In this document: one piece after another, positions 1-32,154 of the stretch
How the letters are laid out: each line of letters starts with the position of its first letter
How positions within the stretch are numbered: position 1 is the first letter of the stretch
Virus record (IMG/VR): IMGVR_UViG_3300045972_000131
Location: 1 to 32,154 of that record
Length of the DNA stretch: 32,154 nucleotides
Direction: 5' to 3' (one strand)
Source: a virus
Made by a program: the position numbers and the translations under genes
The notes under the pieces: model-generated
Database searches by the model: none
What the model saw: the letters and a program-made list of their open reading frames with translations, nothing else
Told to the model about the DNA's origin: nothing

Positions 1-71
1 TTGGCAGCAGCAGCTTTGTCAGCAGCTTTCAGTTCGGATTGGGACAAGATTTTCGATGGGGTACGGGCCAT
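1..71 (-). CDS. Partial phage protein, N-terminus only
   Basis: The reading frame starts at an ATG at 71 with a good ribosome site (AAAGGAAA, about 6 bases upstream) and runs off the left edge of the window without a stop. The visible 23 residues begin MARTPSKILSQSELKAADKA and become Ala/Lys rich. It follows the 79-aa gene by about 12 bases and so is probably in the same minus-strand transcript. Nothing in so short a stretch identifies a function. Confidence 0.6.
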   Translation of the reverse strand, partial: MARTPSKILSQSELKAADKAAAA

Positions 72-83
72 GATGTATTTCCT

Positions 84-323
84 TTATTTAACTGTGCGGT
101 TTGCACGGTACTTCAGAGAAAGTTTGCCGGCGTACTGAGTCTCGTTGAGCCGGACGGCCCGCGAGATCAGTCTGTCGACGATTGACTTGCGACGTGCAGA
201 TTGCGATTCGAGATCAAGGCAGGCCAAGATCTCTTCTTCGGTCAATTGGCCAAGCACTTTGTTCAGTTCAACGACTGACTTCAGGGCCTGGCCTACATTC
301 CATTTTCGATTAACCATCTTCAT
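84..323 (-). CDS. Small hypothetical phage protein (79 aa)
   Basis: A short basic, helical-looking protein with no recognised domain. The frame is open further upstream (to 389), but the ATG at 323 (MKMVNRKW) lies just after an AGAGAG purine run. A second in-frame ATG at 317 has better spacing from that run, so the start is uncertain by two residues. The central part (QALKSVVELNKVLGQLTEEE) looks amphipathic and the C-terminus is Lys/Arg rich, which would suit a small nucleic-acid-associated protein, but that is only inference. It is the second-last gene of the minus-strand series, with about 98 bases separating it from the next gene upstream. Confidence 0.6.
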   Translation of the reverse strand: MKMVNRKWNVGQALKSVVELNKVLGQLTEEEILACLDLESQSARRKSIVDRLISRAVRLNETQYAGKLSLKYRANRTVK

Positions 324-421
324 TACTCTCTTATGTCTACTGCAAGTCTTTGCTAGAGGGGCGCTGATTCTACGCTTTCCGCCTAGCAATAGACAGCGGT
401 AAACAACTTACGCGCCGGAAA

Positions 422-1210
422 TTACTTACGACGCGCAGGCGACGCGGCTTTCCGCTGCGGTGGAGCAGCTTCAAACTGCGACACGTCCGGTTCCGTCAAC
501 AGACGGGCCATCGCTTCATCCTTGCGGTTGAAGCAGACTTCCAGGTTCTCGTTTGGCTCCGGGTTGCCGAAGCGCAGCGAGGCGTAGGTCACGCTCTCGT
601 CAAACGAGATTTCGGTCAGCACCGAGACAGGCGGCAGTTGGAACTGACGCACAACCGACGTGATGTAGGCGTCGAACGCTTTGAGGGCGGTCGGGGAGAC
701 CTTCAAAATCCACAGCGGTGTGTCGGCGGTTGCGCCAGGCGGCAGCAGTGCCAGCACGCGACCGTTCTTGCACGCCTTGCCGTTGCCGGCCGAACCAAAC
801 TGATTCATGGCGCAGCCCGAGCAGGTGTCGCTCTGCTTGACCGGGCTGTTGTTGCTTGGAACCAGCTGGGTTGGGTTGGTGCCGATGGCGAAGCACGCCG
901 GTGGCGAGATGTTGTTCGCATCGTAAGCGCCCTCGTAGAACGAGTTTGCCGACACGAAGTCAACGATCACCGCCTGGAATGGGCCAGCCGATTTTGTGCC
1001 GTCCGGGAACTCAAACTTCTTGTCTTGAGTGACACGGATGGCATCGCCGCCAGGAGCACCGACGCGTTCGGCAAGGCTGGCGATTTCAAGCGCCATCTTC
1101 GCGCGCATGGCTTCGAGGCTGACGACCGAGCCGGTCGTTTTCTTGACTGCGACGGCAGTCGTCTTAGCCGCTGGTTTGTCAGCCGGAGCTGCGGGTTTCT
1201 TTGTTGCCAT
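422..1210 (-). CDS. Conserved-looking phage protein with four-Cys cluster (262 aa)
   Basis: The first about 28 residues are a Lys/Ala/Pro/Thr-rich low-complexity tail. A globular part follows with a Cys cluster between residues about 105 and 150: a single Cys (PPACFAIG), then CSGC, then the Cys of GKACKNGR. This spacing suggests a zinc or iron-sulfur site. The C-terminus is again basic and Pro/Ala rich. It lies downstream of the polymerase and just after the 138-aa gene (29-base gap), as replication accessory genes such as ssDNA-binding proteins often do, but no OB-fold can be shown here. I do not recognise a named family. The start ATG is preceded by AACGAGGTATCAAAA, a plausible ribosome site. 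Confidence 0.75.
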   Translation of the reverse strand: MATKKPAAPADKPAAKTTAVAVKKTTGSVVSLEAMRAKMALEIASLAERVGAPGGDAIRVTQDKKFEFPDGTKSAGPFQAVIVDFVSANSFYEGAYDANNISPPACFAIGTNPTQLVPSNNSPVKQSDTCSGCAMNQFGSAGNGKACKNGRVLALLPPGATADTPLWILKVSPTALKAFDAYITSVVRQFQLPPVSVLTEISFDESVTYASLRFGNPEPNENLEVCFNRKDEAMARLLTEPDVSQFEAAPPQRKAASPARRK

Positions 1211-1239
1211 TTTTGATACCTCGTTGGGTGATGGGCGGA

Positions 1240-1656
1240 TTAAGCGGATTTCAGGGTGGACAGATTGATGCGCCGTTTGGTGAACGGCGTAAGACCGGGC
1301 AGTTGTCCCTTCTGCTCGAAAATCTCACGTGCTGCGGTCGCCGAAACACGGCGCTCGAACAGGTGAAAGTATTTGGTCTTGCCGACGTACTTCGAGAAGG
1401 CGTCGAAGTCGGTGATGTTGAAGTTGGTGCTCTCGGAGACACTGACGCTGGCCGACTTGCCTTTGCCGGACGTGGTGTCTTCTGCATCGAGTCTTTCAAA
1501 GAGAATAGACTCGGCGAGCGCAATTTTGGCTTCAATGGCCTTGGTGATGGCCTCGTTGGCGCGCTTCTGTTCGCGCAGTTCCCATAGGGTGTCGATGGCT
1601 TTCCCAAGGGTGACGGGCTTTGCTGGTGCTGATTTGGCGAGTGCTGCAGTTGCCAT
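1240..1656 (-). CDS. Hypothetical phage protein (138 aa)
   Basis: The start at 1656 has an excellent ribosome site (AGGAGATCACGAC before ATG). After an Ala-rich N-terminus there is a helical, charged segment (residues about 20-55, possible coiled coil). The C-terminal half contains KYFHLFERRVSATAAREIFE and a basic end. The family looks typical of phage replication regions, but I cannot name it. It is the first gene after a good sigma70-like promoter overlapped by a perfect inverted repeat (1692-1729), so this gene and the three to its left probably form a separately controlled unit. Confidence 0.7.
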   Translation of the reverse strand: MATAALAKSAPAKPVTLGKAIDTLWELREQKRANEAITKAIEAKIALAESILFERLDAEDTTSGKGKSASVSVSESTNFNITDFDAFSKYVGKTKYFHLFERRVSATAAREIFEQKGQLPGLTPFTKRRINLSTLKSA

Positions 1657-1691
1657 GTCGTGATCTCCTGTGTAATGGATCGTGAGGTAAT

Positions 1692-1710
1692 CTAATACGG
1701 ATCGTATTAG
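1692..1710. promoter_or_regulatory. Perfect inverted repeat over the -10 box (operator candidate)
   Basis: CTAATACG-GAT-CGTATTAG is an 8-bp perfect inverted repeat with a 3-base centre, lying across the -10 element and the start-site side of the promoter at 1701-1729. A dimeric repressor bound here would block the promoter. No repressor gene is visible in the window. Confidence 0.5.
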
Positions 1711-1729
1711 AGAATAGAACGGCGGTCAA
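1701..1729 (-). promoter_or_regulatory. Sigma70-like promoter for the 1656 gene
   Basis: Read on the minus strand, TTGACC (1729-1724) is separated by 17 bases from TACGAT (1706-1701). These match the -35 and -10 consensus in 5/6 and 4/6 positions. The promoter points at the gene starting at 1656. The same TTGACC -35 with 17-base spacing occurs at the primase promoter near 21.87 kb. Confidence 0.6.
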
Positions 1730-1735
1730 GCGGAA

Positions 1736-2050
1736 TCAGGTGTGGACTGACCATCCGTGTTTGCTGGAGTCGATACCGATTCCAACGGTCAGAGCGGGGC
1801 CGGTGCCGTCAAGCGGCTGGCCGGGGCCAGAGTAGATCAGACCACCGTTGAACCAGCGCGTACCGTCCGGCTTCATCATCAGGAACTCGAAGCTGTTCGG
1901 GGCGAAGTCGGGGTGCAGGTAGCACGTGTTTTCGCCTTCGTGGTACTGGGTCAGGTAGGCGAGCCGGTCGATCAGCTTGTCGGCACAGCCGTTGCTGAGG
2001 GCGAACTCCATCACTTTGGCGAAGTGTTCTTCGCCGACGATTTTCAGCAT
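1736..2050 (-). CDS. DUF4120-like phage protein (104 aa)
   Basis: The frame is open to 2107, but the start at 2050 (MLKIVGEEHF) has a GGAG ribosome site 8 bases upstream and matches the family I recall. The hallmarks are the central YLHPDFAPNSFEFLM, then RWFNGGLIYSGPG, and a GWSVHT end. These match my memory of DUF4120 proteins (HPDFAP.SF.F.M...WFNGGLI..G...W.IHT). The function of that family is unknown. The start overlaps the 3' end of the 220-aa gene by 7 bases, suggesting translational coupling. Confidence 0.7.
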   Translation of the reverse strand: MLKIVGEEHFAKVMEFALSNGCADKLIDRLAYLTQYHEGENTCYLHPDFAPNSFEFLMMKPDGTRWFNGGLIYSGPGQPLDGTGPALTVGIGIDSSKHGWSVHT

Positions 2051-2706
2051 GATGCGAACTCCTTGAATTGAATTGTTTTGGTGGCGCCGACCAGTTCCGC
2101 GATCCATATCGGCGTGACATTTCCCAGGCCGAGCTGAGTCGGTGCGGTGCTGTAGTCGACGTGTTCCATCGCGCGGTCGAGGTTGGTCTGCAGAAAACGA
2201 CGGGTGTTCTCATGGCGGGAGCCAACGATCCCCATCTTCTGCCGGAGAGCGACCTGGGCGACCAGTTCTTTGATGCGCTTCTGTGCCGGCCGGATTGCCT
2301 TCGCGTCAGTGATGATCTGGACATTGATCGGCTTGACGGTGGCCGGATCGACTTTTTTGTCTGCGCCGAAATAGACGTATCCGTCGAAACCCTTGAAGAC
2401 GAAGCCGCCGACTGCATGGTGTGACAGAGTGTCGGACAACCGGCCGTTGAATGCCGGCAGTCTTTGCTTGCCTACCCACTTGCCCGCGTACTGGCGGATT
2501 CGCTTAAGTGTGGTTGTAGTGGTCCATCCAGTACAGATCGCCATCCGCCCGTCAGGGTAGAACCGGATGATGTCGGTGCTGTAGTGCTGGATCGCCAGAT
2601 GGTCAGCACGAGCGAACACGCGGGTGCTGCTTGCGATCGGTTTGCCGGCGTCGCGGCAACGAGCGGTCGCCAGGGCCGCTTCACAGTCGGCGTAGGTCCA
2701 TGCCAT
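2044..2706 (-). CDS. Hypothetical phage protein (220 aa)
   Basis: The start at 2706 has a strong AGGAGAAGTT site. Residues about 25-75 contain STRVFARADHLAIQHYSTD followed by a short Thr-rich run and RIRQYAG. This pattern (ordinary sequence reading 'H.TDii.f.pdG......GW.T.TT..RI') recurs in many phage proteins of unknown function. The C-terminal half is basic and helical with no motif I can assign. It sits between the free-standing HNH gene and the DUF4120-like gene. Confidence 0.7.
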   Translation of the reverse strand: MAWTYADCEAALATARCRDAGKPIASSTRVFARADHLAIQHYSTDIIRFYPDGRMAICTGWTTTTTLKRIRQYAGKWVGKQRLPAFNGRLSDTLSHHAVGGFVFKGFDGYVYFGADKKVDPATVKPINVQIITDAKAIRPAQKRIKELVAQVALRQKMGIVGSRHENTRRFLQTNLDRAMEHVDYSTAPTQLGLGNVTPIWIAELVGATKTIQFKEFASC

Positions 2707-2735
2707 AACTTCTCCTATTTAGGTTGAACTAATTG

Positions 2736-3257
2736 CTAAAGTTTGACTTGGCGCTTGCGAGCCCCGCCTCTTCCGTGGTTTTTACCGAACGAGGTCTGCT
2801 TCCCGCGAGAATCCCCGGTCGCTCGCAAAGCAACAGAAACTGTCGACTGCGAGACGCCCATGCACTCGGCGATGTCTGCTTGCGAGAGCGCCCCGCTTAA
2901 TGCAGTGAGCACCGCCCTATCCAGAACTGTTTTTTCGCGGCCCCGATGTCGACCCTTAGCGACCATGTCTCGCATGTTGTCGGTGGTCGTACCCAAAAAC
3001 AGGTGCTCCGGTCGATGACATCGCGGGTTGTCGCATTTATGAAGAACAAGCAGCCCCGCTGGGATTGGTCCGACGTAGGCTTCGTAAGCGACGCGATGTA
3101 CCATAAGTTTTACGCCGCCGACTTTCATCTGGGGGTATTTATGGTTGGGGTCGAGCAGTGTTTCCCAGCACTCGCCGTGGAGTGTTCGGTATCGCTCAAG
3201 TCTTTCGGCGTTTAAGAGCCCGACTTTACGGACGGGTTTACTTGGAGTATCGGACAT
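2736..3257 (-). CDS. Free-standing HNH homing endonuclease with C-terminal HTH (173 aa)
   Basis: The frame is open to 3380, but the ATG at 3257 (MSDTPSKPVRK) has GGAGG six bases upstream. That ribosome site is encoded inside the last codons of the polymerase gene, and the two genes overlap by 20 bases. Residues about 50-105 form an HNH_3-type nuclease: LMVHRVAYEAYVGPIP, then LHKCDNPRCHRPEHLFLGT and a DNMRDMVAKGR tail, a common phage HNH signature. Residues about 110-140 (LSQADIAECMGVSQSTVSVA) are a helix-turn-helix for site recognition. The C-terminus is very basic. It is an expected mobile gene beside a polymerase that already carries two inteins. Confidence 0.88.
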   Translation of the reverse strand: MSDTPSKPVRKVGLLNAERLERYRTLHGECWETLLDPNHKYPQMKVGGVKLMVHRVAYEAYVGPIPAGLLVLHKCDNPRCHRPEHLFLGTTTDNMRDMVAKGRHRGREKTVLDRAVLTALSGALSQADIAECMGVSQSTVSVALRATGDSRGKQTSFGKNHGRGGARKRQVKL

Positions 3258-6200
3258 CGAAACCTCCCTCGGAATTGAGTGGCAGGTCCATACACCAAGG
3301 CAGCGGTGTGCGCATGGCTTTCGTGAGTTCGCGGAACGCTGCTTCAGCAGACCGCTTCGGCGCGCACAGTACGCCTTCATCGTGGGTAATCATCACCACA
3401 CGACGTTTCGGCTGCACCATCAGCAGCTGTTCGGCGACGATGATCCTGGCGAGTGCCTGGACGATGTTTTCGCACAGCAGACCGCCGTAGATTTTCTTGC
3501 GCATGTCCTTCGACTGGTAGGACCACTCGTCCCAGCCCTTGTCGCCTTTGCTCATGCGCAGGTCGGGATACTTCAGGCACATGCCGTTCGGGAGCCAGAC
3601 ACGCTCCTTCTCCCAGCTGAGTGCTCCATAGGCGCCAGTGCGGCCAGCAGCCATGTCTTCGATGATTCCTTTACAGATCTCCCAACCGGCCTGGATACGG
3701 TGGTTTTTGCGACGGTACGTGTTGATGATTCGCTTGCACTCGTCCAGGCTGAAGAACACCGGTGGGCCGCCGAGAGCACCCTTAGCCAGCGTGATCTGCA
3801 GTTTGGCGGCTCCCATCTGGAAGCCAAGGCCCAGCACGCAGTTATGGACGATGACGGGGCCGTCATCGGTCTGTACAGTGAACCGTTGGTTAGGTCCTGC
3901 GTTTGCGAGATCGTAAGTTCGCGTTGTCTGCTTCGAGGTTGCGAATTCGCTGTTCGAGGTCGGCGATATGCCGCTTGTTTTTAAGATTGTCCGACTTTGA
4001 AGCGAACCGGATGTTGCCTGGCTCATAGTTGAGGTCAGTGTTGATCCTGTCCATCTCCAAGGCAGGGACATCCCATCCAGGCAACGTTTGTACAAACCGG
4101 AGAAAAGATGCTCGATCTTCGCGCCACTCGACAAACACCGAAATCCCGCGTTGACCATAATGGACAAACGATGCGTTATTTTCGTTGCCGCATCTCGATA
4201 TAGCCGCAGACAAACGGTTGAGAAGGCGGGTACGGTGTTCGTCGTCTGCCATAGCGTGCTTGTAGAGCCAGTACCGTTTAGTGCTAGACGCAATTTTTGC
4301 GCAGGTGTTGCACCGAGTTGTACGTCCGCTTTTGAGGCTGCTTGTATAGACCATTGTCTCGGCTCCGCATGAACATCGGCATACTGGGCGGTACCCCCAA
4401 GGTTTGCCTTCGGGGGTAGAGTAGTGCTCCCACCTGACGATGGCGAGGTCGCCAAAGATAGTGCCGACTGGAAAAGCGAACGGTCGGTAAGGACCGCGGA
4501 CCACTCCAGCCACCCATGTCCCGTCAGGATTTCGTGGTCCGGCGTAGCGCACAGTCCCCGGTGTGTCAGCGTTTCCTTGACTCCCTGATCCAGAAGTCCG
4601 TCGTGTTTTACCCATGAGTTCCCATCCCATAACAAATCCGTTGATCTAACATCTATAATAGACCTAAGACCGTGGTTTGTATATACGCGTGTATCGGGTC
4701 CAAGGCAGACCTTGCCGACGAAGCGCTCCATCTTGTCGGCCTTGGTGATCTCGCGGCCGTAGATCGCTGCAGCGAAGTTGCAGTAGGCATCGAGCCCTGT
4801 GCCAGCGTCGGAATCTCTGAAGGCGTCCATGAGGTCGTGCTGACCCCATAGCCACCCGTTGACTCGGGCCTCAATTTGGCCCGAGTCGCCTACGACCAAG
4901 ACATAGCCTTTCGGCGCAAGAATCGACAGGCGTAACTCACCGCCTCGGGTCAGGTTCTGCATGTTCATCTTGTTGTTGCCACCCCAGCGGCCAGTGTTCC
5001 CGGTCACTACGATTTTTCCGTTCTGGCGCATCAGAAAATATCCTGTCTGCGTCGTCGGGCAATACACTTTTCCTGCATGGTGCTGGGTCATGTAATGCTT
5101 TGGCTCCGACCGAGTCGTTCTGTCCTCGCGGATGTAGACGCGGTACGAATCTGACCAAGCCCCTCGTGTGCGCTCCGAGATATACGCTGACATTCCCGCC
5201 AAATGGGCGACGGTCTGAACTGTTTCCGCATTCGTTTGGTTTGTCGTGGAGTACGTGAAGCCTTTGCCGTGAGGCTCGACATCGCCATCCCAGTAGCTCA
5301 GTTCAGCGATGAATGCAGTCTTTGCTTGTGCTGGGGCGGCGTAGACCGCAGGCAAAAACTGCTTGGTTTCTTCGTCAATCAGCGTCAGCAATAAGTGCAT
5401 CTTTGCCGCTCCGACCGTAATTCTGGTGGAGCCTTCAGAGTCGACGTATTCGGTGAATGGTATATTTGCTTCGCCAAGGAGCTGGCGGCACCGCGCTATT
5501 TTTCGCTCCTTACGGAAACCGAAACGTATGCAGCGGCCCTGGCTCACATCAATGCGGATGCTACCGTCCGCTTGGGTCATGGCAGCGAGTCGCATGTCGA
5601 GACTACTGACCTTGGATTCGCCGTCGAGCACCCCCGAAAGGGGGAGTTCAAATCGACTAGCGGCCACAACACCAGCTTGCCGAGGCTTAAATTTGCCGTG
5701 GCTCGTGAACCCCGGAACGTTATGGCCTCGCGTGTAGCTTGCCGAGTGGTACCGCGAATCGGCGACAACAATCTGTTCGTCGACCACAAACTCATTTGCT
5801 GTGGCCGCAGCAAACTCCATACTGAAGTTGGGCGACCACTGCGCGATGTCGCCCCCTTGCCATACGTCGAGCCGCTGCCACCCATTGCGTGTCAGAACTT
5901 CGGCGTCGCCGAGAAGGCAATGTGCACGGTAATACGCATAGCCGACTGGGAGAGACATACCGTTAGCGCCAGCAGTGAGGAACCGCTGCGCTCGCGTTAT
6001 GTTGGTGGTGGACTTCACAGCCAGCCGGCAGTCGACAAGCGCACGCATGCGGTCTTGTCGTGCGGCCAGCTTGGCGATGTCCGTTTTTTTGTTGAGGTTC
6101 AGGCCGGTGCTGAGGCCGTCGATCCGGTCGGGCAGCTCAATGAAGTCGGCGTCATCCTTGGCGAATGCATACGTCCACTTGTCTTCATCCTTGCGCTCGC

Positions 6201-7107
6201 TGACCGGCTTCTTGATCCAGGCTGGACTGATCTTGGTCGGTGGCTCAACGCCCTCGGCACGCAGCAGATTGGCGAAGCGGTCGTTACTGCCGATGATTCG
6301 CTTGACCATTAGCATGTGCCGCTCTTTACCGACCAGCTCGCGTTCGACCTTGGTCTTGAGCAGTTCCTTCTCTTCGTACTGGGTGACATCGACGATCGAC
6401 ATCATCAGGTCTTCGCGGTACTTGACCTCGCGGGCCAGCTCGATCTCCACGCGCGGCAGGTCGACTTTCAGCACCGGGTCGCAGAACATCGACACGGTCA
6501 TGTGGATGAGTTTCAGCTCGTTGGCCGGGTAGGCGTCGAGCATCTTCTCGAAGATCAGCAGGCACAGCTCTACATCCATCGCGCAGTAATCTGCGGTCGC
6601 GGTGTAGAGTGGTTTTGGGAGAGTGACGACGCCTTTGGACAGCTCAAGGACGTTGGGGATTTTGTTTCCGACTCCATAGTAGACAGCAACTTCATCGAGA
6701 GAAGCCCCAATATCATTGCTATGAAGACCGCGCGCCATACTGAGCGTGTCAAAATAAAATCGAGGCACACAGCCGAAGTGATGAGACAAGATAAACCCAT
6801 CAAAAGCAGTGTTATGGCAAAGAAGGTCATGGGTTTTCCAGTTGATTAGTTTGAGCATCCCGGCGATCTTCGTCGTCGGGACCACTTTCGTTTTGCCCCT
6901 GCCGATCTTGATGCCGACCATGTGCGCCTTGAAGCGCGGGTCCCGGATGTACTCGCTGGTGGACATCTTGCGCAGCGTGTAATCAACGTCCCAGTAAGTC
7001 TCAAAGTCGAGCGTGACGAGATGCGTCCAGTCGACCTTCGGCTTCAGGAACGAAGGGCGAGTGAAAACCTGTTCGACGGCCTTCTTAACGGCGTTGGACC
7101 AGCTCAT
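3238..7107 (-). CDS. Family A DNA polymerase interrupted by two inteins (1289 aa precursor)
   Basis: Replicative phage DNA polymerase. The 3'-5' exonuclease motifs are DFET (D34, E36), N99...D103 and Y174..D178. The polymerase motifs are TGRWGGN...NMQNL (705-719), motif A (VGDSGQIEAR, D741/E746), motif B (R795...K799...then GLGFQMG) and motif C (H1242-D-E). Residues 397-704 and 801-1089 are inteins; removing them leaves about 692 residues, close to the T7 polymerase length. Intein 1 enters right before the Thr of TGR and intein 2 inside motif B after KV, so the enzyme should be inactive until spliced. The start overlaps the upstream gene by ATGA, and the HNH gene overlaps its 3' end. Confidence 0.95.
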   Translation of the reverse strand: MSWSNAVKKAVEQVFTRPSFLKPKVDWTHLVTLDFETYWDVDYTLRKMSTSEYIRDPRFKAHMVGIKIGRGKTKVVPTTKIAGMLKLINWKTHDLLCHNTAFDGFILSHHFGCVPRFYFDTLSMARGLHSNDIGASLDEVAVYYGVGNKIPNVLELSKGVVTLPKPLYTATADYCAMDVELCLLIFEKMLDAYPANELKLIHMTVSMFCDPVLKVDLPRVEIELAREVKYREDLMMSIVDVTQYEEKELLKTKVERELVGKERHMLMVKRIIGSNDRFANLLRAEGVEPPTKISPAWIKKPVSERKDEDKWTYAFAKDDADFIELPDRIDGLSTGLNLNKKTDIAKLAARQDRMRALVDCRLAVKSTTNITRAQRFLTAGANGMSLPVGYAYYRAHCLLGDAEVLTRNGWQRLDVWQGGDIAQWSPNFSMEFAAATANEFVVDEQIVVADSRYHSASYTRGHNVPGFTSHGKFKPRQAGVVAASRFELPLSGVLDGESKVSSLDMRLAAMTQADGSIRIDVSQGRCIRFGFRKERKIARCRQLLGEANIPFTEYVDSEGSTRITVGAAKMHLLLTLIDEETKQFLPAVYAAPAQAKTAFIAELSYWDGDVEPHGKGFTYSTTNQTNAETVQTVAHLAGMSAYISERTRGAWSDSYRVYIREDRTTRSEPKHYMTQHHAGKVYCPTTQTGYFLMRQNGKIVVTGNTGRWGGNNKMNMQNLTRGGELRLSILAPKGYVLVVGDSGQIEARVNGWLWGQHDLMDAFRDSDAGTGLDAYCNFAAAIYGREITKADKMERFVGKVCLGPDTRVYTNHGLRSIIDVRSTDLLWDGNSWVKHDGLLDQGVKETLTHRGLCATPDHEILTGHGWLEWSAVLTDRSLFQSALSLATSPSSGGSTTLPPKANLGGTAQYADVHAEPRQWSIQAASKADVQLGATPAQKLRLALNGTGSTSTLWQTTNTVPAFSTVCLRLYRDAATKITHRLSIMVNAGFRCLSSGAKIEHLFSGLYKRCLDGMSLPWRWTGSTLTSTMSQATSGSLQSRTILKTSGISPTSNSEFATSKQTTRTYDLANAGPNQRFTVQTDDGPVIVHNCVLGLGFQMGAAKLQITLAKGALGGPPVFFSLDECKRIINTYRRKNHRIQAGWEICKGIIEDMAAGRTGAYGALSWEKERVWLPNGMCLKYPDLRMSKGDKGWDEWSYQSKDMRKKIYGGLLCENIVQALARIIVAEQLLMVQPKRRVVMITHDEGVLCAPKRSAEAAFRELTKAMRTPLPWCMDLPLNSEGGFDVRYSK
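3841..4707 (-). mobile_element. Polymerase intein 2 with out-of-frame nested HNH gene
   Basis: This is a 289-residue intein (polymerase residues 801-1089). Splicing block A starts with Cys1 (CLGPDTRVYTNHG). Block B has the TPDH motif (CATPDHEIL). Blocks F and G read TYDLANAGPNQRFTV...GPVIVHN, with Cys as the +1 extein residue, so all the usual catalytic residues for self-splicing are present. Between blocks B and F the intein frame gives a Ser/Thr/Leu-rich sequence with no endonuclease motif. In the +2 frame of the same strand there is a full HNH endonuclease (3890-4615). The insertion point is polymerase motif B. Confidence 0.92.
3890..4615 (-). CDS. HNH-type homing endonuclease nested out of frame inside intein 2
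   Basis: This frame overlaps the polymerase precursor entirely and is read in a different frame of the same strand. In order it has an N-terminal zinc-ribbon module (GTIFGDLAIV at about 51-60, Cys79/81/83-Gly, LKSGRTTRC, Cys102/105), then NRLSAAISRCGNE, HYGQRGISVFVEWRED (152-167) and EMDRINTDLNYEPGNIRFAS (187-206). This is the classic layout of phage HNH/AP2-type homing endonucleases (GR.I.V...W....F, then DRID..GNYEP.N.RW). The C-terminus is a short coiled coil (DLEQRIRNLEADNANLRS). The start could also be the ATG at 4630; 4615 was chosen for its GGGA upstream, though the spacing is short. The coherent domain shows the frame is real, not a shadow. Confidence 0.85.
   Translation of the reverse strand: MGKTRRTSGSGSQGNADTPGTVRYAGPRNPDGTWVAGVVRGPYRPFAFPVGTIFGDLAIVRWEHYSTPEGKPWGYRPVCRCSCGAETMVYTSSLKSGRTTRCNTCAKIASSTKRYWLYKHAMADDEHRTRLLNRLSAAISRCGNENNASFVHYGQRGISVFVEWREDRASFLRFVQTLPGWDVPALEMDRINTDLNYEPGNIRFASKSDNLKNKRHIADLEQRIRNLEADNANLRSRKRRT
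4996..5919 (-). mobile_element. Polymerase intein 1 with in-frame LAGLIDADG endonuclease
   Basis: This is a 308-residue intein (polymerase residues 397-704). Block A starts with Cys1 (CLLGDAEVLTRNGWQ) and block B has TRGH. The two LAGLIDADG-type helices are DMRLAAMTQADGSI and FIAELSYWDGD, both retaining the acidic residue, so the endonuclease could be active. The C-terminal block ends VVTGN, followed by Thr as the +1 residue. The usual penultimate His is a Gly here, a variation seen in some inteins. It is inserted immediately before the TGR motif of the polymerase. This is the conventional fused design, in contrast to the other two inteins in the window. Confidence 0.92.
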
Positions 7108-7349
7108 TGAATCTCGCTGAGTTTGATGACCTCGGCCAGATGGTCGGCGGTGATAAACCCCGTTCTATCGTCGTCGAGTCCCGCAGCCATGATGCTGATG
7201 AATTCTTCGATTTCCTGGTGGTCGCCTGGATATTCATTGCCTTCGCCGCAGAGCGCTTTTTCGAGCAGCAGCGAGGCGTCCCAATACTGCACTTTTGCCT
7301 TGATGACGTTGCGCAGCAGCTCCAGATTTTCGGGTGTGTTCAGGCTCAT
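7104..7349 (-). CDS. Small acidic hypothetical protein (81 aa)
   Basis: The start at 7349 (MSLNTPENLELLRNVIKAKV) has GGAG five bases upstream and overlaps the stop of the zinc-ribbon gene as ATGA. Its own stop overlaps the polymerase start as ATGA, so it is translationally coupled on both sides. It looks all-helical and acidic in the C-terminal half (HQEIEEFISIMAAGLDDD). I do not recognise the family. Its fixed place directly upstream of the polymerase suggests a replication accessory role, which is inference only. The longer open frame upstream is Arg/Pro rich and is a shadow. Confidence 0.75.
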   Translation of the reverse strand: MSLNTPENLELLRNVIKAKVQYWDASLLLEKALCGEGNEYPGDHQEIEEFISIMAAGLDDDRTGFITADHLAEVIKLSEIQ

Positions 7350-7672
7350 TGGATCTCCAATTCTTTCAACATGCGGGCGTCTTCCATCCGGTGCCGCGCA
7401 GAAGTTGCGTCGGCCCGCGGGGTGGCATGGCCCGAGGGTGCAGTGGGTGTTACAGGCTTGGCGGCGCGGGGTTTCTTCAGGCGCAGCACAGGCTCTGCTT
7501 TTGGCGCTTTGATGACTGGCTGGCGCCGGCTGTGGCCGTTGACGGTCTCGCAAACCTGTTCCACCGTGGTGGACACGGCTTGGCAGACGACGCACCGGCG
7601 CTTGCGCCAGTAGCCCTCGTTGACGACTCGGCCATCCAGGACGATGCTGTTGCCGCCGCAAGGACATTTCAT
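7346..7672 (-). CDS. NrdR-like zinc-ribbon protein (108 aa)
   Basis: The start at 7672 gives MKCPCGGNSIVLDGR and overlaps the upstream stop by ATGA. The N-terminal 32 residues hold CPCGG...W(R/K)RRC..C, a zinc ribbon of the kind at the start of NrdR and several phage proteins. The remainder is a low-complexity basic tail (Lys/Pro/Ala/Arg) with no ATP-cone domain, so it is not a full NrdR. A small DNA-binding or protein-binding adaptor is likely. It lies between the 78-aa and 81-aa genes in the helicase-polymerase series. Confidence 0.75.
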   Translation of the reverse strand: MKCPCGGNSIVLDGRVVNEGYWRKRRCVVCQAVSTTVEQVCETVNGHSRRQPVIKAPKAEPVLRLKKPRAAKPVTPTAPSGHATPRADATSARHRMEDARMLKELEIQ

Positions 7673-7905
7673 TTGATTGGCCCGGTGATGACGGGTGCGT
7701 ACATTCGCCATGTACCGTCAACATCTAGCGAGACACACATGCCGATTTCGTTGCCGTCTTGGTAGATGTCGAGCTGGATCGAGTGCCGATCAAGTTTGCC
7801 GATCGCCAAAATGACTGGAAGTTCTTGGGCGTCGACGCTTGTAAGGACCCCGAACGCTTCCTCTGGGCCAAGTTTCACCACTACGTTGTTTAGTACGTTG
7901 TTCAT
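7669..7905 (-). CDS. Small hypothetical protein (78 aa)
   Basis: The start at 7905 overlaps the stop of the SNF2-like helicase gene (ATGA), and its own stop overlaps the next start in the same way. The sequence alternates hydrophobic and polar residues (LPVILAIGKLDRHSIQLDIY, MCVSLDVDGTWRMYAPVI), suggesting a small beta-rich fold. No family is recognised. The chain of overlaps from the helicase to the polymerase implies production in fixed ratios. Confidence 0.75.
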   Translation of the reverse strand: MNNVLNNVVVKLGPEEAFGVLTSVDAQELPVILAIGKLDRHSIQLDIYQDGNEIGMCVSLDVDGTWRMYAPVITGPIK

Positions 7906-9263
7906 GCTGCCTCCGCGAATAGTCCGAGCAGATTGCTCATTTTTGCGTCCTTCTCCATCAGACGCCGGTACACTTTTTCCTCGATCGTGCCTTCAGCCAG
8001 CACGACGATGATTTCGGTTTTCTCTTTCTGGCCGGCGCGCGCCTGGCGATGATTGCCTTGGCTGAAGTGCTCCAGGTCATACGTCGGCGAGGCCCAGATG
8101 ATCGAGGTGCCGCGCGTCAGGGTCAGGCCATGCGCCGCGGACTTCGGGTGCGCGAACATCACCTGATAGAAGCCGTTCTGGTACGCCTTGACCATCGCGT
8201 CGCGTTCTTTCTGTGTCGCTTCGCCGTCCATCACGCAGTAGGTGAGGCCGCGCTTTTCGGCCAGAGCGACCAGCTCGTCGCGCTGATGTTTCCAGAGGAA
8301 GAACACCAGCGGGTGCTTGCGGTCTTGCACGAGGTCCATGATCAGCTCGTACCGGCCGGTGTCGACGACGTGATACTTCGTGTCGTTTTCGTAGACGGCG
8401 CCGGAGGCGATCTGCATCAACTTCGTGTACACCGCTGAGGCGTTGATTGCAGTGACTGCGCTCTTGGCTTTCAAGGTCATGATCTGGGTGGCTTCCATCT
8501 CCAGATATGCCTTTTTCTGCTTGGGCGTCAGGTGGTACTGCATCGTGTAGCTGTGGGTCGCCGGGATGTCGATGCAGTCTTCAAACTTGTGTCGAATGGC
8601 GATGTCGGCGATGAGTCCGAAGATCGTTTCCTCGGCTCCTTCCTTGTCGTGCCACTTGACCATGTTGGGTTGCCGGCCGACCTGCTCGGCGCTGCAGACT
8701 GCAGCACGAAACCCAAAGAACTGGGAGCCAAGCCGCTTGCCATCGTCGAGAATCTGCACTGGGTTCCAGATGTCACAGATCGTGTTGCTGTTGGGCGTAC
8801 CCGACATGACCGAGCGGTACCGGAAATACTTGCGCAGCTTGTTGAGCGCCTTGGAGCGCGCACTTGTGTGGTGCTTGAACGCGGACACTTCGTCGATGAC
8901 CAGCGTGTCGAATTTTTTGAAGAACACAGGCTTTTGCTTCAGGAGCCAGACCACGGCGTCGATGTTGGTGATGTACGCGTCGGCGTCCGCAGCGAAGGCT
9001 TTTTCGCGCACTTCGGCGCTGGCAACTGAGCACTTGATCTGCGGTGCGAACTTGCCGAAGTCATCTTCCCAGGCACTGCGCAGGAGCGACTTGGGTGCGA
9101 GGATCAGCGCGCAGCCGCCGCCTTTTTTGCGGCGCTTGGCAAAGGCCATAATCTGTACGAATGTCTTGCCGGTGCCAGGATCGCTCATGTCGAACACGAC
9201 ATCGGTGTGTTCCATGATTTTGAGCGACGCAGCCTGATGTTTCATTGGCTTAAAAGAGAGCAT
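7902..9263 (-). CDS. SNF2/DEAD-family DNA helicase (453 aa)
   Basis: Superfamily 2 helicase of the compact phage SNF2-like type. Motif Q-like KPMKHQAASL is at the N-terminus, Walker A DPGTGKT at 28-34, motif Ia LILAPKSLL, motif II IDEVSAF, and motif III SGTPNSN. The C-terminal lobe contains PLVFFLWKHQRDEL, the AHPKSAAHGLTL segment and motif VI (SQGNHRQARAGQ), then EGTIEEKVYRRL. An ATP-driven DNA translocase in replication or recombination is expected. The length suits phage relatives. The start has AAGG 7 bases upstream. It opens a tightly coupled series that ends with the polymerase. Confidence 0.92.
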   Translation of the reverse strand: MLSFKPMKHQAASLKIMEHTDVVFDMSDPGTGKTFVQIMAFAKRRKKGGGCALILAPKSLLRSAWEDDFGKFAPQIKCSVASAEVREKAFAADADAYITNIDAVVWLLKQKPVFFKKFDTLVIDEVSAFKHHTSARSKALNKLRKYFRYRSVMSGTPNSNTICDIWNPVQILDDGKRLGSQFFGFRAAVCSAEQVGRQPNMVKWHDKEGAEETIFGLIADIAIRHKFEDCIDIPATHSYTMQYHLTPKQKKAYLEMEATQIMTLKAKSAVTAINASAVYTKLMQIASGAVYENDTKYHVVDTGRYELIMDLVQDRKHPLVFFLWKHQRDELVALAEKRGLTYCVMDGEATQKERDAMVKAYQNGFYQVMFAHPKSAAHGLTLTRGTSIIWASPTYDLEHFSQGNHRQARAGQKEKTEIIVVLAEGTIEEKVYRRLMEKDAKMSNLLGLFAEAA

Positions 9264-9316
9264 TAGATAGCCTTAGAGATTAGATTTAAGGGCGTGGTAA
9301 TCCACAGCGCTGTCAT

Positions 9317-9589
9317 TCAGTTCACCTTCATAGGGTCAATGTTCGGGCGCAGCGCGTTGAGCTGGCACGTCTGGACGAGCGAGTCGAAGGTCGTCTCGAT
9401 GGCCTGGTCGACATTGGTGATGAATGAGATCTGCATGTTCAGCAGCAGCACGGCCGCATCAGTGGCCGGGTTTTTGCCGTAGGCTTCCGCCTCGACAATG
9501 GCTGCGTACAGGTTCGTGGCCAGGACGACGAGTGGCGGGTTTGGGTTGTCGATTGACATCAGCGCGGCGCTGAACCGGTTGATGCTCAT
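9317..9589 (-). CDS. Small hypothetical protein (90 aa)
   Basis: The start overlaps the preceding stop (ATGA at 9589-9586). The protein is mostly helical with an Ala/Leu-rich middle (VVLATNLYAAIVEAEAYG, AAVLLLNMQISFI) that is not hydrophobic enough to call a membrane span with confidence. No family is recognised. About 53 bases separate it from the helicase gene. Confidence 0.65.
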   Translation of the reverse strand: MSINRFSAALMSIDNPNPPLVVLATNLYAAIVEAEAYGKNPATDAAVLLLNMQISFITNVDQAIETTFDSLVQTCQLNALRPNIDPMKVN

Positions 9590-9822
9590 GAGGTCATTCG
9601 CAGAGCAACGATCATCGGGATGACTTGATCCTCGACCGCTTCAAGGCTCTGCTCTACGCCCGAGCGGCCTTTAAACGACCAAGCAAGGTCGTATCGCCCG
9701 CCATCCCTGATCCGTCCATGAACCCAGATCGCCGGCTGCTTGTCGTGGCAGGCATAGGTTGAAAATTCGTTGGGCGAATTTATCCCCATCCACCCGTCGT
9801 ACCAATGTAGTTTCAGCGCCAT
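9586..9822 (-). CDS. Small hypothetical protein (78 aa)
   Basis: The start at 9822 (MALKLHWYDGWMG) shares one base with the stop of the nuclease gene (TGATG). The longer open frame upstream is just the nuclease gene in another frame. The protein contains aromatic-rich segments (LHWYDGWMG, RYDLAWSFKG) and looks like a small beta fold. The function is unknown. It lies between nuclease and helicase genes, coupled to both neighbours by overlaps. Confidence 0.7.
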   Translation of the reverse strand: MALKLHWYDGWMGINSPNEFSTYACHDKQPAIWVHGRIRDGGRYDLAWSFKGRSGVEQSLEAVEDQVIPMIVALRMTS

Positions 9823-10538
9823 CAGACGCCTCGCTCGCAGTGGCCGGTACCGGTCGGGCCGTAGGGGCACCACTTGCAGTTGAAGATGTTCGGTGAGGCA
9901 GGGAAGTCAGTGCAGCTGGTCATCTGCGCCCCCATGTTGTTGAAGCTGTACTTGAACCGCAGACCCTGCTTGCGACTGAATGTGTTTTGGGTGATGGCCT
10001 CGTCGGGCTGGTCGAGGTACCAGAGTTCGGTGTGTACGATCTCCAGCTTCGGGTAGCGCAGGAACGCCACCAGCTGATAGAGCTGGACCTGTTCGGCGTG
10101 GCCGACTTCGTTGCCGTACTTCTTGCCGGACTTGTAGTCGATGACGACCGCCTCGTACTCGGACAGGAACACGATCGCGTCGAGTTTCAGGCGCAGCCAT
10201 GCGTCTTTGGATTTCCACGGCACGACTTCCCAGTCTTTCGACATGGCCCACTCGCCCTCTAACGAAACGAGGCCGTCTGCGTAGAGTTGTCGTAGAGAGT
10301 CGAATTCAACACGAAACTTGGCCAGCTCCGGTGTGAAAGGGCCCTTGTTCTGGACATACAGTTCTGCCTCCGTGTGCAGTCGCGTGCCGCGGTCGTTGGC
10401 GTGCTCGCTCTTGCCCGGTGGCAGAGGGCGCTCAGGCTCTGGAATCTTCTGGCCGTACTGCAGCTGCGCGCGGAACTTACACTGGCGGAACGTCTTGGCC
10501 TTGCTGATCGACCACTGAGCAATCGGTATGATTTTCAT
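9822..10538 (-). CDS. Cas4/RecB-like PD-(D/E)XK nuclease with Fe-S cluster (238 aa)
   Basis: The N-terminus WSISKAKTFRQCKFR matches the opening of Cas4/AddB/PDDEXK_1 nucleases. The RGTRLH (H55) motif is followed by catalytic LKLDAIVF (D120), VVIDYKSGK (D134, K136) and HAEQVQLYQ (Q/Y motif near 150-154). Cys20 together with C-terminal Cys221, Cys224 and Cys234 gives the four ligands of a 4Fe-4S cluster, as in Cas4 and AddB. It is a probable single-strand-specific exonuclease for phage recombination or end processing, near the SNF2 helicase and the polymerase. The start has GAGAG 5 bases upstream. There is no CRISPR array in the window, so a role in CRISPR adaptation is not implied. Confidence 0.9.
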   Translation of the reverse strand: MKIIPIAQWSISKAKTFRQCKFRAQLQYGQKIPEPERPLPPGKSEHANDRGTRLHTEAELYVQNKGPFTPELAKFRVEFDSLRQLYADGLVSLEGEWAMSKDWEVVPWKSKDAWLRLKLDAIVFLSEYEAVVIDYKSGKKYGNEVGHAEQVQLYQLVAFLRYPKLEIVHTELWYLDQPDEAITQNTFSRKQGLRFKYSFNNMGAQMTSCTDFPASPNIFNCKWCPYGPTGTGHCERGV

Positions 10539-10564
10539 GTCTACTCTCTAAGTTTGGAACGGAA

Positions 10565-11254
10565 CTAGATGATAGACCCGTCTTCATCAAAAAGCAGCTC
10601 GTTCGCCTGGATATTTTCAGTCAGGGTTTCGTCGCTGGTCTGATAGTCGTGCTCGGCTTCGAGCTGGCTATAAATCCAGCTGGCAAAGTCTTCGACGTAG
10701 GAGTTAATGGCGTCGACGATCTCACTTGTGCCGGGGCAGTCGTCGACCTGGACACCATAGCTGCGGTGGGAGAACCGGGTGATGTTCAGCCGGGAGAAGA
10801 GTTCCACTTCATCAATGTCTTCCTTGTTATCCAGGTCATCCACGTCGATGCCGCGCATACGCAGCTCCATCAGCCGCACGACGATCTTCTGGTAGAGCGC
10901 TTCGCCGCGCGCGGCGAGAGCGAACATTTTTTCGTCTTCGCCGACATGGGTCTTGACCTGTACGACTGCGTTTTTGAGCATGTCGACCCAGAGGACGCCG
11001 ACATAGTCGAGACCGTCGCCCTGAGATGAGAAGCCCGAGAAACTGATGTCTGGCCACTCCCGGTCGTGCCCTTTGCCACCTCTGGTGTTGATGCTGATCC
11101 CGATCAGCTTGCCGACCGTGACCGCGTCGTCGTAGGTGTGGACCCACCAGTCGTCGGTGCATGCGCTTTCGCGTTCTCTATCCAGCGCTTTTTGCTGGGC
11201 TTCGGGAGACAGCTCGTCGAAGGTGTAGGCGAGTGTTTCAATTACTGTGGGCAT
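10565..11254 (-). CDS. Phage protein resembling 'antitoxin of TA stability system' family (229 aa)
   Basis: The N-terminus AYTFDELSPEAQQKALDRER and the later SGFSSQGDGLDYVG are the hallmark segments of a widespread phage/plasmid family often labelled antitoxin of a toxin-antitoxin stability system. That label is weakly founded and no toxin partner is seen here. The middle is helical and the C-terminus strongly acidic (ANELLFDEDGSII). It follows the pair of Gly-rich proteins by 15 bases and precedes the nuclease gene by 26 bases. Confidence 0.75.
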   Translation of the reverse strand: MPTVIETLAYTFDELSPEAQQKALDRERESACTDDWWVHTYDDAVTVGKLIGISINTRGGKGHDREWPDISFSGFSSQGDGLDYVGVLWVDMLKNAVVQVKTHVGEDEKMFALAARGEALYQKIVVRLMELRMRGIDVDDLDNKEDIDEVELFSRLNITRFSHRSYGVQVDDCPGTSEIVDAINSYVEDFASWIYSQLEAEHDYQTSDETLTENIQANELLFDEDGSII

Positions 11255-11269
11255 GATTTCATCTTTCTG

Positions 11270-11572
11270 TTAGTAGCTGCCAACGCCGTCGCCGTCGCCA
11301 TTGCCGTCGCCATTGTCGAAGCCGTATCCTTCACCGCGGCCGTAACCGAAATGAAACCCGTCGCCGTCGCCGTTGCCGCCGTCGTCGTCATAACCGTCAC
11401 TGCCGTAGCCAAATCCGTCGCCGTCGCCATTGCCTCTACCATGAATGTCGCCGTCACCGAAGCTGGGGAGCAGGTCTGTTGGACCTCTGCCGCAACCGGC
11501 GCCGTCGAGCGTCATGAGAGTGCCGTCGGTCAGGCCGAGCAGACGGCGGGTCAGCTTAAAGATGGTGTCCAT
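11270..11572 (-). CDS. Gly/Asp-repeat protein A (100 aa)
   Basis: The conserved N-terminal module MDTIFKLTRRLLGLTDGTL (about 22 residues) is followed by a tail rich in Gly, Asp, Tyr, Phe and Asn (FGYGSDGYDDDGGNGDGD). Three paralogues occur in the window, at 11582, 14022 and 14302, and the DNA of the N-terminal module is recognisably the same in all four. A good ribosome site (AAGGAAATA) precedes the ATG, ten bases after the stop of its neighbour. The tail is probably disordered or forms an extended glycine-rich structure. The function is unknown. Confidence 0.75.
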   Translation of the reverse strand: MDTIFKLTRRLLGLTDGTLMTLDGAGCGRGPTDLLPSFGDGDIHGRGNGDGDGFGYGSDGYDDDGGNGDGDGFHFGYGRGEGYGFDNGDGNGDGDGVGSY

Positions 11573-11581
11573 TATTTCCTT

Positions 11582-11857
11582 TCAGCCGTTACCGTCGCCA
11601 TGACCGTTACCATACCCGTCGCCGAAACCGCAGCCGTTGACATCACCCCAATTGTGTCCGCCACCGAAACCTCCACCCTCGTAGTAGTTTCCGTCGCCGC
11701 GGCCAAAACCATTGCCTGTGTCGCTTTTGCGTAGAGGGCCATCGCCACGACCATCGACAAGGCCGTATCCTTGGCTGTTACCGTCGAGCGTAATTAGCCG
11801 CCCATCGGTCAGACCGAGCAGTCGGCGGGTCAGCTTGAAGATGAGGGCTGAGGACAT
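11582..11857 (-). CDS. Gly/Asp-repeat protein B (91 aa)
   Basis: The start at 11857 gives MSSALIFKLTRRLLGLTDGR, the shared module with a slightly different N-terminus, preceded by AAGGAA 7 bases upstream. The gene overlaps the end of the 147-aa gene by 28 bases. The tail is Gly rich with Asn/Asp/Tyr (GGGFGGGHNWGDVNG, then GYGNGHGDGNG). It forms a tandem pair with protein A, matching the other tandem pair on the far side of the VWA gene. Confidence 0.75.
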   Translation of the reverse strand: MSSALIFKLTRRLLGLTDGRLITLDGNSQGYGLVDGRGDGPLRKSDTGNGFGRGDGNYYEGGGFGGGHNWGDVNGCGFGDGYGNGHGDGNG

Positions 11858-12273
11858 AGCGCTTCCTTCAACTGTTCACGAACGTCGTGTTCGGCGCCTT
11901 GGCTGAAATTAACGCTCACGTACCTGCTGATCTCGACATACGTGAAGAGGTCGTAATTGCTGTCGCCAAAAGAGTCGGTCTGGTTGTCATCGTCGTTTTC
12001 GCCAACAATGCACTTTCGCCCTTCCAAACTTTCTTCCACCCCTGCCAAGTCCCACAAAACGTTATGGGTTATCACGTCCGGGTAGTCGGGGTACCACTTA
12101 ACGTCGGTCGCAGAGAATCCGATGTAGAGCAAGTCGGGTCCGATCTCACCGACAGTGCATTGCTTCAACGCGAGCGTAACTTCAGGGTGTGCAATACGGC
12201 ACTTGACCAAGAAACTGATTACGTTGTCCTTGGGGCCGGCGATGATGTAGGCGACATCTGAGCGGTAGCCCAT
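11830..12273 (-). CDS. Phage protein of the MGYRSDVAY type (147 aa)
   Basis: The start at 12273 (MGYRSDVAYIIAG) shares one base with the stop of the VWA gene (TGATG). This N-terminus is widespread in phage hypothetical proteins, in which MGYRSDV is strongly conserved. A mixed alpha/beta sequence follows (DLLYIGFSATDVKWYPDYPD, then an acidic DDDN stretch). The C-terminus overlaps the start of Gly/Asp-repeat protein B. The function is unknown. Confidence 0.75.
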   Translation of the reverse strand: MGYRSDVAYIIAGPKDNVISFLVKCRIAHPEVTLALKQCTVGEIGPDLLYIGFSATDVKWYPDYPDVITHNVLWDLAGVEESLEGRKCIVGENDDDNQTDSFGDSNYDLFTYVEISRYVSVNFSQGAEHDVREQLKEALCPQPSSSS

Positions 12274-13400
12274 CACACCACCTCGATCTGAACTGTCTCG
12301 CCCCAAGGCGCGACTTCATCCGATGTCGACACCCACAGTGTTGGATACTCAGGCTCTGCGAATCCGGTTGGGCCGAACAAGTCCGTCAGATAAATCAAGC
12401 AGGTCGGGCGCAGGCCGCGTTTTTCGACCTCGTCAAAGACAGGCTTGAATGCTGTACCGCCGCCACCGCAGGCTTTCAGTGCGAACGCGTCGTGCCGCGC
12501 GAATGTGTCGACCTTGTTGACTGCCGCGTCGCAGTAGACGACATGGACGTTGGCCGGCATGGTCTCGGCGATGATGCTCTCGCATTCCGCACTGAAGGCA
12601 TTCAACGTGCGCTGGTCGATCGAGCCGGAGGTGTCGACGCCGATGACGATGTCGCCCATGCTCTCGTTGTATAGGCTTGGCATGTAGACGCCGTGGACCA
12701 GCATGGCTTTGTTCGGGCGCATCCACGAGTAATCGTCTTTGCTGCGCTCGGTCACGAACCGGCGCAGCGTGGCCTTCCAGTCGACCTGCGGTTTGAGCAG
12801 ACCGTCGATGAAGCGCTCCAGCGTGGCCGGCAGCTTGCCCATGATCTTGGCGGCTGAGGCTGCTTGGATCGTGGCTACTTTCCAGTCGCGCGCGGCTTCG
12901 GCTTGTGCAGCCGGGTCGACCTCGCCCTGCTCGGTGTCGTCGAGCGGATCGCCGTGGCCATTGCCAGGCGAGTCGCCACCGTCGCCACCGCCCGGTGGCG
13001 CGTCAGGCAGCTTCGAGTAAATCTCGTCAGCGGACATGCCCTTGTAGGCTGGATCGAGCAGCCAATTCTCGCCGATCTCGAACCCAGCATCTTCGAGGAT
13101 CTGGTTGTTCGCATAATCCGTGGCTTGGTTCCACTTCTTATGGTCACGTCCGCCTTTGCGGCCCATTGTGTCCAGCACGCAGTGCATGACCTCGTGGGCC
13201 ATCGCCGACTTGGTGAGAGCGGCCGACAGCCCGTTGATGAATTCCGGGTTGTACTTAATGACCTTGCCGTTGACCGAGAGAGTCTTGGTGCCGGTGTCTT
13301 CGATCAGTGGCATCTTGAGCGCGAGCGCGCCGAAGAAGGGCTGGTCGAGAATCAGCGTGGCGCGTGCGCGGGTGAGTTTGATTGCGGCTTCTTGGTTCAT
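12273..13400 (-). CDS. VWA-like protein with HExxH peptidase-like domain (375 aa)
   Basis: The N-terminal part carries HEVMH (69-73), the motif of the putative metallopeptidase domain found in DUF2201-type proteins. A Gly/Asp/Pro-rich linker (about 134-165) follows. The C-terminal half is a von Willebrand A fold with a MIDAS motif DTSGS (256-260) and later TDLFGP. Such proteins work as partners of MoxR-type AAA+ ATPases, and one is encoded about 3 kb upstream in the same orientation (16444-17424). The start at 13400 overlaps the 49-aa gene by ATGA. The pair probably forms a metal-dependent chaperone or remodelling machine of unknown target. Confidence 0.88.
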   Translation of the reverse strand: MNQEAAIKLTRARATLILDQPFFGALALKMPLIEDTGTKTLSVNGKVIKYNPEFINGLSAALTKSAMAHEVMHCVLDTMGRKGGRDHKKWNQATDYANNQILEDAGFEIGENWLLDPAYKGMSADEIYSKLPDAPPGGGDGGDSPGNGHGDPLDDTEQGEVDPAAQAEAARDWKVATIQAASAAKIMGKLPATLERFIDGLLKPQVDWKATLRRFVTERSKDDYSWMRPNKAMLVHGVYMPSLYNESMGDIVIGVDTSGSIDQRTLNAFSAECESIIAETMPANVHVVYCDAAVNKVDTFARHDAFALKACGGGGTAFKPVFDEVEKRGLRPTCLIYLTDLFGPTGFAEPEYPTLWVSTSDEVAPWGETVQIEVV

Positions 13401-13546
13401 GGTTTCGCTTTCGTGCATAAACATAGTTGACTGGTGCCCGGCCGAGTAATCGGGGTTTTGCAGACGGCGCATTTCCACTGCGGTTGTGACAGCCCATATA
13501 GGCGGATGTCGGCAACTCTATCCAGCACTGTTTTTGGGAGGTTCAT
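13397..13546 (-). CDS. Tiny Cys-pair (zinc-knuckle-like) protein (49 aa)
   Basis: A short gene that starts at an ATG at 13546, overlapping the preceding stop (ATGA), and ends in an ATGA overlap with the VWA gene. The protein begins MNLPKTVLDRVADIRLYG and carries WKCAVCK (CxxC) and, 15-17 residues later, LCLC, enough for one zinc-binding knuckle. The exact fit between two overlapping neighbours and the Cys pairs make it credible despite its size. The function is unknown. It could be an adaptor for the VWA protein translated next. Confidence 0.6.
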   Translation of the reverse strand: MNLPKTVLDRVADIRLYGLSQPQWKCAVCKTPITRPGTSQLCLCTKAKP

Positions 13547-14004
13547 TTCATCATCCTTAGTTTCAGGAACGACACGTTCATACCGAACTTGTGACGGATG
13601 TCGTAGCTGTCCGGGTAGTCTTGCGGGTCGTACATCGTGCCCAGCCGGGTGCGGGCGTCGGAGACCAGCTGCGGGTAGCTGCTGATGAACGCGCGGGTCA
13701 GCACTTCGCCGTCATCTTTGAACTTGCGCATGGCTGCGGTGTAATCGAGATACACCTTGGCGGGCAGGAGCCGGTCGCCGTTGTCGCCCCACGGCAGCGT
13801 CATCGTGTAGTGGTAGTCACGGATGCGACCGCCGTGCTTGGTGATCGGGTCCAGTGCGGACTTGTCGATCAGCATCTTGTTGTAGCGCCCGCCGTCCTGG
13901 GCGTTGTGGTTGACATCGACCTCGGCGGAGACGGCCTTGTCGTGCTTTCGCGCGGTCCACTGACGGATGTTGAGGTTGGCAATCATTGCCTGGTCTTGAA
14001 TCAT
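13543..14004 (-). CDS. Conserved phage protein (NIRQWTARKHDKAVS type, 153 aa)
   Basis: The start at 14004 has AGGAGATTCAC directly upstream. The sequence NLNIRQWTARKHDKAVSAEV, then GGRYNKMLIDK, TLPWGDNGDRLLPA and a final SYDIRHKFGMNVSFL matches a phage family I have seen next to MoxR/VWA pairs, but I know no function for it. From memory relatives are somewhat longer and continue beyond the final segment, so the C-terminus here may be trimmed. The stop overlaps the start of the 49-aa gene. Confidence 0.75.
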   Translation of the reverse strand: MIQDQAMIANLNIRQWTARKHDKAVSAEVDVNHNAQDGGRYNKMLIDKSALDPITKHGGRIRDYHYTMTLPWGDNGDRLLPAKVYLDYTAAMRKFKDDGEVLTRAFISSYPQLVSDARTRLGTMYDPQDYPDSYDIRHKFGMNVSFLKLRMMK

Positions 14005-14021
14005 GTGAATCTCCTGTTTAG

Positions 14022-14318
14022 TTAAAAGTCGTATCCAGCACCGTCACCGTCACCGGTAGAGTGATTGCCATAGTCGACGCCATTACCAGCGCCGTTACCG
14101 CTCCCGCAGCCGTAACCATCGCCATCAGTGAAACCGTCAAGGCCATCGCCATAGTTGTCGGCACCAAAACCATGTCCGTCACCGTAACCAAAACCATAGG
14201 GTTCGCCACAGCCTCTGCCGGTCTTGTGGCAGGACCCGTTGCTTTCGCCGTCGCTCGTCATCAACCGTCCGTCTGTTAGACCCAGCAGACGGCGGGTCAG
14301 TTTAAAGACGGTGTCCAT
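14022..14318 (-). CDS. Gly/Asp-repeat protein C (98 aa)
   Basis: MDTVFKLTRRLLGLTDGRLM is the shared module. It is followed by a Gly/Asp/Tyr/Phe/Asn-rich tail that includes two Cys residues (GSCHKTGRGCG). The start overlaps the end of protein D by 17 bases. It is the second member of the tandem pair lying upstream of the VWA gene. The tail is less regular than that of protein D. The function is unknown. Confidence 0.75.
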   Translation of the reverse strand: MDTVFKLTRRLLGLTDGRLMTSDGESNGSCHKTGRGCGEPYGFGYGDGHGFGADNYGDGLDGFTDGDGYGCGSGNGAGNGVDYGNHSTGDGDGAGYDF

Positions 14319-14604
14319 TTATCCCGCCCCCTTCGCCGTCGCCGTAGCCGTCGCCGTAGCCGTTGCCGTCGCCGTCGCCGTAGCCGTTGCCGTCGCCGTA
14401 GCCGTTGCCGTTGCCGTAGCCGTCGCCGTCGCCGTAGCCGTTGCCGTTGCCGTAGCCGTCGCCGTCGCCGTAGCCGTTGCCGTTGCCGTCGCCGTAGCCG
14501 TTGCCGTTGCCGTAGCCGTAGCCGTTGCCGTAGCCGTCGAGCGTCATCAACCGCCCGTCGGCGAGGCCCAGCAGGCGTCGAGTCAGCTTAAAGATGATGT
14601 CCAT
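14302..14604 (-). CDS. Gly/Asp-repeat protein D with 34 (D/N/Y)G dipeptides (100 aa)
   Basis: The start at 14604 gives MDIIFKLTRRLLGLADGRLM. After LD the rest is an almost pure dipeptide repeat in which Gly alternates with Asp, Asn or Tyr, encoded by a perfect hexanucleotide array (14335-14538). The frame upstream of 14604 is a shadow of the 87-aa gene, with which it overlaps by 22 bases. On the opposite strand the same DNA reads as Ala-Val repeats, which is an artefact. The regular alternation suggests an extended or phase-separating chain. The function is unknown. Confidence 0.75.
   Translation of the reverse strand: MDIIFKLTRRLLGLADGRLMTLDGYGNGYGYGNGNGYGDGNGNGYGDGDGYGNGNGYGDGDGYGNGNGYGDGNGYGDGDGNGYGDGYGDGEGGGINGHRL
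14335..14538. repeat. Hexanucleotide tandem array, 34 units of GCCGTN
   Basis: There are 34 uninterrupted copies of GCCGT plus a variable sixth base (C, A or T), which is the first base of the Asp/Tyr/Asn codon on the coding minus strand. The variation is confined to that position, so the Gly codon never changes while the partner residue does. Such arrays expand and contract by slippage. Confidence 0.95.
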
Positions 14605-14846
14605 TTGTGCTGCACGCAGTCGATGGTGAACATGACCGCCTTCAGCTGTGGGCGCACGGTGCATTTCGCGTCGAGTACTGTCTCTGGCAGCGGGCCGTCA
14701 GCCAGCTGACCAAGGCCGTGCTCAGTGCCCCACTTGCGGATGCAGCGGGCGTCGTCGATGTACATTTCAGTTTCAGTCCTGGTCACGCGGCCGACGAAGA
14801 CGAAGCCGCGGTCGAGAACGACAATCTGGATGGTGCCTGGGGTCAT
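14583..14846 (-). CDS. DUF6948-like phage protein (87 aa)
   Basis: The sequence IVVLDRGFVFVGRV, then CIRKWGTEHGLGQLADGPLPET, LDAKCTVRP and FTIDCVQHKW matches a phage family I recall as DUF6948 (IVxLxRGWVFVGR...IRxWGTxxGLGxLA..GP...TxLD..xTVR). No function is known for it. The start at 14846 has AAGGAA upstream and overlaps the stop of the last array gene (ATGA). It separates the small-protein array from the Gly-rich pair. Confidence 0.75.
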   Translation of the reverse strand: MTPGTIQIVVLDRGFVFVGRVTRTETEMYIDDARCIRKWGTEHGLGQLADGPLPETVLDAKCTVRPQLKAVMFTIDCVQHKWTSSLS

Positions 14847-15046
14847 GGTAAATTTCCTTTAAGTCGAAGTGAGAGGTAGTGCGCGTAAATCACGCCGGCG
14901 ACCGGATGTCCGATCTGGGCGTCGTTTGCGATCTTTGCCAATCCGAGTGGGCTAGAATCCAGCCTGATTGCGTAGTTGTAGATGTGTTCAACAGCCAGCG
15001 ACCAAGCGCGTTGTGTCTCGATTGAATCAAAGGGCATGCTGGCCAT
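14843..15046 (-). CDS. Small array protein 7 (67 aa), divergent member
   Basis: The start at 15046 (MASMPFDSIETQRAW) overlaps the preceding stop (TAATG). The end of the protein, ANDAQIGHPVAGVIYAHYLSLRLKG, aligns with the ADALAGDERA..YW.EF.RLRMT ending of the other array members, so it is a divergent copy with an extra short tail. It is helical throughout. Its function is unknown. It is the last member of the overlapping array in transcription order. Confidence 0.7.
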   Translation of the reverse strand: MASMPFDSIETQRAWSLAVEHIYNYAIRLDSSPLGLAKIANDAQIGHPVAGVIYAHYLSLRLKGNLP

Positions 15047-15264
15047 TAGGTTGTCATCCTCAGTCTCATGAACTCTGTCCAGTAATGGACGGCACATGCA
15101 TCGCCGGCTATTGCATCACGCCGAGCCATCTCAATTTCTTCGGCAATGGGTACGGAAGTATCGGCGTACCACGTGGCCGACTCATACGGATCGGTACGAG
15201 CTGCGTTGACGCATGCTCGGTGCCAGATCTCTATAAGGTCCGGGATTTCATCGGAGTCATTCAT
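15046..15264 (-). CDS. Small array protein 6 (72 aa)
   Basis: The start at 15264 (MNDSDEIPDLIEIWHRACVN) overlaps the previous stop by ATGA. The pattern is the array consensus: an acidic N-terminus, a helix with W..AC.NA, a Tyr/Trp-rich middle (TWYADT), then EMARRDAIAGDACAVHYWTE and the RLRMTT ending. The upstream part of the open frame is the neighbouring gene read out of frame. The function is unknown. Confidence 0.72.
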   Translation of the reverse strand: MNDSDEIPDLIEIWHRACVNAARTDPYESATWYADTSVPIAEEIEMARRDAIAGDACAVHYWTEFMRLRMTT

Positions 15265-15467
15265 CCCGTCATCCTCAGCCTCACGAACTCCGTCCAGTAA
15301 CGGATGGCGCGCTCGTCGCCGGCCAGTGCGTCGGCCTGGCAACGTTCCTGTTCCTCGTACAGACCAGCTCCGTCGCCGGCATACCACTTGCCGATCCTGA
15401 AATACATTTGGTCTCCGACATTTGCGCAGGCGTCGCGCCAAAGATCGTTAAGCTCATCAGTGGTCAC
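15261..15467 (-). CDS. Small array protein 5 (68 aa, GTG start)
   Basis: The start is a GTG at 15467 that overlaps the preceding TGA as GTGA. The protein reads (M)TTDELNDLWRDACANVGD, KWYAG, then QADALAGDERAIRYWTEF and RLRMTG. It is closely related (about two thirds identical by eye) to the next upstream gene, clearly a recent tandem duplicate. It is small, helical and probably soluble. The function is unknown. Confidence 0.72.
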   Translation of the reverse strand: MTTDELNDLWRDACANVGDQMYFRIGKWYAGDGAGLYEEQERCQADALAGDERAIRYWTEFVRLRMTG

Positions 15468-15670
15468 GTCGTCATCCTCAGTCGCGTGAACTCAGTCCAG
15501 TACCGCTGCGCGCGCTCGTCGCCAGCCAGTGCGTCGGCCTGGCATAGCTGCTGTTCGTTGAAGGACGATACGTCCGTACCGCTGTACCACTTGCCGATGT
15601 TGTAATGCTTCCTGTCCCCAACGTTTGCGCAGGCTTGACGCCAAAGATCGTTAAGCTCATCAGTGCTCAC
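15464..15670 (-). CDS. Small array protein 4 (68 aa, GTG start)
   Basis: The start is a GTG at 15670 in a GTGA overlap. The sequence STDELNDLWRQACANVGDR, KWYSG, then QADALAGDERAQRYWTEF and RLRMTT is the sister copy of array protein 5. Differences concentrate in the middle (residues about 20-42), while both ends are conserved. That would be expected if the ends form the common fold and the middle contacts different partners; this is inference. Confidence 0.72.
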   Translation of the reverse strand: MSTDELNDLWRQACANVGDRKHYNIGKWYSGTDVSSFNEQQLCQADALAGDERAQRYWTEFTRLRMTT

Positions 15671-16029
15671 GTCGTCATCCTCAGCGCCAGGCGCTTCACG
15701 ATGATCCGCTTCAGCGTGCCGGTGGGCGTCGGGTTCGCCAGCGTTGCAGCGATCCATGCGTCGGGGTCTTTCATGAAGTACCGGCGCATGTTGCTCTTGC
15801 CGTTCACGTCGAGAATCGCCTGATACCAGAGGCTCTGTGCTTCGTTCAGGCTTGTTGGCCAACTTGGGTAGAGCTTGCGCATTTCTTTCAGCGTTATTTC
15901 TTTCGTGAGCATGTCTGACCACATGGCTTGCGCTATGTGGTCAGTCTTGCCGTGGTCCCTTGGGGCAGGGCGAAGTTTCATGTCGTATATCAGCTTGTTT
16001 TCCAGGTTCACTATGTCCGCGTCATTCAT
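15667..16029 (-). CDS. Small array protein 3, longest member (120 aa)
   Basis: The ATG at 16029 shares one base with the previous stop (TGATG). A GTG three bases upstream (16032) is the alternative and would match the GTGA overlap used by its neighbours. The N-terminal two thirds is unrelated to the other members (LRPAPRDHGKTDHIAQAMWS, then LYPSWPTSLNEAQSLWYQA). Only the end (LKRIIVKRLALRMTT) shows the array signature, with a second conserved feature in the DNA around the stop. It may be a fusion of another small phage gene with the array ending. Confidence 0.68.
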   Translation of the reverse strand: MNDADIVNLENKLIYDMKLRPAPRDHGKTDHIAQAMWSDMLTKEITLKEMRKLYPSWPTSLNEAQSLWYQAILDVNGKSNMRRYFMKDPDAWIAATLANPTPTGTLKRIIVKRLALRMTT

Positions 16030-16229
16030 CACGTCGTCATCCTCAGTCTCATGAACTCGTTCCAATAACGAAGTCCGCGCCTGCTACCGGCTGCGGCATC
16101 GGCTTGGCACTGCTTTATTTCTTCCGAGACTCTGTAGTCATAGCTCAAGTAAAAACCGCCGAGATGCGTGCTGTCGCCGACGTTCCGGCAGGTCGTGTCC
16201 CAGAGCATCATTAGGTCGTAGTCCGTCAC
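16029..16229 (-). CDS. Small array protein 2 (66 aa, GTG start)
   Basis: The start is a GTG at 16229 overlapping the previous TGA (GTGA). The protein reads (M)TDYDLMMLWDTTCRNVGD, an aromatic middle (GGFYLSYDYR), then QCQADAAAGSRRGLRYWNEF and RLRMTT. It is clearly related to array proteins 4, 5 and 6. The function is unknown. Confidence 0.72.
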   Translation of the reverse strand: MTDYDLMMLWDTTCRNVGDSTHLGGFYLSYDYRVSEEIKQCQADAAAGSRRGLRYWNEFMRLRMTT

Positions 16230-16444
16230 GTCGTCATCCTCAGCGCCATGTACTTCGCCACGTACTTCAGTGCGCGCTCGTTGCCAGTTGCGGTGTCCTC
16301 GAACGCGGCGTTCATGTCGTCGAGGGTGGTCGGAGCACGTTCGTGGTGGCAGTACCATAGTGCTCGGTCATAGTTCGGCGGGGCCAGTGACAGGCATAGA
16401 GCTCGCCAACGATCTGCCCGAGGCTGGTCTACGCTGTCGTCCAT
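16226..16444 (-). CDS. Small array protein 1 (72 aa)
   Basis: The ATG at 16444 shares one base with the stop of the MoxR-type gene (TGATG), so the array is translationally coupled to the ATPase. The protein contains WRALCLSLAP, ALWYCHHE, then AAFEDTATGNERALKYVAKY and ALRMTT, the diverged array pattern. It may be a small partner or substrate adaptor for the ATPase, inferred only from position and coupling. Confidence 0.7.
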   Translation of the reverse strand: MDDSVDQPRADRWRALCLSLAPPNYDRALWYCHHERAPTTLDDMNAAFEDTATGNERALKYVAKYMALRMTT

Positions 16445-17424
16445 CACATCGCAATGTGCGCGTTGTCGATGCCCCACTTGATGAACGCTTTCGTCGATGC
16501 CGATTCCGGGGTCTGGCGCAGCGCGTCGCGCACCATCACGACCTGATACTCGACCGGCATGCGGGTCACGTACTTCATGATCCGGTCGAAGGTGTCTTTC
16601 TTCGACTTCGAGCCGAGAGCCGTCGATAGAGCGTAGAGCACGGCCGGCGATGTTGGCACTGGTACGCCGTCAGGGTCCAGCATGATCTGGTCGACGCTTG
16701 GCAGCTCGCGGTAGACGCGCGCGAAGGCCACGTACTCAGCCGCGGCGCCCTCACCGACGGTACCTTTCAGCAGCTCGAACTCGGTGTCCTTGTCGAGCCC
16801 GCTGTCGTGGATCTGACCGGCGAATGCCCAGCTGCGTGGGTTCGGCGAGCTGCGTGCGCTGGTATCAAGCGCGTGCAGCAGATTAGGGCGGAAGCGCATG
16901 AAACCGATCATCTCGGTCGGCTGCTTGTTGTCCATCGCCCATGCACACCAGTCGTCCAGGCTGACCTCCAGGTCGCAGTGGATGAAGCGTGCGGACAAGG
17001 CGACTGGCATGCGGTTCACCACCGAGCGGTCGCTTTCGCGGTTGCCGGCTGCGATGATGTGCCAGCCCTCGGGCAGCGTGTAACTGCCGATCTTGCCGGT
17101 GAGGGTCAACTGCATGGCAGCAGCTTGGGTAGCGGGTGCGGCGCTGTTCATTTCATCCATGAACAGGATGCCTTTACCCTTGGTTGGCAGCTCACTGTCG
17201 CGGAAGAACACCATCGTCTTCGACTTGGCGTCCGGCATTGGGAAGCCCTTGATGTCGGTCGGGTCGCGCAGGGCCATGCGGAAGTCGATCAGTTCGAGAC
17301 CGTCTTCGGTGGCGATGTCTGCAACGATGTCGGATTTGCCAATGCCAGGCGCGCCCCATACAAACGCTGGGCGATTCACTGACATCAGATAACGAAGGGA
17401 GGCTTTAAGTTGGCTTGGGCGCAT
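16444..17424 (-). CDS. MoxR-type AAA+ ATPase (326 aa)
   Basis: Walker A GAPGIGKS (24-31), Walker B LFMDEMN (D90, E91), sensor 1 IAAGNRE and the arginine-finger segment ALSARF place it in the MoxR branch of AAA+ proteins. The segment DPTDIKGFP, typical of MoxR ATPases and their relatives, follows Walker A. Such ATPases form hexamers and act with VWA-domain partners in chaperone-like remodelling. Here the VWA protein is encoded 3 kb downstream on the same strand, with the small-protein array and two Gly-rich genes between. The start has CCAGGA upstream. The 530-bp leader contains long RNA hairpins that may control it. Confidence 0.9.
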   Translation of the reverse strand: MRPSQLKASLRYLMSVNRPAFVWGAPGIGKSDIVADIATEDGLELIDFRMALRDPTDIKGFPMPDAKSKTMVFFRDSELPTKGKGILFMDEMNSAAPATQAAAMQLTLTGKIGSYTLPEGWHIIAAGNRESDRSVVNRMPVALSARFIHCDLEVSLDDWCAWAMDNKQPTEMIGFMRFRPNLLHALDTSARSSPNPRSWAFAGQIHDSGLDKDTEFELLKGTVGEGAAAEYVAFARVYRELPSVDQIMLDPDGVPVPTSPAVLYALSTALGSKSKKDTFDRIMKYVTRMPVEYQVVMVRDALRQTPESASTKAFIKWGIDNAHIAM

Positions 17425-17564
17425 GACTATTCCTGGTGGATTGAGATGGATTGAGGTTAATTAAAGCTGATCGACTCGCTTCTCATGAAGCTGAGTTTTG
17501 TTCGACCCCGAGAGACAGGAGTTAGAGCGTTTTGCAGCGGGGCTAAACCACTGCGTCGAATCGA

Positions 17565-17656
17565 CCAACAGAAAAGCGATTCCCTGCTTCCAGCTTCCAG
17601 CGTTTTTAAGCCAGGGAATTGAACCCTTCGTTTAACGGGAATCGCTTATCTGTTGG
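17565..17656 (-). ncRNA. Long hairpin 1: 20-bp stem, 52-base structured loop
   Basis: The arms 17565-17584 and 17637-17656 pair over 20 positions with a single A/A mismatch. The loop can form a further stem (TTGAAC with GTTTAA around CCTTC). The strand is not certain because a hairpin is symmetrical, but all flanking genes are on the minus strand. It carries a GGTTCAATTCC string on the minus strand that resembles a tRNA T-loop, but no tRNA cloverleaf can be built. Confidence 0.5.
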
Positions 17657-17785
17657 CCCTACCCCGAAGGGCAAGACCGAGATTCTGTGCCGCTACTCTC
17701 CCGGCTGGTCACGCCCACATTGACGCGCTGTTGCTTGCCCGCAGGCTCACGCTGTGAGAGGACGTGTACACGTTGCTCGACTGAC

Positions 17786-17883
17786 CAACAAAGAGATCAC
17801 CTGATCGGTTTTCTGCACTGACATGCAGGCTTCGCCGGTGTCAGCCGACCGCGCAAACTGCGCGTCAAATGATCTCTTTGTTG
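17786..17883 (-). ncRNA. Long hairpin 2: 14-bp stem, 70-base branched loop
   Basis: The arms 17786-17799 and 17870-17883 are perfectly complementary over 14 bp. The loop holds further hairpins: CTGCA/TGCAG (or CTGACA/TGTCAG as an alternative) and CGCGC-AAACT-GCGCG. Both long hairpins begin with GACCAACA on the plus strand, suggesting common origin by duplication with changed stems. A structured non-coding RNA or leader element is likely. Confidence 0.5.
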
Positions 17884-17955
17884 ACCCTCGATCTATTGAG
17901 AATCGAACTGTATCTAAAATAGATCGTAGAGTGCAAGCTAACGATCTATATCGGA

Positions 17956-18129
17956 TTACCCGCGTTGATTGTCCAAATCTATCAGCTCAATGCGCAGGTA
18001 ACGCGCTTGCTGCTGATAGTGCTTCTGGTTGGCCTCAGCGGCCCTGATGGCTTCCGCTTCGTTCTCGGCATAGCGCACTGCCCAGAGCAGCTGGCGCTCT
18101 ACCCAGGCCCGCCTAAGCAGCCTGAACAT
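17956..18129 (-). CDS. Small helical protein (57 aa)
   Basis: The start at 18129 (MFRLLRRAWVERQLLWAVRY) has AGG 6 bases upstream and overlaps the preceding gene by 17 bases. The protein is a single long amphipathic, partly coiled-coil helix (AENEAEAIRAAEANQKHYQQ), ending in LIDLDNQRG. The family is a common type of short phage protein without known function. It is the last gene before the 531-bp structured region. Confidence 0.65.
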   Translation of the reverse strand: MFRLLRRAWVERQLLWAVRYAENEAEAIRAAEANQKHYQQQARYLRIELIDLDNQRG

Positions 18130-18322
18130 CGGACACCTGGGCAAAAGGAAGGGTGTCACCGGCTTCGCGGCTGGCGATGAACTTGTCGGCTTCGTTATCG
18201 AAGTCATCAGCAGTCATCAGCTCGCCGACTGCGGCCATGTCAGCGGCGAAAGCATCGCGCAGCGCGACATAGCGCTTGGCGTTGAGCATGGTCAGCTCGT
18301 GGAGGGTAGGAGGGAGCAGCAT
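18113..18322 (-). CDS. Small hypothetical protein (69 aa)
   Basis: The start at 18322 (MLLPPTLHELTMLNAKRYVA) follows AAAAGGAAACACC, the same ribosome-site sequence used by the next gene upstream. The protein is helical and acidic in the middle (MTADDFDNEADKFIASREAG). No family is recognised. Confidence 0.65.
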   Translation of the reverse strand: MLLPPTLHELTMLNAKRYVALRDAFAADMAAVGELMTADDFDNEADKFIASREAGDTLPFAQVSDVQAA

Positions 18323-18333
18323 GGTGTTTCCTT

Positions 18334-18552
18334 TTAGTGAGTGTGAACTGCGGTCGTCACAACTGTGGTTGTGGTTGTGGTGGTCTGCCGAGCACGAGGC
18401 GGACGAACAAACGCGTATGGATTCAGTTCCGTCTTCAACTGATCGAGGGTGCGGCGATCTGTTAAGCCCAGGTAGTTGACGTTAAGGTGCGATAACCCTG
18501 TATGAAGGGCGGTTGCCTCGGCCTCGGTTAAATGGAGATGGACAGTGCGCAT
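18334..18552 (-). CDS. Small hypothetical protein with Thr-rich tail (72 aa)
   Basis: The start at 18552 (MRTVHLHLTEAEATALHTGL) is preceded by GAAAGGAAACACC. The N-terminal half looks like a compact helical domain. The C-terminus is a basic stretch followed by a run of Thr and Val (RQTTTTTTTVVTTAVHTH). The Thr run comes from a short GT-rich tandem repeat (18361-18382 on the plus strand). The function is unknown. Confidence 0.65.
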   Translation of the reverse strand: MRTVHLHLTEAEATALHTGLSHLNVNYLGLTDRRTLDQLKTELNPYAFVRPPRARQTTTTTTTVVTTAVHTH

Positions 18553-18563
18553 GGTGTTTCCTT

Positions 18564-18827
18564 TCATTGGCAGCGGAGAAAAAAGTGGATGGCGGGTTTG
18601 ACTTCGTTGTAAGCGATCTGCACTTCGGCGGGGATTGGTTTCTTTGTCTCGACGAAGTTCTCTTCGGCGCGGGCGAAGTAGATTGGGCTTTGGTAGATGT
18701 CGTGCGTGGCTCTGTCTAACGTCGTTATCATCTTCCAGTCGCCGTCGTCCGTCGTGATGTACGTGGCGACATCGACATACTCGTCGTCCTGATACTGGAC
18801 TTCGATCGGCACGACTGAGGTGATCAC
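18564..18827 (-). CDS. Small acidic hypothetical protein (87 aa, GTG start)
   Basis: The GTG start at 18827 overlaps the stop of the DUF2591-like gene (GTGA). The protein is acidic at its N-terminus (QYQDDEYVDVATYITTDDGD) with mixed alpha/beta character. The stop at 18564 is followed at once by the ribosome site of the next gene. No family is recognised. Confidence 0.65.
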   Translation of the reverse strand: MITSVVPIEVQYQDDEYVDVATYITTDDGDWKMITTLDRATHDIYQSPIYFARAEENFVETKKPIPAEVQIAYNEVKPAIHFFLRCQ

Positions 18828-19150
18828 GTCAGCTCGTCGGGGATGTCGACTTCATCACCCAACTTGCTGGCGACGTAGCAGCGCATGGCTGCGATGAGCG
18901 GTGTTGGTCCAGTTGAAAGCTGCACATGGCAGACACCGTTAAAGACAAACCCGACATACAGATCTCGCTGCTCTTCCTTAAAGCTAATCTTTTCACGCTC
19001 GATGATCGGGCCACCTTGCGCCCAGTCCGTCGAAGACGATACCGGGTAGCCTAAGCGGAAGTCATGCAGCCACTGGTTCGGCTGTTTTCTTGCCAGCGCC
19101 ACCGCGTAATCAAGCCGTGGGCCGATCAGATTACTGACGACGATTTTCAT
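18824..19150 (-). CDS. DUF2591 / NinX-like phage protein (108 aa)
   Basis: The pattern is diagnostic of DUF2591: an N-terminal LDYAVALARKQ, the central STDWAQGGPIIEREKISF, and the C-terminal TPLIAAMRCYVASKLGDEVD with a PDEL end. This family includes NinX of lambdoid phages and is widespread in proteobacterial phages, with no established function. The start at 19150 overlaps the preceding stop (ATGA). It supports a proteobacterial host. Confidence 0.88.
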   Translation of the reverse strand: MKIVVSNLIGPRLDYAVALARKQPNQWLHDFRLGYPVSSSTDWAQGGPIIEREKISFKEEQRDLYVGFVFNGVCHVQLSTGPTPLIAAMRCYVASKLGDEVDIPDELT

Positions 19151-19290
19151 GCTTCGAATCTCCGAAGCGTAATTCGGTGGGCGAACTCGCGGCCGCGGTC
19201 GTAGCTGTCGGCCAGGTCGAGGTCAAAGTAGTGCTGCGTGAGGGCGTTGCGGAACTGCCAGACGCCCAGTAGAAAAGCTTTGATCTTCAT
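19147..19290 (-). CDS. Small phage protein, FLLGV..FR...yD.GRE.AHR type (47 aa)
   Basis: The start at 19290 (MKIKAFLLGVWQFRNALTQH) has GAGGA upstream and overlaps the preceding stop (ATGA). The sequence YDRGREFAHRITLRRFE at the C-terminus belongs to a small family I have seen repeatedly in phages of Burkholderia, Pseudomonas and relatives. The function is unknown. The longer open frame upstream is a shadow of the 51-aa gene. Confidence 0.75.
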   Translation of the reverse strand: MKIKAFLLGVWQFRNALTQHYFDLDLADSYDRGREFAHRITLRRFEA

Positions 19291-19442
19291 TGCAGATCCT
19301 CGATCACTTGATGGCCCAGCTCGATGCTGCGGTCTTCGACACGTCCTGGGCTGGCGTTGCGCAGTTCTTTCGGCGTCCAGAGGATCACCGCCCATCCTGC
19401 GGAACGCAGTTCTTGAACTGCCTTGCGTTGTTCGGGAGTCAT
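19287..19442 (-). CDS. Small phage protein, VEDR.IELG type (51 aa)
   Basis: A short gene starting at 19442, two bases after the primase stop, and ending in an ATGA overlap with the 47-aa gene. The protein, MTPEQRKAVQELRSAGWAVI through TPKELRNASPGRVEDRSIEL to a VIEDLQ end, is of a common phage type (FTPEEL....P..VED..IE.GW..I). The function is unknown. The family match and perfect overlap make it a safe call despite the length. Confidence 0.75.
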   Translation of the reverse strand: MTPEQRKAVQELRSAGWAVILWTPKELRNASPGRVEDRSIELGHQVIEDLQ

Positions 19443-19444
19443 TT

Positions 19445-21799
19445 TCATTTCGATACCACCTTCAGTTTAGGTTTCGTTGTGACCATCTTGCCTGGGCTGA
19501 TGGTGTCGGCGTATTCCGGGAAGCGTGCCGTGTCTTTCCAGTCAACGCGCAGGCCGTACACAGCCTTTGTGTCGACCCAGACCTTTATGGTGTGGATACG
19601 ATGGTGCTTCAGCAGACTGGTGAACTTGTTCGGGCTGGCCGGCATGCCGCCGACAGCATAATCGAACAGCGTGCGCAGCTCGTCCCTGGAGATATTGCAG
19701 GCGCCGTCCTTCGTGCGGGCAATGACTGACTTCAGCACATCGACGTAGTTCTCGACTTTGTTGAACTCCATCTGATTGCCCTGATACGCCGTGGTGGTCG
19801 GCAGCAGGTCGACGAAGAACTCGAAATTCCCTTCAATCAGCGCCGAGCCTACCGTGTCGATCGAGGACTCGGAGATGCTGATCATGTTGTTGCGGTCAGT
19901 TGACTCAATCGGGGTGCCCGCTGCCTCTGCGTCGACGACCAGCGTCATCAGGTAGTCGTGAAACGCCTGCAGCTCCTTGGGGATGAGCACTTCGACCTCG
20001 GCCTGCGTGATGACCAGCTTGTTGGGCTGGTAGGCGCCGACGTTAAAGCGCCGGTCTTCCTTGTCGATGGCAACCGGGTCGCTCTTGTTAGAGGCGAAGA
20101 TCCAGTTGGTGTAGTTGCGCGCCTCGTAGGCTGGCATGCGCATGACGCGGATGGTGACGTTCTCTTCAGTGATGAAATTGAACAGCTTGGCCATGACGCC
20201 GCGTTCGTTGAGCATGGCCTTGGCCTGCATCTCGTCGACGAAGACCACGAAGCACTTCTCCATGAACCCGTTGTAGGGTTCATTGAATTCTTCCATCCGG
20301 CGCATCGCGGTTTGTGCCTGGCCAAACAGCGGGCGGATGATCTTGTTGGCAAGGATGCCCTTGCCGGTGCCTTGGGTGCCGTGTAGTACCCATGAGGTCT
20401 TGGTGCGGTCGCGGTTCTGCAGGATGTACGCGACCCAGTTGAGAAAGTGATCCGTGATCGCCTGGTTGGAGCCGAGCGCGTGGTGGATCACCTTCAGGAT
20501 TGTCTTCGGGCACGCAGTGACCTTCTTCAGCGGTGCCTGCATATAGACAGTGGGCTGGAACAGGTTGACGGACTTGTTGGCGACATCGACGCGCACATTG
20601 TCCTTCGGGTCGAACATCAGGTCCCACTCAGGGATGAAGTCACCGAGGGGCATGCCGTGCTGCTTGGCGAAGTGACGGACCTGGGTTTCGTTGCGGGCTT
20701 CATTTAGCTCCAGCACGTCTGTCTGGGCGTCGTGGGTGCCTCTCCAGTACGCGCCTGTCTTGCGGTCGCAGAACGCCAAGTACGTGACGCCTTGGCTGCT
20801 GACCCGCACAGCCTGCTGAGTCAGTTGTTGCCAGTATTCAGGCAGCAGGTCCTTGGTGACGTAGGTCGGCTCGCCCTTGAAGTTCTGGATGTAGTCAGGG
20901 TTGTCTTCCGGGTGGAAGTAACCCCAGCTGTCCCCGCCGTTGAGGTTGAAGTACACGAAACCACGTTCGATCTTCATGTCGCTGACGATGCAGCTGTCGG
21001 GCTTCAACATGACTTCCATGTTGCCGTGCATCTTGTAGGTCGTCTTGCGGTCGGGGAAGCCGAGCGCGGAGCGCAATTCATTGATGCGCTTGGCGGTGAG
21101 TTCCCGGTTCTGCGCAGTGGAGTTGATGGTGCCTGGCACGATCAGTGTCTCGGACGATTTGCGCACGTAAGCGATGCGGGGACCTTTGATCGGATTCTTC
21201 ACGCCTTTGAGTAGCGGCGGGGCGATGTACAGCAGCTTGTCGTTCTGGCAGGCTGAGATGTCCAGTGGCCACGAGATTGCGTTGCCGGTCTTGGTGAGCG
21301 ACATCGCATCCTTCAACATGGACACGGTGTGATTCAGTTGCACCAGCCACTGCTTGATGAGCGGGGCAGCGAGGGGTTTGTCGAGGCGCATGAAGACATG
21401 TGCGCGCAGGTCCTTGTTCTCGATGCCATATGACGCTGACCACTGCACGACGTAGCTGATGTCTTCAAGCCGGATGGCTTTCAGGAAGTCATCTATGGTT
21501 GAGACGTTGGGTACGCCGTCGACATCGAGCACGATCCAGTCAGACACGGCGTTTGAGTCAGTGGTCCCGGCGCGGGATTCACTGACCAGGGAGCGAGTGG
21601 GGTTTCCTTTAACGAGACAGTGGCCGAGGGCAGCGTGCTTGGTGAGCAGCGCAGCCATGTCACGCAGGTCTTTGGCGTCCTCTTCAATACTGGTGACTTC
21701 GTAGGCGTTGGGGTAGGACGATTTCTTGATGGTGCCGTCGCTTTGTTTGGTGAAGGATTTGGTGAGCGGCACAGGGGCTTGCAGGAAGGTGAGCCTCAT
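19445..21799 (-). CDS. Primase-helicase, PrimPol-like N-terminus and SF3/D5-like helicase (784 aa)
   Basis: The N-terminal third resembles an archaeo-eukaryotic-type primase: WIVLDVDGV (D92, D94) and, 40 residues on, LRAHVFMRLD with H134, fitting the DxD and sxH motifs. The C-terminal half is a superfamily 3 helicase of the D5/DUF5906 kind: Walker A GTQGTGKG (474-481), Walker B VVFVDEMQ (518-525) and a polar sensor motif WIFASNK. It should both prime and unwind DNA at the phage fork together with the family A polymerase. It is preceded by the best promoter in the window, at about 60 bases. Confidence 0.9.
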   Translation of the reverse strand: MRLTFLQAPVPLTKSFTKQSDGTIKKSSYPNAYEVTSIEEDAKDLRDMAALLTKHAALGHCLVKGNPTRSLVSESRAGTTDSNAVSDWIVLDVDGVPNVSTIDDFLKAIRLEDISYVVQWSASYGIENKDLRAHVFMRLDKPLAAPLIKQWLVQLNHTVSMLKDAMSLTKTGNAISWPLDISACQNDKLLYIAPPLLKGVKNPIKGPRIAYVRKSSETLIVPGTINSTAQNRELTAKRINELRSALGFPDRKTTYKMHGNMEVMLKPDSCIVSDMKIERGFVYFNLNGGDSWGYFHPEDNPDYIQNFKGEPTYVTKDLLPEYWQQLTQQAVRVSSQGVTYLAFCDRKTGAYWRGTHDAQTDVLELNEARNETQVRHFAKQHGMPLGDFIPEWDLMFDPKDNVRVDVANKSVNLFQPTVYMQAPLKKVTACPKTILKVIHHALGSNQAITDHFLNWVAYILQNRDRTKTSWVLHGTQGTGKGILANKIIRPLFGQAQTAMRRMEEFNEPYNGFMEKCFVVFVDEMQAKAMLNERGVMAKLFNFITEENVTIRVMRMPAYEARNYTNWIFASNKSDPVAIDKEDRRFNVGAYQPNKLVITQAEVEVLIPKELQAFHDYLMTLVVDAEAAGTPIESTDRNNMISISESSIDTVGSALIEGNFEFFVDLLPTTTAYQGNQMEFNKVENYVDVLKSVIARTKDGACNISRDELRTLFDYAVGGMPASPNKFTSLLKHHRIHTIKVWVDTKAVYGLRVDWKDTARFPEYADTISPGKMVTTKPKLKVVSK

Positions 21800-21859
21800 A
21801 CGGAACTTCCATTCATAGCGGTCTTTCGGGTGGTGTGGGGGCGGCTGGCGGGAGAAACG

Positions 21860-21888
21860 ATTCTACCCTCTACGTTAGAGCCGGTCAA
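21860..21888 (-). promoter_or_regulatory. Strong sigma70-like promoter of the primase gene
   Basis: On the minus strand TTGACC (21888-21883), a 17-base spacer and TAGAAT (21865-21860) match the sigma70 consensus at 5/6 and 5/6 positions. The spacer contains CTCTA-ACG-TAGAG, a 5-bp inverted repeat that could be an operator. The start codon of the primase lies about 60 bases downstream. Confidence 0.75.
21861..21879 (-). repeat. Copy 1 of a 19-base element shared with the TerS control region
   Basis: TCTAACGTAGAGGGTAGAA, read on the minus strand, matches 17 of 19 bases at 26138-26156 on the plus strand. Here it covers the promoter spacer and most of the -10 box. Confidence 0.6.
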
Positions 21889-21902
21889 AGACATCAACTT
21901 CT

Positions 21903-21930
21903 AGTCTAGGATTGGATAGTAGAAGGTCAA
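21903..21930 (-). promoter_or_regulatory. Second, weaker promoter candidate upstream of primase
   Basis: On the minus strand TTGACC (21930-21925), a 16-base spacer and TAGACT (21908-21903). The same -35 hexamer is used at 21883 and 1724. It would be a tandem promoter for the primase. Confidence 0.4.
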
Positions 21931-22113
21931 AAAATGCCGGAGACCCGCATGTAGCCTCACTCTTCTATTCTTCTATTCTATTCTTCTTTCTAATTGAATT
22001 AAACAAAAAATATAGAAGAGTAGTAATACATATCCTAACTGGAGCAACTTTTGAGAAATGGAAGAATGGGATGGTTACAAATGGCCGTTACTGAGAGTAA
22101 CAAAACAGGGAAT
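21931..22113. other. AT-rich repeat region between primase promoters and terminator
   Basis: No gene is seen here. The stretch 21955-22030 is distinctly AT rich in an otherwise GC-rich genome. It contains iterated TTCTATTC-like units (21963-21986) and a perfect 10-bp inverted repeat, ACTCTTCTAT (21959-21968) with ATAGAAGAGT (22012-22021). Next to the primase-helicase this is a reasonable candidate for a replication origin, but no initiator site is recognised. Confidence 0.4.
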
Positions 22114-22139
22114 GACCACTCACCCGAAGGTGAGTGGTC
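22114..22139 (-). terminator. Hairpin terminator after the 377-aa gene
   Basis: A perfect 11-bp stem (GACCACTCACC with GGTGAGTGGTC) closed on the minus strand by a UUCG tetraloop on a C-G pair, the extra-stable type. It lies 6 bases after the stop of the 22146 gene and is followed on the minus strand by ATTCCCTGTTTTG, a weak U tract. Confidence 0.75.
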
Positions 22140-22145
22140 GATGTG

Positions 22146-23279
22146 TTACTGGCTGGCTTTGGCTGCTTTGGCCGCGGCGCGACGTGCAAGCAGCTTGGCT
22201 ACTTTGTCTTCGACGACACCGGTTGGAACGGTGTTTGATGTGTCGAGGATCTCTCCGATGGCTTCGGTCAACGTTACTGGCGCCGGGACGCGCGCAGCTG
22301 TGGCGATGACCTCTTTAACGGATGTCATCAGCTCGTGCTTGTCGGTGAGCTGACCGTTGGTGAACGCGAGACGGATCTCTTTGGTGCGAGCAGCACCTTC
22401 GAGTTCCAGACGCATCTCACCGGCCAAGTCTGCGAGCTGTTGCAGCTTGTGCTCGTCCGGTGCATCGAGCGACGACTCGTAGCCGTATGCCTTGATGACC
22501 TGGCGATAGACTGAGAACGTCCACTTGTATTGCGCGATGAGCGGGAACATTGCCCAGTTTGCATCGGTGAGTTCTTCCGGCAGAACGCGTTTGATCTCGT
22601 TGAGCACGTAGGACTCTTCGAGCTTGTGCATCTTGGTCTGATGCGCGTCGAAGACTTTCTTGGTCACTGCGGTGGCAGCTTCCAGTTCGAGCCGTGCCGG
22701 TGACTTTTGCAGCTGCTCTTTTTTGAACTCGCTGACAGCCTCGGACAGTTCCTTGTCACGGTTGCCGACCTGCATCTCGTGAAGCACGACGTGCGGCGCG
22801 GTTGGTGGGAATTTGGCAGCGGCTTGCACCGTGCTGCCTTTCTGATTGAAGAACAGTTGCTTGTAGACCGACACGCAGAAGTCTTGTGTGTAGTCGAAGC
22901 GCTCGGTGGCGTCGAAGCCGTTGTCGGTGGACATACGGTCTTGTTCGCCACGGCCGGAGCGTGTGTTGATCATGTCTGCGAATGCGTCGACCGATGCTTC
23001 AGGTGCAGCAGCGGTCGCATTGCGCTGGCGGAAATTCCAGAGCAGACCGTTGATGACATTCCAGCCGAGACTAGCAAGGATGCCATTGGCCGCAAAGTAA
23101 TCAGCTGACTCGCTGAATTTGACCAGTTCATCCATGCGTGTGGTTGCGTTGGTGAGGATCGGAGCGACTTCACCGATGATCATTGCTTCGTGGGTGCCGT
23201 TGGCGGCGGTATTGATGTAATGAGCGGCTGATGCTGCACGCTGAACGGATGCAACGTCGATTTCTTTTTGATAGGTCAT
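22146..23279 (-). CDS. Hypothetical phage protein (377 aa)
   Basis: A soluble, largely helical protein of unknown family. There are no transmembrane segments and no recognised catalytic motif. The middle has long charged helices (EAVSEFKKEQLQKSPARLEL, then KLEESYVLNEIKRVLPEEL), the last 50 residues are Ala/Thr/Val rich, and the end is Lys/Ala rich. A GAAAGAAAATC site precedes the ATG. A strong hairpin terminator follows, so it is the last gene of its transcript. Its position just before the replication region allows many roles (for example recombination or DNA binding), none supported by motif. Confidence 0.75.
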   Translation of the reverse strand: MTYQKEIDVASVQRAASAAHYINTAANGTHEAMIIGEVAPILTNATTRMDELVKFSESADYFAANGILASLGWNVINGLLWNFRQRNATAAAPEASVDAFADMINTRSGRGEQDRMSTDNGFDATERFDYTQDFCVSVYKQLFFNQKGSTVQAAAKFPPTAPHVVLHEMQVGNRDKELSEAVSEFKKEQLQKSPARLELEAATAVTKKVFDAHQTKMHKLEESYVLNEIKRVLPEELTDANWAMFPLIAQYKWTFSVYRQVIKAYGYESSLDAPDEHKLQQLADLAGEMRLELEGAARTKEIRLAFTNGQLTDKHELMTSVKEVIATAARVPAPVTLTEAIGEILDTSNTVPTGVVEDKVAKLLARRAAAKAAKASQ

Positions 23280-23413
23280 GATTTTCTTTCGAGTGGTTTG
23301 AGTGAGTGATGCCGGTTACAGCGTCCGGCGACGTTAGGCTTGATGCGGCACGTCTGAGCGGTAGCGGGGAGAGTTGCGTGTGTTTGGCGTCGAGGACAGG
23401 GAGCTTCTGTCAT
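23276..23413 (-). CDS. Possible small Cys/His protein (45 aa)
   Basis: An open frame from an ATG at 23413 whose stop overlaps the start of the 377-aa gene as ATGA, the junction used throughout this genome. The protein begins MTEAPCPRRQTHATLPATAQ and continues with TCRIKP and GRCNRHHSLK, which could bind zinc through Cys and His. The ribosome site is weak (AGGGG about 12 bases upstream). It is offered as a candidate only; the segment may be a plain leader. Confidence 0.4.
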   Translation of the reverse strand: MTEAPCPRRQTHATLPATAQTCRIKPNVAGRCNRHHSLKPLERKS

Positions 23414-23489
23414 TGCCGGGTATGCCCCTGATCTCTGATTAGGCACTTACTGAGCCTCTGCTATGGCCATTTCATGATGGGTTCCCCGA

Positions 23490-23627
23490 TCAGTGTTGGG
23501 TTGACGTGGCGCGCGTGGCGAACAAGACCTGAAGGTCAGTTGCTTGGCGCGAGGCGATGGTCAGTGCTTCCCGACCGTTGATTGCTTTGATGCGGATCAG
23601 CGCAGGTCGGCAGCCGACGTTGCACAT
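23490..23627 (-). CDS. Possible small protein (45 aa)
   Basis: An open frame from an ATG at 23627, 14 bases after the stop of the 74-aa gene. It encodes MCNVGCRPALIRIKAINGRE through QVLFATRATSTQH, a plausible small beta-alpha protein. The upstream ribosome site is poor (CGAG). No family is recognised. About 76 bases separating it from the 45-aa candidate to its left hold nothing recognised. Confidence 0.4.
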   Translation of the reverse strand: MCNVGCRPALIRIKAINGREALTIASRQATDLQVLFATRATSTQH

Positions 23628-23641
23628 GATGTGATACTCGT

Positions 23642-23866
23642 TTAATGGATTGCGAGACGACATCCTGATTCCAATTCTCGTTGTGCAACGATGTCAAATG
23701 TCCCATCAGCGAACATCTGGTGGTGGTCGCAGTCGATCGCGTTGTCGATGACTGCGTATTCGATGTCCAGTTTGGGGTCGTAGTAATAAACGGCTGTGAG
23801 GGGATTGAAAAAGACGCCGGTGTCTTTGTCGTCAGCGTCTTCGTGAACTAATTCTTCAGTCGTCAT
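23642..23866 (-). CDS. Small acidic hypothetical protein (74 aa)
   Basis: The start at 23866 (MTTEELVHEDADDKDTGVFF) has AGGAG 7 bases upstream and lies 45 bases downstream of one of the repeated hairpins. The middle is Tyr/Asp rich (VYYYDPKLDIEYAVIDNA). No family is recognised. The upstream part of the open frame is a shadow containing the hairpin. Confidence 0.65.
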   Translation of the reverse strand: MTTEELVHEDADDKDTGVFFNPLTAVYYYDPKLDIEYAVIDNAIDCDHHQMFADGTFDIVAQRELESGCRLAIH

Positions 23867-23911
23867 ATTTGCTCCTGTGGTCGAAGGGGACAGCACAAAA
23901 GCAGAAATGAG

Positions 23912-23938
23912 AGGACTAGCCGGGGTTTGGCTAGTCCT
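23912..23938 (-). promoter_or_regulatory. Repeated leader hairpin, copy 1
   Basis: A 10-bp stem, AGGACTAGCC with GGCTAGTCCT, and a 7-base loop GGGGTTT (plus strand). On the minus strand the sequence after it, TCATTTCTGCTTTTGTG, is shared with copy 2, and an AGGAG ribosome site follows. It begins 5 bases after the stop of the 63-aa gene and lies ahead of the 74-aa gene. Confidence 0.7.
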
Positions 23939-23943
23939 TGGTT

Positions 23944-24135
23944 TTAGTGTGGTGTGCCGAGCAGTTGCTTGAACTCGGTGATGGCCATGTCCAGCTGATG
24001 TCGACCGAAGCGCTGGCTGGTGCTGTCGAAGCACGCAGCCGCAGTTTGCAGTCGAGCGAATGCGACGCCCAGCATTGCGTCGCGCAATGACTCTGTGCCG
24101 GTGAAGGTAATGCCTGTGTCGTTGACGATGCTCAT
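23944..24135 (-). CDS. Small hypothetical protein (63 aa)
   Basis: The start at 24135 (MSIVNDTGITFTGTESLRDA) has AATAGGAGATTAAGC upstream. The rest is helical (MLGVAFARLQTAAACFDSTS, then LDMAITEFKQLLGTPH). No family is recognised. Two tandem TTTATATC units lie immediately before its ribosome site, as for its upstream neighbour. A repeated hairpin follows its stop. Confidence 0.68.
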   Translation of the reverse strand: MSIVNDTGITFTGTESLRDAMLGVAFARLQTAAACFDSTSQRFGRHQLDMAITEFKQLLGTPH

Positions 24136-24148
24136 GCTTAATCTCCTA

Positions 24149-24166
24149 TTGATATAAACGATATAA
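24149..24166 (-). repeat. Tandem TTTATATC units before the 63-aa gene
   Basis: On the minus strand TTTATATCG TTTATATCA directly precedes AATAGGAG. The same doubled unit occurs before the 24168 gene (24467-24486), and a third single copy lies near 24530. They may be AT-rich translation enhancers or -10-like sites. Confidence 0.45.
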
Positions 24167-24167
24167 A

Positions 24168-24455
24168 TTAATTGATCTTGTTGAGGACGTTGAACACGCC
24201 AGCGAAGTACAGACCGTTGGTGACGTGGCCGAAGGTCCAGCGGCCGAGCGACAACATCCCGCTACAGATTAGCGCGCCGGTCGCCGCTACCATCACCCCA
24301 GAAAATGTGCCCCAGTGCAAAATGTTCAATACTATGAAGATTCCGATATCCATAGCCAAAGGATATGAGAGCATTTTCATTCGTGCTCGCCAACTGCATT
24401 TGAAAAACGCGAACAACAATCCCATTGCAACGATGAGTCCTGATTCAATGATCAT
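24168..24455 (-). CDS. Phage membrane protein (95 aa)
   Basis: Three hydrophobic segments: residues 3-18 (ESGLIVAMGLLFAFFK), about 33-46 (MDIGIFIVLNILHW), and about 50-70 (FSGVMVAATGALICSGMLSL), with a short basic loop between the first two (SWRARMK). The combination LHWGTFSGVMVAATGAL recurs in membrane proteins of many proteobacterial phages. It is likely an inner-membrane protein of unknown function. The start has AAGGAG directly upstream. Confidence 0.78.
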   Translation of the reverse strand: MIIESGLIVAMGLLFAFFKCSWRARMKMLSYPLAMDIGIFIVLNILHWGTFSGVMVAATGALICSGMLSLGRWTFGHVTNGLYFAGVFNVLNKIN

Positions 24456-24466
24456 GACTTCTCCTT

Positions 24467-24652
24467 AATGATATAAATGATATAAACTATTACTGAGTGC
24501 CGAGCCCTCCGGTTCATCGTATTCATGTAAATGATATAAATGAGTACTGAGTGCGCGGAGTGCCGAGCCCTCCGGTTCACCGAAACCCAGAGCTGGGTTT
24601 GAACACGTCAGGCTTCATTGCTCGCTACGCTCGCAAGCCCTCCGGTTCATCG
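24467..24652. repeat. Interleaved short repeats in a 266-bp non-coding gap
   Basis: A 22-base sequence, gagtgccgagccctccggtt plus ca, occurs identically at 24495-24516 and 24558-24579. A shortened copy (agccctccggttcatcg) is at 24636-24652. Between them lie copies of atgatataaa and an AAACCCAG/CTGGGTTT inverted repeat (24583-24600). No gene is seen. The arrangement suggests local duplication of a regulatory block. Confidence 0.7.
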
Positions 24653-24678
24653 GTTTAGATGCGCCGAAACCCAAAGCG

Positions 24679-24712
24679 AAAAAGACAGACTCCGAAACCC
24701 GGAGCCTGTCTT
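24679..24712 (-). terminator. Rho-independent terminator after the 167-aa membrane protein
   Basis: On the minus strand AAGACAG-G-CTCCG, loop, CGGAG-T-CTGTCTT is followed by a T run (CTGTCTTTTTCG). The stem has 7+5 bp with one mismatch. It starts about 10 bases after the stop of the 24722 gene, so it closes that transcript. Confidence 0.85.
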
Positions 24713-24721
24713 CGTCGTGCG

Positions 24722-25225
24722 TTACGCTGGGACCGCGTTGACCGGTGCGGCGACGATGGCTTTGTCTTTGCGCTTGAACCAGCCGCTGACTTTGGCCTTG
24801 GCTTTGGCGCAATCGTCATCAATGTCACCTGACAGGATGTAGCGTGTGACTGCGCGACCGGCAACCCATGCGCAGTACAGGCCAGCGATGACGCCTGCGA
24901 TCAGGACAACCCAGACCAGAAACATGCTGTTGGTGACAGCCATCGTGCCCAGCACCAGGATGTTGATGATGACGTTGGCCATTGCACCAACCATCCAGCC
25001 GGTTGCCAGTGCTGCGACGAACGAGCACAGCACGCGCTTCCACGTCGGCAGCGTCACACCCATCATTTCCATGAAGCCGCGCAAGCTGAACTGCATGCTG
25101 TCGGTATCTGCGTGGACTGGCTGCTCGCCCACGAACTCGGTAGGTTTGGCGGTGTTGGTCTCAACGAAGGCAACGTTCTCGGCTGCGTTGTTTGGTGCTG
25201 CTTTGGTGTTTGATTTACGGGCCAT
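24722..25225 (-). CDS. Membrane protein with two hydrophobic spans (167 aa)
   Basis: The start at 25225 (MARKSNTKAAPNNAAENVAF) has AGGAG 8 bases upstream. A soluble N-terminal part of about 75 residues is followed by two long hydrophobic regions (FVAALATGWMVGAMANVIIN and MFLVWVVLIAGVIAGLYCAW) and a charged cytoplasmic-looking tail (DIDDDCAKAKAKVSGWFKRK). It is probably an inner-membrane protein. The function is unknown. The open frame beyond 25225 includes the repeated hairpin and is not coding. Confidence 0.75.
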   Translation of the reverse strand: MARKSNTKAAPNNAAENVAFVETNTAKPTEFVGEQPVHADTDSMQFSLRGFMEMMGVTLPTWKRVLCSFVAALATGWMVGAMANVIINILVLGTMAVTNSMFLVWVVLIAGVIAGLYCAWVAGRAVTRYILSGDIDDDCAKAKAKVSGWFKRKDKAIVAAPVNAVPA

Positions 25226-25283
25226 GATTGAATCTCCTGTGGATTGATTGAACGACGAGGTAAGAACACAAAAGCAGAAATGA

Positions 25284-25312
25284 AAGGACTCGCCGGGGTT
25301 GGGCGAGTCCTT
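25284..25312 (-). promoter_or_regulatory. Repeated leader hairpin, copy 2
   Basis: An 11-bp perfect stem, AAGGACTCGCC with GGCGAGTCCTT, and loop GGGGTTG (plus strand). Compared with copy 1 the fifth pair from the loop-distal side has changed on both arms (A-T to C-G), a compensatory change. It starts 10 bases after the stop of the 86-aa gene and is followed on the minus strand by TCATTTCTGCTTTTGTG. Confidence 0.7.
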
Positions 25313-25322
25313 GGTGTTGACG

Positions 25323-25583
25323 TTACGCTTTGGCCGCGCGACCGCTTGATACAGCCAACTCCTTGGCACGTGCCATGCACTCGGCGCGGTCGATCTGCCA
25401 CTGAGGCATGACGTAGGGAGCGCGCGCTGGCACGTCGCCCTTCCTCATCGTGTTGACTGCGCTGGCGACTTCGGTGACACGCACCACGTCTGCCTCAAGC
25501 TGGCTGATGCGCAAGCGTGCTTCTGCCAACTCATTGGCCAGGCGTGTGTTGATCTGGGTGAGTTCGATCTTGGTGATGGTCAT
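25323..25583 (-). CDS. Small coiled-coil protein (86 aa)
   Basis: The start at 25583 (MTITKIELTQINTRLANELA) is two bases after the stop of the 44-aa gene. Residues about 5-50 form a continuous amphipathic helix with heptad-like Leu/Ile/Val spacing (LAEARLRISQLEADVVRVTE), so a coiled-coil dimer is likely. A basic Pro-containing C-terminal part follows. The function is unknown. Confidence 0.68.
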   Translation of the reverse strand: MTITKIELTQINTRLANELAEARLRISQLEADVVRVTEVASAVNTMRKGDVPARAPYVMPQWQIDRAECMARAKELAVSSGRAAKA

Positions 25584-25585
25584 GA

Positions 25586-25720
25586 TTAGCTCGCTTTGCA
25601 GAGGATGAGGACGAGCAGGTCGCACAAGACGCTGTGCTCGACACGGATGGCTGCGTCGACGAACAACGCGATGGCGCTAGTGACGCTGACGATGAGGAAC
25701 GTGTTGATGGTCATGCTCAT
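25586..25720 (-). CDS. Small single-span membrane peptide (44 aa)
   Basis: The ATG at 25720 (MSMTINTFLIVSVTSAIALF) overlaps the stop of the 24-aa gene as ATGA; a second ATG two codons on is also possible. Residues 6-24 are a hydrophobic span, and a second, shorter hydrophobic stretch (VLCDLLVLILC) is near the C-terminus. It is a likely inner-membrane micro-protein of unknown function. Confidence 0.6.
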   Translation of the reverse strand: MSMTINTFLIVSVTSAIALFVDAAIRVEHSVLCDLLVLILCKAS

Positions 25721-25791
25721 GCGCCTTCTACTGGCAGGTTGGTCAGGTCGAGGACGATGTGCTCTTCTGTGTACAGTTCGATGACGGTCAT
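25717..25791 (-). CDS. Micro-protein (24 aa), first gene of the leftward transcript
   Basis: ATG at 25791 with a strong CAGGAG site 8 bases upstream. It encodes MTVIELYTEEHIVLDLTNLP followed by VEGA and ends in ATGA with the next gene. The strong ribosome site and coupling indicate that it is translated. It may act mainly as a leader peptide for the membrane peptide that follows. The larger open frame to the right is not coding, as it crosses the hairpin region. Confidence 0.55.
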   Translation of the reverse strand: MTVIELYTEEHIVLDLTNLPVEGA

Positions 25792-25845
25792 GGTGTGGCT
25801 CCTGTGTGGATACGTTGAGGGACGAACACATCGGCAGGGATGAGG

Positions 25846-25869
25846 GGACGCGCAGGGGTTTGCGCGTCC
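25846..25869 (-). promoter_or_regulatory. Repeated leader hairpin, copy 3
   Basis: A 9-bp stem, GGACGCGCA with TGCGCGTCC, and loop GGGGTT (plus strand). Three stem pairs differ from copies 1 and 2 with pairing kept, while the GGAC/GTCC base and the GGGGTT loop are unchanged. The downstream minus-strand sequence (TCATCCCTGCCGATGTG) is a mutated form of that in copies 1 and 2 and has lost the T runs, so termination is unlikely to be its conserved role. Confidence 0.65.
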
Positions 25870-25873
25870 TTGA

Positions 25874-26157
25874 CCTTGACCTTGGACGCTCCGGCCGGTG
25901 GACGGCGTGGCTGCGGCCGGGGGTGGTAAGAGACTCCTTTTGGGCCTATGGAGAGCCGAATCCGAAGTGGGGTGGCGTCGGTGCGGCAGGGTATGGAGGG
26001 ACCCGGCTCGACGTTCCCAGATAATTTTCAAACTTTTTCCTAAGCCTCCCCGACACCCGCTCCGACGTTCCCATTTATTTTTCATAAAAATTTTTCAAAC
26101 TTTTCCCCAGGAGTCAATGTAAACTCGCGCCATCGAGTCTAACGTAGAGAGTAGAGA
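25874..26157. other. Divergent control region between leftward and rightward genes
   Basis: No gene is seen in these 284 bases. Leftward genes begin at 25791 and rightward genes at 26158. The right half is AT rich with two partial direct repeats: CGACGTTCCCA (26009-26019 and 26063-26073), each followed by TTTTCAAACTTTTTCC-like sequence (26025-26040 and 26091-26108). A weak leftward promoter candidate has TTGACT at 26117-26112, without a convincing -10. The rightward promoter was not found by consensus. Confidence 0.5.
26138..26156 (+). promoter_or_regulatory. Copy 2 of the 19-base element, directly before TerS
   Basis: TCTAACGTAGAGAGTAGAG on the plus strand matches 17 of 19 bases of the primase promoter element (21879-21861, minus). 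It ends one base before the TerS start codon, and its purine-rich end may also serve as the ribosome site. Possibly a shared operator or phage-specific promoter element. Confidence 0.5.
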
Positions 26158-26805
26158 GTGACGAAGCCCAAGACCCCCGAACAAATGTCACCGCGCGGTC
26201 GTGCCCAGCTCGATGTCACTCCGAAACCCCGAGTCAAGCGCGGGACAAACAAGACCGAAGAGGGTAAGGCCAAGCGCATCGCCGCCCTGCGCCAGACGCC
26301 GACCAACGGCGGCAACGTCGCCATCATCGAAACCCAGAACCCGAACCGCCCGCTCACCGAAAAGCAGCGCCTCTTCGTTAAAGAGTGGGCGGGCGGTGAG
26401 TCGATCCTGTCAGCCTCCGTGCGCGCCGGTTATGCCGACAGCGGGGCGATGGCGTATCGCCTGGCAAAAGACCCGGCGATTCTGCTGCTCTACAACCAAG
26501 AGAAGGCGCTCTACGAGCAGGCCAGCCAGATGACCCGCAAGAAAGTGATGGACGGGTTTATCGAAGCCGCCGACATGGCCCGCACGTTGGCCGACCCGAC
26601 TGCGCTGACCGGCGCATGGCGAGAAATCGGGAAAATGTGCGGCTACTACGAGCCAATCAAACGCAGCATCAACATCAACCTGTCCGGCAACGTGACCATG
26701 AAGACGCTGGAGCGGATGGACGACAGCGAACTGCTGAAGATCATCAAGGGCGAGGTCGAAGACGTGGCGTTCAACGAGATCGCGGTCGAGGAAGAGGGCG
26801 AGTGA
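26158..26805 (+). CDS. Terminase small subunit (215 aa, GTG start)
   Basis: The GTG at 26158 follows a purine-rich AGAGAGTAGAGA. After a basic, Pro-rich N-terminus (about 65 residues) comes a helix-turn-helix domain, LTEKQRLFVKEWAGGESILS then SVRAGYADSGAMAYRL, the typical terminase_2/TerS DNA-binding module. Residues about 125-165 (MDGFIEAADMARTLADPTAL...EIGKMCGYYEP) are the oligomerisation-type helices, and the C-terminus is acidic. TerS recognises packaging sites and recruits TerL, encoded two genes downstream. Confidence 0.92.
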   Translation: MTKPKTPEQMSPRGRAQLDVTPKPRVKRGTNKTEEGKAKRIAALRQTPTNGGNVAIIETQNPNRPLTEKQRLFVKEWAGGESILSASVRAGYADSGAMAYRLAKDPAILLLYNQEKALYEQASQMTRKKVMDGFIEAADMARTLADPTALTGAWREIGKMCGYYEPIKRSININLSGNVTMKTLERMDDSELLKIIKGEVEDVAFNEIAVEEEGE

Positions 26806-26948
26806 TGCACAACCTGCCCTACACCTACCAGTTGGATGAGCCGTCCGAACCGCACCCGACCAGGATCGAGCTGACCGCCGCGCGCCGCCCGCTGCTGACG
26901 CCGCCAAAACCCCAAGACCAGGAAAAAGATGGCAGCAGCGACGACTAA
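26805..26948 (+). CDS. Small protein between TerS and TerL (47 aa)
   Basis: The ATG at 26805 shares one base with the TerS stop (TGATG), and the gene overlaps the TerL start by 20 bases. The TerL ribosome site (AGGAAAAAG) lies inside it. It is Pro rich with an acidic end (MHNLPYTYQLDEPSEPHPTR ... KDGSSDD), probably unstructured. It may couple translation or link the two terminase subunits, which is inference from position only. Confidence 0.65.
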   Translation: MHNLPYTYQLDEPSEPHPTRIELTAARRPLLTPPKPQDQEKDGSSDD

Positions 26949-29472
26949 ATCACCCGCCGCGCTCGCCGCGCAGCAGGAAATGGCCAGCCGGGTGCTGTCG
27001 CGCCGCCGCCTGCTGCCGTTTATCCAGCGCATGAACCCGAAATACATGGCTGGATGGGTTCACGAGGACATCTGCAGGCGTCTGGAGCGCTTCTCCGACG
27101 ACATAGCGGCCGGTCTGAGCCCTCGTTTGATGCTGCTGATGCCACCACGCGCAGGCAAGTCCGAAATCGCCTCCAAGACCTTCCCAGCGTGGCATCTGGG
27201 CCGTCATCCAGACCATGAAATCATCGCGTGCTCGTACAACGTCGGCTTGGCGATGGACTTCAGTAAGCGGATCAAGGCGCTGCTTGAGGACAGCGCGTAC
27301 CAGACGGTGTTCGATGCGCGCTTGGACCCCGACAATAAATCCTCCGAGAGTTGGGGGCTGCTGAAACAGCCGGGATCGTATGTAGCAGCAGGCGTCGGCG
27401 GCGGAATTAACGGTAAAGGGGCGCACTGTCTCCCAGCTGGAACGATGATAGCTACCGAGATAGGAGAGATTGACATTGAGCACCTTTACCAGTTATCATC
27501 TCCGCCAAAGGTGCTCTCCTATGATCGCTCTGCCGGTACAGTCGTCGCGCGTCAGATCCTTGCGTTCTCGACTCGCCAGACCGCAGACCTGTATGAGATC
27601 ACCACAACCTCGGGAGTTACGCTCGTTCTGACCGGCGACCACCCGGTATTTTTGCCCGACGCAAACCAGTTTGTACGGGCCGACGAACTGGAGCGAATGT
27701 ATGGCACGACCGAGAGTGATGATCGACCTGACGTGTGCACTATGCAGCGCTGCGTTCCAGCGCGCACGATGCGACCACAACAAGTCTCTGAAACTCAACT
27801 GCCGCGAGTTTTATTGCTCAGTGGCGTGCAGCCGGCAGCACCACGCGCTGAAGAACAGAAAGCTCTGCACACAGTGCTCGGTGCCGTTGACGGTAGTGGG
27901 GCGGAGCCGAAATGCGAAATACTGCAGCAAGGAGTGCTGGCGAATGGCCTATCCGTTGCCGATCGTATCTTGCCCTCGGTGTGGCGTCGCCTACGCGCCC
28001 TTGAGCGCGCGTACCACGTACTGCTCGGGCGACTGCGCGGACGCAGCACACTCCGATCGCATGACCGGAACGGGGAATTCTCACTACAAGGACGGTCGGA
28101 GCTACGCCAAGTGGTTCCAAGAGATGAGGCCGTTGATTCTGGAGCGCGACGCGGGATGCGTCGTATGCAAGAAGACGACAAAGCCCCACGTCCACCACGT
28201 CGATCACGACCCGACGAACAACCGGGCGAGGAATCTTGTCGTTCTGTGCGCCAAGCACCACATGGTTCACCACAAGTCGGATACGACACCTTGGCCGTGG
28301 TTAGGCGAATACGCAGCGAGCAGGTCACAGTCTATGACCTCGAAGTGGGAGGAACGCACAATTTCTTTGCTGAAGGAATTTGCGTCCACAACTGCCTGAT
28401 TATTGATGACCCGCTAAAAAACGCCGAGGAAGCAGACAGCGCCACTACGCGGGAAGGCATCTGGAACTGGTACGGGTCGACCGCCTACACTCGGCTTGCG
28501 CCAGGCGGCGGCGTACTTATTATACAAACATGGTGGCATGACGATGACCTCGCCGGTCGATTGCAGGCGGAGATGGCCCGCGCCCGACCGGATGACATGG
28601 ACGTGGATCGCTTCGAGGTAATTAAGTACCCAGCGATCGCCGAACACGACGAGTATCTGGATACAGCCACCGACATGATCGTCTATGACGCCGCGCCGGA
28701 GCAGGGCCGGCTGCTGCGCAACAAGGGGGAAGCGTTGCATCCTGCGCGTTTTGACCTGAAAAAGCTGAACACAATCAAACGGACTATCCCCCAGCGCTTC
28801 TGGTCGGCACTGTATCAGCAGAACCCGGTGCCGGATGATGGTGCGTACTTCACGAAGGATCAGTTCAAGCGCGGGCCGATCCCGGAGACGAAGAACTCCA
28901 AGGTCTACATCGCCTGGGACTTTGCCATCAGCGAGAAAGCCCAGAACGATTACACGGTCGGCACCGTGGGCCTGCAGGATTACGACGATATGCTGCACGC
29001 CGCCGAGGTTGTCCGTTTTAAGTCAGCCGACGCTTTTTTCATTGTCGAGTCTATTCTCAGTCTAGCTAAGAGGTGGTACCATCCGAGCCTACAGCTGGGC
29101 TTCGAGGACGGGCAGATTTACCGCTCGATCGAGGCACTGCTCAAAAAGCGCATGCGTGAGACGAAGTTCTACCCGTCGATCGTCGTGCTCAAACCGATCA
29201 CCGATAAGATGGCCCGCGGAAGGGTGCTCCAGGGCCGGATGCAGCAGGGCATGGTCAGTTTTAACCACCAGGCCGAGTGGTACGACACAGTGAGAAACGA
29301 GATGCTGCGCTTCCCAGCGGGTGTCCACGATGACTGTGTTGACTCCTTGGCGTGGATGGCCCAGATGGCAGTTGGCAGCGAGCCCCCGAAGGCACCGAAG
29401 CCAAAAGCGCCGAAATCCTGGAAAGACAAGCTCAACGGCGGAGTCGCCGGTGTTTCACACATGGCGGCTTGA
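26929..29472 (+). CDS. Terminase large subunit interrupted by an intein (847 aa precursor)
   Basis: The packaging motor. The ATPase has Walker A PPRAGKS (72-78) and, after the intein, Walker B CLIIDDP (489-495). The C-terminal nuclease has IAWDFAISEKAQNDYT with the first acidic residue and HDDCVDSLAWMAQ as the last motif of the RNase H-like fold. Residues 167-488 are an intein inserted exactly between GGGINGKGAH and the Walker B strand; without it TerL is about 525 residues, a normal length. The motor should be inactive until the intein is removed. The start has AGGAAAAAG upstream, within the 47-aa gene. Confidence 0.95.
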   Translation: MAAATTKSPAALAAQQEMASRVLSRRRLLPFIQRMNPKYMAGWVHEDICRRLERFSDDIAAGLSPRLMLLMPPRAGKSEIASKTFPAWHLGRHPDHEIIACSYNVGLAMDFSKRIKALLEDSAYQTVFDARLDPDNKSSESWGLLKQPGSYVAAGVGGGINGKGAHCLPAGTMIATEIGEIDIEHLYQLSSPPKVLSYDRSAGTVVARQILAFSTRQTADLYEITTTSGVTLVLTGDHPVFLPDANQFVRADELERMYGTTESDDRPDVCTMQRCVPARTMRPQQVSETQLPRVLLLSGVQPAAPRAEEQKALHTVLGAVDGSGAEPKCEILQQGVLANGLSVADRILPSVWRRLRALERAYHVLLGRLRGRSTLRSHDRNGEFSLQGRSELRQVVPRDEAVDSGARRGMRRMQEDDKAPRPPRRSRPDEQPGEESCRSVRQAPHGSPQVGYDTLAVVRRIRSEQVTVYDLEVGGTHNFFAEGICVHNCLIIDDPLKNAEEADSATTREGIWNWYGSTAYTRLAPGGGVLIIQTWWHDDDLAGRLQAEMARARPDDMDVDRFEVIKYPAIAEHDEYLDTATDMIVYDAAPEQGRLLRNKGEALHPARFDLKKLNTIKRTIPQRFWSALYQQNPVPDDGAYFTKDQFKRGPIPETKNSKVYIAWDFAISEKAQNDYTVGTVGLQDYDDMLHAAEVVRFKSADAFFIVESILSLAKRWYHPSLQLGFEDGQIYRSIEALLKKRMRETKFYPSIVVLKPITDKMARGRVLQGRMQQGMVSFNHQAEWYDTVRNEMLRFPAGVHDDCVDSLAWMAQMAVGSEPPKAPKPKAPKSWKDKLNGGVAGVSHMAA
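27427..28392 (+). mobile_element. TerL intein with out-of-frame nested HNH gene
   Basis: This is a 322-residue intein. Block A has Cys1 (CLPAGTMIATEIGEIDIEHL). Block B is TGDHPVFLPD with the expected His. Blocks F and G are TVYDLEVGGTHNFFAEGICV then HN, with Cys as the +1 extein residue, so it is fully equipped to splice. The in-frame region between B and F (about residues 95-295) is Arg/Gln/Ser-rich nonsense with no nuclease motif. The +1 frame over the same DNA is a complete zinc-ribbon HNH endonuclease. Confidence 0.92.
27701..28399 (+). CDS. Zinc-ribbon HNH homing endonuclease nested out of frame in the TerL intein (232 aa)
   Basis: ATG at 27701 with GGAG 7 bases upstream, just after splicing block B of the host intein. 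Three Cys-pair ribbons occupy the N-terminal half: CALC...FYCSVAC, CTQC...YCSKEC and CPRC...YCSGDC. The HNH nuclease follows: CVVC (153-156), HVHHVDHDPTNN (163-174) and LCAKHHMVHH (182-191), with all catalytic and zinc residues present. The frame runs through the sequence encoding the C-terminal splicing block and stops at TGA 28397-28399, five bases into the extein. The ordered domain structure and good ribosome site show that this, not the TerL frame, carries the endonuclease. Confidence 0.88.
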   Translation: MARPRVMIDLTCALCSAAFQRARCDHNKSLKLNCREFYCSVACSRQHHALKNRKLCTQCSVPLTVVGRSRNAKYCSKECWRMAYPLPIVSCPRCGVAYAPLSARTTYCSGDCADAAHSDRMTGTGNSHYKDGRSYAKWFQEMRPLILERDAGCVVCKKTTKPHVHHVDHDPTNNRARNLVVLCAKHHMVHHKSDTTPWPWLGEYAASRSQSMTSKWEERTISLLKEFASTTA

Positions 29473-29517
29473 CCTGCTCTCTAAGCTCTACGATAGATCG
29501 AAGAAACGGACCACAAA

Positions 29518-29889
29518 ATGATCGCGCCCAACCCACTCCACCCCTTCCAGAAACCCTACAGCCGCTGCACATGCTCCAATGCCTTCGGAGGTCTGTTCCC
29601 TCCGGCATGCCCAATCCACGGCAACCCCGCCAATAGATTCGCGCCGATCCCATTTGACCCGGTCAACGGCCCGACCCCAATCCCGCCCCGACCGCTTGAA
29701 GATCCAGTTTCAATGCCTGGTCGGATTCATCAGGGCGCAGCTGACCTGAAACCGGGCGAGGGTCCGGTACCCGGCCCGACACCTGACACCAGCCCCAAGC
29801 CGGTCTACAGCCGCGAGTACACCGACGGCCACAACGCTGGCTTCAAGGCCGGCATCGAAGCAGCAGCCAGAATCCTGGGGTACAAATAA
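29518..29889 (+). CDS. Pro-rich protein with N-terminal Cys cluster (123 aa)
   Basis: Near the N-terminus YSRCTCSNAFGGLFPPACPI then HG gives a CxC...CPxHG cluster that may bind zinc. Residues about 35-95 are a Pro/Gly-rich linker (PVNGPTPIPPRPLEDPVS). The C-terminus EYTDGHNAGFKAGIEAAARI is a short amphipathic helix. Small proteins of this style commonly lie between terminase and portal genes; their function is unknown. The stop overlaps the portal start (TAATG). The ribosome site is weak. Confidence 0.75.
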   Translation: MIAPNPLHPFQKPYSRCTCSNAFGGLFPPACPIHGNPANRFAPIPFDPVNGPTPIPPRPLEDPVSMPGRIHQGAADLKPGEGPVPGPTPDTSPKPVYSREYTDGHNAGFKAGIEAAARILGYK

Positions 29890-32012
29890 TGCCTATCGAC
29901 ACCGGTCTGTCCTCAAAGGTCTGGTATCGCTACGCCTACGCGCGCGACAACGGCCACCACGATTTCGTCGATAAAGCCAACACGTGCGACGCGTTCTTCC
30001 GAGGCGACCAGTGGACCGATGCCGACCGCGCGGCGCTGCGCGCCAGCCGCCGCCCAGCGCTGACGATCAACAAGATCATCTCCACCGTCGGCAACGTGAT
30101 GGGTGAGCAGATTTACAACCGCAGCGAGATCAACTTCCGGCCCAAGTCCGGTGCGCCGGCCGCAACCGCCGACGTACTCACCAAGGTGTTCAAGCAGATC
30201 AGCGACAACAACCAGCTCGACTGGCGCCGCAGCGATATGTTCGCCGACGGCATCATCACCAGCCGGGGGTTTCTTGACGTGCGCATGGACTTCTCCGACG
30301 CCCTGCACGGTGAGGTCCGCATCGAGAACATGAACCCGAAGAACGTGATCATCGACAACGACGCCGAAGAGCACGACCCGGACAGCTGGAACGAGGTGTT
30401 CATCACGAAGTGGGTGACGGCAGACGACATCGCGGTGCTCTACAACAAGGCCGACGCCGAGCTGCTGCGCAACCGCGACGGCAGCTATTTCCCGTATGGG
30501 TTTGACTCCATCGACTTCGTGCGCGACCGCTTCGGTGCGCCGACCAGCTCGCTATCGAACACCAGCGGTGCCTATGACATGTCGCCGGTACTGCGCAATG
30601 TGCGCATCATCGAGCGCCAGCACCGCGTGCTCGACCGCCAGAACCACTTTATCGACCCGAAAACGGGCGACACGCGCCCGGTGCCTGACGGCTGGGACCG
30701 CGACCGGATTGCGCTGATCAAGCGGCAGTTCGGCTACGAGGTGATCCCAAAACTGACTAAACGCATCCGCTGGACGGTGATCTCGGACAACGTGGTGCTG
30801 CACGACGACTGGAGTCCTTACAAGCACTTCACCGTGGTGCCGTATTTCCCGTACTTCCGCCGCGGCCGCACGATCGGGCTGGTGGAGAACCTGCTCGGCC
30901 CGCAGGAGCTGTTGAACAAGGTCAGCTCCCAAGAGCTGCACGCGGTGAATTCCAGCGCCAACAGCGGCTACAAGTTCAAGACCGGCGCGTTGACCACGAT
31001 GACCGTCGAAGAGCTGGAGCAGCGCGGCGCCGAGACCGGTCTGGTGATCGAGATGAACGGCGACCTCGACGAGCTGGAGAAAATCCAGGCGAACGCCACG
31101 CCACAGGGTCTGGACCGCATCAGCTACAAGGCCGAAGAGCACATCAAGACGATCTCAGGCGTGTCGGACAGCCAGCAGGGCATGGACCGCGAGGACGTGT
31201 CGGGCAAGGCGATCCAGAACAAGCGCCAAGCCGCCAGCACGAACATGGCGAAGCCGCTGGACAGTCTGGTGCGCACGGACTTCATGCTGGCCCGGAACGT
31301 GCTGGACTTGGTGCAGACGTTCTACACCGAGGAACGCCTGCTGACGATCACCCACGACCGCGACGGCGGCGGTACCGACGAGCTGATGATTAACCAGACC
31401 TCGCCCGAAGGCTACGTACTCAACGACCTGACGGTCGGCGAGTACGACGTGACGATCAGCTCGGTGCCGCAGCGCGAGACCTTGGAAGACAGCCAGTTCG
31501 ACCAGGCAGTGTCGATGAAGAAGGACTTGGGCATCCAGATCCCGGACTCGTTCATCATCAAGACCTCCCGCCTGCTCAACAAGAACGACCTCATCAAGCA
31601 GCTCGAAGCCGAGAAAAACAGCCCCGAGGCACAAGCCGCCCAGCAGCTGCAGATTCGTGGCCAGACCGCCGAAGTCAGCAAGACCGAGGCCGAAACGCAG
31701 CAGAAACAGGCCGACGCAGGGCTGAAGGAAGCCAAGACCCAGAAAGAGGGCGTCGCCACGCAGAAGGACGCGCAGACGCCAATCGAGACGGGCGAGGGCA
31801 ACAACGAAGCCGAGATGGCCAAGGCCCAGTTCGACATGCAGCTGGAGCGCGAGCGGTTCCAGTTTGACCAGCAGATGCAGATGAAAGAGTTCGAGCTGAA
31901 GCAGCAGGAGATGCAGCAGAAGGCAGAGCTGGCCCGTCAGGCAGCAGCACAGAAGATGGTGGCAGACCGCGTCGCGGCCTCGCAGAAACCTAAAGCGCCG
32001 GCCGCAGCATGA
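29889..32012 (+). CDS. P22-type portal protein (707 aa)
   Basis: The large portal of podovirus-like heads. Recognisable stretches are the N-terminal FFRGDQWTDADRAALRASRR then PALTINKI, NVMGEQIYNRSEINFRP, ENMNPKNVIIDNDAEEHDPD and VFITKWVTADD, the usual order in P22 gp1-like portals. The C-terminal about 110 residues (from AEKNSPEAQAAQQL) form a long Gln/Glu/Lys-rich coiled coil, comparable to the barrel of P22. The protein forms a 12-subunit ring at one vertex through which TerL pumps DNA. The length is close to P22 gp1. The start overlaps the preceding stop by TAATG. Confidence 0.92.
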   Translation: MPIDTGLSSKVWYRYAYARDNGHHDFVDKANTCDAFFRGDQWTDADRAALRASRRPALTINKIISTVGNVMGEQIYNRSEINFRPKSGAPAATADVLTKVFKQISDNNQLDWRRSDMFADGIITSRGFLDVRMDFSDALHGEVRIENMNPKNVIIDNDAEEHDPDSWNEVFITKWVTADDIAVLYNKADAELLRNRDGSYFPYGFDSIDFVRDRFGAPTSSLSNTSGAYDMSPVLRNVRIIERQHRVLDRQNHFIDPKTGDTRPVPDGWDRDRIALIKRQFGYEVIPKLTKRIRWTVISDNVVLHDDWSPYKHFTVVPYFPYFRRGRTIGLVENLLGPQELLNKVSSQELHAVNSSANSGYKFKTGALTTMTVEELEQRGAETGLVIEMNGDLDELEKIQANATPQGLDRISYKAEEHIKTISGVSDSQQGMDREDVSGKAIQNKRQAASTNMAKPLDSLVRTDFMLARNVLDLVQTFYTEERLLTITHDRDGGGTDELMINQTSPEGYVLNDLTVGEYDVTISSVPQRETLEDSQFDQAVSMKKDLGIQIPDSFIIKTSRLLNKNDLIKQLEAEKNSPEAQAAQQLQIRGQTAEVSKTEAETQQKQADAGLKEAKTQKEGVATQKDAQTPIETGEGNNEAEMAKAQFDMQLERERFQFDQQMQMKEFELKQQEMQQKAELARQAAAQKMVADRVAASQKPKAPAAA

Positions 32013-32154
32013 AAACGACTCTGCCTCTGCTCATACACGCCATAGTCGGCATCGGTTTCCCGACTATGGCGGTGGCCGACATGGCCACGCGCGTCGGCCT
32101 GGCACGGTTCACTGGCAACCAGCACAGCGAGAGCTGGGAGTGGTTGCCTGACGA
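32009..32154 (+). CDS. Partial phage protein after portal
   Basis: The start at 32009 overlaps the portal stop (ATGA); the frame leaves the window at the right edge after 48 codons. The first about 20 residues (MKTTLPLLIHAIVGIGFPTM) are hydrophobic and signal-like, followed by VGLARFTGNQHSESWEWLPD, a segment I have seen in small phage proteins without known function. The end of the gene is not visible. Confidence 0.6.
   Translation, partial: MKTTLPLLIHAIVGIGFPTMAVADMATRVGLARFTGNQHSESWEWLPD

Follow-up and report, generated by a model that had tools for sequence, protein, structure and literature searches.

Inteins are classed either as large, with an in-frame endonuclease, or as mini, with none, and intein endonucleases are mostly encoded in frame. 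The locus described here raises the question of how an intein devoid of any recognizable nuclease in its own frame can contain a complete HNH gene in another, and whether both readings of the same DNA are real. It is found in the gene of the large terminase subunit (TerL) of a virus known from IMG/VR record IMGVR_UViG_3300045972_000131; "the window" designates hereafter the whole stretch analysed, positions 1 to 32,154 of that record. A preliminary description had proposed that a mini-intein carries an HNH gene in a different frame, and this proposal is borne out by homology, substitution pattern, stop avoidance, structure prediction and recurrence in 41 clusters.

Intein architecture of the TerL gene

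The terL ORF (26929-29472, + strand) is a single open frame of 847 aa that encodes a large terminase subunit precursor with an intein. Terminase profiles (PHROG_38, 1.9e-94; PHROG_4758, 3.8e-57; Pfam Terminase_6N, 6.5e-7) match the two flanks of an insert, and the intein profiles NCBIfam intein_Nterm (1.6e-8), NCBIfam intein_Cterm (1e-7) and Pfam Intein_splicing (4.8e-12) match between them in the TerL frame. The following elements are delimited in this frame:

27427..28392, + strand: intein, 322 codons in the TerL frame, 966 bp, from Cys (27427) to Asn (28392)
27427..27696, + strand: N-terminal splicing half, about 90 residues, blocks A and B with Cys1 and T..H, matched by intein_Nterm
28279..28392, + strand: C-terminal splicing half, about 38-40 residues, blocks F and G, ending in HN, matched by intein_Cterm
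28393..29472, + strand: C-extein, beginning with Cys+1

The two halves together constitute a complete Hint domain. Cys1 is invariant in 15 members of the family, as are T69 and H72 of block B, and the C-terminal junction of the window, VHN-C, is that of class 1 Hint inteins. The insertion point lies in the ATPase domain just before Walker B (GAH-CLIIDDP, the hyphen marking the insertion). This in-frame insertion is absent from homologues: the empty-site relatives L024 and L025 read GAH-LLLIDDP at this position, and intein-free relatives, these two and others, mostly show GAH followed by [I/V/L]LxIDDP. Since these empty junctions can be compared with the window, both ends of the intein are fixed. 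The splicing blocks are intact, as first described, and the search of Pfam, NCBIfam and PHROG profiles returned no nuclease match in the TerL frame of the intein, the middle of which, about 190 codons, has no match at all in this frame.

Structure prediction separates the same regions. In the AlphaFold model of the TerL reading, both splicing halves (residues 1-90 included) reach a pLDDT of about 90 and the middle only about 35, which suggests a Hint fold with a disordered middle. With Foldseek, the Hint part was matched to the splicing domain of the Mtu RecA intein (9e-6, TMt 0.81), and the TMt values for solved inteins range from 0.81 to 0.85.

On the basis of these features, the insert can be predicted to be a self-splicing intein. 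The stop-free TerL frame is not in itself proof of splicing, because any TerL made through the insert needs it, and the HNH gene might conceivably have been inserted as a tolerated loop that is never removed, comparable to the ShiLan methylase insertion (PMC11855218). Such an unspliced loop is nevertheless very improbable in view of the complete Hint halves with Cys1, T..H, the penultimate His and Asn, and Cys+1, of the confidently predicted intein fold, and of an insertion that adjoins the catalytic Walker B motif. A group I intron with a free HNH gene would be in keeping with the HNH genes that phage introns often carry; the intein splicing motifs, a host frame open throughout and the lack of any Rfam match to a group I RNA core up to E 1 with permissive filters make this reading practically negligible.

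A complete HNH gene in the +1 frame

Over the same bases, the +1 frame contains the following elements:

27701..28399, + strand: nested gene of a predicted HNH homing endonuclease, +1 frame, 232 aa, ATG at 27701, TGA at 28397-28399
27734..28036, + strand: three zinc ribbons formed by CxxC/CxxxC pairs, residues 12-112 of the nested protein
28127..28285, + strand: HNH nuclease core, residues 143-195, with H165, H166, N174, N178, C183, H187 and H191 invariant

The profile search that the preliminary description had called for identifies this product as an HNH endonuclease (PHROG_1271, 7.1e-17), Pfam HNH_3 remaining just short of its model cut-off (1.1e-4), and protein searches match it to sequences of Gordonia phage Clown (3e-39) and Synechococcus phage S-EIVl (4e-18). 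The three ribbons and the intact HNH domain announced at the outset are found as C12/C15-C39/C43, C56/C59-C75/C79 and C91/C94-C108/C112, and as an H-N-H active site with its zinc ligands (H165/H166, N174/N178, H187/H191). Among 34 family members, these active-site residues and the third ribbon are invariant, and the first ribbon is nearly so. In the subclade of the window, His replaces Cys at one zinc ligand of the LCxxCH motif (LCAKHH; likewise in L022 and L040). The AlphaFold model of the nested protein has a mean pLDDT of 89.8, and its Foldseek matches are limited to weak HNH-fold hits (Cap5, IscB, DotN; best E 0.03), which agrees with an array of separate small zinc-ribbon domains. The nested protein can thus be read from its sequence as an HNH homing endonuclease that probably spreads the insert.

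Selection on the two frames

A comparison of substitutions in both frames among relatives, proposed as a check of the nested gene, favors it. Between the window and L022, the HNH core has accumulated 54, 43 and 102 substitutions at HNH codon positions 1, 2 and 3, and its identity is 69% in the HNH frame, 40% in the TerL frame and 42% in the third frame. Counted at TerL codon positions 1/2/3, substitutions amount to 96/78/215 in the C-extein and to 97/51/40 in the middle. Because the substitution phase flips in this way, the middle is under selection in its HNH reading and not for its TerL-frame residues, which are conserved no better there than those of the third frame.

The TerL frame of the middle is nevertheless kept open. 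In the window it contains no stop, against a mean of 4.6 in protein-preserving codon shuffles (P(none)=0.0025), and the third frame contains 10. Over 41 cluster representatives, 0 TerL-frame stops are observed where synonymous shuffling predicts 377, the third frame having 482; codons ending in T are found before AAN, AGN or GAN in 0 of 2352 cases, against 1669 of 6945 elsewhere (p about 1e-237). Judged from sequence, both frames of the intein middle are real, HNH being selected for its sequence and TerL only for freedom from stops.

The two genes also overlap in the C-terminal splicing half, where blocks F and G, read at +1, give the nested tail (SMTSKW...STTA*). As originally reported, the stop of the nested gene lies five bases into the extein: it derives from the junction codons TGC CTG and begins at base 5 of the C-extein. 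The accompanying idea that two proteins constrain the same F/G codons holds only weakly. Substitutions in the overlap (6/5/14 at TerL positions 1/2/3) follow TerL coding, identity is 76% in the TerL frame versus 24/39 residues in the nested frame, and the nested frame stops before the end of the intein in S-EIVl, L012, L013, L015, L016 and L017. Since the overlap evolves as TerL coding and several relatives stop earlier, the tail is probably passive and carried along.

Predicted expression of the nested gene

A ribosome-binding site had been assigned to the nested gene, together with internal initiation:

27690..27693, + strand: GGAG, putative ribosome-binding site, 7 nt spacing to the ATG at 27701

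The site is present, and its strength (dG -5.6) is unexceptional against the background of the same gene (p=0.24). In L022, the ATG occupies the same position and is preceded by GGAAG, and strong pairs of Shine-Dalgarno (SD) sequence and ATG are found in L144 and L010. Over 36 lineages, SD-like sites exceed their gene background (combined p 7e-7; individually <0.05 in 7/36), which supports internal initiation moderately. Start sites and ribosome sites differ from lineage to lineage, so that internal initiation stands as the best reading with variable signals. A promoter-like TTGACA-18-TATCAT (11/12) at 27470-27499, 200 bp 5' of the nested gene and the sole match of its kind in the window, was set aside as an internal promoter: it is conserved neither in L022 nor in the other members tested.

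The minority rival to internal initiation is a programmed +1 frameshift near the end of the N-terminal splicing half, which would produce a fusion of N-intein and HNH and no free HNH. This would fit the uniform +1 phase of all 110 TerL-type loci, the several lineages in which the nested frame is open through the N half without a good start near the zinc ribbons (no start is seen there in L107, L108, L128 and L218), and a TTT-T run within the open overlap of the window. It has little room in other lineages, because nested-frame stops lie immediately 5' of the ATG in L004 and L215 and about 24 nt 5' of it in L022. No common slippery site was seen, the good SD-ATG pairs in L144 and L010 point the other way, an unrelated family in DNA polymerase sits in +2, and the uniform phase is accounted for by a single origin. 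Frameshifting is accordingly unlikely, and the nested HNH is most likely expressed by internal initiation, as its sequence context suggests. Such initiation may uncouple the dosage of the endonuclease from that of TerL, as the preliminary description proposed.

Distribution, mobility and decay of the family

A scan of viral contigs with a single HNH protein as query returned no match, and alignments were needed. Alignment-based scans of IMG/VR and one genome scan yielded 110 loci, some of them representing the same contig fetched twice; they form 56 clusters at 95% aa identity, 41 at 80% and 33 at 60%. They come from Gordonia, Synechococcus and a Fictibacillus genome, among other hosts or sources; in Clown (Gordonia) and S-EIVl (Synechococcus), two isolated phages that possess the nested layout, only TerL is annotated. 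Distant, free-standing and non-nested HNH matches (L018-L020, L149-L178), many of them IscB-like, were left out of the family. One of these, L020:2806-3741, lies directly 3' of terL, before a portal-like gene, and encodes a zinc-ribbon protein with distant similarity to the nested HNH.

In 110/110 loci the HNH is +1 relative to TerL, in none is it in frame, and the end of the intein is at or adjoining Walker B in every one. This universal nesting is not a selection effect, because the search was independent of an open TerL frame. An endonuclease of the usual in-frame kind, thrown out of frame by an indel or a sequencing error, would require a frame change that is not seen in TerL; with the same phase in 41 clusters and none in frame, this explanation is already refuted by the family. 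Four TerLs (L023, L031, L060 and L084) carry instead an ordinary in-frame LAGLIDADG intein at the P-loop. The TerL of L010 (L010:2788-5691) apparently contains two inteins, one at the P-loop and one with a nested HNH at Walker B.

The element is present in 3/81 related TerLs, each bearer being isolated among empty alleles, and the starred branches of the tree force three separate changes; such a patchy presence among empty alleles is characteristic of homing endonucleases. This presence map of 81 TerLs was used in place of a comparison of the HNH and C-extein trees, from which an argument for transfer between lineages was dropped on account of the too weak support of the HNH tree. Part of the spread may be vertical, since HNH and extein divergence correlate (r=0.89).

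Decayed copies can also be observed. In L138 the nested frame contains a stop and TerL is still open; in L147/L148 the intein is exactly 126 codons shorter than in close relatives and the HNH frame is interrupted, TerL again being open. This deletion looks like a natural step toward a mini-intein. Homologues with a broken nested frame and a conserved TerL-frame middle had been named as evidence against the nested gene: the broken copies exist, and the middle of the TerL frame is stop-free but not conserved. Such a decay pattern should be that expected of a selfish endonuclease lodged in a gene that cannot do without its own frame.

A second family in DNA polymerase and helicase inteins

The phage of the window possesses three inteins, one in TerL and two in a DNA polymerase:

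3238..7107, - strand: family A DNA polymerase precursor with two inteins
4996-5919, - strand: DNA polymerase intein 1, with an ordinary in-frame LAGLIDADG domain
3841..4707, - strand: DNA polymerase intein 2, 289 aa, from CLGPDT to VIVHN-C, PHROG_93 1.3e-14
3890..4630, - strand: HNH gene nested in the +2 frame of intein 2, 246 aa, PHROG_374 2.1e-34

The other two frames of intein 1 contain 11 and 12 stops. In intein 2, no Pfam nuclease domain is found in the host frame, and the +2 frame is open for 251 codons. The HNH nested there is unrelated to that of TerL; no clear ribosome site was found for it, and its ATG lies within the LWDG motif of the intein. The same layout, always +2, occurs in Salmonella Jerseyvirus phages, Spp11 being one, in Pseudomonas phage MR14 and in several IMG/VR phages; at the Jerseyvirus loci (L223, L225) and in MR14 (L224) it is unannotated. 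Inteins of SNF2 helicases contain an HNH of the DNA polymerase type at +2 in L234/L235 (L235:2548-5088) and, in a different SNF2-helicase intein, at +1 in L236 (L236:2405-4735). Host-frame stops in this second family number 0, versus 47.7 expected.

Nesting is thus not peculiar to TerL, since these other inteins have nested HNH genes too. On balance, it probably represents a general and long-lived mode of endonuclease carriage in phage inteins that has been overlooked in annotation: it would involve two or more unrelated HNH families, use either alternative frame (+1 in TerL, +2 in family A DNA polymerase, either one in SNF2 helicases) and have persisted through deep divergence. If so, nesting would free the nuclease from the splicing protein, the host frame being kept open by stop avoidance alone.

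Elsewhere in the window, a 401-aa ORF (12273-13478, - strand) bears the HNH endonuclease label of PHROG_1314, yet matches DUF2201 metallopeptidase/VWA-like Pfam models, and the label looks doubtful.

Proposed mechanism

The main reading, to which a probability of about 85% can be given, is that a mini-intein occupies the TerL ATPase domain and has its homing endonuclease encoded separately, by a gene nested at +1 and probably internally initiated. Translation of TerL would pass through the middle as a meaningless, stop-free and probably disordered linker, around which the Hint halves would fold and bring about excision of the intein. A separate translation event, initiated within the intein (ATG 27701 after GGAG), would produce a free zinc-ribbon HNH nuclease. 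This nuclease should cut intein-free TerL genes, the repair of which would copy the whole 966-bp element. Splicing, internal initiation, cleavage and homing are here predicted from sequence.

Significance and comparison with known systems

Apparent mini-inteins of this kind hide a full nuclease gene in another frame, and surveys limited to one frame would miscount active homing elements. The arrangement also offers a clean test case for overlapping genes, with one frame selected for sequence and the other only for openness, as well as many natural linkers apparently tolerated by inteins. It suggests in addition a route by which an endonuclease can be gained or lost without touching the splicing protein, as in L147/L148 with their difference of 126 codons. 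The DNA polymerase case occurs in isolated and sequenced Salmonella Jerseyvirus phages, which puts tests within reach.

In the literature searched, with preprints outside its coverage, no report of an intein with an out-of-frame endonuclease was found. The closest case is the out-of-frame HNH in a methylase of ShiLan, argued by its authors not to be an intein (PMC11855218, 2025). The same article calls overlapping frames frequent, citing actinobacteriophage inteins with "non-canonical architecture" (Gosselin et al. 2025, bioRxiv 2025.01.02.630785) and, likewise on overlapping frames, "Non-canonical inteins" (Gorbalenya 1998); either of these works, known here through PMC11855218, may describe a similar case. 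As far as could be checked, the family size, the fixed phase, the stop avoidance, the decay series and the second family do not appear in the literature consulted.

The TerL element shares with ShiLan a zinc-finger HNH out of the host frame, a stop-free host frame and a patchy distribution (PMC11855218). ShiLan differs by a host frame without splicing domain, where the TerL insert matches intein models and the Hint fold, by a non-essential methylase as host, by the lack of a ribosome site and by its few members. With ordinary inteins, such as the TerL inteins of Kelley et al. 2016 (PMC5050341), it has in common the Hint fold, the TerL ATPase sites and an endonuclease between the splicing halves; in those inteins, as in the P-loop ones of L023, L031, L060 and L084, the endonuclease is fused in frame with the splicing domain, whereas all 110 loci described here have it as a nested +1 gene. 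Like mini-inteins, the element lacks a nuclease in its host frame and has splicing halves about 90 and 40 residues long; unlike them, it keeps a stop-free linker of about 190 codons because another gene occupies it. In split inteins ("fractured genes"), a free endonuclease gene lies between the halves and is expressed apart from the splicing domain, as proposed here. The difference is that the TerL host ORF is continuous, that splicing would occur in cis and that the nuclease is an HNH.
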